This document shows positions 1-64,000 of a stretch of DNA of 64,000 nt, piece after piece. Numbering within the stretch: the first letter of the stretch is position 1; the number at the start of each line of letters is the position of its first letter. This stretch comes from Actinomycetes bacterium (GTDB lineage: Bacteria > Actinomycetota > Acidimicrobiia > Acidimicrobiales > RAAP-2): the NCBI GenBank assembly GCA_021779735.1, contig JAJYAC010000001.1:62001-126000 (forward strand), given 5' to 3'. Both the position numbers and the translations under genes were made by a program. The notes below the pieces were generated by a model. The model had not been told where the DNA came from, made no database searches, and worked only from the letters and a program-made list of their open reading frames with translations.

Positions 1-176
1 ACGTGGTGAAGTCCCGGCATGCCGTTAGCCGTGGGCGGCCCCTCGTAGAAGACCCAGGGCTGCGCGCCACGGCGACTCTCGAGCGAGCGCGCGAAGATGT
101 CGTGCTCGTCCCAGCGGCGTAGCTGGGCCTCCTCGATGGCCACGAAATCTAGTTCGGCGCTGACGGGGCGAAACAC
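1..176 (-). CDS. ileS: Isoleucyl-tRNA synthetase, N-terminal part (continues beyond window start)
   Basis: Minus-strand translation from GTG at 176: VFRPVSAELDFVAIEEAQLRRWDEHDIFARSLESRRGAQPWVFYEGPPTANGMPGLHHV, with the class I aaRS IleRS signature (FYEGPPTANG.PG.HH). Confidence 0.88.
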   Translation of the reverse strand, partial: MFRPVSAELDFVAIEEAQLRRWDEHDIFARSLESRRGAQPWVFYEGPPTANGMPGLHH

Positions 177-241
177 GGGCCCTCCTTTGGGTTATCCAAT
201 CGTACTGAACGCGCCCACCGGACCCGCGAGGCCCCTACGCT

Positions 242-715
242 GTGCGGGTGCTGGCGATACAGGTCGAACCCGTCACGTCCCCCGGTGCCCTCAGCGTGAT
301 CTACGCGGCACTCGACGAACTCGCGCGCCGCTACGGGCCGGGTGCGGACGCCGAACACCTCGAACTCGAGGAGATGACTCCCCCGCACGGTCTGTTCGTC
401 GTCGCACGCGACGACGGTCACGTCGCCGGGGGTGTCGGCGTGCGCACGATCCTCGCACCCGAGCGCCACGTGGGCGAAGTCAAGCGCCTCTGGGTGCGCC
501 CGGATCTACGCCGCGCGGGCGTCGGCGCGCGCCTCATGGACGCCGTCGTCGACGGTGCGCGCGAGCTCGGATTCCTCGATCTCTACCTCGAGACGGGATT
601 TCGTCAGCCCGAGGCGATCGCGTTCTATCCGCGAATCGGCTGGGAACCCGTGACGGCGCTGCCCGAGGGGGCGCACTCCTACCCCGGAGCCCACCGCTTT
701 CACCTAGCCCTCTGA
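242..715 (+). CDS. GNAT family N-acetyltransferase
   Basis: 157 aa; VKRLWVRPDLRRAGVGARLMDAVVDGAR acetyl-CoA motif; GTG start. Confidence 0.85.
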   Translation: MRVLAIQVEPVTSPGALSVIYAALDELARRYGPGADAEHLELEEMTPPHGLFVVARDDGHVAGGVGVRTILAPERHVGEVKRLWVRPDLRRAGVGARLMDAVVDGARELGFLDLYLETGFRQPEAIAFYPRIGWEPVTALPEGAHSYPGAHRFHLAL

Positions 716-1369
716 GAACTGCTGGTCGAGCCAGTCTTCCTCGACATCCTCGAGCGACTCGAGCACGAGGTCAGCCAGCGAGAACGCCGCCTGATGGCGA
801 TCCTCGGCCACCGGCACCGCGACGACGGTCATCCGCCCGGCCTTGGCGGCGAGGACGCCGGCCGCGGAGTCCTCGAAAACGAGGCACGCCGGCCCGCTCA
901 GGCCCAGTGCCGTGGCGGCCGCGAGAAACACGCCGGGGTGAGGCTTGCCGTAGGGCTCGACGTCGGCCGAGTGCACGCTCGAAAAGAGGTGAAGGAGCTC
1001 AAAGTGGCGCAGGCTGCGCTCGATGAGCAGCCGGGGCGTCGAACTCGCCAGTGCCACGGGTCCTCGCGCGCGCGCCAAGTCGATCGCCCGAATCGCCCCG
1101 GGCAGGAGACGGCCCTCGGATTCGATCAGGTCGCCCACGCGCGCCAGCAGCATCGCACTTACCTCGTCGGGGCTGCGCCCCGTCCAGGGAAAGCGCGCGT
1201 GCCAGTAGGCAACGACTTCGTCGACGTACATACCCTTGGTCGAACGATCCTGCTCGCTGGTGATGGGCACGCCGAGGTCCCCGAAGATCTCCACTTCCGC
1301 GCGGTGCCAGAGGATCTCGGAGTCGATCAGCAGTCCGTCCATGTCAAAGACGGTGGCGCGAACGGTCAC
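704..1369 (-). CDS. HAD-superfamily hydrolase (beta-phosphoglucomutase/YniC-like)
   Basis: 221 aa; FDMDGLLIDSE motif I, ASSTPR, FEDSAAGVLAAKAG. Confidence 0.9.
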   Translation of the reverse strand: MTVRATVFDMDGLLIDSEILWHRAEVEIFGDLGVPITSEQDRSTKGMYVDEVVAYWHARFPWTGRSPDEVSAMLLARVGDLIESEGRLLPGAIRAIDLARARGPVALASSTPRLLIERSLRHFELLHLFSSVHSADVEPYGKPHPGVFLAAATALGLSGPACLVFEDSAAGVLAAKAGRMTVVAVPVAEDRHQAAFSLADLVLESLEDVEEDWLDQQFSEG

Positions 1370-1396
1370 CGAACCACTCTCTCACAACTCGTTAGC

Positions 1397-2305
1397 GTGA
1401 CTGACGTGCTGGTACGAACCCTCCGCGACGAGGACACTGACGCCGTGGTTCGCCGCGTCGTTGGCGCGCTGGAAGCCGACGCAGCGCGCGAACCGCTCAT
1501 CTGGCCCCACGTCGATGTCGAGACGCTCGCCGCGTCGCTGCGCGCGAGTGGGGACGCCACGCTCGTGGCCATTGACGACGAACACCTCGTGGGCCACCTC
1601 TACGGCTTTGTCCTACCGGGAGCCGCGGGCCCCGAGGCGTGGACGGGACCTGACGGCTGGTCGGGCGAGGCCTCGGTGATAGACGCCCTGCGTCGGCGCG
1701 CGTTCGATATGTGGCGCGCGAGTGGCGTCGCGAGTCACCACGTGTGGGTGAGTGACGACGCCTCGATCACCGGCGCGTGGATCGAGGCGGGCTATCGCGT
1801 CCACGACGTGCGGGGACTTCGACGACTCGACGATCTCGACGCCGAGGCGATCACACCGACACCCGCGATCCGTCGTGGCGGCGCGCACGACCTCGAGGCG
1901 GCGCTCACCTTCGACGAGCTGATCGACGTCGCCCACCACCAGCCGGTCGCACCCGCGAGCGCGCGCCGTCGCGCTCTACGTGAGTTGCTCGAGGACCCCG
2001 ACGTGAGCCACCACGTCGTCGAAGAAGACGGTCGGGCACTCGCTCAATGCATAACCTTCGCCCTCGAGCCCACGCGCGCGACTCCTCCGGGCACCCTGCA
2101 CGTGAGCGCGGTGGCCGTCGTGGCCTCGGCGCGGCGGCGCGGCGTCGCGCGCACGCTGGTTCGTCACGTCCTCGCCGAGGCCCGCGAGGAGGGATTCACG
2201 CACGCCCAGGTGACCTGGCGACCCGACAACGCTCCGGCCAACGCGTTCTGGAGTGCCCTCGGCTTTCGGCGCACCTACGCGCGACTACGCGCCACGCTCA
2301 GCTGA
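1397..2305 (+). CDS. Tandem GNAT acetyltransferase (mycothiol synthase-like)
   Basis: C-terminal part of the 794..2305 ORF from GTG at 1397 (VTDVLVRTLRDEDTD...); VAVVASARRRGVARTLVRHVL motif. The N-terminal part of the raw ORF is antisense to the HAD gene. Confidence 0.75.
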   Translation: MTDVLVRTLRDEDTDAVVRRVVGALEADAAREPLIWPHVDVETLAASLRASGDATLVAIDDEHLVGHLYGFVLPGAAGPEAWTGPDGWSGEASVIDALRRRAFDMWRASGVASHHVWVSDDASITGAWIEAGYRVHDVRGLRRLDDLDAEAITPTPAIRRGGAHDLEAALTFDELIDVAHHQPVAPASARRRALRELLEDPDVSHHVVEEDGRALAQCITFALEPTRATPPGTLHVSAVAVVASARRRGVARTLVRHVLAEAREEGFTHAQVTWRPDNAPANAFWSALGFRRTYARLRATLS

Positions 2306-2780
2306 GCGCGGCCTCGATGGCGGCCACGAGCACGGGGTCCTCCGGCGTGACCGTTGGCGCGAAGCGCTCGATGGAGCCGTCGGGCGCGACGAGGAACTTC
2401 TCGAAGTTCCAGCGCACGTCGCCGCGGTACCCGTCGGCGTCTTCGACCTCGACGAGTTGCTGATAGAGCGGGTGGCGGTTCTCCCCGTTCACGTCGATCT
2501 TCTCAAAGAGGGGGAAGGTCACGCCGTAGGTCGTCGAGCAGAACGTCGCGATCTCGTCGGCGCTGCCCGGCTCTTGGCCCGCGAACTGGTTGCAGGGAAA
2601 GCCCACGACCGAGAAGCCACGATCCGCGTAGCGCTCGTGGAGGGCCTCGAGTCCCTCGTACTGGGGCGTGAGGCCGCACTTGGAGGCGACGTTGACGACC
2701 AGGACGCTGCGCCCGCGGTGGTCGGCCAGGGAACTGGGACTTCCGGCGAGAGTGTTGATGGCGATGTCGTAGAGAGTCAT
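2298..2780 (-). CDS. Glutathione peroxidase family protein
   Basis: 160 aa; VNVASKCGLTPQYEGLE, GFPCNQFAGQEPG, WNFEKFLV. Confidence 0.93.
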   Translation of the reverse strand: MTLYDIAINTLAGSPSSLADHRGRSVLVVNVASKCGLTPQYEGLEALHERYADRGFSVVGFPCNQFAGQEPGSADEIATFCSTTYGVTFPLFEKIDVNGENRHPLYQQLVEVEDADGYRGDVRWNFEKFLVAPDGSIERFAPTVTPEDPVLVAAIEAALS

Positions 2781-2827
2781 AGCTAGACCCTATCGGCGTG
2801 ACGCGCGTCTCGCCCTAGGCTGAGTTC

Positions 2828-3775
2828 GTGAAGGCCCTGGTCCTGAACGATGGCGCCCTGACGCTCACTGAACGCCCCACTCCCGCCGCGGGGGCCGGCG
2901 AGGTCGTTGTCGCCGTCGCCGCGGCGGGGATCAACGCCGCCGACCTGCTCCAGCGCCGGGGGGTCTATCCCCCGCCACCGGGCTGGCCCGTCGACGTGCC
3001 GGGACTAGAGATGGCGGGCGTGGTCGTGACCCTGGGCGAGGGCGTCGACACCCGGTGGTTGGGGCGACGAGTGTGCGCGATCGTCGGGGGCGGCGCCCAG
3101 GCGACGCGGTGTGTCGTGCCCGCCGCCCACCTCATCGAGGTCCCCGACACGGTCGAGTGGAGCGAGGCCGGCGGCATCGCCGAGGCCGTTCTCACCGCCC
3201 ACGACGCGCTGGTGACTCAGGCCGGTCTTCGCCCCGGCGAGCGCGTCGTGATCTCGGGCGCGGCCGGAGGCGTGGGACTGGCCGCGCTGCAGATCGCTCA
3301 CTCACTGGGCGCCAAAGTCATCGCCGTCACGCGTGACGAGCTACACCACGAGGCGTTGCGCGCTCTGGGCGCTGACGAGACGCACACGCTCGAGAACGTG
3401 CGCTCGCTCGCGAGCGTGGACGTCGTCCTCGAGTTGGTGGGTGCGCCCCACCTCGAACGCGTCGTAGACGTTCTCGCCCCGGGCGCTCGCGTCGTGGTCA
3501 TCGGCGTCGGCGCCGGAGCGCGCGCGACGATCAACCTGCAGTCGATCATGGTACGGCGCCTCGTGTTGAGCGGATCAACGATGCGCGCGCGCTCGCTCGA
3601 GGAGAAGGCCCGCGTGGTCCAAGCCGCGCGCGAGTGGCTCGACGATCGTTGGCGAGACGGCGCCGTGACGATGCCCCTCGCGCGCCGCTTCGACCTCGCC
3701 CGTGCCGACGACGCCTACTCGGCGTTCGCTCAAGCGGGAAAGTTCGGCAAGATCGTTCTCACCGTCGACTCCTGA
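2828..3775 (+). CDS. Zinc-type alcohol dehydrogenase/quinone oxidoreductase (MDR family)
   Basis: 315 aa; AAGINAADLLQRRGVYPPPPG, GAAGGVGLAALQIA. Confidence 0.9.
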   Translation: MKALVLNDGALTLTERPTPAAGAGEVVVAVAAAGINAADLLQRRGVYPPPPGWPVDVPGLEMAGVVVTLGEGVDTRWLGRRVCAIVGGGAQATRCVVPAAHLIEVPDTVEWSEAGGIAEAVLTAHDALVTQAGLRPGERVVISGAAGGVGLAALQIAHSLGAKVIAVTRDELHHEALRALGADETHTLENVRSLASVDVVLELVGAPHLERVVDVLAPGARVVVIGVGAGARATINLQSIMVRRLVLSGSTMRARSLEEKARVVQAAREWLDDRWRDGAVTMPLARRFDLARADDAYSAFAQAGKFGKIVLTVDS

Positions 3776-3988
3776 ATGGACGTTCCCGCTCCTCACCCGT
3801 CGAGACTGGCAGCGGATCACCCTCAGTACGCGCAGATCATCGCGGCGCACGAGACCGCGGTGAACGCGGGTGAACTCCTCTACCGCGATCCGGCGACCGG
3901 GCTCTCCGTGCTCAGCGTCCTCGCGCACCTGTCGCGTGGTCAGTGTTGCGATCAGGGGTGCCGTCACTGCCCCTACCTGGAGCCCTAG
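3776..3988 (+). CDS. DUF5522-like small cysteine-rich protein
   Basis: 70 aa starting directly after the upstream stop codon (TGAATG); C-terminal CCDQGCRHCPYLEP motif. Confidence 0.75.
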   Translation: MDVPAPHPSRLAADHPQYAQIIAAHETAVNAGELLYRDPATGLSVLSVLAHLSRGQCCDQGCRHCPYLEP

Positions 3989-5490
3989 GCGATCGCGACC
4001 GCGTCGTGCTGACCTAGGTGGTGACGATCGATGTTGACCAAGACGTAGAACACGATGGCCGCGACGGCCATCGTCAGCGCGCCGAAGCGGAAGGCCTCGT
4101 CGAAACCGTGCACCTCGGACAGGGCGTGCGCGGCGCGCGCGTCGAGCGTGGGTCGCGTGCGCGCGAGGAACACCCCGTAGGCCGAGGCGCCCGAGACGAA
4201 GATCGTGTTCTGGATCGCGGTGCCAAAGGAGCCGCCCAACTGCTGAGAGGTGGAAAGGACGGCCGACGCCGCCCCCGTGTCACGGGCGTCGACGCCAAAG
4301 AGCGAGGTCGACGCCACGGAGACGAAGGTGAAGCCCAACCCGAGGCTGGTGACGATCATCGCCGGAATGACGTGGCCCAGGTAGCTGCTCGTGGGCGTGA
4401 TGTAGGACAAGAGCCACAGTCCCACGGCCGCCATCAGCGTGCCGAACGTCGCCAGGGGGCGCGGTCCCACGCGCGGCAGGAAGTGGCTGGTCGCCCCGGC
4501 TGAGACGATGATGCCCGCCGAGAAGGGAAGGAAGAGCAGACCCGTCTTCACCGCCGAGTACTGGTGGACGTTTTGGAAGTAGAAGGTCATGAACAAGAAC
4601 ATGCCAAAGAGGCCCAGAGCCACGAGGATCTGGGCGAGGAAGGATCCCGCCCGCACGCGATCGGCGATGAGGCGAAGCGGCAACAACGGCTCGCGCCGTC
4701 GACTTTCGATGACGAAGAAGGCCGCGATGAGCACGGCGCCGAGAATCATGTAAGGCAGAGCGGCCGACGATCCCCAGCCGTTGGTCGAGGCCTGCGAGAC
4801 GCCGTAGACGACGCTCACCATGCCCAGCGTCGCGGTCAGCGCCCCGGGTACGTCGTAGTGGGGATGGCCGTGCACCTTGGACTCGCGCACGTTTGGCGCG
4901 GCCAGCAACATCGCGCCGATGGCCATGGGAGTGTTGACGAAGAGGCACCAGCGCCACGAGAAGTACTGAGTCAAGAGGCCACCGGCGATCAGTCCGATCG
5001 CAGCGCCGACTCCCGAGAGCGCCCCGTAGACGCCAAAGGCCCGCGCTCGCTCGCGCGAATCAGTGAAGGTGACCGAGATCAACGACAGCGCCGCCGGAGC
5101 CAGTAGAGCGCCGAAGACTCCCTGGAGGGCGCGCATCGAGAAGAGCATCTGCTGGTTCGGTGAGAGCCCCCCGAGCAGTGACGCGCCGGCGAAGCCGGCG
5201 AGTCCGATCATGAAGGCCTTCTTGCGTCCCATGTAGTCACCGATGCGCCCGCCCAAGAGCAAGAAGCCGCCAAAAGTCAGCGTGTAGGCCGTCACGGCCC
5301 ACTGGTAGTTCTTGGGCGCGATGTTGAGTCCCCCGAGCGACGCCGGCAGGGCGGCGTGGGGAAGCGCGATGTTGACAATGGACGAGTCGAGCACCACCAT
5401 CAACTGGGCGATGGCGATGACCACGAGGGCGAACCACCGTCGCGGATCCGCGTCCGCGCTCGACAGTGAACCCTCTGACGCTGTAGCCAT
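3985..5490 (-). CDS. MFS transporter, DHA2/EmrB-QacA family
   Basis: 501 aa; LDSSIVNIALPH, GGRIGDYMGRKKAF, about 14 hydrophobic segments. Confidence 0.9.
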   Translation of the reverse strand: MATASEGSLSSADADPRRWFALVVIAIAQLMVVLDSSIVNIALPHAALPASLGGLNIAPKNYQWAVTAYTLTFGGFLLLGGRIGDYMGRKKAFMIGLAGFAGASLLGGLSPNQQMLFSMRALQGVFGALLAPAALSLISVTFTDSRERARAFGVYGALSGVGAAIGLIAGGLLTQYFSWRWCLFVNTPMAIGAMLLAAPNVRESKVHGHPHYDVPGALTATLGMVSVVYGVSQASTNGWGSSAALPYMILGAVLIAAFFVIESRRREPLLPLRLIADRVRAGSFLAQILVALGLFGMFLFMTFYFQNVHQYSAVKTGLLFLPFSAGIIVSAGATSHFLPRVGPRPLATFGTLMAAVGLWLLSYITPTSSYLGHVIPAMIVTSLGLGFTFVSVASTSLFGVDARDTGAASAVLSTSQQLGGSFGTAIQNTIFVSGASAYGVFLARTRPTLDARAAHALSEVHGFDEAFRFGALTMAVAAIVFYVLVNIDRHHLGQHDAVAIA

Positions 5491-5563
5491 CCCAACCCCC
5501 CTCCCTCAGTATTGCCCAACGGGGTCAAGATGACCGGCAATGAAACAGTTGTCTACTTTGGTC

Positions 5564-6682
5564 CTAGAGGAAGGAGTCGAGGGGCCGGAAGGCGAGTCCG
5601 TGCGCCTCGGCGACGGGACCGTAGGTAATCTCGCCACGAACCACGTTCACGCCCTCGGCGAGGGCCGCGTCGGTGGCCACCGCATCGCGCCAACCTCCGC
5701 GAGCCAGCTCGAGGGTGTAGGGCAGCGTCGCGTTCGCGAGTGCGTAAGTCGACGTGTTCGGCACGGCTCCCGGCATGTTCGCGACGCAGTAGAACAGTGA
5801 ACCGTTGACCTCGAAGACCGGGTCGGAGTGGGTGGTGGGACGCGTGGCCTCGAAGCAGCCACCCTGGTCCACCGCGATATCGACGAGCACCGAGCCCGGC
5901 TTCATCGAGGCCACGAGGTCATTACTCACGAGCTTGGGCGCCTTCGCACCCACGACCAGTACCGCGCCGATCACGAGGTCCGCTTCAAGACAGGCTTCTT
6001 CAATCGCGTGTGTCGAGGACGCAATCGTCTGCACGCGTCCGTCGAAGTGCGAGTCCAGTGCGCGTAGGCGCTCGAGGTTGCGGTCGATGATCTTCACGTT
6101 CGCGTGCAGACCCACGGCCAGAGTCGCGGCCGAGAGTCCCGACACGCCCGCGCCAATGACGACGACGTTCGTGGGCGCCACGCCAGGCACGCCACTGATC
6201 AGCGCGCCGCGACCGCCACCGGGTCGCATCAAGTGGTACGAGCCCACCAACGGCGCCATGCGACCAGCCACCTCGCTCATCGGGGCGAGCAGGGGCAGCG
6301 AGTTGTTCGCCAGGCGAACCGTCTCGTAGGCGATCGACACGTTCGACGCGGCCATCAGGGCGTCGGTGCACTCGCGAGACGCCGCAAGGTGCAGGTACGT
6401 GAAGAGAATCTGGTCGGGGTGGGCCTTCAAGCGCTCGTACTCGGGGGCTACGGGCTCCTTGACTTTGAGGAGTAGTTCCGCTTCGGCCCAGACGTCGTCG
6501 GCCGAGTCGATGATGCTCGCACCCGTGGCGACGTAGTCCTCGTCAGAGATTGCCGAACCCACTCCCGCGCCACGCTCCACGAGAACGCGATGGCCCGCGC
6601 CCACGAGCTCGCGCACGCCGGCCGGTGTCAACGCGACGCGATTCTCGTCCGTCTTGATTTCCTTGGGTACTCCGATGATCAT
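5564..6682 (-). CDS. ald: Alanine dehydrogenase
   Basis: 372 aa; MIIGVPKEIKTDENRVALTPAGV, VVIGAGVSGLSAA, DIAVDQGGCFEATRPTTHSDP. Confidence 0.95.
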   Translation of the reverse strand: MIIGVPKEIKTDENRVALTPAGVRELVGAGHRVLVERGAGVGSAISDEDYVATGASIIDSADDVWAEAELLLKVKEPVAPEYERLKAHPDQILFTYLHLAASRECTDALMAASNVSIAYETVRLANNSLPLLAPMSEVAGRMAPLVGSYHLMRPGGGRGALISGVPGVAPTNVVVIGAGVSGLSAATLAVGLHANVKIIDRNLERLRALDSHFDGRVQTIASSTHAIEEACLEADLVIGAVLVVGAKAPKLVSNDLVASMKPGSVLVDIAVDQGGCFEATRPTTHSDPVFEVNGSLFYCVANMPGAVPNTSTYALANATLPYTLELARGGWRDAVATDAALAEGVNVVRGEITYGPVAEAHGLAFRPLDSFL

Positions 6683-6714
6683 CGTTGATCACCCTTTCTG
6701 TTGCTAGGACGTGC

Positions 6715-8142
6715 CTAGGCCTCGATGTTGTGCATGACGTGCTTGATGCGCGTGTAGTCCTCGAAGCCGTAGACCGAGAGGTCTTTGCCGTACCCCGAGT
6801 TCTTGAATCCGCCGTGAGGCATCTCGGCGACCATCGGAATGTGGGTGTTCACCCACACGCAGCCGAAGTCGAGGTCGCGCGTGAAGCGCATGGCGCGGCC
6901 GTGGTCGGCCGTCCACACTGACGAGGCTAGGCCGTAGTTCACGCCGTTGGCGTACTCGAGGGCCTGAGCATCGTCGGCGAACTTTTGCACCGTGATGACG
7001 GGGCCGAAAATCTCGTTCTGGATCATCTCGTCGTCCTGGTGCAAGTCAGCCACCACGGTGGGAGCGACGAAGTAACCCGTGTCGCCGACTCGAGCGCCGC
7101 CGGCGGCGATGGCGGCGTGCTGGGGCGCGCGACCCAAGAAGCCGGTGACGCGTTGGAACTGGTTGGCGTTGTTCACCGGACCAAAGAGCGCGTCCTCGTT
7201 GTCGGGCAGGCCGATGACGGTGTGCTTCGCTTGCTCGGCGAGGGCGTCGACGAAGTCGCCGTAGACCTTGGGTCCCACGAGCACACGCGTCGCCGCGGTG
7301 CAGTCTTGGCCCGCGTTGAAGAAGCCCGCGATCGCGATGCCCTCGGCGGCGGCGGCGATGTCCACGTCATCGAAGACGATGACCGGAGCCTTGCCGCCCA
7401 ATTCCAGGTGGACGCGCTTGAGGGTCTGGGACGCCGTCGCGGCGACTTCCATGCCCGCGCGCACCGATCCGGTGACCGAGACCATCGCGGGCACCGGGTG
7501 CTCGACGAGGGCGCGTCCCGTGTCGCGGTCGCCACATACCACGTTGAACACTCCCTCGGGCAGCACTTCGGCCATCCACTGGGCCATCAACAGTGTCGAC
7601 GCCGGCGTTGAGTCGCCAGGCTTCAAGACCATCGTGTTGCCCGCGGCGATGGCTGGCGCCCACTTCCACACCGCCATCATCATCGGGTAGTTCCAGGGCG
7701 TCACGGCACCACACACGCCCACGGGCTCGCGGCGAACGTAGGACGTCATGCCCGCCATGTACTCGGTCGCGCCGCGACCCTCGAGAAGTCGGGCGGCACC
7801 GGCGAAGAAGCGAATCTGGTCGAGCATCGGCGGCATTTCTTCGGAGAGCGTGACGCCGATGATCTTGCCGCAGTTCTCGGCTTCGACCGCGACCAACTCT
7901 TCTTGACGGGCTTCGATGATGTCGGCGATCTTTAGCAGGGCGCGTGAACGCTCCGAGGGAGTCGTGCGCCGCCACGAGGTGAAGGCCTTGTTGGCCACCT
8001 GGACCGCGGCGTCGATGTCAGCTGCGTCCGAGAGCGGCATCTCCGCGAAGGGCTCGCCCGTTCCCGGGTTGATGAGTTCGCTGTACTTGCCCGACTTCGG
8101 CGCGACGAACTCTCCCCCAATGAAGTTTGCAAGACGACGCAT
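6715..8142 (-). CDS. NAD-dependent aminobutyraldehyde/betaine-type aldehyde dehydrogenase
   Basis: Start at MRRLANFIGGEF (ATG at 8142); LELGGKAPVIVFDDVD, FNAGQDCTAATRVLV catalytic Cys. Confidence 0.92.
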   Translation of the reverse strand: MRRLANFIGGEFVAPKSGKYSELINPGTGEPFAEMPLSDAADIDAAVQVANKAFTSWRRTTPSERSRALLKIADIIEARQEELVAVEAENCGKIIGVTLSEEMPPMLDQIRFFAGAARLLEGRGATEYMAGMTSYVRREPVGVCGAVTPWNYPMMMAVWKWAPAIAAGNTMVLKPGDSTPASTLLMAQWMAEVLPEGVFNVVCGDRDTGRALVEHPVPAMVSVTGSVRAGMEVAATASQTLKRVHLELGGKAPVIVFDDVDIAAAAEGIAIAGFFNAGQDCTAATRVLVGPKVYGDFVDALAEQAKHTVIGLPDNEDALFGPVNNANQFQRVTGFLGRAPQHAAIAAGGARVGDTGYFVAPTVVADLHQDDEMIQNEIFGPVITVQKFADDAQALEYANGVNYGLASSVWTADHGRAMRFTRDLDFGCVWVNTHIPMVAEMPHGGFKNSGYGKDLSVYGFEDYTRIKHVMHNIEA

Positions 8143-8335
8143 GTTCCCTCCTCCGCCGCCGGCTCTCCCGGCGTGACACCAGCCACTCTTGCAGGTCCGC
8201 GTGTCCCGGCGCAAACCCCGGGGTAAGGATTGAGTACCTCTAGGGCAAAATTGTGACGCATTCCGTCGTGCAGAGGCCCTATACTGTTCGTATCCGCAGC
8301 CACGGGGCCTCTGGCCACCGAGCGGGGAGCAACCG

Positions 8336-8851
8336 ATGCCAGGACCTTCGACACCACGCCAGAGCAAGCACGCAGATCGCACTCTTGACGTCGCGACGGC
8401 GCCAGGCACACTGGACTCGATCGATCGTCAGATCATCAGTCACCTCCAACGCGATGGTCGTCGGCCCTACGGCGCCATCGCCGAAGACGTGGGACTCTCC
8501 GAAGCCGCGGTGCGTCGACGCGTGCAACGCCTCAAGGACGCGGGCGTCATGCAGATCGTCGCCATCACCGATCCACTTCAATTGGGATTCGGTCGAGAGG
8601 CGCTGGTTGGCATTCGCTGCCACGGTGACGTTCGTCTCGTCGCCGACAAAATCGCCGCAATCGAGGAAGCGAACTACGTGGTCATGACCGCGGGAAGTTT
8701 CGACCTCATTGCCGAGTTGATCGCCGTCGACGACAACGCGCTCGTTCACCTTCTGAATGATTCGATCCGCTCGATCCCGGGCGTGACCGAAGTTGAAACC
8801 TTTCTGTATTTGAAACTTTCAAAGCAGACATATGCATGGGGGACCAAATGA
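8336..8851 (+). CDS. Lrp/AsnC family transcriptional regulator
   Basis: 171 aa; LDSIDRQIISHLQRDGRRPYGAIAEDVGLSEAAVRRRVQRL HTH followed by an RAM/AsnC-like domain. Confidence 0.92.
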   Translation: MPGPSTPRQSKHADRTLDVATAPGTLDSIDRQIISHLQRDGRRPYGAIAEDVGLSEAAVRRRVQRLKDAGVMQIVAITDPLQLGFGREALVGIRCHGDVRLVADKIAAIEEANYVVMTAGSFDLIAELIAVDDNALVHLLNDSIRSIPGVTEVETFLYLKLSKQTYAWGTK

Positions 8852-10263
8852 CCATCCACGAAATGATTACGGACGGCATCACCGTCACGAATCCCGAACA
8901 CGAGAGCCATAATTTCTCGGAGAGGGCACGTCGCAACCTCTGGCTGCAGATGTCACGCATGGGCTCGTACTCCGAGACCAATGAAGTACCGATCATGGTG
9001 CGCGGCGAGGGGACCCACGTCTACGACGCGAACGGCAAGCGCTACTTTGACGGCCTGTCGGGACTCTTCACCAACTCCCTGGGCCACGGTCGCACCGACA
9101 TCGGTGCGGCGGCCGCCGCACAGATCGGCGAGCTGGGTTTCTTTCCACTGTGGACCTACGCGCACCCGCGCGCCATCGAGTTGGCCGAGAAGATCGCCAG
9201 CTTGACCCCCGGCGACCTCAATCGAGTCTTCTTCACCACTGGTGGCGGCGAAGCGGTCGAGAGCGCCTGGAAGTTGGCGCGTCAGTACCACCGCCTGCGT
9301 GGCGACACTGACCGCTACAAGGTCATCAGTCGCGACGTGGCCTACCACGGCACGACGATGGGCGCCCTGACCATCACGTCACTCGAGGGTTATCGCGCGC
9401 CCTTCGAGCCTCTCGTTCCCGGCGCGGTAAAGGTGCCGGCGACGAACTTCTACCACGCGTCAGAACACGCCGACGACTACGAGGCGTTCGGCCTGTGGTC
9501 GGCCACACTCATTGAAGAGGCCATCGTGCGCGAGGGCCCCGAGACCGTGGCCGCGGTCTTCCTCGAGCCAGTCCAAAATGCGGGCGGCTGCTTCGTACCG
9601 CCCCCGGGGTACTGGCAGAAGGTGCGCGAGATTTGCGACCGCTACGGCGTCGTCCTCGTCTCGGACGAGGTGATCTGTGGATTTGGACGTCTGGGCGAGT
9701 GGTTCGGTTCGGCGAAGTACGACTACGTTCCCGACATCATTACGGTCGCCAAGGGCATCACGGCGGGATACGCGCCGCTAGGTGCCATGATCGTCTCAGA
9801 CCGCCTCTACGAGCCCTTCATGGGCGAAGACGCGTTCATGCACGGCTTCACCTGGGCGGGCCACCCCGTGTCGTGCGCGATCGCCCTCAAGACGATCGAC
9901 ATCATCGAGACCGAAGGCGTGTTGGAGAACGTGCGCGCCAACCAGGACTACTTCCGCGACGGCCTCAACAGCCTGCGCAATATCTCCATCGTGGGCGACG
10001 TGCGCGGCACCGGCTACTTCTGGGGCATCGAGTTAGTCAAGGACCAAGGGACCAAAGAGACCTGGCTTGGCGAGGACGCCGAGCGCCTGCTGCGCGGCTA
10101 CGTGTCGCCCGAGATGTTCCGGCGCGGACTCATCTGTCGTTCCGACGACCGCGGCGACCCCGTCGTGCAGCTGGCGCCGCCGCTGATCTCGACGCGCGAG
10201 GACATTGACTTCATGGTGGACACGCTGCGCCAGGTGTTCACCGGGGCCGCGAAACTCGCCTAA
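8848..10263 (+). CDS. Class III PLP aminotransferase (putrescine/omega-amino acid:pyruvate type)
   Basis: MTIHEMITDG start with 4-nt ATGA overlap with lrp; FFTTGGGEAVESAWKLAR, VLVSDEVICGFGRLG, VAKGITAGYAPLGA. Confidence 0.9.
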   Translation: MTIHEMITDGITVTNPEHESHNFSERARRNLWLQMSRMGSYSETNEVPIMVRGEGTHVYDANGKRYFDGLSGLFTNSLGHGRTDIGAAAAAQIGELGFFPLWTYAHPRAIELAEKIASLTPGDLNRVFFTTGGGEAVESAWKLARQYHRLRGDTDRYKVISRDVAYHGTTMGALTITSLEGYRAPFEPLVPGAVKVPATNFYHASEHADDYEAFGLWSATLIEEAIVREGPETVAAVFLEPVQNAGGCFVPPPGYWQKVREICDRYGVVLVSDEVICGFGRLGEWFGSAKYDYVPDIITVAKGITAGYAPLGAMIVSDRLYEPFMGEDAFMHGFTWAGHPVSCAIALKTIDIIETEGVLENVRANQDYFRDGLNSLRNISIVGDVRGTGYFWGIELVKDQGTKETWLGEDAERLLRGYVSPEMFRRGLICRSDDRGDPVVQLAPPLISTREDIDFMVDTLRQVFTGAAKLA

Positions 10264-10264
10264 C

Positions 10265-11650
10265 GTGCAACCGCCACGATCGCTGTGGTGGTCGACGCTC
10301 GGTGACGTCGCGTCACGGCCCGCCCTCGAGGGGCACCGTGACGTCGACGTCGCCATCGTGGGTGGCGGCTTCACCGGACTGTGGACCGCGCGCGAGTTGC
10401 TGCGCCGCGATCCGTCACTTCACGTCGCCGTCCTCGAGGCCCACGTGTGCGGCTTCGGCGCGTCGGGGCGCAACGGGGGCTGGGCGTCGGCCCTCTACCC
10501 CCAGGGGGCGTCCAGCGTCGTCGCCGCTCACGGGCGCGAGGCCTACGACCACCTACGCCACGTCCTCCAGCGCGCCGTCAGCGACCTCGGTGCCGCGGCC
10601 TCAGCTGACGGCATCGACGCGCAGTTCGTCCACGGTGGCACGCTCTACGCCGCGCGCACCCACGCGCAGGTCGCACGCCTCAAGGCCGAGGTAGACGAGT
10701 CGCGCGAGTTGGGCGTCAGCGAGGACGATCTGGCTTGGCTCGATGAGGACGCCTTCGCCGAACGACTCACCCTCGCCGGTGCCCGTGGGGGAACGTTCTC
10801 GCCCCACTGCGCACGCGTCAATCCCGCTCGGCTCGTGCGCGGGCTCAGCGACGTGGTCGAGCGACTCGGCGCGAGCATCTACGAGAACTCACCGGTGACG
10901 CGAATCACCCCGGCGACGCGTCACGATGGCGCGTCGGTGGTGACGGCGCGCGGGTCTCTTCACGCGCGCTACGTCGTGCGCGCGACGGAAGGCTACACGT
11001 CGGCCCTGCCCCGCCTTCGCCGACGCGTCGTTCCCCTCTACTCGTTGATGGTGGCCACGTCGCCCCAGCCCCGCGAGTTCTGGGACCACATCGGTCTCGC
11101 TCGCTACGAGACCTTCGCCGACGCACGCCACGTCGTCATCTACGGCCAGCGCACCGACGACGACCGCCTCGCTTTCGGCGGTCGCGGCGCGCCGTACCAC
11201 TTCGGTTCGACGGTGGAACCGCGATTCGACGAGAACCCGCGGGTCTTTGACCTGTTGGGCGCGACGTTGCGCGAGCTCTTCCCCGAGCTCAGCGGAGAAG
11301 TCACGCACCGCTGGGGCGGGCCGCTGGCGATGCCCCGGGACCACTCGCCCTACGTCGAGGTTGACCATCGCAGTGGACTCGCCGCCGCCGGCGGCTACAC
11401 GGGCGACGGCGTCGTGTTGAGCCACGTGTGCGCGACAGCGCTCGCGGATCTCATCGTCGACCCCGACGCCGACACCGCCCACACTCGCCTACCCTTCGTG
11501 AACCACGTGAATCGGCGCTGGGAGGTCGAACCGCTGCGCTGGCTCGGGATAAACGCGGGACTAGCCCTCGCAACGCTGGCCGATCACCGAGAGAGCACCG
11601 AGGGACGCGTCAGCCGCTCCAGCGCTCTCGTGGAACGCCTCTTGCACTGA
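10265..11650 (+). CDS. FAD-dependent oxidoreductase (gamma-glutamylputrescine oxidase/DAO family)
   Basis: GTG 10265; VDVAIVGGGFTGLWTARELLRRDPSLHVAVLEA, CGFGASGRNGGW, C-terminal AAGGYTGDGVVLS. Confidence 0.9.
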   Translation: MQPPRSLWWSTLGDVASRPALEGHRDVDVAIVGGGFTGLWTARELLRRDPSLHVAVLEAHVCGFGASGRNGGWASALYPQGASSVVAAHGREAYDHLRHVLQRAVSDLGAAASADGIDAQFVHGGTLYAARTHAQVARLKAEVDESRELGVSEDDLAWLDEDAFAERLTLAGARGGTFSPHCARVNPARLVRGLSDVVERLGASIYENSPVTRITPATRHDGASVVTARGSLHARYVVRATEGYTSALPRLRRRVVPLYSLMVATSPQPREFWDHIGLARYETFADARHVVIYGQRTDDDRLAFGGRGAPYHFGSTVEPRFDENPRVFDLLGATLRELFPELSGEVTHRWGGPLAMPRDHSPYVEVDHRSGLAAAGGYTGDGVVLSHVCATALADLIVDPDADTAHTRLPFVNHVNRRWEVEPLRWLGINAGLALATLADHRESTEGRVSRSSALVERLLH

Positions 11651-12289
11651 TCACTTGAGGATGTTGACCGCCCGCGCCGCCACCACGGCGATGGTGACCA
11701 GTGAGACGACCGACTCCGTGGCGAACAACGCCTTGGCTCGGCTGGTCAGGGGCATCGCGTCGGCCGGGGCAAAGCTCGAACCATTGGCAAAGGACGTGTA
11801 CAGGTAGTCCACGAAGCTCGGTCGCCACGTCGGCGGCGCGAGCGTCGGATTCTCCATCTGGGGAAATTGCAGGTCGGGCCAGCCCATCTCGCCGCCGGCG
11901 CGCACGTGGGGACCACCTCGATCGATTTCCCAGAACCACAACCCATAGATGATGACGTTGGTCAGCCACACCGCCACCGCGGAGTAGATGAGACTACGAC
12001 CCTGCGAGACCGTCGTGTTGAGCAACTCGTGGACGAGCATGGCCATCGAGACGACGTTGGCCACCGTGATCAGACCGATGAGCACGAGAGTCAGACGGCG
12101 CACCCACGGAGACTCGTCGGGGTGACGGTGGCGACGCGCCGAGAGCGGCACGAGCGGCAGAACGATGAGAATCGGTAGGAGCCAGCGAGGTCCCACGACC
12201 AAACGGCTCGGCAGGATTACGTACAGCGCGGCGCAAGCGACGAGCGCGGCCGACGCCGGCCAGCGCGGCTCGGGTCGAGGATCAGCCAC
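11651..12289 (-). CDS. Conserved multi-TM membrane protein
   Basis: 212 aa, several TM segments, FWEIDRGGP...WPDLQFPQMENP; convergent with the upstream gene, stops abutting. Confidence 0.7.
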   Translation of the reverse strand: MADPRPEPRWPASAALVACAALYVILPSRLVVGPRWLLPILIVLPLVPLSARRHRHPDESPWVRRLTLVLIGLITVANVVSMAMLVHELLNTTVSQGRSLIYSAVAVWLTNVIIYGLWFWEIDRGGPHVRAGGEMGWPDLQFPQMENPTLAPPTWRPSFVDYLYTSFANGSSFAPADAMPLTSRAKALFATESVVSLVTIAVVAARAVNILK

Positions 12290-12291
12290 GT

Positions 12292-13098
12292 CTAGTGGAG
12301 CTGAACCTGACCCAGCGACGCGATCGCACCGGGCTGGAGCATCGCGCCCACGGACGACGAGCCGAAGAGGCGGCTGTAGAGCGAGGGATCGAGGGCCTTC
12401 ACGTGATCCGCCGGCGGCGCGCTGATCGCGGCGGGCTGATTGTAGGACGTGATCGCCGCGACGATCGAGGCGTGCGAGTGGGCGGTGTCCACGCTGAAGC
12501 CGGTCGCCACGAGCTCGCCCTGACTCCCGGTCGTGATGGAGAAGGTCACGTTCGCTCGGTGCGGTAGCGCGAGCGGGAAGTTCGACGGCATTGAGAGAGA
12601 GGTGTTGTCGCGTTCGAAACGGTACGTCGTGAAGTAGCCCGACTTCGTCACGGTCTTACTCGTGAAGCCACTGATCAGTCCGATGTCCGGCTTGGTCATC
12701 TCGAGCGCGAGACCGTAGAGCGAGGGTTCGGGCGCGCCGACCGACACCCAACTCGAGCCCGCGATCGTCGACAGGTTGGCCAGGCCCACGTAGAGGTGCT
12801 TCTTGACCAACAACAGGTTCACCCCCACGTTGGAGAACGCGAGGGGCACGTGCACCTGGGCGGCGACGGCGTTGGTCGCGAAGTTGACGTTGACCTCGGC
12901 GGTGACGTGATACTCCTGACCCGTCGAGACCGACAGGGCGATCTGCGCCGAGCGTGGCGGGTAGCCGTTGAGGGCCAGCGGGTCGCGACCCGCGCCGCCC
13001 GGATTCGTGTCCGTGGCGGCGATCACGACGCCCGTGACGGTCAGCGCCGACGCGACGACGGCGAGGAGGATCGATGCTGCACGAGACGACACGGCCAT
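12292..13098 (-). CDS. Exported hypothetical protein
   Basis: 268 aa; N-terminal signal-anchor (SRAASILLAVVASALTVTGVVIAATDT). Confidence 0.65.
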   Translation of the reverse strand: MAVSSRAASILLAVVASALTVTGVVIAATDTNPGGAGRDPLALNGYPPRSAQIALSVSTGQEYHVTAEVNVNFATNAVAAQVHVPLAFSNVGVNLLLVKKHLYVGLANLSTIAGSSWVSVGAPEPSLYGLALEMTKPDIGLISGFTSKTVTKSGYFTTYRFERDNTSLSMPSNFPLALPHRANVTFSITTGSQGELVATGFSVDTAHSHASIVAAITSYNQPAAISAPPADHVKALDPSLYSRLFGSSSVGAMLQPGAIASLGQVQLH

Positions 13099-13129
13099 GG
13101 GCCCACCCTACCGGTCTGAGCGCTCGGCG

Positions 13130-14113
13130 CTAAGAGACGCCGCGGCGCGGCGCGACTAAAAGTTCGCTAAGGAGCTCGTGTGCGATGTTGCGCCCGCTCG
13201 CGATGAAGCCCACGCGCGCCTCACCGACCGCGACGAGGCCCGTGGCGATGGCGGCGTAGGGGGTGGTGGCCGACCCCTCCAAGATGAGTCCGTTGGTTTC
13301 GGCCGCTTCACGAACCGCGCCGCGAATCTCGACCTCGGGCACCAGAACCAACTCCACGCCGTGCGTGGCGATGATCTCGTTGGTGATCGAACCTTCGTCG
13401 CCGCCACCGGCGAGACCGTCGGCAATCGTGGGGTGGTGGACGACGTCGGCCATCGCCACGCCGCGCAGCACGTGGTACATCGCGGCGCTCTCCTCGGGCT
13501 GCACTCCCGACACCACCACGTCGCCTCGACCCTGCTGGTCGCGCGAAATGAGGATCCCTGAAATGAGACCGCCACCGCCGACGGGAACGACGAGGTGCTC
13601 GAGGTCGGGCGCCTGGCGAGTCATCTCCTCAAAGACGGTGGCCTGACCCGCGACCACGTCGGGATCATTAAAGGGCGAGATGTAGTGCAACGAGCGAACC
13701 TCAGCGAGGGCCAGGGCGTGCGCCTGGGCCTCGTCGTAGCTCACGCCGTGCTGGATCAGTTCGATGTCGTAACGGCCGAGCTTTCGCACCTTGGCCGCGG
13801 ACGCGTTGGCGGGAACCACCACCGTCGCGCGCACGCCGAGCAACTGTGACGCGTGGGCGATGCCCAGGCCGTGATTACCCGCCGATGACGTGATGACCGC
13901 ACCGCTCGGATCGGCGCGATGCGCCGCGGCGATCGCGGCGAGAGCGCCTCGAATCTTGAACGAACCGGTGACTTGAAGGCTCTCAAGCTTCGCGTAGACC
14001 GCTCGGCCCCGCACGTCGATAGCCACGGTGGGCGTGGGAGCGAGGTGATCGCTGATGACTTGGCGAGCGGCCTCGAGTTGGGCGGACGTGGGGGGCTGAA
14101 TTGATCGAATCAT
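13130..14113 (-). CDS. PLP-dependent threonine/serine dehydratase family
   Basis: 327 aa; GSFKIRGALAAI, SSAGNHGLGIAHA, VPVGGGGLISG. Confidence 0.92.
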   Translation of the reverse strand: MIRSIQPPTSAQLEAARQVISDHLAPTPTVAIDVRGRAVYAKLESLQVTGSFKIRGALAAIAAAHRADPSGAVITSSAGNHGLGIAHASQLLGVRATVVVPANASAAKVRKLGRYDIELIQHGVSYDEAQAHALALAEVRSLHYISPFNDPDVVAGQATVFEEMTRQAPDLEHLVVPVGGGGLISGILISRDQQGRGDVVVSGVQPEESAAMYHVLRGVAMADVVHHPTIADGLAGGGDEGSITNEIIATHGVELVLVPEVEIRGAVREAAETNGLILEGSATTPYAAIATGLVAVGEARVGFIASGRNIAHELLSELLVAPRRGVS

Positions 14114-14182
14114 CGTTTCCTCCCCGGGTACCTTAGCCCTGGCTCACTCCGGGACTTCCCCACCCACCAGTAAGGTCGTCGC

Positions 14183-14749
14183 GTGCGTTCCCTGGTCTCG
14201 GACCTCGTCGTGGCCTCACTCGCCTACGTCGGCACGATGTTCGACAACTACTTCGCGTTTGCCGCCCAGCTCGTCGTCACCGCGCGTGATCGCTACCGTC
14301 GCGTCGCCTGGGCCCAGGCAACCGGCGTCGCCACACTGGTCGTGATCGCCTGGGGCGTCGGCGCGGCTTTCAACGCGGTGCCCCTTCGACTCATCGGCCT
14401 GCTCGCCATCGCGCCCTGGGGACTCGCCTGGTACGCCTGGCGCCACCGCCACGCGCCGGCGCCCGACGCGCCACGGCGCGGCGCGACGACGACATTTCTC
14501 GCCACACTCGCCCTCGGCGGCGACAATCTCGCCGTGTGGATTCCCCTCCTGCGAGCCAGAGGCGTGGCGGGCGCCCTCGTTATGGTGGCGACCTTCGCCG
14601 CGCTCGAGGTCATCTTCGTCGTCTCGAGCCAGTACCTCGCGTCTCGCCCGCGCGTCGTGGCGTGGGGGACGCGCCACGCGCCCACCCTCGTGCCCGTGGT
14701 CTACGCCGCGCTGGGCGTACTGGTTCTCTTCGAGTGCCACACCTTGTAG
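14183..14749 (+). CDS. CadD-like cadmium resistance transporter family
   Basis: 188 aa; MFDNYFAFAAQL, TLALGGDNLAVWIPLL; GTG start. Confidence 0.7.
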   Translation: MRSLVSDLVVASLAYVGTMFDNYFAFAAQLVVTARDRYRRVAWAQATGVATLVVIAWGVGAAFNAVPLRLIGLLAIAPWGLAWYAWRHRHAPAPDAPRRGATTTFLATLALGGDNLAVWIPLLRARGVAGALVMVATFAALEVIFVVSSQYLASRPRVVAWGTRHAPTLVPVVYAALGVLVLFECHTL

Positions 14750-14767
14750 AAGGCACCCACCGCTAAC

Positions 14768-15925
14768 GTGTCTTCAATGCCTTCATCCCCGGAGCAGACC
14801 CTGCGCCGCCTCACGCTCGTGGTGGCAATGCAGTGGACTGGGGCCACCCTGGGGCTGCCGCTCCTGCCACTGTTCCTCGAGCACCGCGGCGGCACGCCGA
14901 GCGTGATCGGCGTCATCCAGGCGTCCTTCTTCATCGCCGGCGTGGCCACGCAGTACCTGATCGGCCACGTCGCCGACCGCTTTGGTCGCCGGCGCATCCT
15001 CATCGCCAGCCTGGTCGTCTACGGCCTCGCGTCCATGACCTACCTCCTACCCCTGCACGCGGGTTGGTTCGCTCTCTCGCGAGCATTCCAGGGAGCCTCG
15101 GCCAGCGCCTTCGAGGTGGCAGCCCTCTCGACCGTCTCATCGCTCTTTCCCGAAGCCCGTCGGGGACGCGCCATCTCGCGCATCTTCGCGGCCCAGCTCT
15201 TCGGAGTGGCGGTGGGGCCGCTGATCGGCGTCGCGGTCAACGTCAATGCCCTGGGCTGGGCGTTCTTCGTGACCGGGCTCGTCAGCCTCGGGGCCGCGGC
15301 GCGCTCGACCCACCTCGACCTGGGCGAGTCACCCGTGTCGGGCGGGCCCCTCGCGCGACTTCGCTGGAATCGTCAGCTCGTGGGCGCCCTCGTCGCCGCG
15401 AGCGCGGGTGGCCTGACCGTGGGGGTCTACGAGGCGTGTTGGACGCTTCTCATGCACGCCCACCACGCCTCGACGCTGCAGATCCGACTCAGCTGGACGA
15501 TGTTCGCACTTCCCTGGGTGGCACTCAGTCGCGTCGGCGGCTGGCTCGCGGACCACGCGAACCGTCGCGCGATCGCCCTGGTGGGCCTCTTCAACGGAGC
15601 GTTCTTCCTCGCGCTCTACCCCCACATCCACAGCAACGTCGCTCTCGTCGGCTTAGGATCGCTCGAGGCCGTGGCGACGTCGCTGTCGATGCCCTCGGTG
15701 TCCTCTCTCCTGACCCAGGGTGCCGACGATCACGAGTTGAGCCGTCGTCAGGGACTCTCCTCCACGGCCAACACCGCGTCACTGGCCCTGGCCGCGAGTG
15801 CGTCGGGCGTCTTGTTCACCAAGGATCCGGCGCTCCCCTTCACTCTGGTGGCGATCGTCTCGGCCGTGCTCGCGAGCACCACCCTGTGGTGGTGGCGCCA
15901 CGTGCGCGGTCACATTTCTCGCTGA
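14768..15925 (+). CDS. MFS transporter
   Basis: 385 aa; GHVADRFGRRRILIASLVVYGLASMTY. Confidence 0.88.
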   Translation: MSSMPSSPEQTLRRLTLVVAMQWTGATLGLPLLPLFLEHRGGTPSVIGVIQASFFIAGVATQYLIGHVADRFGRRRILIASLVVYGLASMTYLLPLHAGWFALSRAFQGASASAFEVAALSTVSSLFPEARRGRAISRIFAAQLFGVAVGPLIGVAVNVNALGWAFFVTGLVSLGAAARSTHLDLGESPVSGGPLARLRWNRQLVGALVAASAGGLTVGVYEACWTLLMHAHHASTLQIRLSWTMFALPWVALSRVGGWLADHANRRAIALVGLFNGAFFLALYPHIHSNVALVGLGSLEAVATSLSMPSVSSLLTQGADDHELSRRQGLSSTANTASLALAASASGVLFTKDPALPFTLVAIVSAVLASTTLWWWRHVRGHISR

Positions 15926-17824
15926 CTACTTCTTCCAGATCTGGTCCCACCGGGTGGATCCGCCGTCGGGGTTCAGGCAGCGCGTGGTTCCGTCACCCGC
16001 TGTCGCGTAGGCCCAGTTCTGGACGTTCGTTCGAGCCGCCCACGCGGTGATCAGCGTGTTGAGGTACAGGTACGGGATGTCCTTGGCGAACTGCGAGTTC
16101 ACGGTGGCCCACGCGGCCTTCTGCGTCGCGCTGTTGGGCTTGGCCGCCAGCGCCCGAAGCATCGCGCCCTCGACCACGGGGTCGGCCTGGTGCGCGAAGT
16201 TCACCGCACCGGCGATGAACGTGCCCGCGGGCAGCGCCGAGAGTCCCATTCCGCCTTGAGTCAGTGGCGTCGTCGCCGGCTGAGAGTTGAACCACACGTA
16301 GTTGAGCGAGGGATCGACGCCACCGAACTGGTTCCACGACGAGCAGTCGTACTCGCCCAGAATCACGTTCTGAATGAGCTGAGACTGGGTCGAGGGACGC
16401 GGTGTCACCGAGATGCCAATGGCGCCAAGTTGTTGCTGAATGAAGGCGAAGAGCTTCTGTTCCGATGAGCTGCCGGACACGATGTCGATGACGAAACCGA
16501 CCTTGGAGACACCGCTCTTCTTCTTGTACGCATCCACGAGCGCCTTGGCCGCCTTGGGATTAAAGGCCGGGTACTTCGGGTTGCGGTAGTACGGCGAGGA
16601 CTTTCGGTAGATCCCGTCGGCCACAGAGCCCACGCCGCCCGCGATGACCTTCTCGTACGCGGTGCGATTGATCGCCATCGCGCACGCCCGTCGAATCGAG
16701 ACGTCGTTGAGCACCGGCTTGAGCTTCACGTTCCACGACAGTGTCGAGGGGTCCACGGCCCCCGCCGTGCCCATCCAGTCCGCCATCTGCACCTGCTGGG
16801 GCACGGCTTGACCCTGCATGAGATACGACAGGGCACCAGGAATGCCGGCGGCCGCAAACTGGCCCGCCCAGGCGAAGTACTGATTCATCGTGCCCGTCGT
16901 GTTGACGATGAGGCAGTTCACCGAAGGGTCGGTTGGGTCGTTGACGTCAGTGCGATAAGAGATGCCCCTCATCGACTTCAGGGCCGCGATGCTCGCCCCG
17001 TCTTGGGTGAGAATCATGTCCACCTGGCCCGACTGGAGCGCCTGGTTACGCGTGGGGTCGTCGGGGATCGTGTGAAAACTGATCGCGTCGAGGTAGGGCA
17101 GCTGGCGGTTGTGCGCGTCGGCGCGCCAGTAGTCCTTGTTTTTCTTGAAGTTCGACTGGTACCCGACCTGCCAAGAGGTGACCTCGAAGGGTCCCGTGCC
17201 GAGAGGGTTGCCGGTGTAGCCCTTGACCAACGAACTCGGGTGAGCCATGTAGGCCGTCTGCTGCTCGGAGAGTGCGCTGATGGGGAACGTGGAGAACGGG
17301 ATCACCAGTGTAAAGACGACCGTGTACGTATCCGCGGCGCTCACCTTGGCGATGATCGGACGAATCGCGGTGCCGACAGTGGGGTCGGCGGCGGCGGCGT
17401 TGAAATTCGCCACGACGATGGCGGCGTTGAAGGCGTCTCCGTTAGAGAAGGTCACGCCCTGGCGCAATTTCACCGTCCACACGGTGTAGTTTGCGTTGGG
17501 CGTGGCCGAGAGAGCCAGCATCGGCACCCAGGTCTTGCCATTGGCGGCCGCGACGAAGAGCGCGTCGTAGAGGGCGTTGGCGAGGCAGAACCCGGACGCG
17601 TCCATCTTGCCCTGGGCCCCGTTGAAGTTGTGGTAGTTCGGCACGTCCGAGATGAGACCGACCTTGAGAGTCCCGCCCATCTTGGGCGTCACCGAGCTGA
17701 TCCCCGTCGCCGCGCTCGCTACCCCGGCGACGAGTGAGTCCACGACGGTGCCCGCCATGGCCACACCACCAACCGTCGCTGCCGTGTGCGTCAAGAACTT
17801 GCGGCGATCAAGAGTTGCCGACAT
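15926..17824 (-). CDS. ABC transporter substrate-binding protein, family 5 (peptide/nickel type)
   Basis: Start at MSATLDRRKFLTHTAATVGG (Tat-like signal); SNGDAFNAAIVVANFNAA; TGPFEVTSWQ; CAMAINRTAYEKVIAGGVG. Confidence 0.88.
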   Translation of the reverse strand: MSATLDRRKFLTHTAATVGGVAMAGTVVDSLVAGVASAATGISSVTPKMGGTLKVGLISDVPNYHNFNGAQGKMDASGFCLANALYDALFVAAANGKTWVPMLALSATPNANYTVWTVKLRQGVTFSNGDAFNAAIVVANFNAAAADPTVGTAIRPIIAKVSAADTYTVVFTLVIPFSTFPISALSEQQTAYMAHPSSLVKGYTGNPLGTGPFEVTSWQVGYQSNFKKNKDYWRADAHNRQLPYLDAISFHTIPDDPTRNQALQSGQVDMILTQDGASIAALKSMRGISYRTDVNDPTDPSVNCLIVNTTGTMNQYFAWAGQFAAAGIPGALSYLMQGQAVPQQVQMADWMGTAGAVDPSTLSWNVKLKPVLNDVSIRRACAMAINRTAYEKVIAGGVGSVADGIYRKSSPYYRNPKYPAFNPKAAKALVDAYKKKSGVSKVGFVIDIVSGSSSEQKLFAFIQQQLGAIGISVTPRPSTQSQLIQNVILGEYDCSSWNQFGGVDPSLNYVWFNSQPATTPLTQGGMGLSALPAGTFIAGAVNFAHQADPVVEGAMLRALAAKPNSATQKAAWATVNSQFAKDIPYLYLNTLITAWAARTNVQNWAYATAGDGTTRCLNPDGGSTRWDQIWKK

Positions 17825-17941
17825 ACATCCCCCACTTTCGAAGAGACCAGCCCCCCCGGTCCTCTTGGCGCAACTTATCAAGAACTACCAAACGCGCAAC
17901 GGCACACTTTCAGAGAATTGTCTCAGTCTGGCCGCGACCGC

Positions 17942-17976
17942 CGTGGGGACCCCGAAGTCTTTGCGGGGTCCCCACG
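17942..17976 (-). terminator. GC-rich hairpin after the DUF5666-like gene
   Basis: CGTGGGGACCCC / GGGGTCCCCACG arms separated by 11 nt; no clear U-tract. Confidence 0.5.
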
Positions 17977-17992
17977 TCGGGGGCGTGAGAAA

Positions 17993-19072
17993 TTAGTTGT
18001 CCGAACCAAACGAGGCGCCAGCGCTCGCGCCCAGCCCCTGGCCCGCACTCGCACCAAATGAGCTCGACGAGCCGCCCGCTTGAGAATTCCCGCCATCGCC
18101 GTGGCCACGTCCGTGGTCGTGACCCGCCGCGAGGCCGACGCCCTGGGAGTCGTCGTCACCCTGGTCGTCGTCGCCCGTCGTCGCCGGTCCCACGCCCACG
18201 GCGATCGCCGTGAAGGTGTTGGCGCCCGCCTGCACGCCGAGGGCGCCGATGTAGGAGCCGACGCTCACACTCGCGAGGCCCACGGTCGCTCCGCTTTGAA
18301 TGAAACTCGTGTCCGCGGTGGTGGTCACGCTCATCGTGGCGCCACTGGTCGTGGTGATGGTGATCGTGTTGCCCGTCACGCCGGTGACCTGGCCGGTGAC
18401 GTGCGACAGGCTCAACTCAATCGAACCAGCCGTCGTGGGGCTCGTCGGCGAGGACTCGACGCTCACCTGCTCGCCCACCGCGAGCAGACTGGCGCTCGCG
18501 GTGGCGTCACCCGCTCGCACCGTCGTCGACGCGTCAATGGCGTAGGTCACCGACGCGCCACTCGACGTCGCCACGGTGAGAGACGTCGCCGACACCGCGG
18601 AGATTGTGCCCTCACTCGAGGATGGCGCCGTCGTGGTGCTCGGCGACGAGTTGATGGTGATGCTCGCGACCACGCTCGGACTCGCGGACAAGACGCTAAG
18701 AGAGACGCTCTCGCCGACCGCGAGGTCGCTGAGTACGCCCGCCGTCGTCCCGTTGGTCACCGTCGTCGTGGACGTGAGGGCGTACGTGGCCGAACCCGAC
18801 GACCCCGAAATGGTGATCGACGTCGAGGTAACGCCGGTGACGACGCCCTGAATGACCCCGGACGCCACGGTGGTCGACGTCGTACTCGTCGTCTGGTCGT
18901 GAGCGTGCCGGGAGGAGGTGGCGTAGGAGATGTTCTCCAGGGTTCGTGGCGCGGGCGAGCCCGAGTGAATGGAGGCGGCCGCGACCCCGATGCCGGCGGC
19001 GGCCGCGACAATCGTGACTGCCGCGGAAGCTCCGACTCGCTTGAATGCCCGATTCTTCTTGCTGCGATACAT
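17993..19072 (-). CDS. Secreted DUF5666-like repeat protein 1
   Basis: Start at MYRSKKNRAFKRVGASAAVTIV; about three GxVTxVxxxxITIxxxxG repeat units; low-complexity D/G/H/S tail. Confidence 0.75.
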   Translation of the reverse strand: MYRSKKNRAFKRVGASAAVTIVAAAAGIGVAAASIHSGSPAPRTLENISYATSSRHAHDQTTSTTSTTVASGVIQGVVTGVTSTSITISGSSGSATYALTSTTTVTNGTTAGVLSDLAVGESVSLSVLSASPSVVASITINSSPSTTTAPSSSEGTISAVSATSLTVATSSGASVTYAIDASTTVRAGDATASASLLAVGEQVSVESSPTSPTTAGSIELSLSHVTGQVTGVTGNTITITTTSGATMSVTTTADTSFIQSGATVGLASVSVGSYIGALGVQAGANTFTAIAVGVGPATTGDDDQGDDDSQGVGLAAGHDHGRGHGDGGNSQAGGSSSSFGASAGQGLGASAGASFGSDN

Positions 19073-19103
19073 ACTGCACTGCCTTTCTCTTGGCGATCGA
19101 TGG

Positions 19104-19139
19104 CACCATGTTCGCCAGTCACCTTGGGAGGGGCCTGTG
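19104..19139 (-). promoter_or_regulatory. Shared bipartite upstream module, copy 1
   Basis: + strand CACCAT-N15-TGGGAGGGGCCTGTG; matches 22401..22436 with identical spacing. Confidence 0.5.
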
Positions 19140-19239
19140 AGATTGTGCAGGGGTCGTTGAATCATCGATTTTCACAAATCGGAAACGTTTCAGGCGCCTT
19201 ATCCCCGGTCGCCGCGGGCAAATCGGGCAAACTATCCGC

Positions 19240-19267
19240 GTACGACCAGCCCCTCACGGGGTCGTAC
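19240..19267 (+). promoter_or_regulatory. Inverted repeat upstream of the NCS1 permease
   Basis: GTACGACC-N12-GGTCGTAC, 35 nt before the GTG start. Confidence 0.4.
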
Positions 19268-19302
19268 CAGATGACCACCATCTATTAGGGAGGACCACAC
19301 CA

Positions 19303-20847
19303 GTGGCAACAACCATGGACTCGCACGACGGGTCCACCCAAGATCAGCCGTTCCACATTGAACAGCACGGCATCGACTTCATCCCGGACTCCGAGCGCTG
19401 GGCCACCCCGCGCAACATCGGAGCCATGTGGGCCGGTACGTCGATCAACGTCGAGTACTTCGTCTACGGAGCGCTCCTCATGGCCTTTGGCTTCAGCTTC
19501 AAGACGGCGTTGAGTTTGATCATCATCGGTAACTTGTCGTTCTTCTTACTCGGGCTCGCCTCCCTGCAGGGACCCGAGGCCGGCACGACCGCCTTTACGA
19601 TCAGTCGCGCGGCCTTCGGCCTTCGCGGATCACGACTGGTGAGTTTCTTCAATTGGATCACGCAACTGGGCTTTGAGACCGAGGGCCTCATTCTCATTGT
19701 GGGTGCGGCGATCGTCTTGACCCAGATGGCCGGTGTGCACGTCTCGAGCCCACTCAAAGTGGTCTTTATCATCGTCGCGGCCGCGATCCAAGCCGTCCTT
19801 CCCTTCTTGGGTCACGCCACGATGGTGAAGGTCTTGCGCGCGCTGATTATTCCCTTCGGCGCCATCTTCATCCTGCTCGCGTTCTTTGACCTCAAGCACG
19901 GGTCCGCGAGCTTCAAGGGCTCGCCCTACGCGAACTGGGAGCTCTACACCGCGGGTCTCGCCTTCGTATTCGCGCTCTCAGGTCTGGGCTGGACTGAGTG
20001 CGGTAACGACTACACCCGCTACATCCCTCGCGACGCGAAGAAGGGCGCCATCGTGGGATGGATCTTCCTCGGCACCGCGGTGCCCGAGATCGTCCTCATG
20101 GTGCTTGGTGCGCTCACCTTCACATTCCTCGCCAAAGGCGGCGTCGTGCCCCAGAACCCGTTCTCTCTTTTGTACCAACAGCACTTCATCCCAACCTGGG
20201 TCGTGGTGGCGTTCTTGATCTTCTCAATCGTCCAGCTATTTGGCATCAACTCTCTCGACCTCTACTCCTCGGGCGTGTCGGTACAGGCCATGGGCATTCG
20301 TCTCAAGCGCTACCAGGCGGTCGTGATGGACAGCGTCATTGCCTGCCTCTTGACGATCTGGGCCATGTTCCAGGACTCATTTTTCCTCTACATGCAGGAG
20401 TTCGTCGGCGTCATCATCTTGTGGATCGCTCCCTGGTTTGGTATCTACATCACTGACTGGATCCTGCGCAAGTACCGCTACCACGCCCAAGAGCTCCAGC
20501 GCACCGACCGTGCGGGCCTGTACTTTGGTGGTGCCGGTGGCGTCAACTGGAACGCCATCGTGGCCTTCGTGGTCGGCGTCGTAACTGCGACGGTCTCCTT
20601 TTCCAAGGCGCCACCGCCCTCGAACTTCCCCTTCCACTGGATGACGCCGATCTCTAACCACTTCGGGTCGCTGTGCGCGGCCACGCCCGTCAAGGGCGTC
20701 TGCAGCGCCGGGTGGTATGGCGGCGCGGACTTCTCGGTGCCCACGGGTGTCATCGTCGCCGGACTGGTGTACTTCCTCTTGGACAAGGCCACCGGCTACG
20801 TCGCTCAACAGGTGACGCGTCAAGCCTCACTCGAGTCCTCGCACTGA
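19303..20847 (+). CDS. NCS1-family purine/cytosine permease
   Basis: 514 aa; PRNIGAMWAGTSINVEYFVYGALLM, about 12 TM segments; GGGAGG RBS. Confidence 0.9.
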   Translation: MATTMDSHDGSTQDQPFHIEQHGIDFIPDSERWATPRNIGAMWAGTSINVEYFVYGALLMAFGFSFKTALSLIIIGNLSFFLLGLASLQGPEAGTTAFTISRAAFGLRGSRLVSFFNWITQLGFETEGLILIVGAAIVLTQMAGVHVSSPLKVVFIIVAAAIQAVLPFLGHATMVKVLRALIIPFGAIFILLAFFDLKHGSASFKGSPYANWELYTAGLAFVFALSGLGWTECGNDYTRYIPRDAKKGAIVGWIFLGTAVPEIVLMVLGALTFTFLAKGGVVPQNPFSLLYQQHFIPTWVVVAFLIFSIVQLFGINSLDLYSSGVSVQAMGIRLKRYQAVVMDSVIACLLTIWAMFQDSFFLYMQEFVGVIILWIAPWFGIYITDWILRKYRYHAQELQRTDRAGLYFGGAGGVNWNAIVAFVVGVVTATVSFSKAPPPSNFPFHWMTPISNHFGSLCAATPVKGVCSAGWYGGADFSVPTGVIVAGLVYFLLDKATGYVAQQVTRQASLESSH

Positions 20848-20854
20848 CGACGGG

Positions 20855-20902
20855 ACCAAGCACGAAGCCCCCGGGTTCCTTCCCGGGGGCTTCGTGCTTG
20901 GT
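20855..20902. terminator. Bidirectional intrinsic terminator
   Basis: Perfect 21-bp arms ACCAAGCACGAAGCCCCCGGG / CCCGGGGGCTTCGTGCTTGGT with 6-nt loop between convergent genes. Confidence 0.88.
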
Positions 20903-20924
20903 GATCTCGCCTCGCGGCGAGCAC

Positions 20925-22253
20925 CTAGTGAGAGAGCAGCTTGATCAATCCAGCCGTGAGCGGAACGCTCGTCGCGGCACTGGACACCACGCACACCCGA
21001 GCGCCCACGGTGACGTCGCCGGGCACGATGATCACATGATCCTTCATGAACACCGTGGTGGCGTTGACGACGAACGTGACGAGTCCGCTGTGACTCGCGA
21101 CGGAAATCGAACTGGCCGACACCGCGGTGACAATCCCCCTCACGCTCGTAGCGTGCGAGGACTCGCCCGCGGAGATGATCACCAGTGCGGCGGTCGTCGG
21201 GCTCGTCGGTGAGGGAATGATCCGCACCTCAGCGCCCGCCGCGACGTTGGCGATCGTCGCCGCGCCACCCTTCATCGCGTAGGTGGTGGACGCGTCGAGA
21301 GCGAAGGTCAACGTCTGGGAGTCGTGGGTAATGACGATCTGGGTCGGCGAGACGGAGCTGACGACACCGTCGACGGGTCGCGGTGCCGACGCGTTCGCGA
21401 AGACGAAGATCTCACCCGCGGTGCTCGCGCTCGTCGCCGAGGCCACGATGCGCACACGTGACCCGGTGGTGACGTTGGCGAGCGTCGCGGACGCGCCATT
21501 GATCATCGCGTAGGTGGTGGACGCGTCGAGAGCAAAGGTCAACGTCTGGGAGTCATGGGTAATGACGATCTGGGTCGGCGAGATGGAGCTGACGACACCA
21601 TTGACACCATGGGCGTGGGACGACTCGCTCGTAAAGACGAAGACCGCCCCCGCCGTGGACGGGCTGGTCGCCAAGGACACGATGCGCACGTGGGCGCCGA
21701 CGATAACGGCGCCGATCGTGGCCGCGCCCGCCTTCGTGACGACGTTCGTCGTCGCCACGACGGCGAAGGTCAACGTCTGGCCGTCGTGGGTAATCACGAT
21801 CTGGGTCGGTGAGATGGAGCTGACGACACCGTCGACGGACTGTGTGAGAGCGGCGTTGGGCGCCTTCTCGAGTTCCACGACGCTCGCCGTGGGCGGCGTG
21901 GTGGCGCTCGAGCTGGACGTCGTGACTCTCACCTTCGAGCCCAAGACCACGGCGCTCGGCGGGATGGTGACACCGTTGACCACAAAGGCAGTGGATGCAG
22001 TCAGCGTGAAGCTCGCACTCTGGCCGTCATCGGTGATCGTGAGAAGTGTCGGCGACACGGCGGTGACGACGCCCGAGGTGCCGTGGGCGTCGTGCGCGCG
22101 GTGGGAGTGATGAGCGTGGCGCTCGCGGGAGCTTGGCGCGGCGCCGGCGACGCCGGCGCCGGCGGTCGCGAGGGTGAGCGCCCCGGCGCTAAACAACGCC
22201 ACGGCGGATAGACCGACGCGAGCGAACATTCGTGAGTGAGTGGTGCGGAACAT
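20925..22253 (-). CDS. Secreted DUF5666-like repeat protein 2
   Basis: Start at MFRTTHSRMFARVGLSAVALFSAG, CAGGAG RBS; about five repeats of GVVSSISPTQIVITHDxQTLTFALDASTTY... Confidence 0.78.
   Translation of the reverse strand: MFRTTHSRMFARVGLSAVALFSAGALTLATAGAGVAGAAPSSRERHAHHSHRAHDAHGTSGVVTAVSPTLLTITDDGQSASFTLTASTAFVVNGVTIPPSAVVLGSKVRVTTSSSSATTPPTASVVELEKAPNAALTQSVDGVVSSISPTQIVITHDGQTLTFAVVATTNVVTKAGAATIGAVIVGAHVRIVSLATSPSTAGAVFVFTSESSHAHGVNGVVSSISPTQIVITHDSQTLTFALDASTTYAMINGASATLANVTTGSRVRIVASATSASTAGEIFVFANASAPRPVDGVVSSVSPTQIVITHDSQTLTFALDASTTYAMKGGAATIANVAAGAEVRIIPSPTSPTTAALVIISAGESSHATSVRGIVTAVSASSISVASHSGLVTFVVNATTVFMKDHVIIVPGDVTVGARVCVVSSAATSVPLTAGLIKLLSH
21283..21830 (-). repeat. Near-identical 231-bp-period repeats within DUF5666-like gene 2
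   Basis: gtggtggacgcgtcgagagc(g/a)aaggtcaacgtctgggagtc(g/a)tgggtaatgacgatctgggtcggcgaga(c/t)ggagctgacgacacc at about 21283 and 21514, with a third partial copy near 21765. Confidence 0.85.
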
Positions 22254-22266
22254 GACGAACTCCTGA

Positions 22267-22377
22267 CTAGTTTCCGGTGACCGACAGCGCCGGTGCGACG
22301 AGGGTGAAGGTGACCACACCGACGCTCAGCAGCGCCGCCGTCGTGAGGCCCAGCCGTTTCATAATTCGCTGACGCAT
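22267..22377 (-). CDS. 36-aa signal-peptide-like small ORF (absent from the ORF track)
   Basis: MRQRIMKRLGLTTAALLSVGVVTFTLVAPALSVTGN*, preceded by AAGGAGAAATCTC-ATG; ends 13 nt before DUF5666-like protein 2. Confidence 0.6.
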   Translation of the reverse strand: MRQRIMKRLGLTTAALLSVGVVTFTLVAPALSVTGN

Positions 22378-22400
22378 GAGATTTCTCCTTCGTTGATCCT

Positions 22401-22436
22401 CACCATCTTGGGTGACGACTCTGGGAGGCACCTGTG
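22401..22436 (-). promoter_or_regulatory. Shared bipartite upstream module, copy 2
   Basis: + strand CACCAT-N15-TGGGAGGCACCTGTG. Confidence 0.5.
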
Positions 22437-22482
22437 GTTGGCGTCAGAGGGTCATAAGAGTGTGCGACGCGTACGAGTGGGT

Positions 22483-23124
22483 CTAGCCGACCCAGTCCTC
22501 GACAAGTTCTCCCTGATCGTTAGGGTGAAAAATCGGAATCGAGCCCAGTGCGTGCACGAGGGACGCGTCCGAGCCCAGGGATTGTTGCCACAGTGACGCT
22601 TCGGTGACCAACGTGCCAATGGCCACGACCTGCGCGTCGACGCGGCGAAGCAAGCGCAGGGCCGCACCCGTGGACGCGCCGGTCGAGATGACGTCATCGA
22701 CGATCGCGACGCGTCGACCCGCGACGTCGTGCACTCGCGCACGGTCGAACAAGAGGCGCTGGTCGGCGTCGGTCGTGATCGAGCGCACCGACTCCTTGAC
22801 GGCGTCGGCGAGATGAATCTTGGGCGTCTTGTGCAACACCACGTACTGATCGAGGCCTAGATGCCGGGTCACCTCGAGGGCGACCGGAATGCCCATCGTG
22901 GCCACCGTGGCAATGACGTCGATGTCGTGAGGCGCCAGTAGGGCCGCCAGTTCCTCGCCGGCACGCGATATGAACTCCACGCCCATGTCCACCGTGATGA
23001 GAAGGGCCAGAGAGAGGCTCTCACTGAGTGGGACGACGGGCAAGTCCACCCGCTGGGACCCTATGTTGACCGTGTACGCGCGCGAACCCACGGTGCTGGA
23101 GCATACTTTTTCAATGGACACCAC
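22483..23124 (-). CDS. Adenine-type phosphoribosyltransferase family protein
   Basis: RRVAIVDDVISTGASTGAALRLL PRPP-binding loop; true start may lie downstream of 23124 because that start overlaps the divergent gene. Confidence 0.8.
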   Translation of the reverse strand: MVSIEKVCSSTVGSRAYTVNIGSQRVDLPVVPLSESLSLALLITVDMGVEFISRAGEELAALLAPHDIDVIATVATMGIPVALEVTRHLGLDQYVVLHKTPKIHLADAVKESVRSITTDADQRLLFDRARVHDVAGRRVAIVDDVISTGASTGAALRLLRRVDAQVVAIGTLVTEASLWQQSLGSDASLVHALGSIPIFHPNDQGELVEDWVG

Positions 23125-23584
23125 TCCCGCCCCCCTCGATCGCGCCCGGGCGTCGCGAATGCTGAGCGTCGCCTACGACGAGGCCGTAACTGGCCTCTCT
23201 GAAGGGGGCATACCCATTGGCGCGGCCCTCTTTACTCGCGACGGTGAGTTGCTGGGCGCCGGACACAACCGCCGAGTCCAAAACGACGACGCGTCCACCC
23301 ACGCCGAGACCGACGCGTTTCGCCACGCGGGACGCCGTCGTGACTACCGCGACTGCGTGATGGTCACGACGCTCTCTCCCTGCTGGTACTGCTCGGGTCT
23401 CGTACGCCAGTTCAACATCGGCGCCGTCGTCATCGGCGAGGCCACCAACTTCCACGGTGGCCACGAGTGGCTCGAGGAGCTCGGCGTCGAGGTCGTCGTA
23501 CTCGACGATCCGGCCTGCACCGACCTGCTCGCGACGTTCATCGCCGAGCATCACGACCTCTGGTTTGAAGATATCGGCCTGTAG
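23114..23584 (+). CDS. Nucleoside/cytosine deaminase (CMP/dCMP deaminase fold)
   Basis: ATG 23114; THAETDAF and SPCWYC zinc-binding motifs. Confidence 0.9.
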   Translation: MDTTPAPLDRARASRMLSVAYDEAVTGLSEGGIPIGAALFTRDGELLGAGHNRRVQNDDASTHAETDAFRHAGRRRDYRDCVMVTTLSPCWYCSGLVRQFNIGAVVIGEATNFHGGHEWLEELGVEVVVLDDPACTDLLATFIAEHHDLWFEDIGL

Positions 23585-24220
23585 TTAGCGCACCGGCGGT
23601 CCGAAGAGCCGGTCCCCCGCGTCGCCGAGGCCGGGCACGATGTAACCCACCGCGTTGAGTGTCTCGTCGAGCGCCGCGGCCACGATGCGCACGTCGGGGT
23701 GGCGCGCGGTGAGGGCCTCCACGCCCGGGCGCGAGGCAATCAGGCACAAGACGGTGACCTGACCGGCGCCGCGCGAACGCAGCATGTCGATCACCTTGAT
23801 GAGCGATCCTCCCGTCGCCAGCATGGGATCACAGATCACCACGTGCGCACCCTCGAGCGAGTCGGGCAGACCGTCCAGGTAGACGTCGGGCTGAAGGGTC
23901 TCCTCGTTGCGGCGCAGTCCCACGAGGCAGAGCCGGTTGTGGGGCAGGACTTCTTGGACGGCCGGGCTCATCCCGAGCCCGGCGCGCAGAACGGGAACGA
24001 TCACGTACTCGGTGTCAATACGCTGCGCCGGCGCACCCTTTTGAACCGGCGTGTCGACTGTGGTGGGCGTGGTGGGCGTGTCACGGAACGCCTCGTAAGC
24101 CACGAAGCGCGAGATCTCGCGCGCCAGGCGCAAAAAGTCCGCGTTCGACGTGGACTCGTCGCGCAGCTGGCGCACCTTGTCGGCGACGAGGGGGTGGGTG
24201 AGAATCAGCGGAGCGGGCAC
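23585..24220 (-). CDS. upp: Uracil phosphoribosyltransferase
   Basis: 211 aa; VPVLRAGLGMSPAVQEVLP, CDPMLATGGSLIKVIDML, YIVPGLGDAGDRLFG. Confidence 0.95.
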   Translation of the reverse strand: MPAPLILTHPLVADKVRQLRDESTSNADFLRLAREISRFVAYEAFRDTPTTPTTVDTPVQKGAPAQRIDTEYVIVPVLRAGLGMSPAVQEVLPHNRLCLVGLRRNEETLQPDVYLDGLPDSLEGAHVVICDPMLATGGSLIKVIDMLRSRGAGQVTVLCLIASRPGVEALTARHPDVRIVAAALDETLNAVGYIVPGLGDAGDRLFGPPVR

Positions 24221-24280
24221 CCGCTCACCTTACGTCGTGACCCGGACGGGTCGCGGCGAGTGCCCCGTTACCATGGCCAC

Positions 24281-26116
24281 GTGCCCGCCTCCTCCGAGAC
24301 GACTGCGGCGCCCCCGTACGACCGCGACGTCGCCGTACCGCTCGGGGGCGTGCGCTCTAGCTATCCGGGACCCTCCGCGCACATTTCTCGTGACTCGTCA
24401 CTCGCGTGGTGGCGCCGGGTTCTGCCGGTGATTGGCTCGCATCGAGCCATCTTCTTCATCGGTATCGGTCTCTCGTTCGTCAGTCTCGTCCTCCAGACCC
24501 TCGTGCCCAACATGCTCAATGGAGCAATCAACCACGACCTTCTCCACGCCACCGGCGGTCTCACCCGCGACGTGGTGCGCATCACCATCGTCGGCGTCTT
24601 GGCGGGCGTGACGGGAATCGTCTCTCGCCACTACGTCTACCGCGTGGCCTACAACGTCGAAGCCGACCTGCGCTCGCTGATCTACGAGCACCTGTCGTGG
24701 CTCTCCTTTAGTTTCTACGACCGCGTCCAGTCCGGACAGCTCATCAGCCGGGCCAACAGCGACATTCGCAGCGTCCAGATGTACTCGACGTTCGCGCCGC
24801 TCATCGTCGTCCAGGCCCTCATCGGAGTCGTCGCGTTCGGCTTCATGCTCTCGATCAGCGCCCCCCTCGCCCTCATCGCCCTCGTGGTGATGCCGATCCT
24901 CTACGTCGTGGGACTGCGTATGCGGCGCGTCATGTTCCCAATTTCGTGGATTACCCAAGCGCGCTTGGCCGACGTCGCCACCATCGTCGACGAGAACGTC
25001 AACGGAGTGCGCGTCGTCAAGTCCTTCGCCCAAGAGGAGGCAGAAATCAACCGCCTCGCCGACGCGGCCGAGCGCGTGGCCTGGGCCTACATCAAAGACG
25101 CGCACTTGCGCGCGGTCTGGTCCCCTTGGGTACAGAACCTTCCCCAATTGGGGCTCACCCTCGTCTTATTCTTCGGTGGGCAGATGGTCATCGGCGGCCA
25201 CCTCGGCATCGGCGCAATTCTCGCCTTCAACGCCTATCTCATGATGCTCCAGGCGCCCTTCATGATGCTGGGTCAACTCGTCATGATGGGCCAGCGGGCC
25301 AAGGCGAGCGCCGAGCGCATTTTCGAGATCCTCGACGAGAATCCCGACGTCCATGAACGCCCCGGCGCGTTCGACCTGGAGATCCGAGGCGGCGCCATTG
25401 ACTTTGAGGGCGTGGACTTCACGTACGCCAACGGCTCAGTCGTGCTCGAGGGCTTCAGCGCGCGCGTCGACGCGGGTGAGACCGTGGCCATCGTCGGACG
25501 TACGGGTTCGGGCAAGTCGAGCGTCGCGAGGCTACTCACGCGCTTTTACGACGTCGGCGCGGGCGAGATCCGCATCGACGGCACCAACATTGCCGACGTG
25601 ACGCTGCACTCACTGCGAGAAGCGGTCGGCGTCGTACTCGATGAGCCCTTTCTCTTTTCGATCTCAATCTTCGAGAACATCGCCTACGGCCGGCCCGATG
25701 CGAGCCGCGACGACGTCATCGCGGCCGCGAGGGCCGCCTACGCCCACGAATTCATCGAGGAGCTGCCCGAGGGGTACGACACGGTCGTGGGTGAGCGCGG
25801 CTACACCCTCTCGGGCGGCCAGCGCCAGCGCATCGCCATCGCGCGCACCTTGCTCGTCAACCCTCCGATCCTCGTGCTCGACGACGCGACCAGTGCGATC
25901 GACGTCCACATCGAAGCCGAGATCTTCGCCGCGCTGCGCGCTCTGCTCGCCCAGCGCACCACCATCGTGATCGCCCACCGGATCTCGACGATCGCGCTGG
26001 CCAGCCGGGTGCTCGTGCTCGAGGGCGGGCGCGTCGTGGCTAGCGGCACCCACGAACAACTCCTCGCCACCTCGCCCCTCTACAGCGAGATCCTCGCCCG
26101 CTCCGAGGAGGCCTGA
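24281..26116 (+). CDS. ABC exporter subunit A (TMD-NBD)
   Basis: GTG 24281; Walker A GRTGSGKSS, LSGGQRQRIAIAR, VLDDATSAID. The upstream part of the raw ORF is antisense to upp. Confidence 0.9.
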   Translation: MPASSETTAAPPYDRDVAVPLGGVRSSYPGPSAHISRDSSLAWWRRVLPVIGSHRAIFFIGIGLSFVSLVLQTLVPNMLNGAINHDLLHATGGLTRDVVRITIVGVLAGVTGIVSRHYVYRVAYNVEADLRSLIYEHLSWLSFSFYDRVQSGQLISRANSDIRSVQMYSTFAPLIVVQALIGVVAFGFMLSISAPLALIALVVMPILYVVGLRMRRVMFPISWITQARLADVATIVDENVNGVRVVKSFAQEEAEINRLADAAERVAWAYIKDAHLRAVWSPWVQNLPQLGLTLVLFFGGQMVIGGHLGIGAILAFNAYLMMLQAPFMMLGQLVMMGQRAKASAERIFEILDENPDVHERPGAFDLEIRGGAIDFEGVDFTYANGSVVLEGFSARVDAGETVAIVGRTGSGKSSVARLLTRFYDVGAGEIRIDGTNIADVTLHSLREAVGVVLDEPFLFSISIFENIAYGRPDASRDDVIAAARAAYAHEFIEELPEGYDTVVGERGYTLSGGQRQRIAIARTLLVNPPILVLDDATSAIDVHIEAEIFAALRALLAQRTTIVIAHRISTIALASRVLVLEGGRVVASGTHEQLLATSPLYSEILARSEEA

Positions 26117-28050
26117 TGGCCTGGGGCGGCGGATTTGGCCACGGCGGGGGCGTCTTTGGCAGTCACTCCTCCACCTCATCTGGCCTTCCCTTTGGCGGCA
26201 TTCCCAGTGAACTGATGGACGAGGCCACGAAGCTTTTGGCCACCGAGCCGGCCCACGAGCCCTCGCACCTGCACTTCTCGCCGGTGGCGAGCGCCGCCGA
26301 GCGCCGCCCCCTCTCGCTGTGGCGTCTCGTGGGGGCTCATCGCGGTTACTTGGTCGCCGCGTCACTCCTCGTGATCATCTCCAGCGTCGTTCTTCAGGCG
26401 GGACCCAAACTCACCGAGTTCGCGGTCAACCACGGCATGCTGCCCGGTCACCACTCACTCAAAGTCATCGTCGTGTGCTCTCTTATCTACCTCGCGATCA
26501 CGCTCGCGAGCGTGCTCTTGCAACGACTTCAGACCGACGTCACGGGCGTGCTCGCATCGCGCGTGATGCGCGATCTGCGCGTGCGCGTCTTCACCCACTT
26601 CCAACGTCTCAGCCTCAGCTTCTTCACGGAGGAGAAGGCGGGCGTACTGATGAGCCGCATGACCAGTGACGTGGAGAACCTCCAGCAGCTCGTCCAAGAC
26701 GGCGTCGCCCAGTTCGCGCTCCAGGGACTCACCATGATCGTGATCACGGCGGTGCTCTTTTCCACCAACGTGGTGCTCGCGAGCTGGACCGTGCTGCTCG
26801 TCGTACCGGCGCTCGTGACCCTGTCCATCTGGTTCCACCAGGCCTCGGAGCGCGGCTACCTGACCAGTCGGGACCGCATCGCCAACGTGCTCGCGGACCT
26901 GTCCGAGACGCTCTACGGCGTGAGAGTCATCACGGCCCACAACCGCCAGCGACGCAACATCGTCAACCATCGCCACGTCGTGGGCGCCTACCGCGACGCG
27001 AATCTCTACACCGGGCGTGTCGCGGCGATCTACGGACCGTCAACCAACATGATCGGCATCGTGGGACAGGGCGTGCTGTTGGGAATCGGAGGGCGCATGG
27101 TGCTCGAACACCGCCTCAGCGTGGGTGCGCTGATCGCCTTCTTCTTGTACCTCAACCGCTTCTTTCAGCCCATTCAGCTGCTCGTCCAGCAGTACAACTC
27201 ACTCCAACAGGGCCGCTCGTCCATCACGCGCCTACGCGAGCTCCTGAGCGAAGAACCGGACGTCGCCGAGTCGCCCACGGCCCGCGTGCTCGCGCCGATC
27301 GAGGGGCGCATCACCTTCGAGAACGTGGGCTTTGGCTACGACCCCGCGCACCAAGTCCTCGCGGGCGTGAACCTCGAGATCGCCCCGGGCGAGTCGGTCG
27401 CCTTCGTGGGTCCCACCGGCGCGGGCAAGTCCACGCTCGCCAAGCTGGCGAACCGCTTCTACGACCCCACCACTGGCCGGGTCCTCATCGACGGGGTGGA
27501 CCTGCGCGACGTGACGCTCTCGTCGCTGCGCCGTCAGATCGGCGTCGTACCCCAAGAGCCCTTCCTCTTCGCCGGCACGATCCGTTCCAACGTGCGTTTC
27601 GGTCGCCCTGATGCGAGCGACGACGACGTCGCCGAAGCGCTCGCGGTCGTGGGCCTGGCCGACCTCGTCGCGCGGCTCCCCGAGGGAGTGGACACTCCCG
27701 TGCACGAACGCGGCCAGACGCTGAGCGCGGGCGAGCGCCAACTGCTGGCGCTCGCTAGGGCCTTTCTCGCGCGTCCGCGCGTCTTGATCCTCGATGAGGC
27801 GACGTCCTCTCTCGATCTCGCCAGTGAGACGGTCGTCGAGCGGGCCCTAGACGCCGTGCTCGAGGGTCGCAGCGCGATACTCATCGCCCACCGTCTCACC
27901 ACCGCCCAGCGCGCGGATCGCATCGTCGTGGTCGAACATGGACGCGTGAGCGACGTGGGCACGCCCGCGCAACTTCTCTCGCGCCCGGGCAGCTACCGCG
28001 ACATGTACGACGCGTGGCTCGCCGCAGGCGGGCGTGACGTGGTGGTTTAG
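26116..28050 (+). CDS. ABC exporter subunit B (TMD-NBD)
   Basis: TGATG overlap with subunit A; Walker A GPTGAGKST, LSAGERQLLALARAFL, LDEATSSLD. Confidence 0.92.
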   Translation: MAWGGGFGHGGGVFGSHSSTSSGLPFGGIPSELMDEATKLLATEPAHEPSHLHFSPVASAAERRPLSLWRLVGAHRGYLVAASLLVIISSVVLQAGPKLTEFAVNHGMLPGHHSLKVIVVCSLIYLAITLASVLLQRLQTDVTGVLASRVMRDLRVRVFTHFQRLSLSFFTEEKAGVLMSRMTSDVENLQQLVQDGVAQFALQGLTMIVITAVLFSTNVVLASWTVLLVVPALVTLSIWFHQASERGYLTSRDRIANVLADLSETLYGVRVITAHNRQRRNIVNHRHVVGAYRDANLYTGRVAAIYGPSTNMIGIVGQGVLLGIGGRMVLEHRLSVGALIAFFLYLNRFFQPIQLLVQQYNSLQQGRSSITRLRELLSEEPDVAESPTARVLAPIEGRITFENVGFGYDPAHQVLAGVNLEIAPGESVAFVGPTGAGKSTLAKLANRFYDPTTGRVLIDGVDLRDVTLSSLRRQIGVVPQEPFLFAGTIRSNVRFGRPDASDDDVAEALAVVGLADLVARLPEGVDTPVHERGQTLSAGERQLLALARAFLARPRVLILDEATSSLDLASETVVERALDAVLEGRSAILIAHRLTTAQRADRIVVVEHGRVSDVGTPAQLLSRPGSYRDMYDAWLAAGGRDVVV

Positions 28051-29093
28051 ACCATCTCCTTGACGGCCTCGATGAGCGAGGCCGCGCTCTGGCCGGGACC
28101 GGCGAGTGGATGGACCTGCAAGTGGGTGACCCCGGCCGCCCGAAAAGCCGCCACGCGCTCGGCGACGTAACTGCGCGGTCCGCACAGCGTCGTCAGCTCC
28201 AAGAACTCCTCGGGCACGGCGGCCTCGGCCTCCTTCTTGTGACCGGCGAGGTAGAGGTCCTGGATCGTCGCGGCCGCCTCCTCGAAGCCGTAGCGACACG
28301 CCAACTCGTTGTAGAAGTTCTTGCCCTTGGCTCCCATGCCGCCGACGTAGAGCGCGACCATCGGGCGCTGGAGTTCGCGCAGGCGCACCATGTCCTCGCC
28401 CTCGCCAATGGCGAGGAGCCCGCCCGCGGTGATCATGAGGTCTCCCAGGGACGCATCGCGCTTGGCCGCCCCGCTCGCGAGGGCGCTGCCCCACACGTCA
28501 CCCGCGCGCTCGGGGATGAAGAGGATCGGAATCCACCCGTCGGCGACCTCGGCGGTCATCGCGACGTTCTTCTCGCCCAGAGAGGCCACCCAGACGGGGA
28601 TGGATGCGCGCACGGGGTGGGCGATGATCTTTAAGGCCTTACCGAGCCCGGTACCCTGTTCGAGCGGCAACGGCAGCGTGTAGTTCTTGCCCTGGTGAAC
28701 AAGGGGCGCCTCACGGCGCCACACGTCGCGACAGATCTCGATGATCTCGCGGGTGCGCCCGAGGGGATTGGTGTAGGGCACGCCGTGAAAGCCCTCGATC
28801 ACCTGGGGGCCCGAGGCACCCAGTCCCAGGTGGAAGCGCCCATCCGAGAGTGCGTCGATGCCCGCGGCGGTCATCGCGATCAACGTCGGCGTGCGCGTGT
28901 AGATCGGCAGAATCGCAGATCCGATCTCCACGGTCTCGGTCAGCGCCGCGAGGTAGCCCATGAGAGAGGGGCTGTCGAAGCCGTAGGCCTCGGCGACCCA
29001 GACGAGGTCGAGACCCGCCTTCTCCATCTCGGCCACCTCGCGCGCGGCCTCTTTGAATCCGCCCGCGTAACTCAACGTCGTTGAGATTTTCAC
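28047..29093 (-). CDS. LLM-class (probably F420-dependent) oxidoreductase
   Basis: 348 aa; AEMEKAGLDLVWVAEAYGFDSPSLMGYLAA, FHLGLGASGPQVIEGFHG. Confidence 0.88.
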   Translation of the reverse strand: MKISTTLSYAGGFKEAAREVAEMEKAGLDLVWVAEAYGFDSPSLMGYLAALTETVEIGSAILPIYTRTPTLIAMTAAGIDALSDGRFHLGLGASGPQVIEGFHGVPYTNPLGRTREIIEICRDVWRREAPLVHQGKNYTLPLPLEQGTGLGKALKIIAHPVRASIPVWVASLGEKNVAMTAEVADGWIPILFIPERAGDVWGSALASGAAKRDASLGDLMITAGGLLAIGEGEDMVRLRELQRPMVALYVGGMGAKGKNFYNELACRYGFEEAAATIQDLYLAGHKKEAEAAVPEEFLELTTLCGPRSYVAERVAAFRAAGVTHLQVHPLAGPGQSAASLIEAVKEMV

Positions 29094-29107
29094 CGTTCCT
29101 CCCCGTC

Positions 29108-29139
29108 GTGGTCACCTTAACTTACGGTGTTGTGACCAC
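29108..29139. promoter_or_regulatory. Inverted repeat in LLM/gdh divergent region
   Basis: GTGGTCAC-N16-GTGACCAC. Confidence 0.45.
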
Positions 29140-29217
29140 CGGCCCTAGGTGCCAGGACCTACGCTTGAGGGGAAGGCAACGGCGCTTTCACCCAACAAGT
29201 AGAAGGCTGGTGACAAC

Positions 29218-30492
29218 GTGGTCACACACCCCGATCAGGCCGAGACCCACGAGTTCAACCCCTGGTTGCACGTGTCGTCTCTCATCGACAAGGCCGGGCG
29301 ACTGCTCGGGCTCGACGAGGGAATGATCCAGCGGATCATCACCCCCGAGCGCATCCTCGAAGTCGCGGTCCCGGTGCGAATGGACTCTGGTGAGGTGCAG
29401 ATGTTCACCGGCTGGCGGATTCAGCACGACACGTCGCGCGGACCGGGCAAGGGCGGCATTCGCTTCCATCCGAGCGTCAACACCGACGAGATCGCCGCGC
29501 TGAGTGCCGACATGTCCATCAAGTGCGCGGTCGTGAACATCCCCTACGGCGGAGCCAAGGGCGGCGTGCGCGTCGACCCCCAGTCCCTCTCGCGCGCCGA
29601 GCTGGAGCGCTTGACGCGCCGCTACGCGTTTTCCATCGCCCCGATGATTGGACCGGACCGTGACATTCCCGCCCCGGACATCAACACCGACTTCCAGGTC
29701 ATGAGCTGGATCATGGACACGGTCTCCATGCTGCGCGGACACAACACCCCCGGCGTGGTCACGGGCAAGCCCCTCGCGATCGGCGGCACGCTCGGCCACG
29801 CCGGCGCGACGTCACTGGGCGTGACCATCTGCACCGCCGCCATCCTCGAGCGCATGGGACGACCCATGAACGAGCAGCGCGTCGTCATCCAGGGCTACGG
29901 CAAGGTGGGCGCACCGCTCGTAAAACTGCTGAGTGATCGCGGGATGAAGGTGGTCGGCATCGCCGACGTCAGGGGCGCGATTCACGTCCCCGAGGGGATC
30001 AGTTATGCCATCCTCTCCAAGCACTTCGCCGAGGCCGGCACCGTCGTCGGCTACCCGGGCAGCGTGCACGTGGACTCCGACGACCTCTTCACCATTCCCA
30101 GTGATATTGCCATCCCCGCGGCCCTCGGTGGCGTCATCACCGAAGAGGTTGCCGAGTCCATGTCAGCCTCGATCATGATCGAGGCGGCGAACGGGCCCAC
30201 CACCGGCGAGGGCGCCGCGGTGCTCGCCAGCCGCAACATCCCCGTCGTGCCCGACGTACTGGCCAACGCCGGTGGCGTCGTCGCCTCCTACTTCGAGTGG
30301 GCCCAGGACCTCCAGGGATTCATGTGGGAGAAGGAGCTCTTCACTCAGCGTCTGGAGAAGACGATGAGCGAGGCCTTCAAGTACATCTGGCAGCGTCACC
30401 TCGAGCTCAATGTCACGCTGCGCGAGGCCGCGATCGCGGTGGGCGTGGAGCGCATCGCCGAGGCCACCCAGGTCCGAGGCCTCTTTCCCTGA
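29218..30492 (+). CDS. Glu/Leu/Phe/Val dehydrogenase (glutamate dehydrogenase)
   Basis: 424 aa; GPGKGGIRFHP, IPYGGAKGGVRVDP, GYGKVGAPLVKLL. Confidence 0.95.
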   Translation: MVTHPDQAETHEFNPWLHVSSLIDKAGRLLGLDEGMIQRIITPERILEVAVPVRMDSGEVQMFTGWRIQHDTSRGPGKGGIRFHPSVNTDEIAALSADMSIKCAVVNIPYGGAKGGVRVDPQSLSRAELERLTRRYAFSIAPMIGPDRDIPAPDINTDFQVMSWIMDTVSMLRGHNTPGVVTGKPLAIGGTLGHAGATSLGVTICTAAILERMGRPMNEQRVVIQGYGKVGAPLVKLLSDRGMKVVGIADVRGAIHVPEGISYAILSKHFAEAGTVVGYPGSVHVDSDDLFTIPSDIAIPAALGGVITEEVAESMSASIMIEAANGPTTGEGAAVLASRNIPVVPDVLANAGGVVASYFEWAQDLQGFMWEKELFTQRLEKTMSEAFKYIWQRHLELNVTLREAAIAVGVERIAEATQVRGLFP

Positions 30493-30501
30493 TTCGTGGA
30501 A

Positions 30502-30540
30502 CGAGAAAGCCCCCGGGGCCACGCCCCGGGGGCTTTCTCG
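30502..30540. terminator. Bidirectional intrinsic terminator
   Basis: 18-bp arms CGAGAAAGCCCCCGGGGC/GCCCCGGGGGCTTTCTCG, 3-nt loop, between convergent genes. Confidence 0.85.
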
Positions 30541-30545
30541 TCTCG

Positions 30546-32105
30546 CTAGTTCTTCTCGATGCGGTGCTCGGACACCTCGCGGTCGGGCCGCGCGATGCCC
30601 TCGTAGAGGGCACCGATCACCACGATGATGAGCATGACGAGCAGGGTCACCCAGCCGTAGTTGAAGTACGCGGCGCGTCCGCTCGAGAGCGAACTCGGCC
30701 AGACGATGTTGAGCAGCATCGCGAACAGGTACACCATGCCACCGATCGTCACCGGCACTCCCCACTTGCCCAGCTGGAAGCTGCCACTGGGCTTCCAGCC
30801 GCGCCGGCGCGCGATGAAGGCGCCGAGCACCGTGAGGAAGAACGACAGGTAGATGCCCGAGGTGGCAAAGGACACCAGCGCGTAGAGGGCGTTCACCTTC
30901 GCCGGGTAGTCGAACCACAGCACGTGCACGTTGTGCGAGGGGTTCACCAGCACCAGCAGCAAGAACAAGAACGGCACGATGACGCCCGTGGCGATGGCGT
31001 TGACCGGCGTCTTGTGGCGCACGGACACCTTGCGCAGTGCCTTGCTCGCCGGAACCGCACCGTCGCGCGCGAGGGCGAAGGCCACGCGGGCTCCCGCGCC
31101 CTGGACCGCGGTGCCGCAACTGAAGAACGCGATGATCACCATCACCAAGAAGAAGTCCTGGAGCCAGCCGGGCAGCACCGCGAGGATTGACGGAACGCCG
31201 CCGGCGACCACGCCGGCGATGCCGGACTTGGGCGTGGCGAGCAAGAGGCCGAGCACCAGCACGAACGACGCGATGCCGCCGTAGAGCAGCGCGTTGCGCA
31301 TCGCCTTGGGGACTTGACGCCCCGCGTCGACGGTCTCTTCGGAGATGTCACCCGCGGACTCGAAGCCAAAGAAGATGTACACGTTGGCCAACACCGCCAC
31401 GAGCGCCGCGCCGGTGAGCCAGTGCCCGCCGAAGTTCACCCCGAGCGGGTTGGTCGCCGCGTGCTCGACGCCCTGGGACGAGAAGATGAAGCCAAATCCT
31501 TGGTGGAATCCGTGAATGGCCAGTGCGATGAACACGCCGAAGGTGCCGATCGTCTCGACGTACACGCCAAAGCGCGCCACGCGACCGAGGATCTTCGCGC
31601 CCACCGAGTTAAGAACGCCCGACAGCACGATGACCGCACCGGTGATGACGAAGATCGTCACGTGGTTAGACGGATCGAGGTGGGTCTTGAACCAGATGTT
31701 GAACAGGTCGGTGACGTAGCTCACGATCCCCGAGTCCACCGAGGCCACGGTCGCCAGCAGCGCGAAGCCGTAGATCCAGCCCACGAACCACCCGTACCGC
31801 GCGCCGACGTTGTACTTGCCGTACTGGTACAGAGCTCCCGAGAGTGGGTACTCGCTCGCGAGCTCGCCAAAGACCAGGGCGACGAGCATCATGAGTCCCA
31901 CGACGACGGGCATCGTCCAGATGTAGCGCGGTCCGCCCATACCGATGCCGACGACGTAGAGCGAGTAGATGCCCACCATCGGACTCAGGTAGCTAAAGGC
32001 CACCGAGAAGTTGTCAAAGAGCGACAACACTCGTGAGAGTTCTTGGCGGTATCCGAGCGCTGACAGTCGATCGTCGTCTCGCGCTTCCACGGTGCTTTCT
32101 GACAT
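30546..32105 (-). CDS. APC-family amino acid permease
   Basis: 519 aa; FSVAFSYLSPMVGIYSLY, ELASEYPLSGALYQY. Confidence 0.9.
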   Translation of the reverse strand: MSESTVEARDDDRLSALGYRQELSRVLSLFDNFSVAFSYLSPMVGIYSLYVVGIGMGGPRYIWTMPVVVGLMMLVALVFGELASEYPLSGALYQYGKYNVGARYGWFVGWIYGFALLATVASVDSGIVSYVTDLFNIWFKTHLDPSNHVTIFVITGAVIVLSGVLNSVGAKILGRVARFGVYVETIGTFGVFIALAIHGFHQGFGFIFSSQGVEHAATNPLGVNFGGHWLTGAALVAVLANVYIFFGFESAGDISEETVDAGRQVPKAMRNALLYGGIASFVLVLGLLLATPKSGIAGVVAGGVPSILAVLPGWLQDFFLVMVIIAFFSCGTAVQGAGARVAFALARDGAVPASKALRKVSVRHKTPVNAIATGVIVPFLFLLLVLVNPSHNVHVLWFDYPAKVNALYALVSFATSGIYLSFFLTVLGAFIARRRGWKPSGSFQLGKWGVPVTIGGMVYLFAMLLNIVWPSSLSSGRAAYFNYGWVTLLVMLIIVVIGALYEGIARPDREVSEHRIEKN

Positions 32106-32223
32106 ATTCCCTCCCCGCGCGAACGTTGTCGCACGTCGATCACGCTAGCCAGCCCACTGAGTGGTGCTCGGGATTTCGCTCGTGGCACATGGGCGTCTCC
32201 TCAGCGTGTGGCAATCTACGAAG

Positions 32224-32358
32224 GTGTCCGACCACGACCAGACCCGCGAAGAGCTCCTCGAAGCCATCGCCCGCCTGCGCGCGGAACTTGAGCGGGTCAA
32301 GGAGGAGTTGCGTCGCGCGCGCCGTGACACCCACGAGGTGCCCCCGCACTACCTGTGA
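32224..32358 (+). CDS. Small coiled-coil protein (tentative)
   Basis: GTG 32224; VSDHDQTREELLEAIARLRAELERVKEELRRARRDTHEVPPHYL. Confidence 0.4.
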   Translation: MSDHDQTREELLEAIARLRAELERVKEELRRARRDTHEVPPHYL

Positions 32359-32407
32359 AGGCACGCGGTCCCGGTACGCTCGGAGGCACGAGAGAAGATG
32401 AGGTGAG

Positions 32408-33187
32408 ATGACCCGCATGCCCGCCGCCTTCGTGGGACACGGCACCCCCATGAACGCCCTGGATCACAACCGCTACACCCAAGCCTGGAGCGACTTCTCG
32501 GCGTCGCTACCCGCGACGCCGCGCGCGGTGCTCGTCGTCTCGGCCCACTGGTACGTCAACGTCACCGCAGTGACGGCGATGGTGGCCCCGCGCACGATCC
32601 ACGACTTCTACGGCTTTCCCCAGGCGCTCTTTGACGTGCGCTACCCCGCGCCCGGCGACCCCGAGATCGCCGTGCGCGTCGCCGACGTCGTCAAGCCCAC
32701 CTGGGTCGGACTCGACCACGACGGCTGGGGCATCGACCACGGTACGTGGTCGGTCCTCGTGCACATGTTCCCGCGCGCGGACGTGCCGGTCTTGCAGCTC
32801 TCGCTCAACGCGGACATGCCCTTTGACTGGCACTTCGACCTCGGCGCGCGCCTGGCGGCCCTGCGCGACGAGGGCGTCCTCATCGTGGGCAGCGGCAACG
32901 TCGTGCACAACCTTCGCCTCATCGACTGGCAGCGCCCGGGCGAGGGCACGGACTGGGCCCAGCGCTTCGACGACAGCGTGCGCGAGGTAATGACGGACGA
33001 TCCCGCGGGGCTGGGCGCGTCACTCTCTCACCCCGACTTCCGCCTTGCGGCGCCCACGCCCGACCACTTCTTACCCCTGGCCTACCTCGCCGGTCTCGCC
33101 TCGCGAGACGGCTCGCGCGCGCAGGTCATCGTCGACGGCTACGAGATGGGTTCGCTGTCGATGACCGCCTACGCGCTGACGAGTTAG
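32408..33187 (+). CDS. ygiD: 4,5-DOPA dioxygenase extradiol-like (LigB/YgiD) protein
   Basis: 259 aa; [48 protein letters not shown]. Confidence 0.92.
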
Positions 33188-33408
33188 CGCTTGGCGCGCT
33201 GGGCGCGCTTCACCGAGACGACCAGTGTCGTCGTCGCGAGGAGTGGCAACAGCACCACCCCCGCGCGGTGCCAGCCCGCCGCGTCGCTCACCAGCGCGAT
33301 GAGCCCAATGGTGAGAACGATGGCGACGAAGATCTCCGGCGTGTCGCCCACGAGAAAGTCCCACCAGAACCGGCCGAAGCCCTTCACAACACGGCCCAGC
33401 CACGTCAT
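33184..33408 (-). CDS. Small two-TM membrane protein coupled to upstream gene
   Basis: [42 protein letters not shown]...; ATG overlaps the upstream stop (TGATG). Confidence 0.65.
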
Positions 33409-34172
33409 CACGGAGCCACCGACAGAGAGGCGGACGAGGAGGCGCGAGTTGTCGAGATCAACGCGACACACACCAGCGCGTAGAAGACCACAAAGAACAA
33501 GATGAACGCGTCACTTCCCGGCCACGAGACCTTGAGGCCCTCTCCGGTCCAGAACGTGCCGAAGCTGACGAGCATGACTCCCACGCCCATCTTCATCAAA
33601 TTCTCCGGCACGCTCGAGAGTTGCTTGGCGACGATGACGCCGACGATGCCCACCGCGACGATCGCGACCCCGGCCGTCGCCGCGGCCAGCCCGAGGCGGT
33701 GCGCGGACGTGCCGAGGGTCAGCACCGCGATGACGACCTCGAGCCCCTCGAGGAAGACGCCCTTGAATGCCATGGCGAAGGCGATGCGGTCGCGGTCCGG
33801 ACGCGTGGCCACCGCCTCGAGCTCGGCCACAGTCTCGCGATAGATTTCATCCTCGTCGTGAAGAGCCTTGAGCCCACTCGCGCGAAGGATCGCCTTACGC
33901 AGCCACTGCGTGCCGAAGATGAGGAGCACGCCGCCCACCACGAGACGAAGCACCGACAGCGGCGCGTGCACGAGCGCCGGGCCGAGCACCGCGACGAGGG
34001 CGGCCAACGCTACGAGGGCGACCCCCGTGCCCTCGAAGGCACTGCGCCAGCCTCGGGTGTGGCCCACCGCGAGCACGATGGTGAGGGCCTCGACCATCTC
34101 CACCGCGCACGCGAGAAAGACTGCGCCGACGAGCACGACCGCACTCGTCGTCACGGTAGCTCCGATTATCAC
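33408..34172 (-). CDS. COG4280-like membrane protein with duplicated ExxE motif
   Basis: 254 aa, about 7 TM; VEMVEALTIVLAVG and LEGLEVVIAVLTLG in the two halves. Confidence 0.7.
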   Translation of the reverse strand: MIIGATVTTSAVVLVGAVFLACAVEMVEALTIVLAVGHTRGWRSAFEGTGVALVALAALVAVLGPALVHAPLSVLRLVVGGVLLIFGTQWLRKAILRASGLKALHDEDEIYRETVAELEAVATRPDRDRIAFAMAFKGVFLEGLEVVIAVLTLGTSAHRLGLAAATAGVAIVAVGIVGVIVAKQLSSVPENLMKMGVGVMLVSFGTFWTGEGLKVSWPGSDAFILFFVVFYALVCVALISTTRASSSASLSVAP

Positions 34173-35260
34173 AGGACCTTCTCCTCACCTACATTCAAGA
34201 CGAAACTGGACTCGGCGTCGAAGCACACTCGAACCGCGCTGTCACGATCGTGTCGAGTGTCGGAGAACACCTTAGTTATGATCTCCCGCTCTCCCACCTG
34301 GACGACGTGCTCGTAGCCTCGACCGATGAAGGCCACGTCGCGCACGGTGCCGGCGATGCCGTCGTAGCCCCCGCGGGCCAGGCGCACCCCCGAGGCACGC
34401 ACGTAGAGACGCGCGCGCGCGCCGGGAACCAGAGGCACGGGGGCGTGGGCGCGCACGCGGTGATCACTCGCAAAGGGCAGTGCGACGTCGTAGCCGCGCG
34501 GTCCGCACGCGCACAGCACGTCCACCGGCAGGTCCGCCGCGAGCCCCGTGAAGCGCGCGACGAAGGCACTGGCCGGGTCGCGGTACACCGTCTCGGGTGG
34601 ACCGCTTTGAACGACGCGACCGTGGTTGAGCACGCAGATCTGGTCGGCCATCGCGAAGGCCTCGGCCTGATCGTGGGTGATGTAGATCGAGGTCACCCCC
34701 GCCTCGCGCGTCAACGTGGAGATCTCGATGCGCAGCTGCTCGCGTCGATCCGCGTCGAGGTTCGAGAGCGGCTCGTCGAAGAGGACGAGTCCCACGTCCG
34801 CGGCGAGGGCGCGAGCCAGGGCGACGCGCTGCTGCTCGCCCCCCGAGAGCTGATTGGGATAGCGCTCGGCGAGCGGGCCGATGCCCACGCGCTCGAGGAG
34901 ATCCTCGACGCGCCGACGCCGGTCGGCGGGCGACCACTTGGCGAGCGCAAATCCCACGTTCTGGCGCACCGTGAGGTGGGGCCAGAGCGCGTAGTCCTGA
35001 AAGACCATGGACAGGTGGCGCTTGTCGGGTGTGACGAAGGTGCGCGGCCCGGCGACGAGGCGGTCGTCAATCTCGATCTCCCCGGCGTTGGCGCGCTCGA
35101 TGCCCGCGAGACAACGTAGAAGTGTGGTCTTTCCCGAACCCGAGGGCCCGAGGAGCACGAGAAACTCCCCGCGCGACACGCTGAGCGACACGTCGTCGAG
35201 CACCACCTTGTCGCCAAAGGACTTGGACAGTCCACGCACTTCGACTGACGCCGCCTTCAC
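34169..35260 (-). CDS. ABC transporter ATPase (Fe3+/spermidine/AEP type)
   Basis: GTG 35260 (VKAASVEVRGLSKSFGDKVVL), 4-nt overlap with permease; GPSGSGKTTLLRCLAG, LSGGEQQRVALARAL. Confidence 0.9.
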   Translation of the reverse strand: MKAASVEVRGLSKSFGDKVVLDDVSLSVSRGEFLVLLGPSGSGKTTLLRCLAGIERANAGEIEIDDRLVAGPRTFVTPDKRHLSMVFQDYALWPHLTVRQNVGFALAKWSPADRRRRVEDLLERVGIGPLAERYPNQLSGGEQQRVALARALAADVGLVLFDEPLSNLDADRREQLRIEISTLTREAGVTSIYITHDQAEAFAMADQICVLNHGRVVQSGPPETVYRDPASAFVARFTGLAADLPVDVLCACGPRGYDVALPFASDHRVRAHAPVPLVPGARARLYVRASGVRLARGGYDGIAGTVRDVAFIGRGYEHVVQVGEREIITKVFSDTRHDRDSAVRVCFDAESSFVLNVGEEKVL

Positions 35261-37017
35261 GCGCCCACCCCGCTCCAACCGATGCGCTGCCAGCCCCGCG
35301 GAGTCACCACGCGATAGAGACCGAGGGCCACGAAGATGACGCCGAAGATCTCCACGAGACCCACCACCGTCATCGCGGTGCCCGTTCCGAGCTGGAAGTT
35401 GCCGAGGTAGGCCTGGATCGTCACCGAGAGTGGCTCTTGACTCGGAGGGTAGAGAATCTGACTGATGGGAAGTTCCGCGATCGTCTTGGCGAACGTGAGC
35501 AGCCAACCCCACAACATGACGCGCGAGATAAGGGGCAACGTCGTGGTGCGCCACGCACGCCACCTCGGCGCGCCGTGCACTCGCGCGGCTTCGCTCAGTG
35601 AGGGCTGAATCTGGCTGACCGGACCGGCCAGGAAGCGCGTCTGACCGGGCAGAGAGGTCGCCACGAGGGCCAAGACGAGCAAGGGCAGGGTCTTGTACAG
35701 ATTGATCACGTGATTCGTGATGAAACTCAGGTTGTAGAAGAACACGTACCCCACGCCCAGTACGACGCCGGGCACGGCCACCGAACCGACGAGCAGCACG
35801 TCGGTCAGACGCTGACTCCAGCCCGCGCTGCGCGACATCAGACGGCGCGCGAAGACAAAGGCGAGCGCGGCGGTCGCGGTCGCCGCCACGAGGGCGATCT
35901 GGTTCGAGAGCAGCAGCGGTGCGCTGAGGCCCTTGCCCACAATGGATGGTGCAAAGACCTGGTGGTAGTACACGCTGCTGAGGTGGAGGGGGCCCGACGA
36001 AAAGATGCCGAGGTTGCGCATGAAAGAACCCAGGACCGCCCCTGCAATCGGCACCCCGAGACCGATCACGAAGACGAGGGCGACGCTGGCACTGACCACC
36101 ACGCGAGCGAGCCGCGAGAACTCTCGTCGGCGCACTTCGCGGGCTCGTCCCGAGATGATCGCGTACGAGCGCCGGCGTGTCACGCGCGCTTGGAGAACAA
36201 TGGGTGGAATTGTCGTGAGAATCAAGACGAGGGCAATGACCGCCGCGACTGAGAAGTTCGCCGGATAGTTGCTGATGGAGGCGAAAAGCGTGTAGGTCGC
36301 CATGGGAAAGTGGCTGTGGTAGGCGAGGGTGAAGGGCACGCCGAAGTCGCTCATGGTTTCGGCGAAGCTGATCGCGAAGGCGCTGAGCAGGGCGGGTGCC
36401 ACCATGGGTAGCACCGTGCGCAGCGTGCCCGCACGTCCCGCGCCGTGAATGCGCGCGGCGTCTTCATACTCTGAACCGAGCCCGAGCAGGCCCGCCGACA
36501 CCACGAAGTAGGCAAAGGGCAAGGACGCAATGGTCAAGACGACGATGATGCCAAAGGGTCCGAGGAACTCACCGTAGAGCCATCTCGTGGACAGGCCGAG
36601 CGCCGAGGCGGAACCGTAGGGCTGCAGAACGTCGACCCAGCTGAGCGTCATCATCCAGGTGGGCACGAGGAAGAGCAGCCACATCAGCATCGGCCAGAGG
36701 CGACGACCATAGATGTTGGTGCGCTGGATCAGCCACGCGAGCGTCGTGGCCATCGTGACCGAGGTGACCGCCACCACGAGAGACACCCACAGCGAGTTGA
36801 ACACTCCTTGACCCGTGACGCCCGAGAGGGCTTGCGACACGTAGCGCAGCGTGAAGAGTTCGCGACCCTGTCCGAAGAGGCGTGGACTCGTGGCGAGCAG
36901 GAGGAAACTCAGGACGGGCGCCACGATGAGAAGACCCAATATCACCCACAGCACGCCCCCCGACCATGGCACGCGCAGCCGCCTGCTCGGAGCCTCAGCT
37001 ACCTCCACTGTCGTCAC
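35257..37017 (-). CDS. ABC transporter permease, two fused permease domains (FbpB type)
   Basis: 586 aa; two EAA-like loops (YEDAARIHGAGRAGTLRTVLPMV; LSEAARVHGAPRWRAWRTTTLPLI). Confidence 0.9.
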   Translation of the reverse strand: MTTVEVAEAPSRRLRVPWSGGVLWVILGLLIVAPVLSFLLLATSPRLFGQGRELFTLRYVSQALSGVTGQGVFNSLWVSLVVAVTSVTMATTLAWLIQRTNIYGRRLWPMLMWLLFLVPTWMMTLSWVDVLQPYGSASALGLSTRWLYGEFLGPFGIIVVLTIASLPFAYFVVSAGLLGLGSEYEDAARIHGAGRAGTLRTVLPMVAPALLSAFAISFAETMSDFGVPFTLAYHSHFPMATYTLFASISNYPANFSVAAVIALVLILTTIPPIVLQARVTRRRSYAIISGRAREVRRREFSRLARVVVSASVALVFVIGLGVPIAGAVLGSFMRNLGIFSSGPLHLSSVYYHQVFAPSIVGKGLSAPLLLSNQIALVAATATAALAFVFARRLMSRSAGWSQRLTDVLLVGSVAVPGVVLGVGYVFFYNLSFITNHVINLYKTLPLLVLALVATSLPGQTRFLAGPVSQIQPSLSEAARVHGAPRWRAWRTTTLPLISRVMLWGWLLTFAKTIAELPISQILYPPSQEPLSVTIQAYLGNFQLGTGTAMTVVGLVEIFGVIFVALGLYRVVTPRGWQRIGWSGVGA

Positions 37018-37098
37018 CGTCGTCCTTCGTAGGGGACGGCACCGCGGCTCGCGCCGCGGTGCCGTCGGGAATGGTTATCTCGTCGGGGAGGACGCGAT

Positions 37099-38187
37099 CT
37101 AACCGTTGTTGATGTTGTTGGTGAACCACGTGTTGACGGTGTTCTCGAGCGGTCCCCACACGTAGGGGTTGATCGTCATCATCGGCACGGACGACAGGGG
37201 CGGGAGCACCTTGTTCGCGGGCTTCTCGCCGTTGAGGACCGGCCAGAAGAGCGAGTCGCCCTGGGGGTCGCCAGTCTGCATCGCGTGCTGACCGGCCGGG
37301 CTGAGCAGCCAGTTGACGAACTTCTGTGCTTCGGCACGCACGGTCTTGGGCATCAATCCATCAATGCCGACCACACCGGGCAGAGCGATGGCCGGGTTGA
37401 GGTAGGCCACGCGCAGCGACGGCAGCGTGGTGAGCTCCTGGCCGTATCCCGCCGAGGACTGAATGATCGCCATCTTGATCGTGTGCGACTGGATGGCCCC
37501 GATGGTCGGACCGTTCGTCGCGTTGATGACGAGTCCGTTGGCCTTGAGCTTCGTGAGGAAGGCCTCACCGGCTTTGACCGCCGCGGCGGTCGAGCCCTTG
37601 GAGTAGTGACCCAGGTAGTTCATGAGTCCGGCGATCAGCGGGTAGGTCGGTCCGGACTGCGTCGGGTCATTCATGCCGACCATGCCCTTGTACTTCGCGG
37701 CCGTGAGCTGGGCCCAGGTCTTGGGTAGCTGGGCCGCGGAGATCTGAGCGGAGTCGTAGACGAGCGCACCGGTGGCGGTCAGACCCGTCGGCACGTAGCT
37801 ACCGTCGGCGGGGATGTTCGCCTTGCCCACGGCGTTGAAGTTCGCCTTGGGAACGATGCCCTTGGCCAGATAGCCCTGGCGGTCGAGCGCGGCGAAGGCG
37901 GTCGCGCCATCGACCCACAGGACGCCCCACTTGGGGTTGTGGCCCTCGGCCTGGATCTGCTGGAGCAGTGGGCCGGTTGAGTTGTCGTTGAGGGTCACGC
38001 TAAATCCGGGGTGGGTCGCATTGAACGCGGCCACCGCGGCCTTGTCGTATCCCTGCGCCGAGTACACGACGAGGGTGGGTCCGGTCGCGGCGCCCGCGCT
38101 CGAGACGGCGGGCACGAGCCAAGCGCTGGTGGCGGCGAGAAGTGCACCGACCAACGTGGCCCGCTTCATGGTGTGGGTGATTTGCAT
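37099..38187 (-). CDS. ABC transporter substrate-binding protein (Fe3+/aminoethylphosphonate-type fold)
   Basis: 362 aa; signal peptide MKRATLVGALLAATSAWLVPAVSSAGA; LVVYSAQGYDKAAVAAFNATHPG. Confidence 0.82.
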   Translation of the reverse strand: MQITHTMKRATLVGALLAATSAWLVPAVSSAGAATGPTLVVYSAQGYDKAAVAAFNATHPGFSVTLNDNSTGPLLQQIQAEGHNPKWGVLWVDGATAFAALDRQGYLAKGIVPKANFNAVGKANIPADGSYVPTGLTATGALVYDSAQISAAQLPKTWAQLTAAKYKGMVGMNDPTQSGPTYPLIAGLMNYLGHYSKGSTAAAVKAGEAFLTKLKANGLVINATNGPTIGAIQSHTIKMAIIQSSAGYGQELTTLPSLRVAYLNPAIALPGVVGIDGLMPKTVRAEAQKFVNWLLSPAGQHAMQTGDPQGDSLFWPVLNGEKPANKVLPPLSSVPMMTINPYVWGPLENTVNTWFTNNINNG

Positions 38188-38265
38188 GGCCCCTTGTTTA
38201 GGGGGCCCGCATTACCGCCACGTGACGTCGGCGACACGATCGTGAAAAACTTGCGCGATTGAAAG

Positions 38266-38811
38266 TCAATCTCTCTCGCGCCGACGAAGCTCGTCTTCGA
38301 GCGCGGCGGGGTCGAGACCCCGGCTACGCAGCAGTAACAAGGTGTGGAACCAGAGATCCGCCGCCTCTTCAATGACCCGCTCGTCGCTTTCGGCGAGAGA
38401 CGCCACCGCGAGCTCGACGGCCTCTTCGCCGACCTTGCGCGCCGCGCGCGCGGTCCCGGCGCGCAGCGTAGCCACGACGTAGGAGTCCGGCGCGTTGCTG
38501 AGATCACGTTGGAGGATGCGCCGCCAGAGCCACGGCGTAAAGCACGAGGTCGACCCGTCGTGACACGTCGGTCCCGTGGGCTCGACGCGCACGAGCACCG
38601 CGTCCTCGTCGCAGTCGAGGATGACTTCAATGACGCGCAGCTCGTTTCCCGAGGTCTCTCCCTTGCGCCAGAGTTTCTGGCGCGAGCGCGAGTAGAAGTG
38701 CACGAGGCCACTCGATCGCGTCAGAGCCAGCGCCTCGTCGTCCATCCAACCCAGCATGAGGACTCGACCCGACGCGTCGTCTTGAATGATGGCCGCCCGC
38801 AGTTCAGTCAT
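38266..38811 (-). CDS. hisIE: Bifunctional phosphoribosyl-AMP cyclohydrolase/phosphoribosyl-ATP pyrophosphatase
   Basis: LMLGWMDDEALALTRSSGLVHFYSRSRQKLWRKGETSGN; DCDEDAVLVRVEPTGPTCHDGSTSCF; EEAVELAVA...EAADLWFH. Confidence 0.96.
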   Translation of the reverse strand: MTELRAAIIQDDASGRVLMLGWMDDEALALTRSSGLVHFYSRSRQKLWRKGETSGNELRVIEVILDCDEDAVLVRVEPTGPTCHDGSTSCFTPWLWRRILQRDLSNAPDSYVVATLRAGTARAARKVGEEAVELAVASLAESDERVIEEAADLWFHTLLLLRSRGLDPAALEDELRRRERD

Positions 38812-39559
38812 GGTGTCTCCTCAGTGGTCGAAGGGCCACTCCCAGGCCCTGAATCTCCGCGCGTAGCCCGGGCAAGCCCTGGGGATTCTCGTGCACGATC
38901 GAGGCGACCAGCGCGGCGTCGGCCACCGCGAGCGCCTCGGCGACGTGGCGGGCGTTGCCGGCGCCACCCGAGGCGATGACCGGAATCGTCACCGCGTCGT
39001 GGACCGCTTGCGTGAGCTCCAGGTCGAAACCCTCACGGTGTCCGTCGTGGCGAATCGAGGTGAGCAGGATCTCGCCGGCGCCGCGCGACGCCACCTCGAC
39101 GGCCCAGGGAATCGTCGCCACCTGCGTGGCCACCGCTCCCCCGTGGGTGTGCACGACACCCTCACCCGCGTCGATGGCCACGACGACGGCCTGAGCGCCG
39201 AAGCGATCCGCGATGCGCGTGATCAAGTCCGGATCCGCGAGGGCGGCCGAGTTGATCGAGACGCGATCGGCTCCGGCTTCGATGATGCGCGAGGCGTCGT
39301 CGAGGCTGCGCACGCCCCCGCCCACCGTAAAGGGGATGTCCAGGACGTCTGCGACACGCGTCACGACCTCGAGCATGGTCTGCGCGTCGTCGGGAGTCGC
39401 GGCGATGTCGAGAAAGACCAGCTCGTCGGCACCGAGCGCGCCATAGAAGGTCGCGAGCTCCACCGGGTCGCCCACGTCGCGCAGCCCCACGAAGCTCACG
39501 CCTTTGACGACCCGGCCTCGGGCCACGTCGAGGCAGGGGATCAGACGCGGGAGAGGCAT
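38804..39559 (-). CDS. hisF: Imidazole glycerol phosphate synthase cyclase subunit
   Basis: RLIPCLDVARGRVVKGVSFVGLRDVGDPVELA. Confidence 0.97.
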   Translation of the reverse strand: MPLPRLIPCLDVARGRVVKGVSFVGLRDVGDPVELATFYGALGADELVFLDIAATPDDAQTMLEVVTRVADVLDIPFTVGGGVRSLDDASRIIEAGADRVSINSAALADPDLITRIADRFGAQAVVVAIDAGEGVVHTHGGAVATQVATIPWAVEVASRGAGEILLTSIRHDGHREGFDLELTQAVHDAVTIPVIASGGAGNARHVAEALAVADAALVASIVHENPQGLPGLRAEIQGLGVALRPLRRHHD

Positions 39560-40095
39560 GAGGCGAGGAAGTCGAGACCGGCCGGGCCGCTCTTTTCGGG
39601 GTGGAACTGCACGCCAAGGAAGGCCCCGTGTTCAACCACGGCGGTCACGCCGTCGGCGCTCGCCGTGGCGTAGGGGGTGCGGGCAGCGTAGGAGTGCGCG
39701 AAGTAGAACGCCTCGCCCCAGGGCTCAACAACCTCCCACCCGAGGCGCGGCACTCGCCCCTCGCGCAAGCGCGTCACCGTGCCCTCAATGAGACCCAGGC
39801 CCGTGACGCCGCCATCTTCCTCGCTTGACTCGAGGGCCAGCTGAAGGCCGAGGCAGATACCCAGCACCGAGCCCTCGCTACGAATGCGCTCCACGAGTGA
39901 CGCCGCAGCGCCGGTGTTGTTGAGGCGGGCCATGGCGCTGCGCGCCGAGCCGACGCCCGGCAAGATCACGAAATCAGCGCCCGCGATGGCGAGCGGATCA
40001 CTCGTCACGCGTCCGCGCGCGTCGAGACGGCCCAGGGCCGCCACGACCGAGTGCGTGTTGCCCGCGCCGTAGTCAACGACGACGACCTCTCTCAC
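39541..40095 (-). CDS. hisH: Imidazole glycerol phosphate synthase glutamine amidotransferase subunit
   Basis: VDYGAGNTHSV, LGICLGLQLALESSEE, GVQFHPEKSG. Confidence 0.95.
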   Translation of the reverse strand: MREVVVVDYGAGNTHSVVAALGRLDARGRVTSDPLAIAGADFVILPGVGSARSAMARLNNTGAAASLVERIRSEGSVLGICLGLQLALESSEEDGGVTGLGLIEGTVTRLREGRVPRLGWEVVEPWGEAFYFAHSYAARTPYATASADGVTAVVEHGAFLGVQFHPEKSGPAGLDFLASCLSRV

Positions 40096-41612
40096 AGCGA
40101 GCCCTTGGTCGAGCGCACGAGCGAACCACTCGGCGTCATCGCGGCCGCGAGCGCTCGGCCCACCGCCTTGAACGCGGCTTCGGCTACGTGGTGGGCGTTA
40201 CGACCACTCGCCGTGACGTGCAGGGTGATGCGCGCGGTCTGGGCCAGGGACTCAAAGGCATGGGTCGCCATACCGGGATCCGGGTCGATGTCGAGCTCGG
40301 ACACCGCACGCCCTGACAGATCGACGACCGCGTGTGCGATCGCCTCATCCATGGGCACGCGCGCCTCGCCGTAGCGCGCGATGCCGCGCCGGTCGCCCAG
40401 CGCGCGATCCAGGGCCTCGCCGAAGGCGCGCATCATGTCTTCGACCAGGTGGTGATCACCGGTCTCCAGATCGCCCACGCCCTCGAGTCGCAGGTCCATC
40501 CCGCCGTGGAAGGCCAGCTGAGAGAGCATGTGATCGTAGAAACCCTCGCCGGTGGCCACGTACACACGACCCTCGCCGCGCGGGCGAAGTCGCACACGCA
40601 AGATCGTTTCAGCGGTCGCGCGACGGTGACGCACGAGCGCTGACGACGGCGTCGCGCCCCGGAGTTCGGCCCGTAGCGCGTCGAGCAGCACGTCGTCATC
40701 GACCTCGTCACGCACACTCACGCGCCACCCATCGCCGAAGGCTCGCGTCACCAGGCCATAAGGCAGGAGGCGCTCGACGAGGTCGCTCGGGTTGGGCATC
40801 GGCACGAAGAGGAAGTTCGTAAAGGAAGGCACGGGCTCGAGGCCGAGTTCGGTCAGCTCGCGCGCGAGGCGCTCTCGCTCGGCCACCTGTTCACTGACGT
40901 CCGGTGGCGTCGCGATCGCCGCCAGAGCGAGGGCCGCCGAGAGTGTCGACACCGACAGGGGCGCCTGGCGCGACGTGATCACCTCGATCGACTGCGTACT
41001 CGCGAGGGCGTAGCCGACGCGCGCGCCGGCCAGGCCGAAGGCCTTGGAAAAGGTGCGGAGGATGATCGCGCCGCGCTCGAGGTGATCGAGTGCGTCCACG
41101 CCCGCGTAGTGGGCGTACGCCTCGTCAATGACGAGTTGCCCGGCGACGTCGGGGACGTCCACCAACTCACCCGTGGGGTTGTTAGGCCGACAGACGAACA
41201 CGAGGTCGGCGCGCGAGGGATCGTCCACCATCGTGGCCCCCGCCATGATCGCCGCGTAGCGGTACATCGAGTACGAGCGGCTCGGAACGGTTGCGACGGT
41301 GCCGCCGTTGGCGAAGATCCGCGCGAGGAGCACGATGAACTCATCACTGCCGGCCCCGAGGGCCACCTGTGCGACGTCAAGGCCGTGGTACTTCGCGATC
41401 GCGCGACGCAGGGGCTCGTGGCGACCACGGTCGTACTCGTTCACGTCGGCCAGGGCTCGCGCGAGAGCCGCGGGTCGAGCGCTGGCGGGCGGGGCCGCCG
41501 GGACGTTGCCGTCAAAGCGGATCATGTCCGAGGGCGTGAGACCCACACGCGCGGCCAACTCCTCGTTCGACGGGGGCCAGGTGTAACTCTCCAGGGGTAG
41601 GGGTCGGGTCAT
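40092..41612 (-). CDS. hisCB: Fusion: histidinol-phosphate aminotransferase (HisC)-imidazoleglycerol-phosphate dehydratase (HisB)
   Basis: 506-aa uninterrupted ORF: N-half CRPNNPTGELVDV, LRTFSKAFGLAGARVGYA; C-half RRATAETILRVRL, FYDHMLSQLAFHGG, GDHHLVEDMM, PMDEAIAHAVVDLSGRAV, GRNAHHVAEAAFKAVGRAL. Confidence 0.95.
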   Translation of the reverse strand: MTRPLPLESYTWPPSNEELAARVGLTPSDMIRFDGNVPAAPPASARPAALARALADVNEYDRGRHEPLRRAIAKYHGLDVAQVALGAGSDEFIVLLARIFANGGTVATVPSRSYSMYRYAAIMAGATMVDDPSRADLVFVCRPNNPTGELVDVPDVAGQLVIDEAYAHYAGVDALDHLERGAIILRTFSKAFGLAGARVGYALASTQSIEVITSRQAPLSVSTLSAALALAAIATPPDVSEQVAERERLARELTELGLEPVPSFTNFLFVPMPNPSDLVERLLPYGLVTRAFGDGWRVSVRDEVDDDVLLDALRAELRGATPSSALVRHRRATAETILRVRLRPRGEGRVYVATGEGFYDHMLSQLAFHGGMDLRLEGVGDLETGDHHLVEDMMRAFGEALDRALGDRRGIARYGEARVPMDEAIAHAVVDLSGRAVSELDIDPDPGMATHAFESLAQTARITLHVTASGRNAHHVAEAAFKAVGRALAAAMTPSGSLVRSTKGSL

Positions 41613-42667
41613 CGGCGGGCCGTTCGCTTGTGGTTGGGCATTCCCTCGAGGTCCGCGAGGGCCTCGATCGTGGGCGCGAGTCGCTCGAGTCCCTCCTTGG
41701 TGACGCGTTGAACGGTCACGGTCTTCATGAAGTCCTCCAGGCCCAGTCCGCCGGTCGAGCGGGCCCAGCCGCCTGTCGGCAACACGTGGTTACCACCCGT
41801 CGCGTAGTCGCCCGCGGGCACCGGCGAGTAGGGACCGACGAAGACGGCGCCGGCGTTCCTGATGCGCGGCGCGAGTGACTCGGCGAGAGGCCCCAGGAGT
41901 GCGACGTGTTCGGCCGCGTACGCCTCGACGGCCTCGAGGGCGCCTTCAAGGTCCTCGCCCACGCGCACCACGTACGCGCGCGAGTCGGGACCGTGCTCCA
42001 TCTGGGCGGCGACCTCTTGGTCGATCAGCGACTGATCGACGTCGTCGTCGGCGACGACCACGACTTCGCTGGGCCCGGCGGGCAGGTCAATGGCGACGTC
42101 GCGACTCACGAGCAACTTCGCCGTGTTGACGGCGCCGCCGCCGGGACCGAAGATCTTGTCAACCGGGGCGATGGACGCGGTGCCGTACGCCATCGCCGCG
42201 ATGGCCTGGGCGCCGCCGAGCGCCCACACCTCCTCGATCCCGAGCAGGGCTGCCGCTGCCGCCACCGCCGCGGCACCCGCGGGCGGCGTGCAGACGACGA
42301 TGCGCTCGACGCCCGCCACCTGAGCCGGTACCGCACTCATGATGAGCGAGGAGACGAGCCCCCGCGGCACGTACAGGCCCACGCTGCGAAGGGGCGACCA
42401 GCGCCTTTCGAGTGTGACCCCGGGCGATACCTCCAGAACGAGATCACTCGGACGTTGGGCCGCGTGCCACGTGCGCACGGCCCCGGCCGCCGCCAGCACC
42501 GCCGCGGTGGGGATGTCTCCGTAAGCCACGGCGCGCTCCGGCGAGGCCGCCGTGGTGGCGTCAAGGCGTCGGGACCAGTCCGCTGCAGCCTCGTCACCGC
42601 GAGCGCGCACGTCCGCGACGATGTCTTCAACACTGAAACTGCCATCGGTGGCGACGGGGCGACTCAC
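41609..42667 (-). CDS. hisD: Histidinol dehydrogenase, short divergent form
   Basis: 352 aa; RSVGLYVPRGLVSS, VWALGGAQAIAAMAYGT, AYAAEHVALL, NHVLPTGG. Confidence 0.9.
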   Translation of the reverse strand: MSRPVATDGSFSVEDIVADVRARGDEAAADWSRRLDATTAASPERAVAYGDIPTAAVLAAAGAVRTWHAAQRPSDLVLEVSPGVTLERRWSPLRSVGLYVPRGLVSSLIMSAVPAQVAGVERIVVCTPPAGAAAVAAAAALLGIEEVWALGGAQAIAAMAYGTASIAPVDKIFGPGGGAVNTAKLLVSRDVAIDLPAGPSEVVVVADDDVDQSLIDQEVAAQMEHGPDSRAYVVRVGEDLEGALEAVEAYAAEHVALLGPLAESLAPRIRNAGAVFVGPYSPVPAGDYATGGNHVLPTGGWARSTGGLGLEDFMKTVTVQRVTKEGLERLAPTIEALADLEGMPNHKRTARR

Positions 42668-43521
42668 GGCATCATCCTCTCGACGGGCAGAGTCAGCATC
42701 GAGCTCGCGCCGAGGGACTCTAGGGCGGGCAGGAGATTCCAGATCGTCGCCGCGGGAACAAGCGCGTGCACCGCGACAACGCCGGGCGTCGCCAGGTCCA
42801 TGACCGTGGGCGAGCCACGCGTGGGCAAAATGGAGGTAACGGCGTCGAGTCGGTCCTTCGCCACGTTAAAGAGAAGGTATCGACTCGCCCGGGCGTTGAT
42901 CACGCTCGAAAGAATGGTCGCGAGTCGATCACGCGACTCAAAGTCGTCATCACCGCTTCGCCCCACCAACACCGCCTCGGAGTCAAAGAGTGAGCCGAGC
43001 GGACGCAGTCCGTTCGTGCGCAGAGTCGAACCCGTCGACACCAAGTCGATGATCGCGTCCGCGAGCCCGAGGCGCGGCGAAATCTCCACCGAACCGCCCA
43101 CCTTGACAAGTTCGGCCTCGATACCGAGTTCGGCGAGGGCGCGCGCCGCGGTTCGCGGGTGCGCGGTCGCGATACGACGGCCCGCCAGATCCGCCAGCGA
43201 TGTCGCCGTATCCTCGCGCGGCACCGCGGCCTGCAGCGAACAGGTGCCGTAGCCCAAGCGTAAGAGCACCTCGACGTCGCAGTCACGTTCGTAAATCAGA
43301 TCCAAACCGGTGATGCCACAGTCCACGACGCCGTCTTGGACGTACTCGGGCACGTCGTCGGCGCGCACGAACAGCAGATCGATGTCGGCATTGCGACAGT
43401 GCGCCTGCAGGACACGCTCCCCCGGCTCTTGGGGGTCGACGCCACTCGCTTCGAGCAACGCCCACGAGGGCTCGCGGAGTCGACCCTTCGAGGGCAGCGC
43501 CAGGCTCAGTCGCCGCGTCAC
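42664..43521 (-). CDS. hisG: ATP phosphoribosyltransferase (long form)
   Basis: 285 aa; LALPSKGRLREPSW, DVPEYVQDGVVDCGITGLDL, DAIIDLVSTGSTLR. Confidence 0.95.
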   Translation of the reverse strand: MTRRLSLALPSKGRLREPSWALLEASGVDPQEPGERVLQAHCRNADIDLLFVRADDVPEYVQDGVVDCGITGLDLIYERDCDVEVLLRLGYGTCSLQAAVPREDTATSLADLAGRRIATAHPRTAARALAELGIEAELVKVGGSVEISPRLGLADAIIDLVSTGSTLRTNGLRPLGSLFDSEAVLVGRSGDDDFESRDRLATILSSVINARASRYLLFNVAKDRLDAVTSILPTRGSPTVMDLATPGVVAVHALVPAATIWNLLPALESLGASSMLTLPVERMMP

Positions 43522-43832
43522 GAACGGGCCTTCTTGAGTACGCGTACGTAGCCGCCCTCGCCGTGGTGCAACCAGTGCGCCACGCGAGTCACGGTTGCCG
43601 TCGAGGCGCCCGTGAGACGTGAAATCTCCTGGTAGGCAACCCCTTCATTCACGAGACGCGCCACCTGGAGGCGTTGACCCATGGCGTCGAGCTCGTTGGT
43701 CGTGCAGAGGTCTCGCAAGAAGGACGTCACCGCCTCGGGGCTTCGCAGGCGCAAGAAGGCGGCGACGAGCTCGTCGAATCGATCGACGGTCGCGACGTGC
43801 GCGTCGGCCGGAAGTACTTTGCCACTGGTCAT
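43518..43832 (-). CDS. TrpR/YerC-YecD family DNA-binding protein, first gene of the his operon
   Basis: 104 aa; TTNELDAMGQRLQVARLVNEGVAYQEISRLTGASTATVTRVAHWLHHGEGGY; overlaps hisG by 4 nt. Confidence 0.88.
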   Translation of the reverse strand: MTSGKVLPADAHVATVDRFDELVAAFLRLRSPEAVTSFLRDLCTTNELDAMGQRLQVARLVNEGVAYQEISRLTGASTATVTRVAHWLHHGEGGYVRVLKKARS

Positions 43833-43842
43833 GTCATCATGC

Positions 43843-43860
43843 TAGCGTGTTACAACGCTA
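43843..43860. promoter_or_regulatory. Candidate his operator
   Basis: TAGCGT-GTTACA-ACGCTA inverted repeat in the yerC-hisA intergenic gap (43833..43862). Confidence 0.6.
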
Positions 43861-43862
43861 CT

Positions 43863-44552
43863 ATGCAACTGATACCCGCCATTGACCTCCTCGGCGACGA
43901 CGTCGTGCGCCTCGAACGAGGCGACTACGAACGTGTGCTCTTTCGCCGACCCCTCGAAGACTTCGTACGCCGAGTCGTGGCGACGGATCCCGATCTGATC
44001 CACATCGTCGATCTCCAGGGAGCTCGCGACGGCGCCGTGCGGTTAGACGTGGTGCGTCGCTGTGTGCGAGTCGCCGGCGACGTCGCCCTGCAGATCTCCG
44101 GTGGCATACGAAGTCTCGACGACGCGCACGCCGTCCTCGAGTCGGGCGCGACACGCGTCATTATCGGCACGTCACTGTGGCGTGACGCCTCGAGTCTCGA
44201 GATCTTCAGTGATGCGCTCGGCGAACAGCTCGTGGCCGCCCTCGACATTCGCGACGGCCGAGTCGCCGTGAGAGGCTGGCTCGCCGATTCTGGAGTGTCG
44301 TTCGACGACGCGCTCGCACGCTGTCGTGACGCGAAAGTAGCGCGCCTACACATCACGGCCATCGACCGCGACGGCACACTGTCCGGACCTGATTTTGCCC
44401 TCTACGAGCAAGCATGCGCGAGCGGAATCGCGGTCGTGGCCGCCGGTGGTGTGCGCGACCAGGATATTGCCCGTCTCGAGGCCATTGGCTGTGAGGGTGC
44501 GGTTATGGGCGTGGGATACCTGGCCCGTCTCGGTCTCTCAGACCTGATCTAG
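43863..44552 (+). CDS. hisA: Phosphoribosylformimino-5-aminoimidazole carboxamide ribotide isomerase
   Basis: ATG 43863; MQLIPAIDLLGDDVVRLERGDYERVLF, LQISGGIRSLDDA, VAAGGVRDQDIARL. Confidence 0.95.
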   Translation: MQLIPAIDLLGDDVVRLERGDYERVLFRRPLEDFVRRVVATDPDLIHIVDLQGARDGAVRLDVVRRCVRVAGDVALQISGGIRSLDDAHAVLESGATRVIIGTSLWRDASSLEIFSDALGEQLVAALDIRDGRVAVRGWLADSGVSFDDALARCRDAKVARLHITAIDRDGTLSGPDFALYEQACASGIAVVAAGGVRDQDIARLEAIGCEGAVMGVGYLARLGLSDLI

Positions 44553-44735
44553 CCGTTACTTTCCTCGCGCGCCACGAGTGCGATTGTTGTCCGCGTATCC
44601 CGGGCCTCTTTCGGGCCCCGTGGACGGTGGACGAGACCCAACACGTGACGAGGGATTTTCCTTGTGACCTTTGGCACTAGTGACTTTTCCCGTACGTGGG
44701 CGACACTGGAATTATCGATTGCGAAAGGACCAGCG

Positions 44736-45284
44736 ATGCGTCGTAAGACCCTGGATCTACTACTTACTTGGGTAGGAGTAGTTATCACGGTGGGGTTGAT
44801 CGGAGCGAGCGGTCTGCTGATGTGGGGCTACACGTTTGCGAATTCGCAGGTGCATAATCAGTTGGCCGCTCAGAAGATCTTCTTCCCGGCGAAAAACTCA
44901 CCCGAGTTACAGAACCCCTTAATCAAGCCGTACTTGGAGCCCTACGCCGGCAAGCAATTGCTCACCGGTCGCGAGGCCGAAGTTTGGGCCGACCACTTCA
45001 TCGCCGTTCACCTCGACGAGATCGGTGCGGGCCAGACGTACGCACAGCTGAGCACCAAGTCGCAGGCCGACCCGTCGAACACGGCGCTGGCCAAGCAAGT
45101 TCAGCTCATGTTCCAGGGCCAGACGTTGCGCAGCATGCTGCTCACCGCCTACGCCTTTGGGATGTTCGCCATCATCGCCCAGTGGTCAGCCGCCGCCGCG
45201 CTCTTGCTCGCGCTGGTCATGCTGGTCCTCACCCTGATTGGGGTGCGTCAATATCGCCGCCGAGATCCCGACGTGGAGATCTAG
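44736..45284 (+). CDS. Conserved two-to-three-TM membrane protein of unknown function
   Basis: ATG 44736 with GAAAGGA RBS; MWGYTFANSQVHNQLAAQKIFFP...TGREAEVWADHFIAVHL; resembles a widespread actinobacterial hypothetical family. Confidence 0.8.
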   Translation: MRRKTLDLLLTWVGVVITVGLIGASGLLMWGYTFANSQVHNQLAAQKIFFPAKNSPELQNPLIKPYLEPYAGKQLLTGREAEVWADHFIAVHLDEIGAGQTYAQLSTKSQADPSNTALAKQVQLMFQGQTLRSMLLTAYAFGMFAIIAQWSAAAALLLALVMLVLTLIGVRQYRRRDPDVEI

Positions 45285-45313
45285 CGACGTCATCAACCAG
45301 GCCCCTTCGGCTA

Positions 45314-45347
45314 CAGGCCCCTCCGCTTTTTGAGCCGGAGGGGCCTG
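45314..45347 (+). terminator. Intrinsic terminator-like hairpin
   Basis: CAGGCCCCTCCG/CGGAGGGGCCTG arms, followed by GTTGTTTGT. Confidence 0.75.
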
Positions 45348-45393
45348 GTTGTTTGTGCCCAAAGCGCGCGACGCGCCGCTACCGTGGCCACAC

Positions 45394-46296
45394 ATGGCCA
45401 AGTCCTACTCACCCCTCGACGACCTAGAACTTCGCGCCAGTCACCTCGCGCGCGTGGGAGCCTTCGATGTGCGCCGGGCGCTCCCCCAGCGAGGACGCCG
45501 AACCGTGGGCGCCTGGTGCTTCGCCGACCACATGGGGCCCGCCGACGTCAGCGAGGAGTCGGGCCTTAACATCGGACCCCATCCGCACACGTGCCTGCAC
45601 ACGGTCACGTGGTTGATCGAGGGCCAAGTCCTGCACCGTGACGGCCTCGGCTCTGAACAGGTCATCACCGCCGGCCAGCTCAATCTGATGACGGCCGGCG
45701 CCGGCGTCGCGCACGCCGAGGAGGCCACGGGGCACTACCGCGGGCGCCTCGAGGGCGTGCAGCTCTGGGTTGCCCAACCCGAGGCCACCCGCCACGACGC
45801 ACCCTCCTTTACCCACGTCGCCGAACTGCCGCGCCTTGACGCGGGTGACGCGGCGGTGACCGTCTTCCTGGGATCCCACGCGGATGTCGCCAGTCCCGCG
45901 CCCATTGACAGCGACCTCGTCGGCCTCGACATCGACATGCGCGGTCACGCGCGCCTCGCACTTCGTCGCGACTTCGAGTACGCCCTCGTGGTCGTGCGCG
46001 GTGCGCTCGAGGCACGCGGCGTACTCGTTACGCCGGGGAACCTCGCGGTCTTGCCGCGAGACCTCGACGAAGTCGAACTGACCTCGCGAGTGCCCACGCG
46101 AGCCATTCTCATCGGCGGTATCCCCTTTGATGAACCGCTGTTCATGTGGTGGAACTTCGTCGCTCGCAGCCGCGACGAGGTCGACGGTTTTCGCGAGAGC
46201 TGGGCGAGGGGGGACGAACGCTTCGCCCCTGTTCGAAGCGCCCTCGCTCGCATCGACGCCCCCGCGCCCTACTGGTCGCCCGGCGCCGTCACCTAG
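45394..46296 (+). CDS. Pirin family protein
   Basis: GAWCFADHMGPADV, GPHPHTCLHTVTWLIEGQVLHRDGLGSEQVI, MTAGAGVAHAEEA. Confidence 0.93.
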   Translation: MAKSYSPLDDLELRASHLARVGAFDVRRALPQRGRRTVGAWCFADHMGPADVSEESGLNIGPHPHTCLHTVTWLIEGQVLHRDGLGSEQVITAGQLNLMTAGAGVAHAEEATGHYRGRLEGVQLWVAQPEATRHDAPSFTHVAELPRLDAGDAAVTVFLGSHADVASPAPIDSDLVGLDIDMRGHARLALRRDFEYALVVVRGALEARGVLVTPGNLAVLPRDLDEVELTSRVPTRAILIGGIPFDEPLFMWWNFVARSRDEVDGFRESWARGDERFAPVRSALARIDAPAPYWSPGAVT

Positions 46297-46328
46297 CCTC
46301 GAACGCGACGACCCACGAGGAGGAGCCG

Positions 46329-47399
46329 TTGACCCTGCTCTCCGCGCTGCCCGAGAGTCTCGCCCAGACGTGGCCACCCTTCGTCCTCGTCGCGGGGCTC
46401 CTACTCGTCGGCGTTGCGGCGGCCGATGACGGCCTCTTCGAGGCTCTCGCATCGCGCATCGCCCGGGCGCACGCGTCCCAGCTGAGTGTCTTTAGCGCGA
46501 TGATGGGCCTCGTCGCCGTGGTCACCGTCATCGTGAACCTCGACACGTCGGTCGTCTTTCTCACCCCGATCTTGTTGCACGTCGCGCGCCGGCGCCAGGT
46601 ATCAGAAGTCGCCTACCTCTACGGGGCCGTGTTCATGTCTAACGCCGCGTCGCTCCTACTGCCGGGATCGAACCTCACCAATCTCCTCGTCCTGGCGTCG
46701 CGCCACACTCGCGGCGTCACGTTCGCCGCCACCATGGTCGCTCCGTGGGTGGCGGCGGTTCTCATCACGTGGGGCGTGCTCGCCTGGTGGCGCCGGGGCG
46801 ATTGGGGTGAGGGGCAGGCCAGCACCGAGCCGGCCGCGAGGCTGCGAGTTGGCGCCGGCGTCCTCGGCGTCGCCGCGGCGCTGACTCTCATGCTCCTCAC
46901 CGCCAGCCCGGCGCTGGCGGTGCTGGGGGTGGGAATCCTCGTGAGCGGCGTGCACGTCGTGCGCCGTCGATTCTCGGCGCGCCACGCGATCGACGCCCTC
47001 AGCCCGCTCACCCTCGTAAGCCTGTTCGTCCTCGCGCTCGTGCTCGGAGCGCTCGCGCGACTCTGGCACGGTCCCCAAGCGCTGCTGGGGGGCGTCGGCG
47101 CGTGGGGTGCGAGCGCGCTGGGCGCGGGGCTGGCCAATGTCGTCAACAACTTGCCGGCCGCGGTGGTGTTGTCGGCTCACCCGCCGGCGCACCCCTACGC
47201 GCTGCTGATCGGACTCGACCTCGGACCCAATCTCACGATCGTCGGGGCGCTCTCGGCGGTGCTGTGGCTGCGCGTGGCCCGCGCGCAGGGCGCCCGCCCC
47301 TCGCCGGCGACGTACAGTCGCGTGGGCCTCGCACTGGTGCCACTGTCACTCGCCGGCGCGCTCGGCGCGCTCTACCTGGTCACGCCGGGTTCCTTCTAG
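46329..47399 (+). CDS. ArsB/SLC13-like permease
   Basis: Probable TTG start with AGGAG; VIVNLDTSVVFLTPILL, LLPGSNLTNLLVL, LDLGPNLTIVGALSAVLW; start uncertain. Confidence 0.75.
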   Translation: MTLLSALPESLAQTWPPFVLVAGLLLVGVAAADDGLFEALASRIARAHASQLSVFSAMMGLVAVVTVIVNLDTSVVFLTPILLHVARRRQVSEVAYLYGAVFMSNAASLLLPGSNLTNLLVLASRHTRGVTFAATMVAPWVAAVLITWGVLAWWRRGDWGEGQASTEPAARLRVGAGVLGVAAALTLMLLTASPALAVLGVGILVSGVHVVRRRFSARHAIDALSPLTLVSLFVLALVLGALARLWHGPQALLGGVGAWGASALGAGLANVVNNLPAAVVLSAHPPAHPYALLIGLDLGPNLTIVGALSAVLWLRVARAQGARPSPATYSRVGLALVPLSLAGALGALYLVTPGSF

Positions 47400-47446
47400 A
47401 CCCGCGCCGAACGAGCGCGAGGGCGCCGGTAACGTGGTGAGAACCC

Positions 47447-48082
47447 ATGGACACCGCCTGGTATCGCGCCCTCAACCACTTCGCCCGCCACAGCGCGTGG
47501 CTGCACCCCGTGATGAAGCTCGCGGCCCTCGACGGCGTGGGGCTCTTCGGCGTCCTCGTCCTGGTCGCGTGGTGGTACGCGCGAGCGAGCGAGCGCGCCA
47601 CGCGCGCGATCGCGGCCGTCGGGTGGACGGCGATTGCGACGTTACTCGCGGTGTGGGTGAATCAGCTCCTCGTCACGGTGGTGGCTCGACCCCGACCGTT
47701 CCTCGCGGTGGCCCACGCCGAGGTTCTCGTGACGCGCTCGCACGACTACTCCTTCCCCTCGGACCACGCCGTGGCCGCGGGCGCGGCCACGATGGGACTG
47801 TGGATCGTCTCTCGCTACGCGCCCTACGCGCGCCGCCTCGCGATCACGTCTACGATCCTCGCCCTGATCGTCGCGTTCGCGCGCGTCTACGTCGGCGTGC
47901 ACTACCCCGGTGACGTCGCCGCGGGCCTCGCGGTGGGCGCAGTGGTGACGATTCTCGGCTGGTGGGCGCTCGGGGGTCCCCTCACGTCCCTCGCCGGTCT
48001 CCTGGCCCGCTCGCGGCTTCGACCCCTCGTGTTGCGCGACGCCCCTCGCGCGTCGCGCAGCTCGAGTCCCGTCGAACGCTAG
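47447..48082 (+). CDS. PAP2-family phosphatase
   Basis: ARPRPF, YSFPSDHAVAAGA, RVYVGVHYPGDVAAG signature. Confidence 0.92.
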   Translation: MDTAWYRALNHFARHSAWLHPVMKLAALDGVGLFGVLVLVAWWYARASERATRAIAAVGWTAIATLLAVWVNQLLVTVVARPRPFLAVAHAEVLVTRSHDYSFPSDHAVAAGAATMGLWIVSRYAPYARRLAITSTILALIVAFARVYVGVHYPGDVAAGLAVGAVVTILGWWALGGPLTSLAGLLARSRLRPLVLRDAPRASRSSSPVER

Positions 48083-48095
48083 AGAAAGAGGACTC

Positions 48096-48872
48096 GTGAC
48101 GACCCCCGCACCTCCCACCGACGTGGCGAGCGAGGCGCCCGCGCCCCGCGCACCTCGTCGCGTCACCCGCGCGCTGACCCTGGCGCTCGCGGCCCTCGTC
48201 GTTCTCGCGGCGGGCTCGCTCTCGGCGCTCGCACTGAGACACCATGGCGCGCCGACGACGACGCTGGTGCGCGTCAGTGGCCTACCAGCCAACATCTCGA
48301 CCTCAACGGCCAATCTCATGCAGCTCTCACCGGTGCCAGCGCACGCGGCACCCGACTTCACCCTCGTCGACCAGAACGGTCGGACTCTGTCGTTGACGAG
48401 CTTTCGCGGGCGAGTGGTCGTGCTCGAGTTCATGGACCCCCACTGCATCGACATCTGCCCGCTCGTCTCTCAGGAGTTCATCGACGCCTACCACGACCTG
48501 GGCAAGACGGCAACGAGAGTGGTCTTCCTCGCGGTCAACGTCAATCAATACTTCGCGAGCCCGGCCAACATGATGACCTTCTCGCGCGCGCACTCTCTCA
48601 CCACGATCCCCTCGTGGCACTTCCTGACCGGAGCGACGGCGGCACTTGAGCGTGTGTGGAGCGACTACGGCATCGACGTCATCGCGAAGAGTCCCCGAGC
48701 GGACATCGTGCACACGTCCGCGCTCTACGTGATCGACCCCCAGGGCCGTGAGCGATTCATCGCCTCACCGGTCGTCGAGCACCGCGCGAGCGGCGCCTCG
48801 TACTTGCCCGCCAACATCCTCACGGCTTGGGGTCAGGGCATCGCGACGCTCGCTCGCGACGTCCTCAAGTAG
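48096..48872 (+). CDS. SCO1/SenC-family thioredoxin-like membrane-anchored protein
   Basis: N-terminal TM; FRGRVVVLEFMDPHCIDICPLVSQEF (CxxxC motif). Confidence 0.85.
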   Translation: MTTPAPPTDVASEAPAPRAPRRVTRALTLALAALVVLAAGSLSALALRHHGAPTTTLVRVSGLPANISTSTANLMQLSPVPAHAAPDFTLVDQNGRTLSLTSFRGRVVVLEFMDPHCIDICPLVSQEFIDAYHDLGKTATRVVFLAVNVNQYFASPANMMTFSRAHSLTTIPSWHFLTGATAALERVWSDYGIDVIAKSPRADIVHTSALYVIDPQGRERFIASPVVEHRASGASYLPANILTAWGQGIATLARDVLK

Positions 48873-49281
48873 GTCCGAGCGCCAGTCCCATCTCCTCGAG
48901 CAGGGCCCGCACGCGCCGATCGATCTCCTCGACGATGGGCCGCGCCTCTTCCACTGTGAGGCCCCGGGGATCGTCGAGTTCCCAGTCGAGGTAGCGAGTC
49001 CCGGGAAAGTACGGACACGCGTCGCCACAGCCCATCGTGATGACGACGTCCGCCTCGCGGGCCAGTTCGTTCGTGAGTGGCTTGGGGAACTCGCGCGACG
49101 TGTCAAGTCCACGCTCCTCTAGCAGGGCGATCACCGACGGGTTGAGCTCGCTGCCCGGCTCCGACCCGGCGCTGTAGACCGCGACTCGTCCAGCGCCGTA
49201 GTGCTCGAGCAAGACCCGACCGGCGAGGCTGCGCCCGGCGTTGTGCACGCACACGAAGAGGACGACGGGAGTATCACTCAT
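48865..49281 (-). CDS. arsC: Arsenate reductase, low-MW phosphatase type
   Basis: MSDTPVVLFVCVHNAGRSLAGRVLLEHYG; VVITMGCGDACPYFPGTRYLDWELDDPRG. Confidence 0.92.
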   Translation of the reverse strand: MSDTPVVLFVCVHNAGRSLAGRVLLEHYGAGRVAVYSAGSEPGSELNPSVIALLEERGLDTSREFPKPLTNELAREADVVITMGCGDACPYFPGTRYLDWELDDPRGLTVEEARPIVEEIDRRVRALLEEMGLALGPT

Positions 49282-50357
49282 GAGAAACCTTCTGACTTGG
49301 GAAAGTATCGACGAGCCCACAGCGACACGTAGACCAGTCCGACGAGAACCGGCACTTCGATGAGAGGGCCCACGACGCCCGCGAGCGCCTCGCCACTCGT
49401 GACGCCAAAGACCCCGATGGCCACGGCGATCGCCAGCTCGAAGTTGTTACCCGCGGCGGTGAAGGCGAGCGTCGCGCTGCGCGCGTAACCCAAGCCCAGC
49501 GCGCGACCCGTCACGAGGGCGCCACTCCACATGAGGGCGAAGTAGGCGAGCAGGGGCACGGCGATGCGCGCGACGTCGCCAGGGTGAGAGGTGATGGTCT
49601 TACCCTGGAGGGAGAAGAGCACCACGATGGTAAAGAGCAGGCCGTAAAGCGCAAAGGGGGCCAGACGCGGCAGCACTCGAGCCTCGTAGTACTCGCGCCC
49701 CCGCGCGCGCTCGCCGAGCACGCGCGTAAGAAAGCCCGCCACCAAGGGAATACCAAGGTAGATGAGAACCGAACCCGCAATGCGAGCCATCGACAGGTGC
49801 AGGTCGGTCGTTTTTAGACCGAGCCAGCCGGGCAGCACCTGCAGGTAGAAGTAGCCCAGCGCGGCGAAGGCCAGGACCTGAAAGAGCGAGTTCAGCGCCA
49901 CCAGCATCGCGCCGGCCTCGCGGTCGCCCCCCGAGAGGTCGTTCCAGATCAGCACCATCGCGATGCAGCGAGCCAGCCCCACGATGATCAGGCCCGTGCG
50001 ATAGGTCGGCAGGTCGTAGAGGAAGATCCAGGCCAGCGCGAACATCACGGCCGGTCCAATCACCCAGTTCAAGACGAGTGAGGACACCAGCAGGCGACGA
50101 TCGCGAGCCACAGCCCCGACTCTGTCGTAGCGCACGCGCGCGAGCACGGGGTACATCATCACGAGCAGTCCCACGAAGATCGGCAGTGACGTTCCCTGGG
50201 TCACCTGCACCGCCGAGAGGCGTGCGTTGAGACCGGGGATCACGCGACCCGAGGCGAGTCCGAGCGCCATGGCCGCGAGGATCCACACCGGCAAGTACCG
50301 ATCGAGGAAGGACAGGCGCCGTGCGACGGGCGCGGGGGCAGCAGTAGTGACGGGCAC
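49278..50357 (-). CDS. acr3: Arsenite efflux transporter, Acr3 family
   Basis: RCIAMVLIWNDLSGGDREAGAMLVALNSLFQV; FTAAGNNFELAIAVAIGVFGVTSGEALAGVVGPLIEVPVLV. Confidence 0.95.
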   Translation of the reverse strand: MPVTTAAPAPVARRLSFLDRYLPVWILAAMALGLASGRVIPGLNARLSAVQVTQGTSLPIFVGLLVMMYPVLARVRYDRVGAVARDRRLLVSSLVLNWVIGPAVMFALAWIFLYDLPTYRTGLIIVGLARCIAMVLIWNDLSGGDREAGAMLVALNSLFQVLAFAALGYFYLQVLPGWLGLKTTDLHLSMARIAGSVLIYLGIPLVAGFLTRVLGERARGREYYEARVLPRLAPFALYGLLFTIVVLFSLQGKTITSHPGDVARIAVPLLAYFALMWSGALVTGRALGLGYARSATLAFTAAGNNFELAIAVAIGVFGVTSGEALAGVVGPLIEVPVLVGLVYVSLWARRYFPKSEGFS

Positions 50358-50362
50358 GCGCC

Positions 50363-50722
50363 TTAGAAGCTCAAGACAGCCGCGGCCTCGTGACCCCAGC
50401 GCAAGAAGACGTCACGAGCGAAGTCGAGTCGCAGTCCGCGCTCCACGAGGGCGGATTCGACGTCGTTGGCCCGTGCGACGTTCACGCAGGCCCCCACCAC
50501 CACGCCGTGACCGATCAGTTCGTCGATCGCCTCGCGGAAAGCCTCGCGGGTTTCACCGTCGTCTCGTGCCGAGAGCACGGCCTGGGCCGGGCCAAAGACG
50601 AACACCTCGATCTCCACACCCGCGTCGGGCGCCGCCTGGCGCATGCGCTCGCTCACGCTCACGCCCACGCGCAGCGACGCGTCGTCGTCGTGAAAGATCA
50701 TCACCGCGGTCTTGGCCATCAC
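50363..50722 (-). CDS. DsrE-family protein
   Basis: 119 aa; VEIEVFVFGPAQAVLSA, IDELIGHGVVVGACVNVARA. Confidence 0.82.
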   Translation of the reverse strand: MMAKTAVMIFHDDDASLRVGVSVSERMRQAAPDAGVEIEVFVFGPAQAVLSARDDGETREAFREAIDELIGHGVVVGACVNVARANDVESALVERGLRLDFARDVFLRWGHEAAAVLSF

Positions 50723-50773
50723 GGTCTCCTGTCGTTTCTCTTCATCGTAATTCGACGATAGCCGATACAGTGC

Positions 50774-51094
50774 CTAGAGCGAGCCGAGGGCCGCCTTCAG
50801 CGCCGCGAGCGCCGCGACGTTCACGCAGTACGACGTGCGCACGCCCTCGATCTCACCCTGAATGAGTCCGGCGTCGCGCAACACCCGCAAGTGCTCAGAG
50901 ACGGTGGACTGCGCGAGGGGGAACTGCGCGGCGAGGTCCCCCGTCACGCACGTGTGCCTCTCGCTGAGCAGGCGCACGATGCGCAAGCGCACGGGATGCC
51001 CAAGCGCCTTGGTCATGGTGGCGACCTGATCGTCGCTGAGCGCCTCAATCGTCGTCGCGTCGGGTTCAACGCACTTCTGGGGCGCGGTACTCAC
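50774..51094 (-). CDS. arsR: ArsR-family regulator
   Basis: 106 aa; ALGHPVRLRIVRLLSERHTCVTGDLAAQFPLAQSTVSEHLRVLRDAGLI. Confidence 0.92.
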   Translation of the reverse strand: MSTAPQKCVEPDATTIEALSDDQVATMTKALGHPVRLRIVRLLSERHTCVTGDLAAQFPLAQSTVSEHLRVLRDAGLIQGEIEGVRTSYCVNVAALAALKAALGSL

Positions 51095-51098
51095 GCCT

Positions 51099-51662
51099 TC
51101 ACTGTAGAGGCGTGTCGGCCACGAGGCCGCGCGCGAGGATCGCCTCGACGATGGCCCCGGCAGCGTCGTCGGGCGTCGAGGAGATCGTCACCCGGACCTC
51201 TGGCTCGAGGGGTGCCTCGTAGGGCGAGTCGATGCCGGTGAAGTTCGCGAGTCGTCCCTCGCGCGCCGCGCGGTAGAGGCCCTTGGTGTCGCGGGCCTCG
51301 GCGACTTCGAGGGGCGTGTCGACGTGGACTTCGATGAAGGTGCCCGGGTGAAAGAGATCTCGCGCGTACTGGCGACCCTCGCGAAAGGGTGAGATCGCCG
51401 CGACGATGACGACGAGGCCGGCGTTGACCATAAGCCGGGTCACCTCGCTGATGCGCCGGATGCTCTCGACGCGGTCGGCGTCGGTGTAGGCGAGGTCGCG
51501 ATTGAGCCCGCGGCGCACGTCGTCGCCGTCGAGGTTGTAGACGAGCACGCCGGCGTCGCGCAACCGGGCCTCGACGAGGGCGGCGATGGTCGACTTGCCC
51601 GCCCCCGAGAGCCCCGTGAACCAGACAACGAAGCCGTGGCGGTCGTCTCTGGGCTGAGTCAT
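51099..51662 (-). CDS. cysC: Adenylylsulfate kinase
   Basis: FTGLSGAGKSTIAALVEARL, LDGDDVRRGLNRDLAYTDADR. Confidence 0.95.
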   Translation of the reverse strand: MTQPRDDRHGFVVWFTGLSGAGKSTIAALVEARLRDAGVLVYNLDGDDVRRGLNRDLAYTDADRVESIRRISEVTRLMVNAGLVVIVAAISPFREGRQYARDLFHPGTFIEVHVDTPLEVAEARDTKGLYRAAREGRLANFTGIDSPYEAPLEPEVRVTISSTPDDAAGAIVEAILARGLVADTPLQ

Positions 51663-51696
51663 CGCTTCACCGACACGGTTGCTCAGTGTAGAGCAG

Positions 51697-52698
51697 TCAT
51701 CGTCGCGTCATGCGGCCCAGCGCGCGCATGACGCGCACCGGATAGACGTTGCGCAGCGTCTCGAGGTCGGCCGTCGTGGCCCGCAGGTCCTCGCGCAGCT
51801 CACGCGACTGGGTGCGCAACGCCTCGTTGTCGACCTTGAGCGTCCCGATGATCGCGTCTCTCGTCGTCACGGCCTCGGTCAACTCCGCGACGAGCGTGCG
51901 GCGCTCTGCCAGGAGCACGTCCTCCCACCAGCCCGGAGGCGGGCAGGCTGAGCTGAACGCGTCGTGTCGCCCGACGAGGCCCTCGAGGTAGTGGGCGAGG
52001 TCCTCGATCTCCGAGGGGGCCTCGAGTCGTCGGTCGTCGCTCACGGGCGCCGTATTACGTCGAAGTTCGGGGTTCACGCGCGCGCGAGCCCCCACCACAT
52101 CCGCGCCGTCGGGCAATTCACCCCAGGCGCGCAGACTGGCCGTCAGTGACTCGAGCACCTCCTCGGGGTGCTCGACGAGGTCGCGGTACGTGCACACGTG
52201 CACGCGAAGGCCCGCGAGCCCGGCGAGCGCCGCGCGGTTGAAGGCCGACCACAGGGCCAGACCCGTCACCACCGGGATCGCGTCGCGTTTGGCGAGGGAC
52301 CAGGCCACCTGGAGGGGGTCGCGCACGATGAACACCGCGCACGGCTCGCTCGGCGCCGCGCGGCGCCACAACTCGAGCAGTAGCGACACCCGCGGATCCT
52401 TCATCACGAAGTGCGCCGAGTCGTAGAGGCTCGCGTAGAGGGCCCGAGCGCGCGCGAGGTAGTCCTCACTCACCCAGTTCGCCTCGAGCACGGGCGGGCT
52501 GTCCCAGCGGCCGCCGAAGTGCAGGAGAATCTCCTCGTTGAGTTCGACAATGGGCTGCTGCTCGAAGTAGCCCTCGGGATTGCCCTCATCGGCGGGCATC
52601 AGCGTGGCCTCGACGCCGGGTTCGAGACCGAGTCCGACCAGCGTGCCCGCGAGCGCGGACGTACCAGAGCGGTGCATGCCGAGGACCAAGATTCCCAC
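51697..52698 (-). CDS. Sulfotransferase-family protein
   Basis: ILVLGMHRSGTSALAGTL PAPS-binding-like loop; FVMKDPRVSLLLELW; coiled-coil C-terminus. Confidence 0.8.
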   Translation of the reverse strand: MGILVLGMHRSGTSALAGTLVGLGLEPGVEATLMPADEGNPEGYFEQQPIVELNEEILLHFGGRWDSPPVLEANWVSEDYLARARALYASLYDSAHFVMKDPRVSLLLELWRRAAPSEPCAVFIVRDPLQVAWSLAKRDAIPVVTGLALWSAFNRAALAGLAGLRVHVCTYRDLVEHPEEVLESLTASLRAWGELPDGADVVGARARVNPELRRNTAPVSDDRRLEAPSEIEDLAHYLEGLVGRHDAFSSACPPPGWWEDVLLAERRTLVAELTEAVTTRDAIIGTLKVDNEALRTQSRELREDLRATTADLETLRNVYPVRVMRALGRMTRR

Positions 52699-52707
52699 GC
52701 GAGAAAA

Positions 52708-53388
52708 CTACTCGCCGTCGAGGTCCCCGACGCGAGGCGTCACGGAGGCGTCCTTCGCCACCAGCGCCACAAAGCCCGATCCGTGTACGAGCCCGTCTCG
52801 CGCCGGAGACCTCGAGGGCGTTCCGGGAGGCTCGCGAAGCGCCGAGCGCCACGCGAGCACCTCCCAACCCGCGCTCGCCAGCATCGCGCCGAGCTCCTCG
52901 GCCGTGCGCAGGTGCGCGTGGCGGTAGAAGCGATGTCCCTCTCGCGCGGCTCGCGCGTAGGCCTCGCCCCACGCGCTGTCCAGGTCCACGGTGCCCACGA
53001 CGAGGCGCCCGTCGGGTCTCAGCACGCGGCGCGCTTCCTCGAGAGCCGCCCGGGGACTCGCCACGAAGCACAGGGTCATGATGAAGACGACAGCTCCCAC
53101 GCGGTGGTCGGCGAAGGGTAGGTGGTGCGCGTCGGCGCGCACCACGTGCACCCCGCGCTCGCGCGCGAACACGAGAGGGTTCCGCGCGCGATCGACGCCG
53201 ACCTCAACCCCCAGAGCCTGGGCGAAGCGCCCCGTGCCGACACCTACCTCGACGCGCGGTGACAAGCACGAGGCCACGAGGGGTGCGAGACAGTCCACCT
53301 CGAGACGAAAGACGTCGCTGCCCTCACGCGAGTCGTACCACGCGTCGTAGGCCTCCACGTGAGACTCGAAGGGATCGACGGCTCTCAC
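52708..53388 (-). CDS. Class I SAM-dependent methyltransferase
   Basis: GTG 53388 overlapping the upstream stop (GTGA); VEVGVGTGRFAQALG; ALEEARRVLRPDGRLVVGTV. Confidence 0.85.
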   Translation of the reverse strand: MRAVDPFESHVEAYDAWYDSREGSDVFRLEVDCLAPLVASCLSPRVEVGVGTGRFAQALGVEVGVDRARNPLVFARERGVHVVRADAHHLPFADHRVGAVVFIMTLCFVASPRAALEEARRVLRPDGRLVVGTVDLDSAWGEAYARAAREGHRFYRHAHLRTAEELGAMLASAGWEVLAWRSALREPPGTPSRSPARDGLVHGSGFVALVAKDASVTPRVGDLDGE

Positions 53389-54620
53389 CACCACACCAAG
53401 ACGAGAGCGAGGCTGAGGAGAAATAGCGCGTGCGAGGCGAGCACACCGACGCCAAAGCGCCACCCAAAGCGCCGACCTCCAAGGGCGAAAGCGACGCCAC
53501 ACTTGACGAGCGTGTTCGTCGTCATCGCGACGCCAATCGCCACCAAAGTCGCGTCGAGTCCGAGGGCGCCCTTGGTGTAGAGGGTCGCCGCCGTGAGCGA
53601 GCCACCGTGGGCGTCAGCCAGTCCCGCGGCTCCCACGGCGAACACCGCCCCCCGCGCGCCAAAGGCGTGCGCGCCCCAGCGTGCCAGAAACAGCGCGCCG
53701 GTGAGAATGACCGCGAGGACGAGGGCCGGCGTGAGTGTCACCACCCGTTGGCGCGCCGCAGGTGCCCCGGTCTCGGTGGTGCCTCGTGACCCACGACTTC
53801 CCAGCAGCGACACCGTCACCAGGGCCAAGGTCCCCACGAGCACTGGCGCCGCGAGTCGCCCGGCGAGCGACGGGCTGACGACAAAGAGAATGACACCCAG
53901 TTCGACGTAGGTCGCCGCACTCGCGATCTGCGCGCCGGCGAGGGCCGGGGCGAAGTTCGCTCCCGTGCGGCTCTCGCGCGCCATGGTCGCGGTGGCCGCG
54001 GTGGCCGAGACGAACCCGCCGGCCAGCCCCGTGGCGAGCAGGCCCCGCCGCTCGCCCAACGCGCGCACGGCGATGTATCCCACCCACGAGACACCGGTCA
54101 AGACGACGACGATCAACCAGATGCGCGACGGATTCAAGATCGCGTAGGGACCCACGCCGCGCCGTGGCAGCAGGGGCAAGATGACGAACGCACCGACGAG
54201 GAACTTGATGGCATCTTCCATTTCGACGTCACTGAGAACGTCCGAGACGAATCGATGCAGGCGCGTCTTGCTCATGAGCAGGACCACGATGGCGATGGCG
54301 AGCGCGGCCGCGAGTGCGGCGTCGTGGTAGCTCAGCACCCCGAGCAAGAAGGTCGCCATCGCCGCGACCTCGGTCGTCGTGCCGGGATCGGTCTCGTTCG
54401 TACGCCGGTAGCCCACGACCAACAGCCCCACGACGCCCGCCAACGCGACGACGACGGCCCCCTCACCGGCTTCGGTCGCCAACGTGCCCACCAGGGCGAG
54501 CAGGGCGAACGTGCGAATGCCGTAGGCCTGTCCGGCGCGACCACGGTAGCTGCGCTCGCGTTCGAGTCCCACGAGCAATCCGATCGCCAGGGAGTAGAGG
54601 TACGCGCTGAGGTGGCTCAC
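53385..54620 (-). CDS. MgtC/DUF4010-family membrane protein
   Basis: 411 aa; LAIGLLVGLERERSYRGRAGQAYGIRTFALLALVGTLA. Confidence 0.9.
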   Translation of the reverse strand: MSHLSAYLYSLAIGLLVGLERERSYRGRAGQAYGIRTFALLALVGTLATEAGEGAVVVALAGVVGLLVVGYRRTNETDPGTTTEVAAMATFLLGVLSYHDAALAAALAIAIVVLLMSKTRLHRFVSDVLSDVEMEDAIKFLVGAFVILPLLPRRGVGPYAILNPSRIWLIVVVLTGVSWVGYIAVRALGERRGLLATGLAGGFVSATAATATMARESRTGANFAPALAGAQIASAATYVELGVILFVVSPSLAGRLAAPVLVGTLALVTVSLLGSRGSRGTTETGAPAARQRVVTLTPALVLAVILTGALFLARWGAHAFGARGAVFAVGAAGLADAHGGSLTAATLYTKGALGLDATLVAIGVAMTTNTLVKCGVAFALGGRRFGWRFGVGVLASHALFLLSLALVLVWW

Positions 54621-54746
54621 GACGAGTCCCCCCTCGCGCGCGCCCCCGTGCGTCGTCGGCCCGACGGCTCCATAGGCGTGACGCTACCGCGTCGTCGCGC
54701 GAGCGTGGAAATGGACACGTGACCCACGCGGACCTAGGGTGAGTTC

Positions 54747-55442
54747 GTGGCCCCTCGTCGGTGGTTTTCCGTGGCGGCGGCGGTAGTGGTGATCGCCGCC
54801 GGCGCCTTCGCCGCGGGTTACCTCGCACACTCGGCGACGACCTCGACCACGTCTTCGACGTCGTCAACGAGCCTGAGTACGACGACGACCGCGCTAGAGC
54901 CCACGTGGGTCGCGACGTGGCCCACGGCCTCGAGTTCGCTGCGCTATCGCACCCCGAGCGCGGCCGCGCTGGGTTTCGCGCGCGCGGTGTTGCACATGGC
55001 CACCCCCCAGGCGCGAGCCTTCCAACAAGGTGACACGCGTTCGGGCGAAGTACCCATCGTCACGAGCCCGACGGGACCGGTCACGACAGTGCTCGTACGC
55101 CAGTTGACGAGCGACAACACCTGGTGGGTACTGGGGTCGGCCTGCGAGGCGGTGAACATCACCAGTCCCCACGCCCTCGACACGATCACCTCGCCGCTGA
55201 GTCTCTCGGGCGAGTCCACCGCCTTCGAAGCGGTCATCAACTACTCCCTCTACCAGGACAATGACGCGAAGGCCCTTGTCAGCGGCACGACGATGGGCGG
55301 CGCCAACGGCGTCATGGCGCCCTTTAAGAAGACGATCACCTTCGCGACGCCGACGCAGCGCTACGGAGTGCTCGTCGTCTACACGCTCTCGGCGAAGGAC
55401 GGCTCGGTGCTCGAAGCCTCAGCGATTCGCGTCGCGTTCTAG
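54747..55442 (+). CDS. Membrane-anchored protein with Gmad2-like immunoglobulin-type domain
   Basis: GTG start; N-terminal TM plus S/T-rich linker; C-terminal ITSPHALDTITSPLSLSGESTAFEAVINYSLY... Confidence 0.7.
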   Translation: MAPRRWFSVAAAVVVIAAGAFAAGYLAHSATTSTTSSTSSTSLSTTTTALEPTWVATWPTASSSLRYRTPSAAALGFARAVLHMATPQARAFQQGDTRSGEVPIVTSPTGPVTTVLVRQLTSDNTWWVLGSACEAVNITSPHALDTITSPLSLSGESTAFEAVINYSLYQDNDAKALVSGTTMGGANGVMAPFKKTITFATPTQRYGVLVVYTLSAKDGSVLEASAIRVAF

Positions 55443-56689
55443 GCGGGCGTGGTAGCGCGATGCGTCTCGATCATGCGTAGCGCGACGACCACTCCCGACG
55501 CCGCGGTGAGACCCGCGACGACGTAGATCGCCACCGGCATCGAGTAGCGGTCGGCGAGGTATCCGCCGAGCAGCGCCCCGACCGCGAAGCCCGCGTCACG
55601 CCACAGTCGATACACGCCCACCGCCGTGGCGCGCCACTGGGGGTGGGCCACGTCGCCGACCGCGGCGAGCAGTGTGGGATACACCAGGGCGGTGCCGACG
55701 CCCAGAAGTGCGGTCGCCGCGAGCCACGGCCCCCACGAGTGACCTGCCGCGACGAGTGCGAGGGCCAGTGCCTGAGTTCCCATCCCCGTCACGATCATCC
55801 ACTTGCGCCCCCAGTGATCTGACAGGGGGCCGGCGAGCAGTTGGCCCACGCCCCACACCGCGGGGTAGAGGGCAACGAGGATTCCGATGCGCGCGACCGA
55901 GAGCCCCGCGTGCGCGAAGTACAGGGGAAAGATCCCCCACGCGAGGCCGTCGTTGAGATTATTCACGAGGCCCGCCTGACTCACCGCCGAGAGCGAGGGC
56001 TCGGTGAAGCTCGCCAGGCGAAAGACGGCGCCCGTCGAGAGGCCCGCGTGCAGGTGGGCGGCGCCGACGTGTGCCTTCGCCTCGTGGTGCGCGTGGGCGA
56101 GCGTCTCGCGCACGAAGAGTGTGGACAGTCCCAAGCCGAGGGCGCCCACGGCCATGCCGAGAAAGAACGGCTGGGGCCGCAGACCGGTGTGGGCCGCGAT
56201 GAGCCCGGTGAGAAGTGCGGTGATCGCCAGCGCACCGTATCCCGCCGCCTCGTTAAGACCCATTGCCAGACCGCGTCTCGCCGGACCGACGAGGTCGATT
56301 TTCATAATGACCGTGGTCGACCACGTGAGGCCCTGGCTGACGCCGAGCAGGACGTTGGCGGCCACGATCCAGGTCCACGACGGCCCCCACGCCAGCAGGA
56401 ACGGGATCGGCACGGCCACGAGCCAGCCTGTGACGAGCACTGGCTTGCGCCCCACGCGCTCAGAGAGAGTGCCCGCGAAGAAGTTGGTGGCCGCCTTCAC
56501 GAGTCCGAAGGCGATGATGTACGTGGTGACCGCGCTGTAGGCGTGCAGGTGGAACACTCGCGTGGCCATGAGAGGTACCACGGTGCGTTCTTGGCCCAGC
56601 ATCGCGCCCACCAGGCCGTTCACCCCGACGAGCAGGGCGAACTGCGCCAGGTTCTCGCGAAGTCCCAGCCGAACTGTCGACGCGCTCAA
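55439..56689 (-). CDS. MFS transporter
   Basis: GTLSERVGRKPVLVTGWLVAVPIPFLLAW; AGPLSDHWGRKWMIVTGM. Confidence 0.88.
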   Translation of the reverse strand: MSASTVRLGLRENLAQFALLVGVNGLVGAMLGQERTVVPLMATRVFHLHAYSAVTTYIIAFGLVKAATNFFAGTLSERVGRKPVLVTGWLVAVPIPFLLAWGPSWTWIVAANVLLGVSQGLTWSTTVIMKIDLVGPARRGLAMGLNEAAGYGALAITALLTGLIAAHTGLRPQPFFLGMAVGALGLGLSTLFVRETLAHAHHEAKAHVGAAHLHAGLSTGAVFRLASFTEPSLSAVSQAGLVNNLNDGLAWGIFPLYFAHAGLSVARIGILVALYPAVWGVGQLLAGPLSDHWGRKWMIVTGMGTQALALALVAAGHSWGPWLAATALLGVGTALVYPTLLAAVGDVAHPQWRATAVGVYRLWRDAGFAVGALLGGYLADRYSMPVAIYVVAGLTAASGVVVALRMIETHRATTPA

Positions 56690-56768
56690 CGTCGATGAGA
56701 GAGGCGAAGAACCGCCCAGACAAGTAGTGACATAGTATTCTTAATAATACAAGAATTCGAGAACTATC

Positions 56769-57467
56769 GTGCCGTGGGTGGGAGGTGACGTGGAAGGTCG
56801 CGAGGCGAAGGATCGGCTCTACGAGCAGTTCGCGCGCACCGCGAAGGCCATTGCGCACCCCACGCGCATTGAACTACTCGAACTCATCGCCCAGGGCGAC
56901 GTGTCGGTTGACACTCTCGCCCAGCGAGGCGCCACGAGCGTGACCAACGCCTCGGCCCACCTGCAGATACTTCGCCGGGCCCGACTCGTCGAGACCCGTC
57001 GCGAGGGAACCCGCGTCTTCTACCGACTGGCGAGCGAGGACGTAGTCCAGCTCATTTCCACGCTGCGCGACGTGTCGCGCGCGCGACTGGCCGAAGTGAA
57101 CGACGTCGTACGCGACTACTTCACGGCGCGCGACGTCCTCGAGCCGATCACCCGCGACGAGTTGCGCCGTCGTCAGCGCGGTGGCGACGTCGTCGTGCTC
57201 GACGTTCGCCCCAGTGACGAGTACGCGAGCGGCCACATTCCCGGGGCCCTCTCAATCCCCCTCGACGAGCTCGACGAGCGTCTGGGCGAACTGCCACGAG
57301 AGACGACGGTCGTCGCGTACTGCCGCGGTCCCTACTGCGTCCTCGCTCCCCTCGCGGTGGAGACGCTGCGCGCGGCCGGCTACGACGCGCGACGCCTCGA
57401 CGTGGGACTGCCCGAGTGGCGCCAGGCCCACCTACCCGTTACCACACAAGAGGAGAGGACACCGTGA
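56769..57467 (+). CDS. ArsR-HTH/rhodanese fusion regulator
   Basis: N-terminal ArsR HTH (AKAIAHPTRIELLELIAQGDVSVDTLA...); C-terminal rhodanese VLDVRPSDEYASGHIPGALSIPLDELDERL, AYCRGPYCVLAPLAVETL. Confidence 0.92.
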   Translation: MPWVGGDVEGREAKDRLYEQFARTAKAIAHPTRIELLELIAQGDVSVDTLAQRGATSVTNASAHLQILRRARLVETRREGTRVFYRLASEDVVQLISTLRDVSRARLAEVNDVVRDYFTARDVLEPITRDELRRRQRGGDVVVLDVRPSDEYASGHIPGALSIPLDELDERLGELPRETTVVAYCRGPYCVLAPLAVETLRAAGYDARRLDVGLPEWRQAHLPVTTQEERTP

Positions 57468-57814
57468 ACTACCTACTGATCTTGAACGCTCCGGCGTACG
57501 GCAGCGAGTTGTCCTGGAATGGTCTGCGCCTGGCGGGCTCACTCGCCCGGCGCGAGAACGTCTCGGTGAAGGTCTTTCTCCTCGGTGACGCGGTGACGTG
57601 CGCCGTCGAGGGTCAGAAGGTCCCCGACGGCTACTACCACCTGGATCGCATGATCGAGGGGGCCGCTCGACACGGCGCCGAGATCGGCTGCTGTGGCACC
57701 TGCCTCGACGCGAGGGGGCTCACTGAGAACCAGTTGACGGCGAGTGTACGTCGCTCGACGATGGATGAATTGACGGACTGGACGCAGTGGGCGGACAAGG
57801 TCATCACCTTCTGA
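57464..57814 (+). CDS. DsrE/DsrF-like protein with Cys motif
   Basis: GTG 57464 in 4-nt overlap; VKVFLLGDAVTCAVEGQK, AEIGCCGTCLDARGL. Confidence 0.88.
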   Translation: MNYLLILNAPAYGSELSWNGLRLAGSLARRENVSVKVFLLGDAVTCAVEGQKVPDGYYHLDRMIEGAARHGAEIGCCGTCLDARGLTENQLTASVRRSTMDELTDWTQWADKVITF

Positions 57815-57834
57815 CGTCGCCTTCGACGACATCG

Positions 57835-57873
57835 CACGAGACCCGCCACACCATCGGCGTGGCGGGTCTCGTG
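57835..57873. terminator. Bidirectional terminator
   Basis: 15-bp perfect arms CACGAGACCCGCCAC/GTGGCGGGTCTCGTG, 9-nt loop, between convergent genes. Confidence 0.85.
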
Positions 57874-57878
57874 GAGTG

Positions 57879-60800
57879 TCAGCGCTGGAACGTCGCGCGC
57901 GCGGCGCTCGATCCGCTGAGCAAGAGATTGCCACCGTACGTCGCGCTCACGAGGCGCGCCTTCGAGGCGGTCATGGCGTAACGCAGCGTCGCCACCCGAT
58001 TGTGCAGCGCCGCGCGACCAATGACCTTGCCCGAGAGTTTGAACGTCACCGTGCCGGTCGCCAGACCCATTCCCGGCGCGAGGGTCGAGGCGCGCACCGT
58101 GAGAAAGCGTGGGTGCGCCACGAGGGTCAACTTCGTCAGGGCCTTGGTCACCACGTAGTTCGCCGAGGCGCTGGCCGAGGCGTACCTCGTGGGATCACTT
58201 GGCGTGAAGGTGGCGCTCAGGGAGTAGGTGCCCGGTGCGAGGGCGACCCCCGAGGCATCCACCAGAGGTTCGCTCGTCACGAGGCCGTTGATCACCGGTT
58301 GAGCTGCGCCCAGAGCGTGACCCGCCAGGGAGAACTCCACGGTGCCCGTGACCGTACCCGTTGTCTGGGTGACGGTCGCGTTCGCGCGCAACGACTGCCC
58401 GTAGCGAATCGGTGACGTGCTCGGGACGAGCGTCACGGTGGTCGCCATGACGCCCACGACCATCTTCTCTTGGACCTGCGGGGCCGCCATGAAGACGCTG
58501 TCTCCCGGCTGAGAGATCGTGATCACGCAGGTGCCCACACCCTGGAAGCTCACCGTGGCGCCACTCAACGTGCACACGCCCGCGGTGCTGGAGGGATCAA
58601 TCGCGTAGTGCACCGCGAGCCCCGAGTCGGTCACCGCACCCAGAACCACGCTGCCACCAAAGACCGCGGGGGCAACGGGGGGAACGGAGATGGTCTGGGG
58701 AGTGGTGGGAACCTTGATGCCCGTCAGTACCGGGGGGAAGAGCACGGTGAAGTGAACCGTCACCGGCGTCGCGGGCGCGTGCAGGGAGTCGCCCGCCTGA
58801 CTTACGTCGACCAGGCATGTGCCAATTCCCGTGAATCTAACCATGGCGCCCGTGAGGGTGCAGGCACCCGCGGAACTCGTGCCGTTGAGTGCGTAGGACA
58901 CCGGCAGGCCCGAGTCAGCGGTGGCGTTGAGGAGGAACGCTCCAGAGATGTACACGCTCGAGGGAGCCGGTGCGGTGATGAGTTGCGGTCGCAGCGTCAC
59001 GTCAAGTGAGTATTGAACCTGAGACGCCGGGGCGTACGTCGCGTCACCGGGCTGGTTGGCGTCCACGACGCACGTGCCCACCGCGAGGTAGGTCAGGGTC
59101 GCGCCGCTGAGCGAGCACGCCGCGCTCGGTGCGTCGAGGGAGTACGCCACGACGAGACCCGCACTCGACGAGGCGGTCATCGTGAACAGGTCACCCACGT
59201 AGGCCGCCGGTGGCGTCGCGAACGAGATCGCCTGGGGTCGCAGGGTCACCAGAATGGGTACTTGGACTTGCGGCGCCGCGTTGTACGCCGCGTCACCCGC
59301 CTGGTTGGCGTCCACGACGCAGGTGCCCACCGCGAGGTAGGTCAACGTCGCGCCACTCAGTGAGCACACGCCCGCGCCCGATGTCGCGTCGAGTGTCACG
59401 CTGACCGGGAGATCCGACGACGACGACGCACTCAGAGTCACGTGATCGCCGATGAAGGCCGGACTCGTGGGACTAAAGGCGATGACCTGATTCTCCATCG
59501 CCAGGTCGCTTGGGACACTCGCGACGTACACGCCCGCCCAACTCGTCAACGTCACCGGGTCGAGCATCGAGACGTTGATCGCGAGGTAGCGACCGCGAAA
59601 GCCGTCACGCTCGACGCCGACGGAACTGACGAGGGTGCCGACCGGCGCCGTGGGATCAATCGCGCTCCCGACGTCCCCGCTCTGTAGCGCGACGAGAACC
59701 CGCTCTGGCACGCTCGGGCCCTGCCCGAGGTAGATGCCGGTACCGCCCGAGGTCGTACTGGCCTTGAAGGCGACTTGGTAGGCATTGCCGCTCAGGCCCG
59801 ACACGGCGACGAAGGTCGCGGCGCGCCAGCGAGGCGGCTCCATGGACGCGTCACCGCTGCCGACTCCCGGAGGGGCGCCGGAAAAGACCCAGAAGTCAAA
59901 GCCCGAGAAGCGAGAGCCAGTGGTGGTGACGCTGTTGAGCGTGTGAGTCGACGTGTCGTAGACGAAGATCCCCTGGTGCAGCGGGACGGTAGTGGCGTAG
60001 CCGTTCGGGTACTGCTGGAGACAGTACGCGAGGAGGTCGCTGTTGCCGTCCGAGGGACAGGTGAGCGTCACGCTCACGGTCTCGCTTCCCCATGTTCCCC
60101 AGAAGCCGACGTAGCGACCATCGAAGCTGAGGCCCTCTCCGAAGTTGGTGAACGTGGCCCCCGCTTGACCCGGGACCGCGTCACCGATACCCACGAGCGG
60201 CGTCAGCGCCGGACTCGGCGAGAGGTTCGCCAGGTAGACGCCTCCCAGGGTCGGTGCACTCTCGTTGTCCCATCCGGTGAAGACCGCCTTCCCGTTCATC
60301 GCACTCGGCGGTGCGGTGGACCCGAAGGTCACCGTGCCACCGACCGGTTGATTGGGAATCGTGGTCGAAGAATCGGCGATCAACTGCACCGCGCTCGACG
60401 ACGGGCTGAGGTTTCGGTAGAAGACCCCGGTCAGTCCCGAAGTGCCCGCGGTGTAGTTGCCCTTGAAGACAATGGTGTTGCCATCAATCGCCGCCGCGCC
60501 GGGAAACTGGTCGAACTTCGTTCCAGGCGCCTGGCCAGGTACCTGGTAGATCTCCTGTCCTGGTGCGTTGCCGAGAAGGGACGCGCCCGTCTCGAGCGCA
60601 CCGCCCGTGGTGGCGTAGAGCCCGCTCGTCCCCTCGTTCGTGTTCGTCACTCCACCATCGGTCGAGTAGGTCCACACGGGAGTCGACTGACCGCGGGTAA
60701 CGACGTTCGAACTCGTCGCGTCAATGCGCGGAAACGACGGAAACTCGTTGAACGTTCCTGCCGAGTTGTTCGGCTGAGGCACCGCGTCGCCCACTTCGCC

Positions 60801-61127
60801 GATCTTGCTGATGGGCTGGCTCGCGCCTTGTGAGTTGCGCGTGTAAATGCCCCTCACGGGCCGAGGGCCGGTCGTGCGGGCACGAAAGACGACCAAACCG
60901 GACTGATTTACCGACGGTTGGTTGAAACTGTTGAACGTTTGGGACATTCCCGGCGGGGTGTCGCCGAGGTTGGCCACCGTGGACCAGGTCAACTGCGAGG
61001 AGACCGCCGCCGCGGGCGCCGCCTCGAAGACTGAACTCAGTCCGCCCACCGCCAAAGTCGTTGAGAGCAGCGTGACTGCTACCGCCCCCACCCGTGGTGT
61101 GTGCCCTCTCCTCATCAGGTGCCTCAT
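57879..61127 (-). CDS. Large secreted repeat protein with Ig-like/Big-type domains
   Basis: 1082 aa; signal peptide; N-terminal propeller-like Gly/Asn repeats; four or more about 80-aa units with xCSLSGATLTYLAVGTCVVDANQxGDAxYxxAxQVQ; C-terminal Ig-like domain. Confidence 0.82.
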   Translation of the reverse strand: MRHLMRRGHTPRVGAVAVTLLSTTLAVGGLSSVFEAAPAAAVSSQLTWSTVANLGDTPPGMSQTFNSFNQPSVNQSGLVVFRARTTGPRPVRGIYTRNSQGASQPISKIGEVGDAVPQPNNSAGTFNEFPSFPRIDATSSNVVTRGQSTPVWTYSTDGGVTNTNEGTSGLYATTGGALETGASLLGNAPGQEIYQVPGQAPGTKFDQFPGAAAIDGNTIVFKGNYTAGTSGLTGVFYRNLSPSSSAVQLIADSSTTIPNQPVGGTVTFGSTAPPSAMNGKAVFTGWDNESAPTLGGVYLANLSPSPALTPLVGIGDAVPGQAGATFTNFGEGLSFDGRYVGFWGTWGSETVSVTLTCPSDGNSDLLAYCLQQYPNGYATTVPLHQGIFVYDTSTHTLNSVTTTGSRFSGFDFWVFSGAPPGVGSGDASMEPPRWRAATFVAVSGLSGNAYQVAFKASTTSGGTGIYLGQGPSVPERVLVALQSGDVGSAIDPTAPVGTLVSSVGVERDGFRGRYLAINVSMLDPVTLTSWAGVYVASVPSDLAMENQVIAFSPTSPAFIGDHVTLSASSSSDLPVSVTLDATSGAGVCSLSGATLTYLAVGTCVVDANQAGDAAYNAAPQVQVPILVTLRPQAISFATPPAAYVGDLFTMTASSSAGLVVAYSLDAPSAACSLSGATLTYLAVGTCVVDANQPGDATYAPASQVQYSLDVTLRPQLITAPAPSSVYISGAFLLNATADSGLPVSYALNGTSSAGACTLTGAMVRFTGIGTCLVDVSQAGDSLHAPATPVTVHFTVLFPPVLTGIKVPTTPQTISVPPVAPAVFGGSVVLGAVTDSGLAVHYAIDPSSTAGVCTLSGATVSFQGVGTCVITISQPGDSVFMAAPQVQEKMVVGVMATTVTLVPSTSPIRYGQSLRANATVTQTTGTVTGTVEFSLAGHALGAAQPVINGLVTSEPLVDASGVALAPGTYSLSATFTPSDPTRYASASASANYVVTKALTKLTLVAHPRFLTVRASTLAPGMGLATGTVTFKLSGKVIGRAALHNRVATLRYAMTASKARLVSATYGGNLLLSGSSAARATFQR
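59041..59367 (-). repeat. Tandem 249-bp-period repeat in the secreted protein gene
   Basis: ggttggcgtccacgacgca(c/g)gtgcccaccgcgaggtaggtca... at 59041..59118 and 59290..59367. Confidence 0.85.
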
Positions 61128-61191
61128 GACAGTTCCTCCTACGGGCCGCAGCGCCCATCACTCCCACCGTAAAGTTCGGCGTAGGAATTGA

Positions 61192-61211
61192 CTAGGGACT
61201 AAAGTCCTGTA
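61192..61211 (-). promoter_or_regulatory. DosR/DevR-box-like palindrome
   Basis: CTAGGGACTAAAGTCCTGTA versus TTSGGGACTWWAGTCCCSAA: 16/20 positions agree by eye. Confidence 0.45.
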
Positions 61212-61237
61212 CTTCGTGCGAAACATGACTAGTAGCA

Positions 61238-61261
61238 GATATTTATCATTACGTAAATATC
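61238..61261. promoter_or_regulatory. AT-rich inverted repeat
   Basis: GATATTTA-TCATTACG-TAAATATC perfect 8-bp arms. Confidence 0.4.
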
Positions 61262-61552
61262 ACTTGTTCGTGATTATTTTCCCACTCGCCACGCGGCGTC
61301 GTCCGCGAGGAGAAACCGAGGTGATCGCAACCACCATCTCAGATGCACCTGACAGAAATACGACTTGACCTGGAATAACAAACTTTCTTTCAGAGGCCCG
61401 TCGACGGAGGGATCCTCCACGCCGCTAGTGGCGAGCGAGTAGTGGCGAAGTGAATGATGGCCATAGGTGTGCCAAATAGTGACGTATTTCCCTAGTCGAC
61501 CATCTCCGGAATGACCAGACTCTAATTGTCTATTTATAACAAGGAGATGGTC

Positions 61553-62308
61553 ATGAAAATGCGTCCACTTGCCTCACTCGCCCTCGTGGCTTCCCTCGGC
61601 GTCTCCGCGGGGGTCACCGAAGTCCTGACAACGGCGGCGTCGGCCGGGGGCCCGCCGGCGCGCACGTTCGCGCTCAGCGGCTCAGTTGTCGGCATCAATA
61701 CTCCCGTCCACCAGTTCACGGTCCTCAGTGGCGTGGCGCGCTACACGATCATGACGACTACTCAGACCCGGTTCACACTCGACGCGGCCAGGTCGTCATT
61801 CAACGGCTTGAAATTGGGCCAGTCCGCGACGGTGCGCGGCATCTTTCGCGCCCGCTACCGCGTCGCGACGATGGTGACCCTGCGAAGCGTGCCCACTACG
61901 ACGCTCTCTACCGTTCCCGCGTCGACCAACGTGACAACGGCTCTGAACAACGCCCTCGCCCAGGAGCGCTACGCGCTAGCTACTTACAAGAACGTGGTGG
62001 CTCGACTGGGCGCGTACGCACCGTTCACCAACATCATTGCGAGTGAGGCCCAACACGTCGCCACCGTCACGGCTCTCATGACCGCCCACGGCGTGACCGT
62101 CCCCGTCTCGACCGTCACGGGCTCCGCGTCACCCGCGACCCGGGCGGCCGCGTGTCAGTTGGGCGTCACGACGGAAACAAATGTCATCGCCATGTACCAC
62201 AGTGGTATCACCTTGGCTAAGAATTTCCCTGACGTCGTGAGAGCCTTTAGCAACTTGCTCGATGCCTCCCAGTACGGGCACCTGCCGGCCTTCTTGCGCT
62301 GTAGCTAA
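61553..62308 (+). CDS. Secreted DUF5666-like plus DUF2202 ferritin-like protein
   Basis: AAGGAG RBS before ATG 61553; N-half FALSGSVVGINTPVHQFTVLSGVARYTI; C-half LNNALAQERYALATYKNVVARLGAYAPFTNIIASEAQHVATVTALM. Confidence 0.72.
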   Translation: MKMRPLASLALVASLGVSAGVTEVLTTAASAGGPPARTFALSGSVVGINTPVHQFTVLSGVARYTIMTTTQTRFTLDAARSSFNGLKLGQSATVRGIFRARYRVATMVTLRSVPTTTLSTVPASTNVTTALNNALAQERYALATYKNVVARLGAYAPFTNIIASEAQHVATVTALMTAHGVTVPVSTVTGSASPATRAAACQLGVTTETNVIAMYHSGITLAKNFPDVVRAFSNLLDASQYGHLPAFLRCS

Positions 62309-62338
62309 CCGCTACCAGAGAACTCCCACCAACGAGTG

Positions 62339-62360
62339 ATGGGCTCCTTCGGGAGCCCAT
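62339..62360. terminator. UUCG-loop hairpin terminator
   Basis: ATGGGCTCC-TTCG-GGAGCCCAT followed by TTTCT, between convergent genes. Confidence 0.8.
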
Positions 62361-62394
62361 TTCTCGTAGACGTCACGGCGATTTCAGTGCGGGT

Positions 62395-63447
62395 CTAGTA
62401 CCGCGCGAACAGCCGCTGGGCCGGTCCGTCGACAGTCATCACCCCACCGTAGGGAAGGATGTACTGAGGGTCCGTGTGACCAAAGTCGGGGCCGTAGACC
62501 ACAACCGCCGCTGGATTGTAGAGAGACATCGCACGCAGTAGCGCCTCTTCTTGGTCCGCGCGATAGCGAGTCCGCTCAGCGTCGCTCAGCGGCGCGTGAG
62601 TGTGCCACGCCTTGGCCTTGGCCATCACCACGGCGCCAAACTGTTCGAGGAGTCCGCGTTCACCTATGTTTCGCAACATGCGAAAAACCTCATCGGCCGG
62701 GGGCATCTCCTCGGAGGTCTCGATCAAGAACACGCATCCCGCGTAGTCCTCGTTCGGGCGGATCCAGCGATTCGCCGCGAGATTCCAGGACAAGATCTCG
62801 AGGTTGCCGCCCCACGTCGCACCGCTGACAACGCGCGTCGCGTGGTGCCAGTGCCATCCCAACTCACTCGTCGTCGCTAGCGCGCCCTCGAGCGTCGTGG
62901 GGTCCTCCCACTGGGGCTGCAGATCGGTGAACTGGGCCACTGGAAGGATCTCGACTACCCCACGGTCAAAGAGCGCGTGACCCAAACTCGCGAGGTGCGC
63001 CGGGTGGGCGCCTCCGGCTCGCGCGAGGTGCACGAGAGTCGATCCGCCGTGGTAACCACCCACGCCTAGATTCCACAAGTAGTTGAGCAAATTCGTGTTG
63101 TCTGAGTACCCGAAGAACGCTTTGGGATTCGCCGCGATCACCTGCGGGTCGAGGTGCGACAAGACGGTGATCTGATCTGAGCCTCCGATTACCGCTACGA
63201 GTGCCGCGATGCTGGGATCGCCAAAGGCAGCGTTTAGGTCACTGGCGCGATCTTGGGCGCTCGCGCCGACTCGCCGCGTGGTCGGAAACTCCACGGGGAC
63301 AAGTCCAAAGTGCTCGCGCAGTACTCGCAGCCCCAACTCGTGAATGTCGGGAAAGACGCCCGCACCCGCCCATGACGGTGACACGATGGCCACCCGATCG
63401 CCCGGTCGCACCTTGGGGGGCATGTGCGGCCACGTCGCTTCGCTCAT
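62395..63447 (-). CDS. LD-carboxypeptidase (peptidase S66, MccF-like)
   Basis: VRPGDRVAIVSPSWAG, ALVAVIGGSDQITVLSHLD, FFGYSDNTNLLNYLWNLG. Confidence 0.9.
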   Translation of the reverse strand: MSEATWPHMPPKVRPGDRVAIVSPSWAGAGVFPDIHELGLRVLREHFGLVPVEFPTTRRVGASAQDRASDLNAAFGDPSIAALVAVIGGSDQITVLSHLDPQVIAANPKAFFGYSDNTNLLNYLWNLGVGGYHGGSTLVHLARAGGAHPAHLASLGHALFDRGVVEILPVAQFTDLQPQWEDPTTLEGALATTSELGWHWHHATRVVSGATWGGNLEILSWNLAANRWIRPNEDYAGCVFLIETSEEMPPADEVFRMLRNIGERGLLEQFGAVVMAKAKAWHTHAPLSDAERTRYRADQEEALLRAMSLYNPAAVVVYGPDFGHTDPQYILPYGGVMTVDGPAQRLFARY

Positions 63448-63686
63448 GGTGACGACCGTACTGCCTAGTCACGTCGAGAGCAGCCTTGGGAGGCGCGACC
63501 TCGAGCTGGGGTGTACCCGCTACATGTCCGCTCAGCGCGTGTCGGGCGCCTCGAAATTCATCAAGCCAAGGAGCAGTGCGTCGTTCTCTCACCAGGCGCT
63601 GTTCTCTCGTGTAGCACTAGCGTCGAGCGTGGTGTCGCGTTCGTTTACAGGGTAAGTGCGAGCCGTGACGTGGGAGGGGACGTGAG

Positions 63687-64000
63687 ATGTACTTCATGAT
63701 TTCGGTGATCGACGTGTCTACTGGCTCGGGTACCGATGACGAAATGGATGCGATTGACGCATTCAACGATCGGCTCCGGGCCCATGGTCACTGGGTGATC
63801 GCCGGCGGTCTCGAACCGCCACACTTGGCCAAGGTCATCGACAACCGAGGCGAGACACCGGTGGTGATCGATGGACCCGTCGTCAAGTCGAGAGAGTACG
63901 TAAGCGGCTTTTGGATTATTGAGGCGCAGGACCTCGATGAGGCACTCGCGCTCGCCACCGAAGGGTCAAAGGCCTGCCATCGAAAGGTCGAAGTGCGGTC
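63687..64000 (+). CDS. YCII-related domain protein (incomplete at window end)
   Basis: Translation MYFMISVIDVSTGSGTDDEMDAIDAFNDRLRAHGHWVIAGGLEPPHLAKVIDNRGETPVVIDGPVVKSREYVSGFWIIEAQDLDEALALA... Confidence 0.85.
   Translation, partial: MYFMISVIDVSTGSGTDDEMDAIDAFNDRLRAHGHWVIAGGLEPPHLAKVIDNRGETPVVIDGPVVKSREYVSGFWIIEAQDLDEALALATEGSKACHRKVEVR

Follow-up and report, generated by a model that had tools for sequence, protein, structure and literature searches.

The 30-bp gap between yerC (start 43832, minus strand) and the divergently transcribed hisA gene (ATG 43863, plus strand) is most likely, judging from its sequence, an operator of the adjacent TrpR-family protein HisR (YerC), which would control the whole histidine pathway and yerC itself. 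This reading is based on the protein family, the gene linkage, the conservation of gap length and of the -10 elements, the same motif found independently in a second order, a single site in the genome, the loss of yerC together with the pathway, and duplication of the site where hisA has moved away.

In the window, i.e., the whole stretch of 64,000 nucleotides analysed, yerC (43518-43832; a putative repressor of 104 amino acids) is the first gene of a minus-strand operon and is followed by hisG in its long form (42664-43521), hisD (41609-42667), a hisC-hisB fusion (40092-41612), hisH (39541-40095), hisF (38804-39559) and hisIE (38266-38811). These genes overlap in series, yerC with hisG included, and hisA (43863-44552; PF00977, E 8e-45) lies on the opposite strand. 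The fused hisC and hisB form a single gene of 506 amino acids, and HisD is just 352 amino acids long, which is about 60 under the length of the family profile and matches this profile in two stretches; the short length of HisD is also kept in relatives.

The gap is exactly 30 bp long in 81 loci of the window's genus. Numbered 1-30 from 43833 to 43862, it has the consensus nnYAnYATGCTARCRTGCTANNACGCTRCT followed by ATGCAA, a conservation that is partly owed to common descent. Positions A7, T8, T11 and A12 are unchanging in all 81 loci and correspond on the minus strand to TANNAT at -12 to -7 of yerC, which in the window is TAGCAT (43839-43844). The yerC gene thus has TANNNT at the position expected of a leaderless promoter in 81 of 81 loci, as in the leaderless promoters described for actinobacteria. 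In 372 kb of the window's genome, TANNNT is about 10 times commoner 12 nt before start codons than at other distances (25 versus ~2.7), an enrichment which indicates that leaderless starts are normal in this genome; the commonest leaderless hexamers in the stretches analysed are TAGGCT, TAGCGT and TAGCCT. The original prediction of a leaderless yerC is therefore supported. A candidate -35 element of yerC, TTGCAT, lies within codons 1-2 of hisA (43863-43868, minus strand) with an 18-bp spacer, and consistent with this the second hisA codon is CAA in nearly all loci of the genus, in a genome with a CAG:CAA ratio of about 4:1. For hisA, the candidate -10 element is TAGCGT (43843-43848, plus strand), which has its TA in common with the yerC -10; gap positions 11 and 12 are invariant, T16 is found in 95% of the loci and a purine at position 17 in 100%. 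From T11, A12 and T16, transcription of hisA is predicted to start near gap position 23 (43855), 8 nt before the ATG, and a candidate -35 element, TTGCCA, suggested by sequence and column conservation, is located within codons 3-5 of yerC (43819-43824, plus strand), also with an 18-bp spacer. The hisA transcript, which the earlier proposal took to be probably leaderless or nearly so, is probably not leaderless: its TANNNT is located 20 nt upstream of the ATG, which predicts a leader of 8 nt, the hexamer at -12 to -7 is TACAAC in the window, and a T at -7 occurs in just 7% of relatives. A leaderless hisA start through TANNAC at -12 was also considered and rejected, given that hexamers of the TANNNC type are not enriched at the leaderless position in the genome. 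What differs here from known leaderless promoters is that two promoters stand back to back and share a TA and a predicted operator. Gap positions 19-20 and 23-27, finally, are conserved above almost all third codon positions of hisA and are unexplained by the yerC and hisA promoters. When shifted by 8 bp, the gap sequence is prominently similar to itself (0.57 identity across the genus), and in the window it can be read as four 8-bp units, CATCATGC, TAGCGTGT, TACAACGC and TACTATGC (43835-43866, plus strand), the last of which takes in the hisA ATG.

An independent view of this pattern comes from another order of the same class, in which a matching genome (G419) carries yerC-hisG-hisD and so on with hisA divergent, as in the window, and the protein is found in 75 of 149 relatives of that genome. 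In every sister-order locus fetched hisG comes after yerC, and in most of them hisA is divergent. The gaps are longer than the 30 bp of the window's genus, an RBS-like stretch precedes hisA at variable distance in 46 of 70 loci, and a leaderless-type yerC (TANNNT at -12) is rare (3 of 70); the two orders therefore differ in their promoter layout. The sister-order gaps contain the motif TGTNNTA-RCAYGY-TANNACA, often in 3-5 units with a period of 8 bp, as in the arrays TAGCGTAT-TAGCACAT-TAGCACAC (locus L254), TAGCGTTC-TAGCACGC-TAAGACGG-TAGCACAG (L262) and GTGTTGTAACATGCTACAACAC (L296). In 62 non-redundant gaps, TA dinucleotides are spaced by 8 bp 174 times versus 21 expected (z 38), by 16 bp 109 times versus 19 and by 24 bp 60 times versus 17; three to five phased TAs occur in 52 of the 62 loci, compared with about one in shuffles, and secondary sites are found at +/-8 and +/-16 only, the arrangement of dimer sites stepped by 8 bp.

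A symmetric 22-bp matrix with the consensus GTGTNNTA-RCATGY-TANNACAC was trained on the 62 sister-order loci only and used to scan 371,982 positions (stretches of ~372 kb) of the window's 1.7-Mb genome. Positions 43837-43858 rank first with 20.9 bits, the best place outside the gap reaching 7.9. The predicted primary operator, TCATGCTA-GCGTGT-TACAACGC, has its axis at 43847.5 and a TA-N6-TA core at 43843-43852, and is, like HisR-type operators, a palindrome of about 20 bp built on TA-N6-TA and placed before his genes. Two secondary operator positions are predicted at +8 bp (43845-43866, axis 43855.5, rank 2, 9.8 bits) and -8 bp (43829-43850, axis 43839.5, rank 5, 7.4 bits). The left half-site in the window is CATGCTA, compared with TGTNNTA in the sister order, which may lower the affinity of HisR for it; the departure appears to fall exactly where the yerC -10 requires an A. 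A relaxed version of the operator pattern, allowing one mismatch, occurs once in the 1.7-Mb genome, and the strict genus pattern is found in the his locus only (28 of 28). No further regulon members were found in the window's genome by the pattern search of 1.7 Mb and the matrix scan of 372 kb. The operator type predicted for the yerC gap is conserved across about 150 related genomes belonging to two orders. These data also bear on whether the gap could be explained by its promoters only, the conserved blocks representing the -10 and -35 elements of leaderless genes whose divergent promoters overlap, and the palindrome arising from the favoured TAGCGT and TAGCAT hexamers on both strands. TAGCGT and TAGCAT are indeed among the commonest leaderless -10s in the genome, and the dyad at gap position 11.5 is what two -10 elements with a common TA produce. 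However, the explanation is unlikely, because the sister order has the same phased motif though yerC is rarely leaderless there and hisA usually has a variably spaced RBS, and because the conserved ACGCT falls outside both -10 elements.

The sequence first noticed in the gap was a palindrome, TAGCGT-GTTACA-ACGCTA, which does lie at 43843-43860 and ends 2 nt ahead of the hisA ATG. It is the sole match at up to two mismatches in the window (chance expectation 1.5 at two mismatches) and, across the 1.7-Mb genome, the sole exact match, with no excess there of matches at two mismatches (21 versus 24 in the control); in isolation, the 18-mer is no more than suggestive. The original prediction took it as the binding site of one HisR dimer with an axis at 43851.5 that could repress both promoters. 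The arms are perfect over 6 bp in the window and this axis, at the array's middle TA, coincides with the one about which two tandem dimers would be symmetric. Nevertheless, a single dimer in this register is very unlikely. The arm pairs are poorly kept among relatives, being complementary in 27-74% of them (weighted), which is the level given by column composition, and a covariation test in the genus gave nothing beyond that composition, so the dyad was rejected as a covarying unit. Moreover, the class matrix scores -55 bits in that register and +18.9 bits only 4 bp away, and 67 of the 81 genus gaps are best centred at the equivalent of 43847.5. From the sequence comparison the palindrome is a slice of the 8-bp array. 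When its conservation was checked in relatives, the place proved to be strongly constrained, but what is conserved there is the 8-bp-phased TA-N6-TA array and not the dyad. As the matrix centre lies 4 bp off and further sites are phased by 8 bp, repression by one dimer is doubtful, and two or three dimers in tandem seem more plausible. A part of the proposal that holds is that an operator in the gap would be common to both promoters, the predicted site overlapping both -10 elements.

The assignment of the neighbouring gene to the YerC/HisR-type repressors was confirmed by curated models. The 104-amino-acid protein scores 81.2 bits on TIGR02531 (cut-off 42.2) and matches PF01371 with an E of 1e-23, and it stays below the cut-off of the trp-repressor model TIGR01321 (25.9 bits, cut-off 67.25); the adjacent genes are all his genes and none is a trp gene. 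The nearest solved structures are 3kor, 3frw and 3g1c. The TrpR residues that contact DNA, A80, T81 and R84, are retained in the motif STATVTR of the window's protein, and 85 of the 88 loci read in the genus, as well as most sister-order loci, have STAT(V/I)TR. At the position of TrpR residue 83, the recognition helix in the window has a Thr, as TrpR does, and the three solved Firmicutes proteins a Ser; as a guess, this residue may be tied to the TGT/ACA type of operator flank.

HisR has been described as a TrpR-family regulator of his genes, and that of Ruminococcus gnavus requires histidine to bind its site (Ashniev et al., 2022; PMC9413887). Its motif is cacTTTAnnnnnnTAAAgtg in Firmicutes, Coriobacteriales-type Actinobacteria and Synergistetes, and TGTAnTArnnnnyTnTTACA in Proteobacteria (PMC9413887). 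The published regulon agrees with the locus described here in protein family, target pathway, presence of the site before hisR and his genes, and the TA-N6-TA palindrome. The Actinobacteria in that survey are only Coriobacteriales/Eggerthellales, in which hisR is unlinked and the site is TTTA-N6-TAAA flanked by cac/gtg, whereas the sites here have TGT/ACA flanks, 8-bp tandem arrays and a divergent hisA. The published TrpR consensus, TGTAcTnGTnnACnAgTACA, which represents the E. coli operators, fits the pattern TGTNNTA-N6-TANNACA found here. With the class matrix, the TrpR consensus scores 15.3 bits, the Proteobacteria form 13.6 and the Firmicutes form 1.8; all published HisR and TrpR motifs are compatible with a TA-N6-TA geometry, and the class motif has the TGT/ACA flanks of the Proteobacteria and TrpR forms. 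Work on synthetic operators has described how TrpR dimers bind in tandem and how this interacts with overlapping promoters (PMC8745587). Unlike the E. coli TrpR system, the present one is HisR-type by curated models, has his genes as neighbours and contains arrays of up to five units. HisR and tandem TrpR binding are thus already known, and what is new is the lineage, the tandem arrays and their fusion with divergent promoters, that of yerC being leaderless; a literature search for his regulation in this class found no paper. Binding of the site by YerC is something that we infer, and another regulator could in principle take its place with YerC as a passenger. However, this is highly improbable, given that the geometry fits published HisR and TrpR operators, the site is next to yerC in both orders, and the DNA-contact residues STAT(V/I)TR are retained.

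In the mechanism that we propose, HisR, probably with L-histidine bound, would sit as a dimer on TGT/CATNNTA-N6-TANNACA/G at 43837-43858 and cover both -10 elements, so that neither hisA nor the yerC-hisGD(CB)HF(IE) operon could start. A site every 8 bp would let two or three HisR dimers bind next to each other, as TrpR dimers do, which would make the shut-off steeper. A drop in histidine would then empty the array, allowing the synthesis of a yerC mRNA that begins at its ATG and a hisA mRNA whose leader measures ~8 nt. Control of the his transcripts at the RNA level by an attenuator, a T-box or a leader hairpin, common for his genes in other systems, is extremely improbable here, since a leaderless yerC and at most ~8 nt before hisA offer no room for it and the motif has an 8-bp phasing and reads symmetrically on the two strands. 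Regulation by HisR may follow the same principle throughout the class, and we regard the chances as evenly balanced: two to four HisR dimers in 8-bp steps would cooperatively coat the his control region, the number of steps (three to five phased TAs, depending on the species) would set the steepness of the histidine response, and in the window's genus the array would have been squeezed into 30 bp, where one sequence would serve at once as the operator, as the -10 box of each promoter and as part of each gene. The locus represents a compact and testable control region, in which the same ~40 bases accommodate a predicted operator, a pair of divergent promoters and two start codons, and would add a class beyond the published survey to the HisR regulon. 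In addition, the natural arrays of three to five units could be used to ask how tandem TrpR-type binding shapes a feedback response, a question so far described for synthetic trp operators.

Loci in which the arrangement has been broken are informative. In two relatives (L045 and L046), yerC and hisA are split by a gene ~0.7 kb long, and one copy of the element is found before yerC and another directly before hisA, ending at the hisA ATG. The intervening gene is membrane-protein-like, and the old hisA ATG beside yerC is now ACG. In L075, no such site accompanies the displaced hisA. Four genomes of the genus that are at least 94% complete and have no sign of an assembly gap (G074, G348, G352 and G358) have neither yerC nor detectable hisA, hisF and hisD, and controls match strongly in them, which indicates that the repressor travels with the pathway. 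These four cleanest cases may represent few independent losses, and the organisms are likely histidine auxotrophs. Three other apparent losses of yerC were excluded, one (G325) with a contig end inside hisA and two (G332 and G362) that keep other his genes in incomplete genomes.

Within a sample of the order, yerC is confined to the window's genus, and within the family it is present in 87 of 172 genomes, every one of this genus. The divergent hisA beside yerC in this genus may be an ancestral arrangement or may have been acquired from the other order; a HisA tree on this question resolved clean groups and gave no answer in its deep branching. In other genera of the family (loci L094-L101), hisA belongs to the operon, in the order hisB-hisH-hisA-hisF, and its identity is just ~37%.
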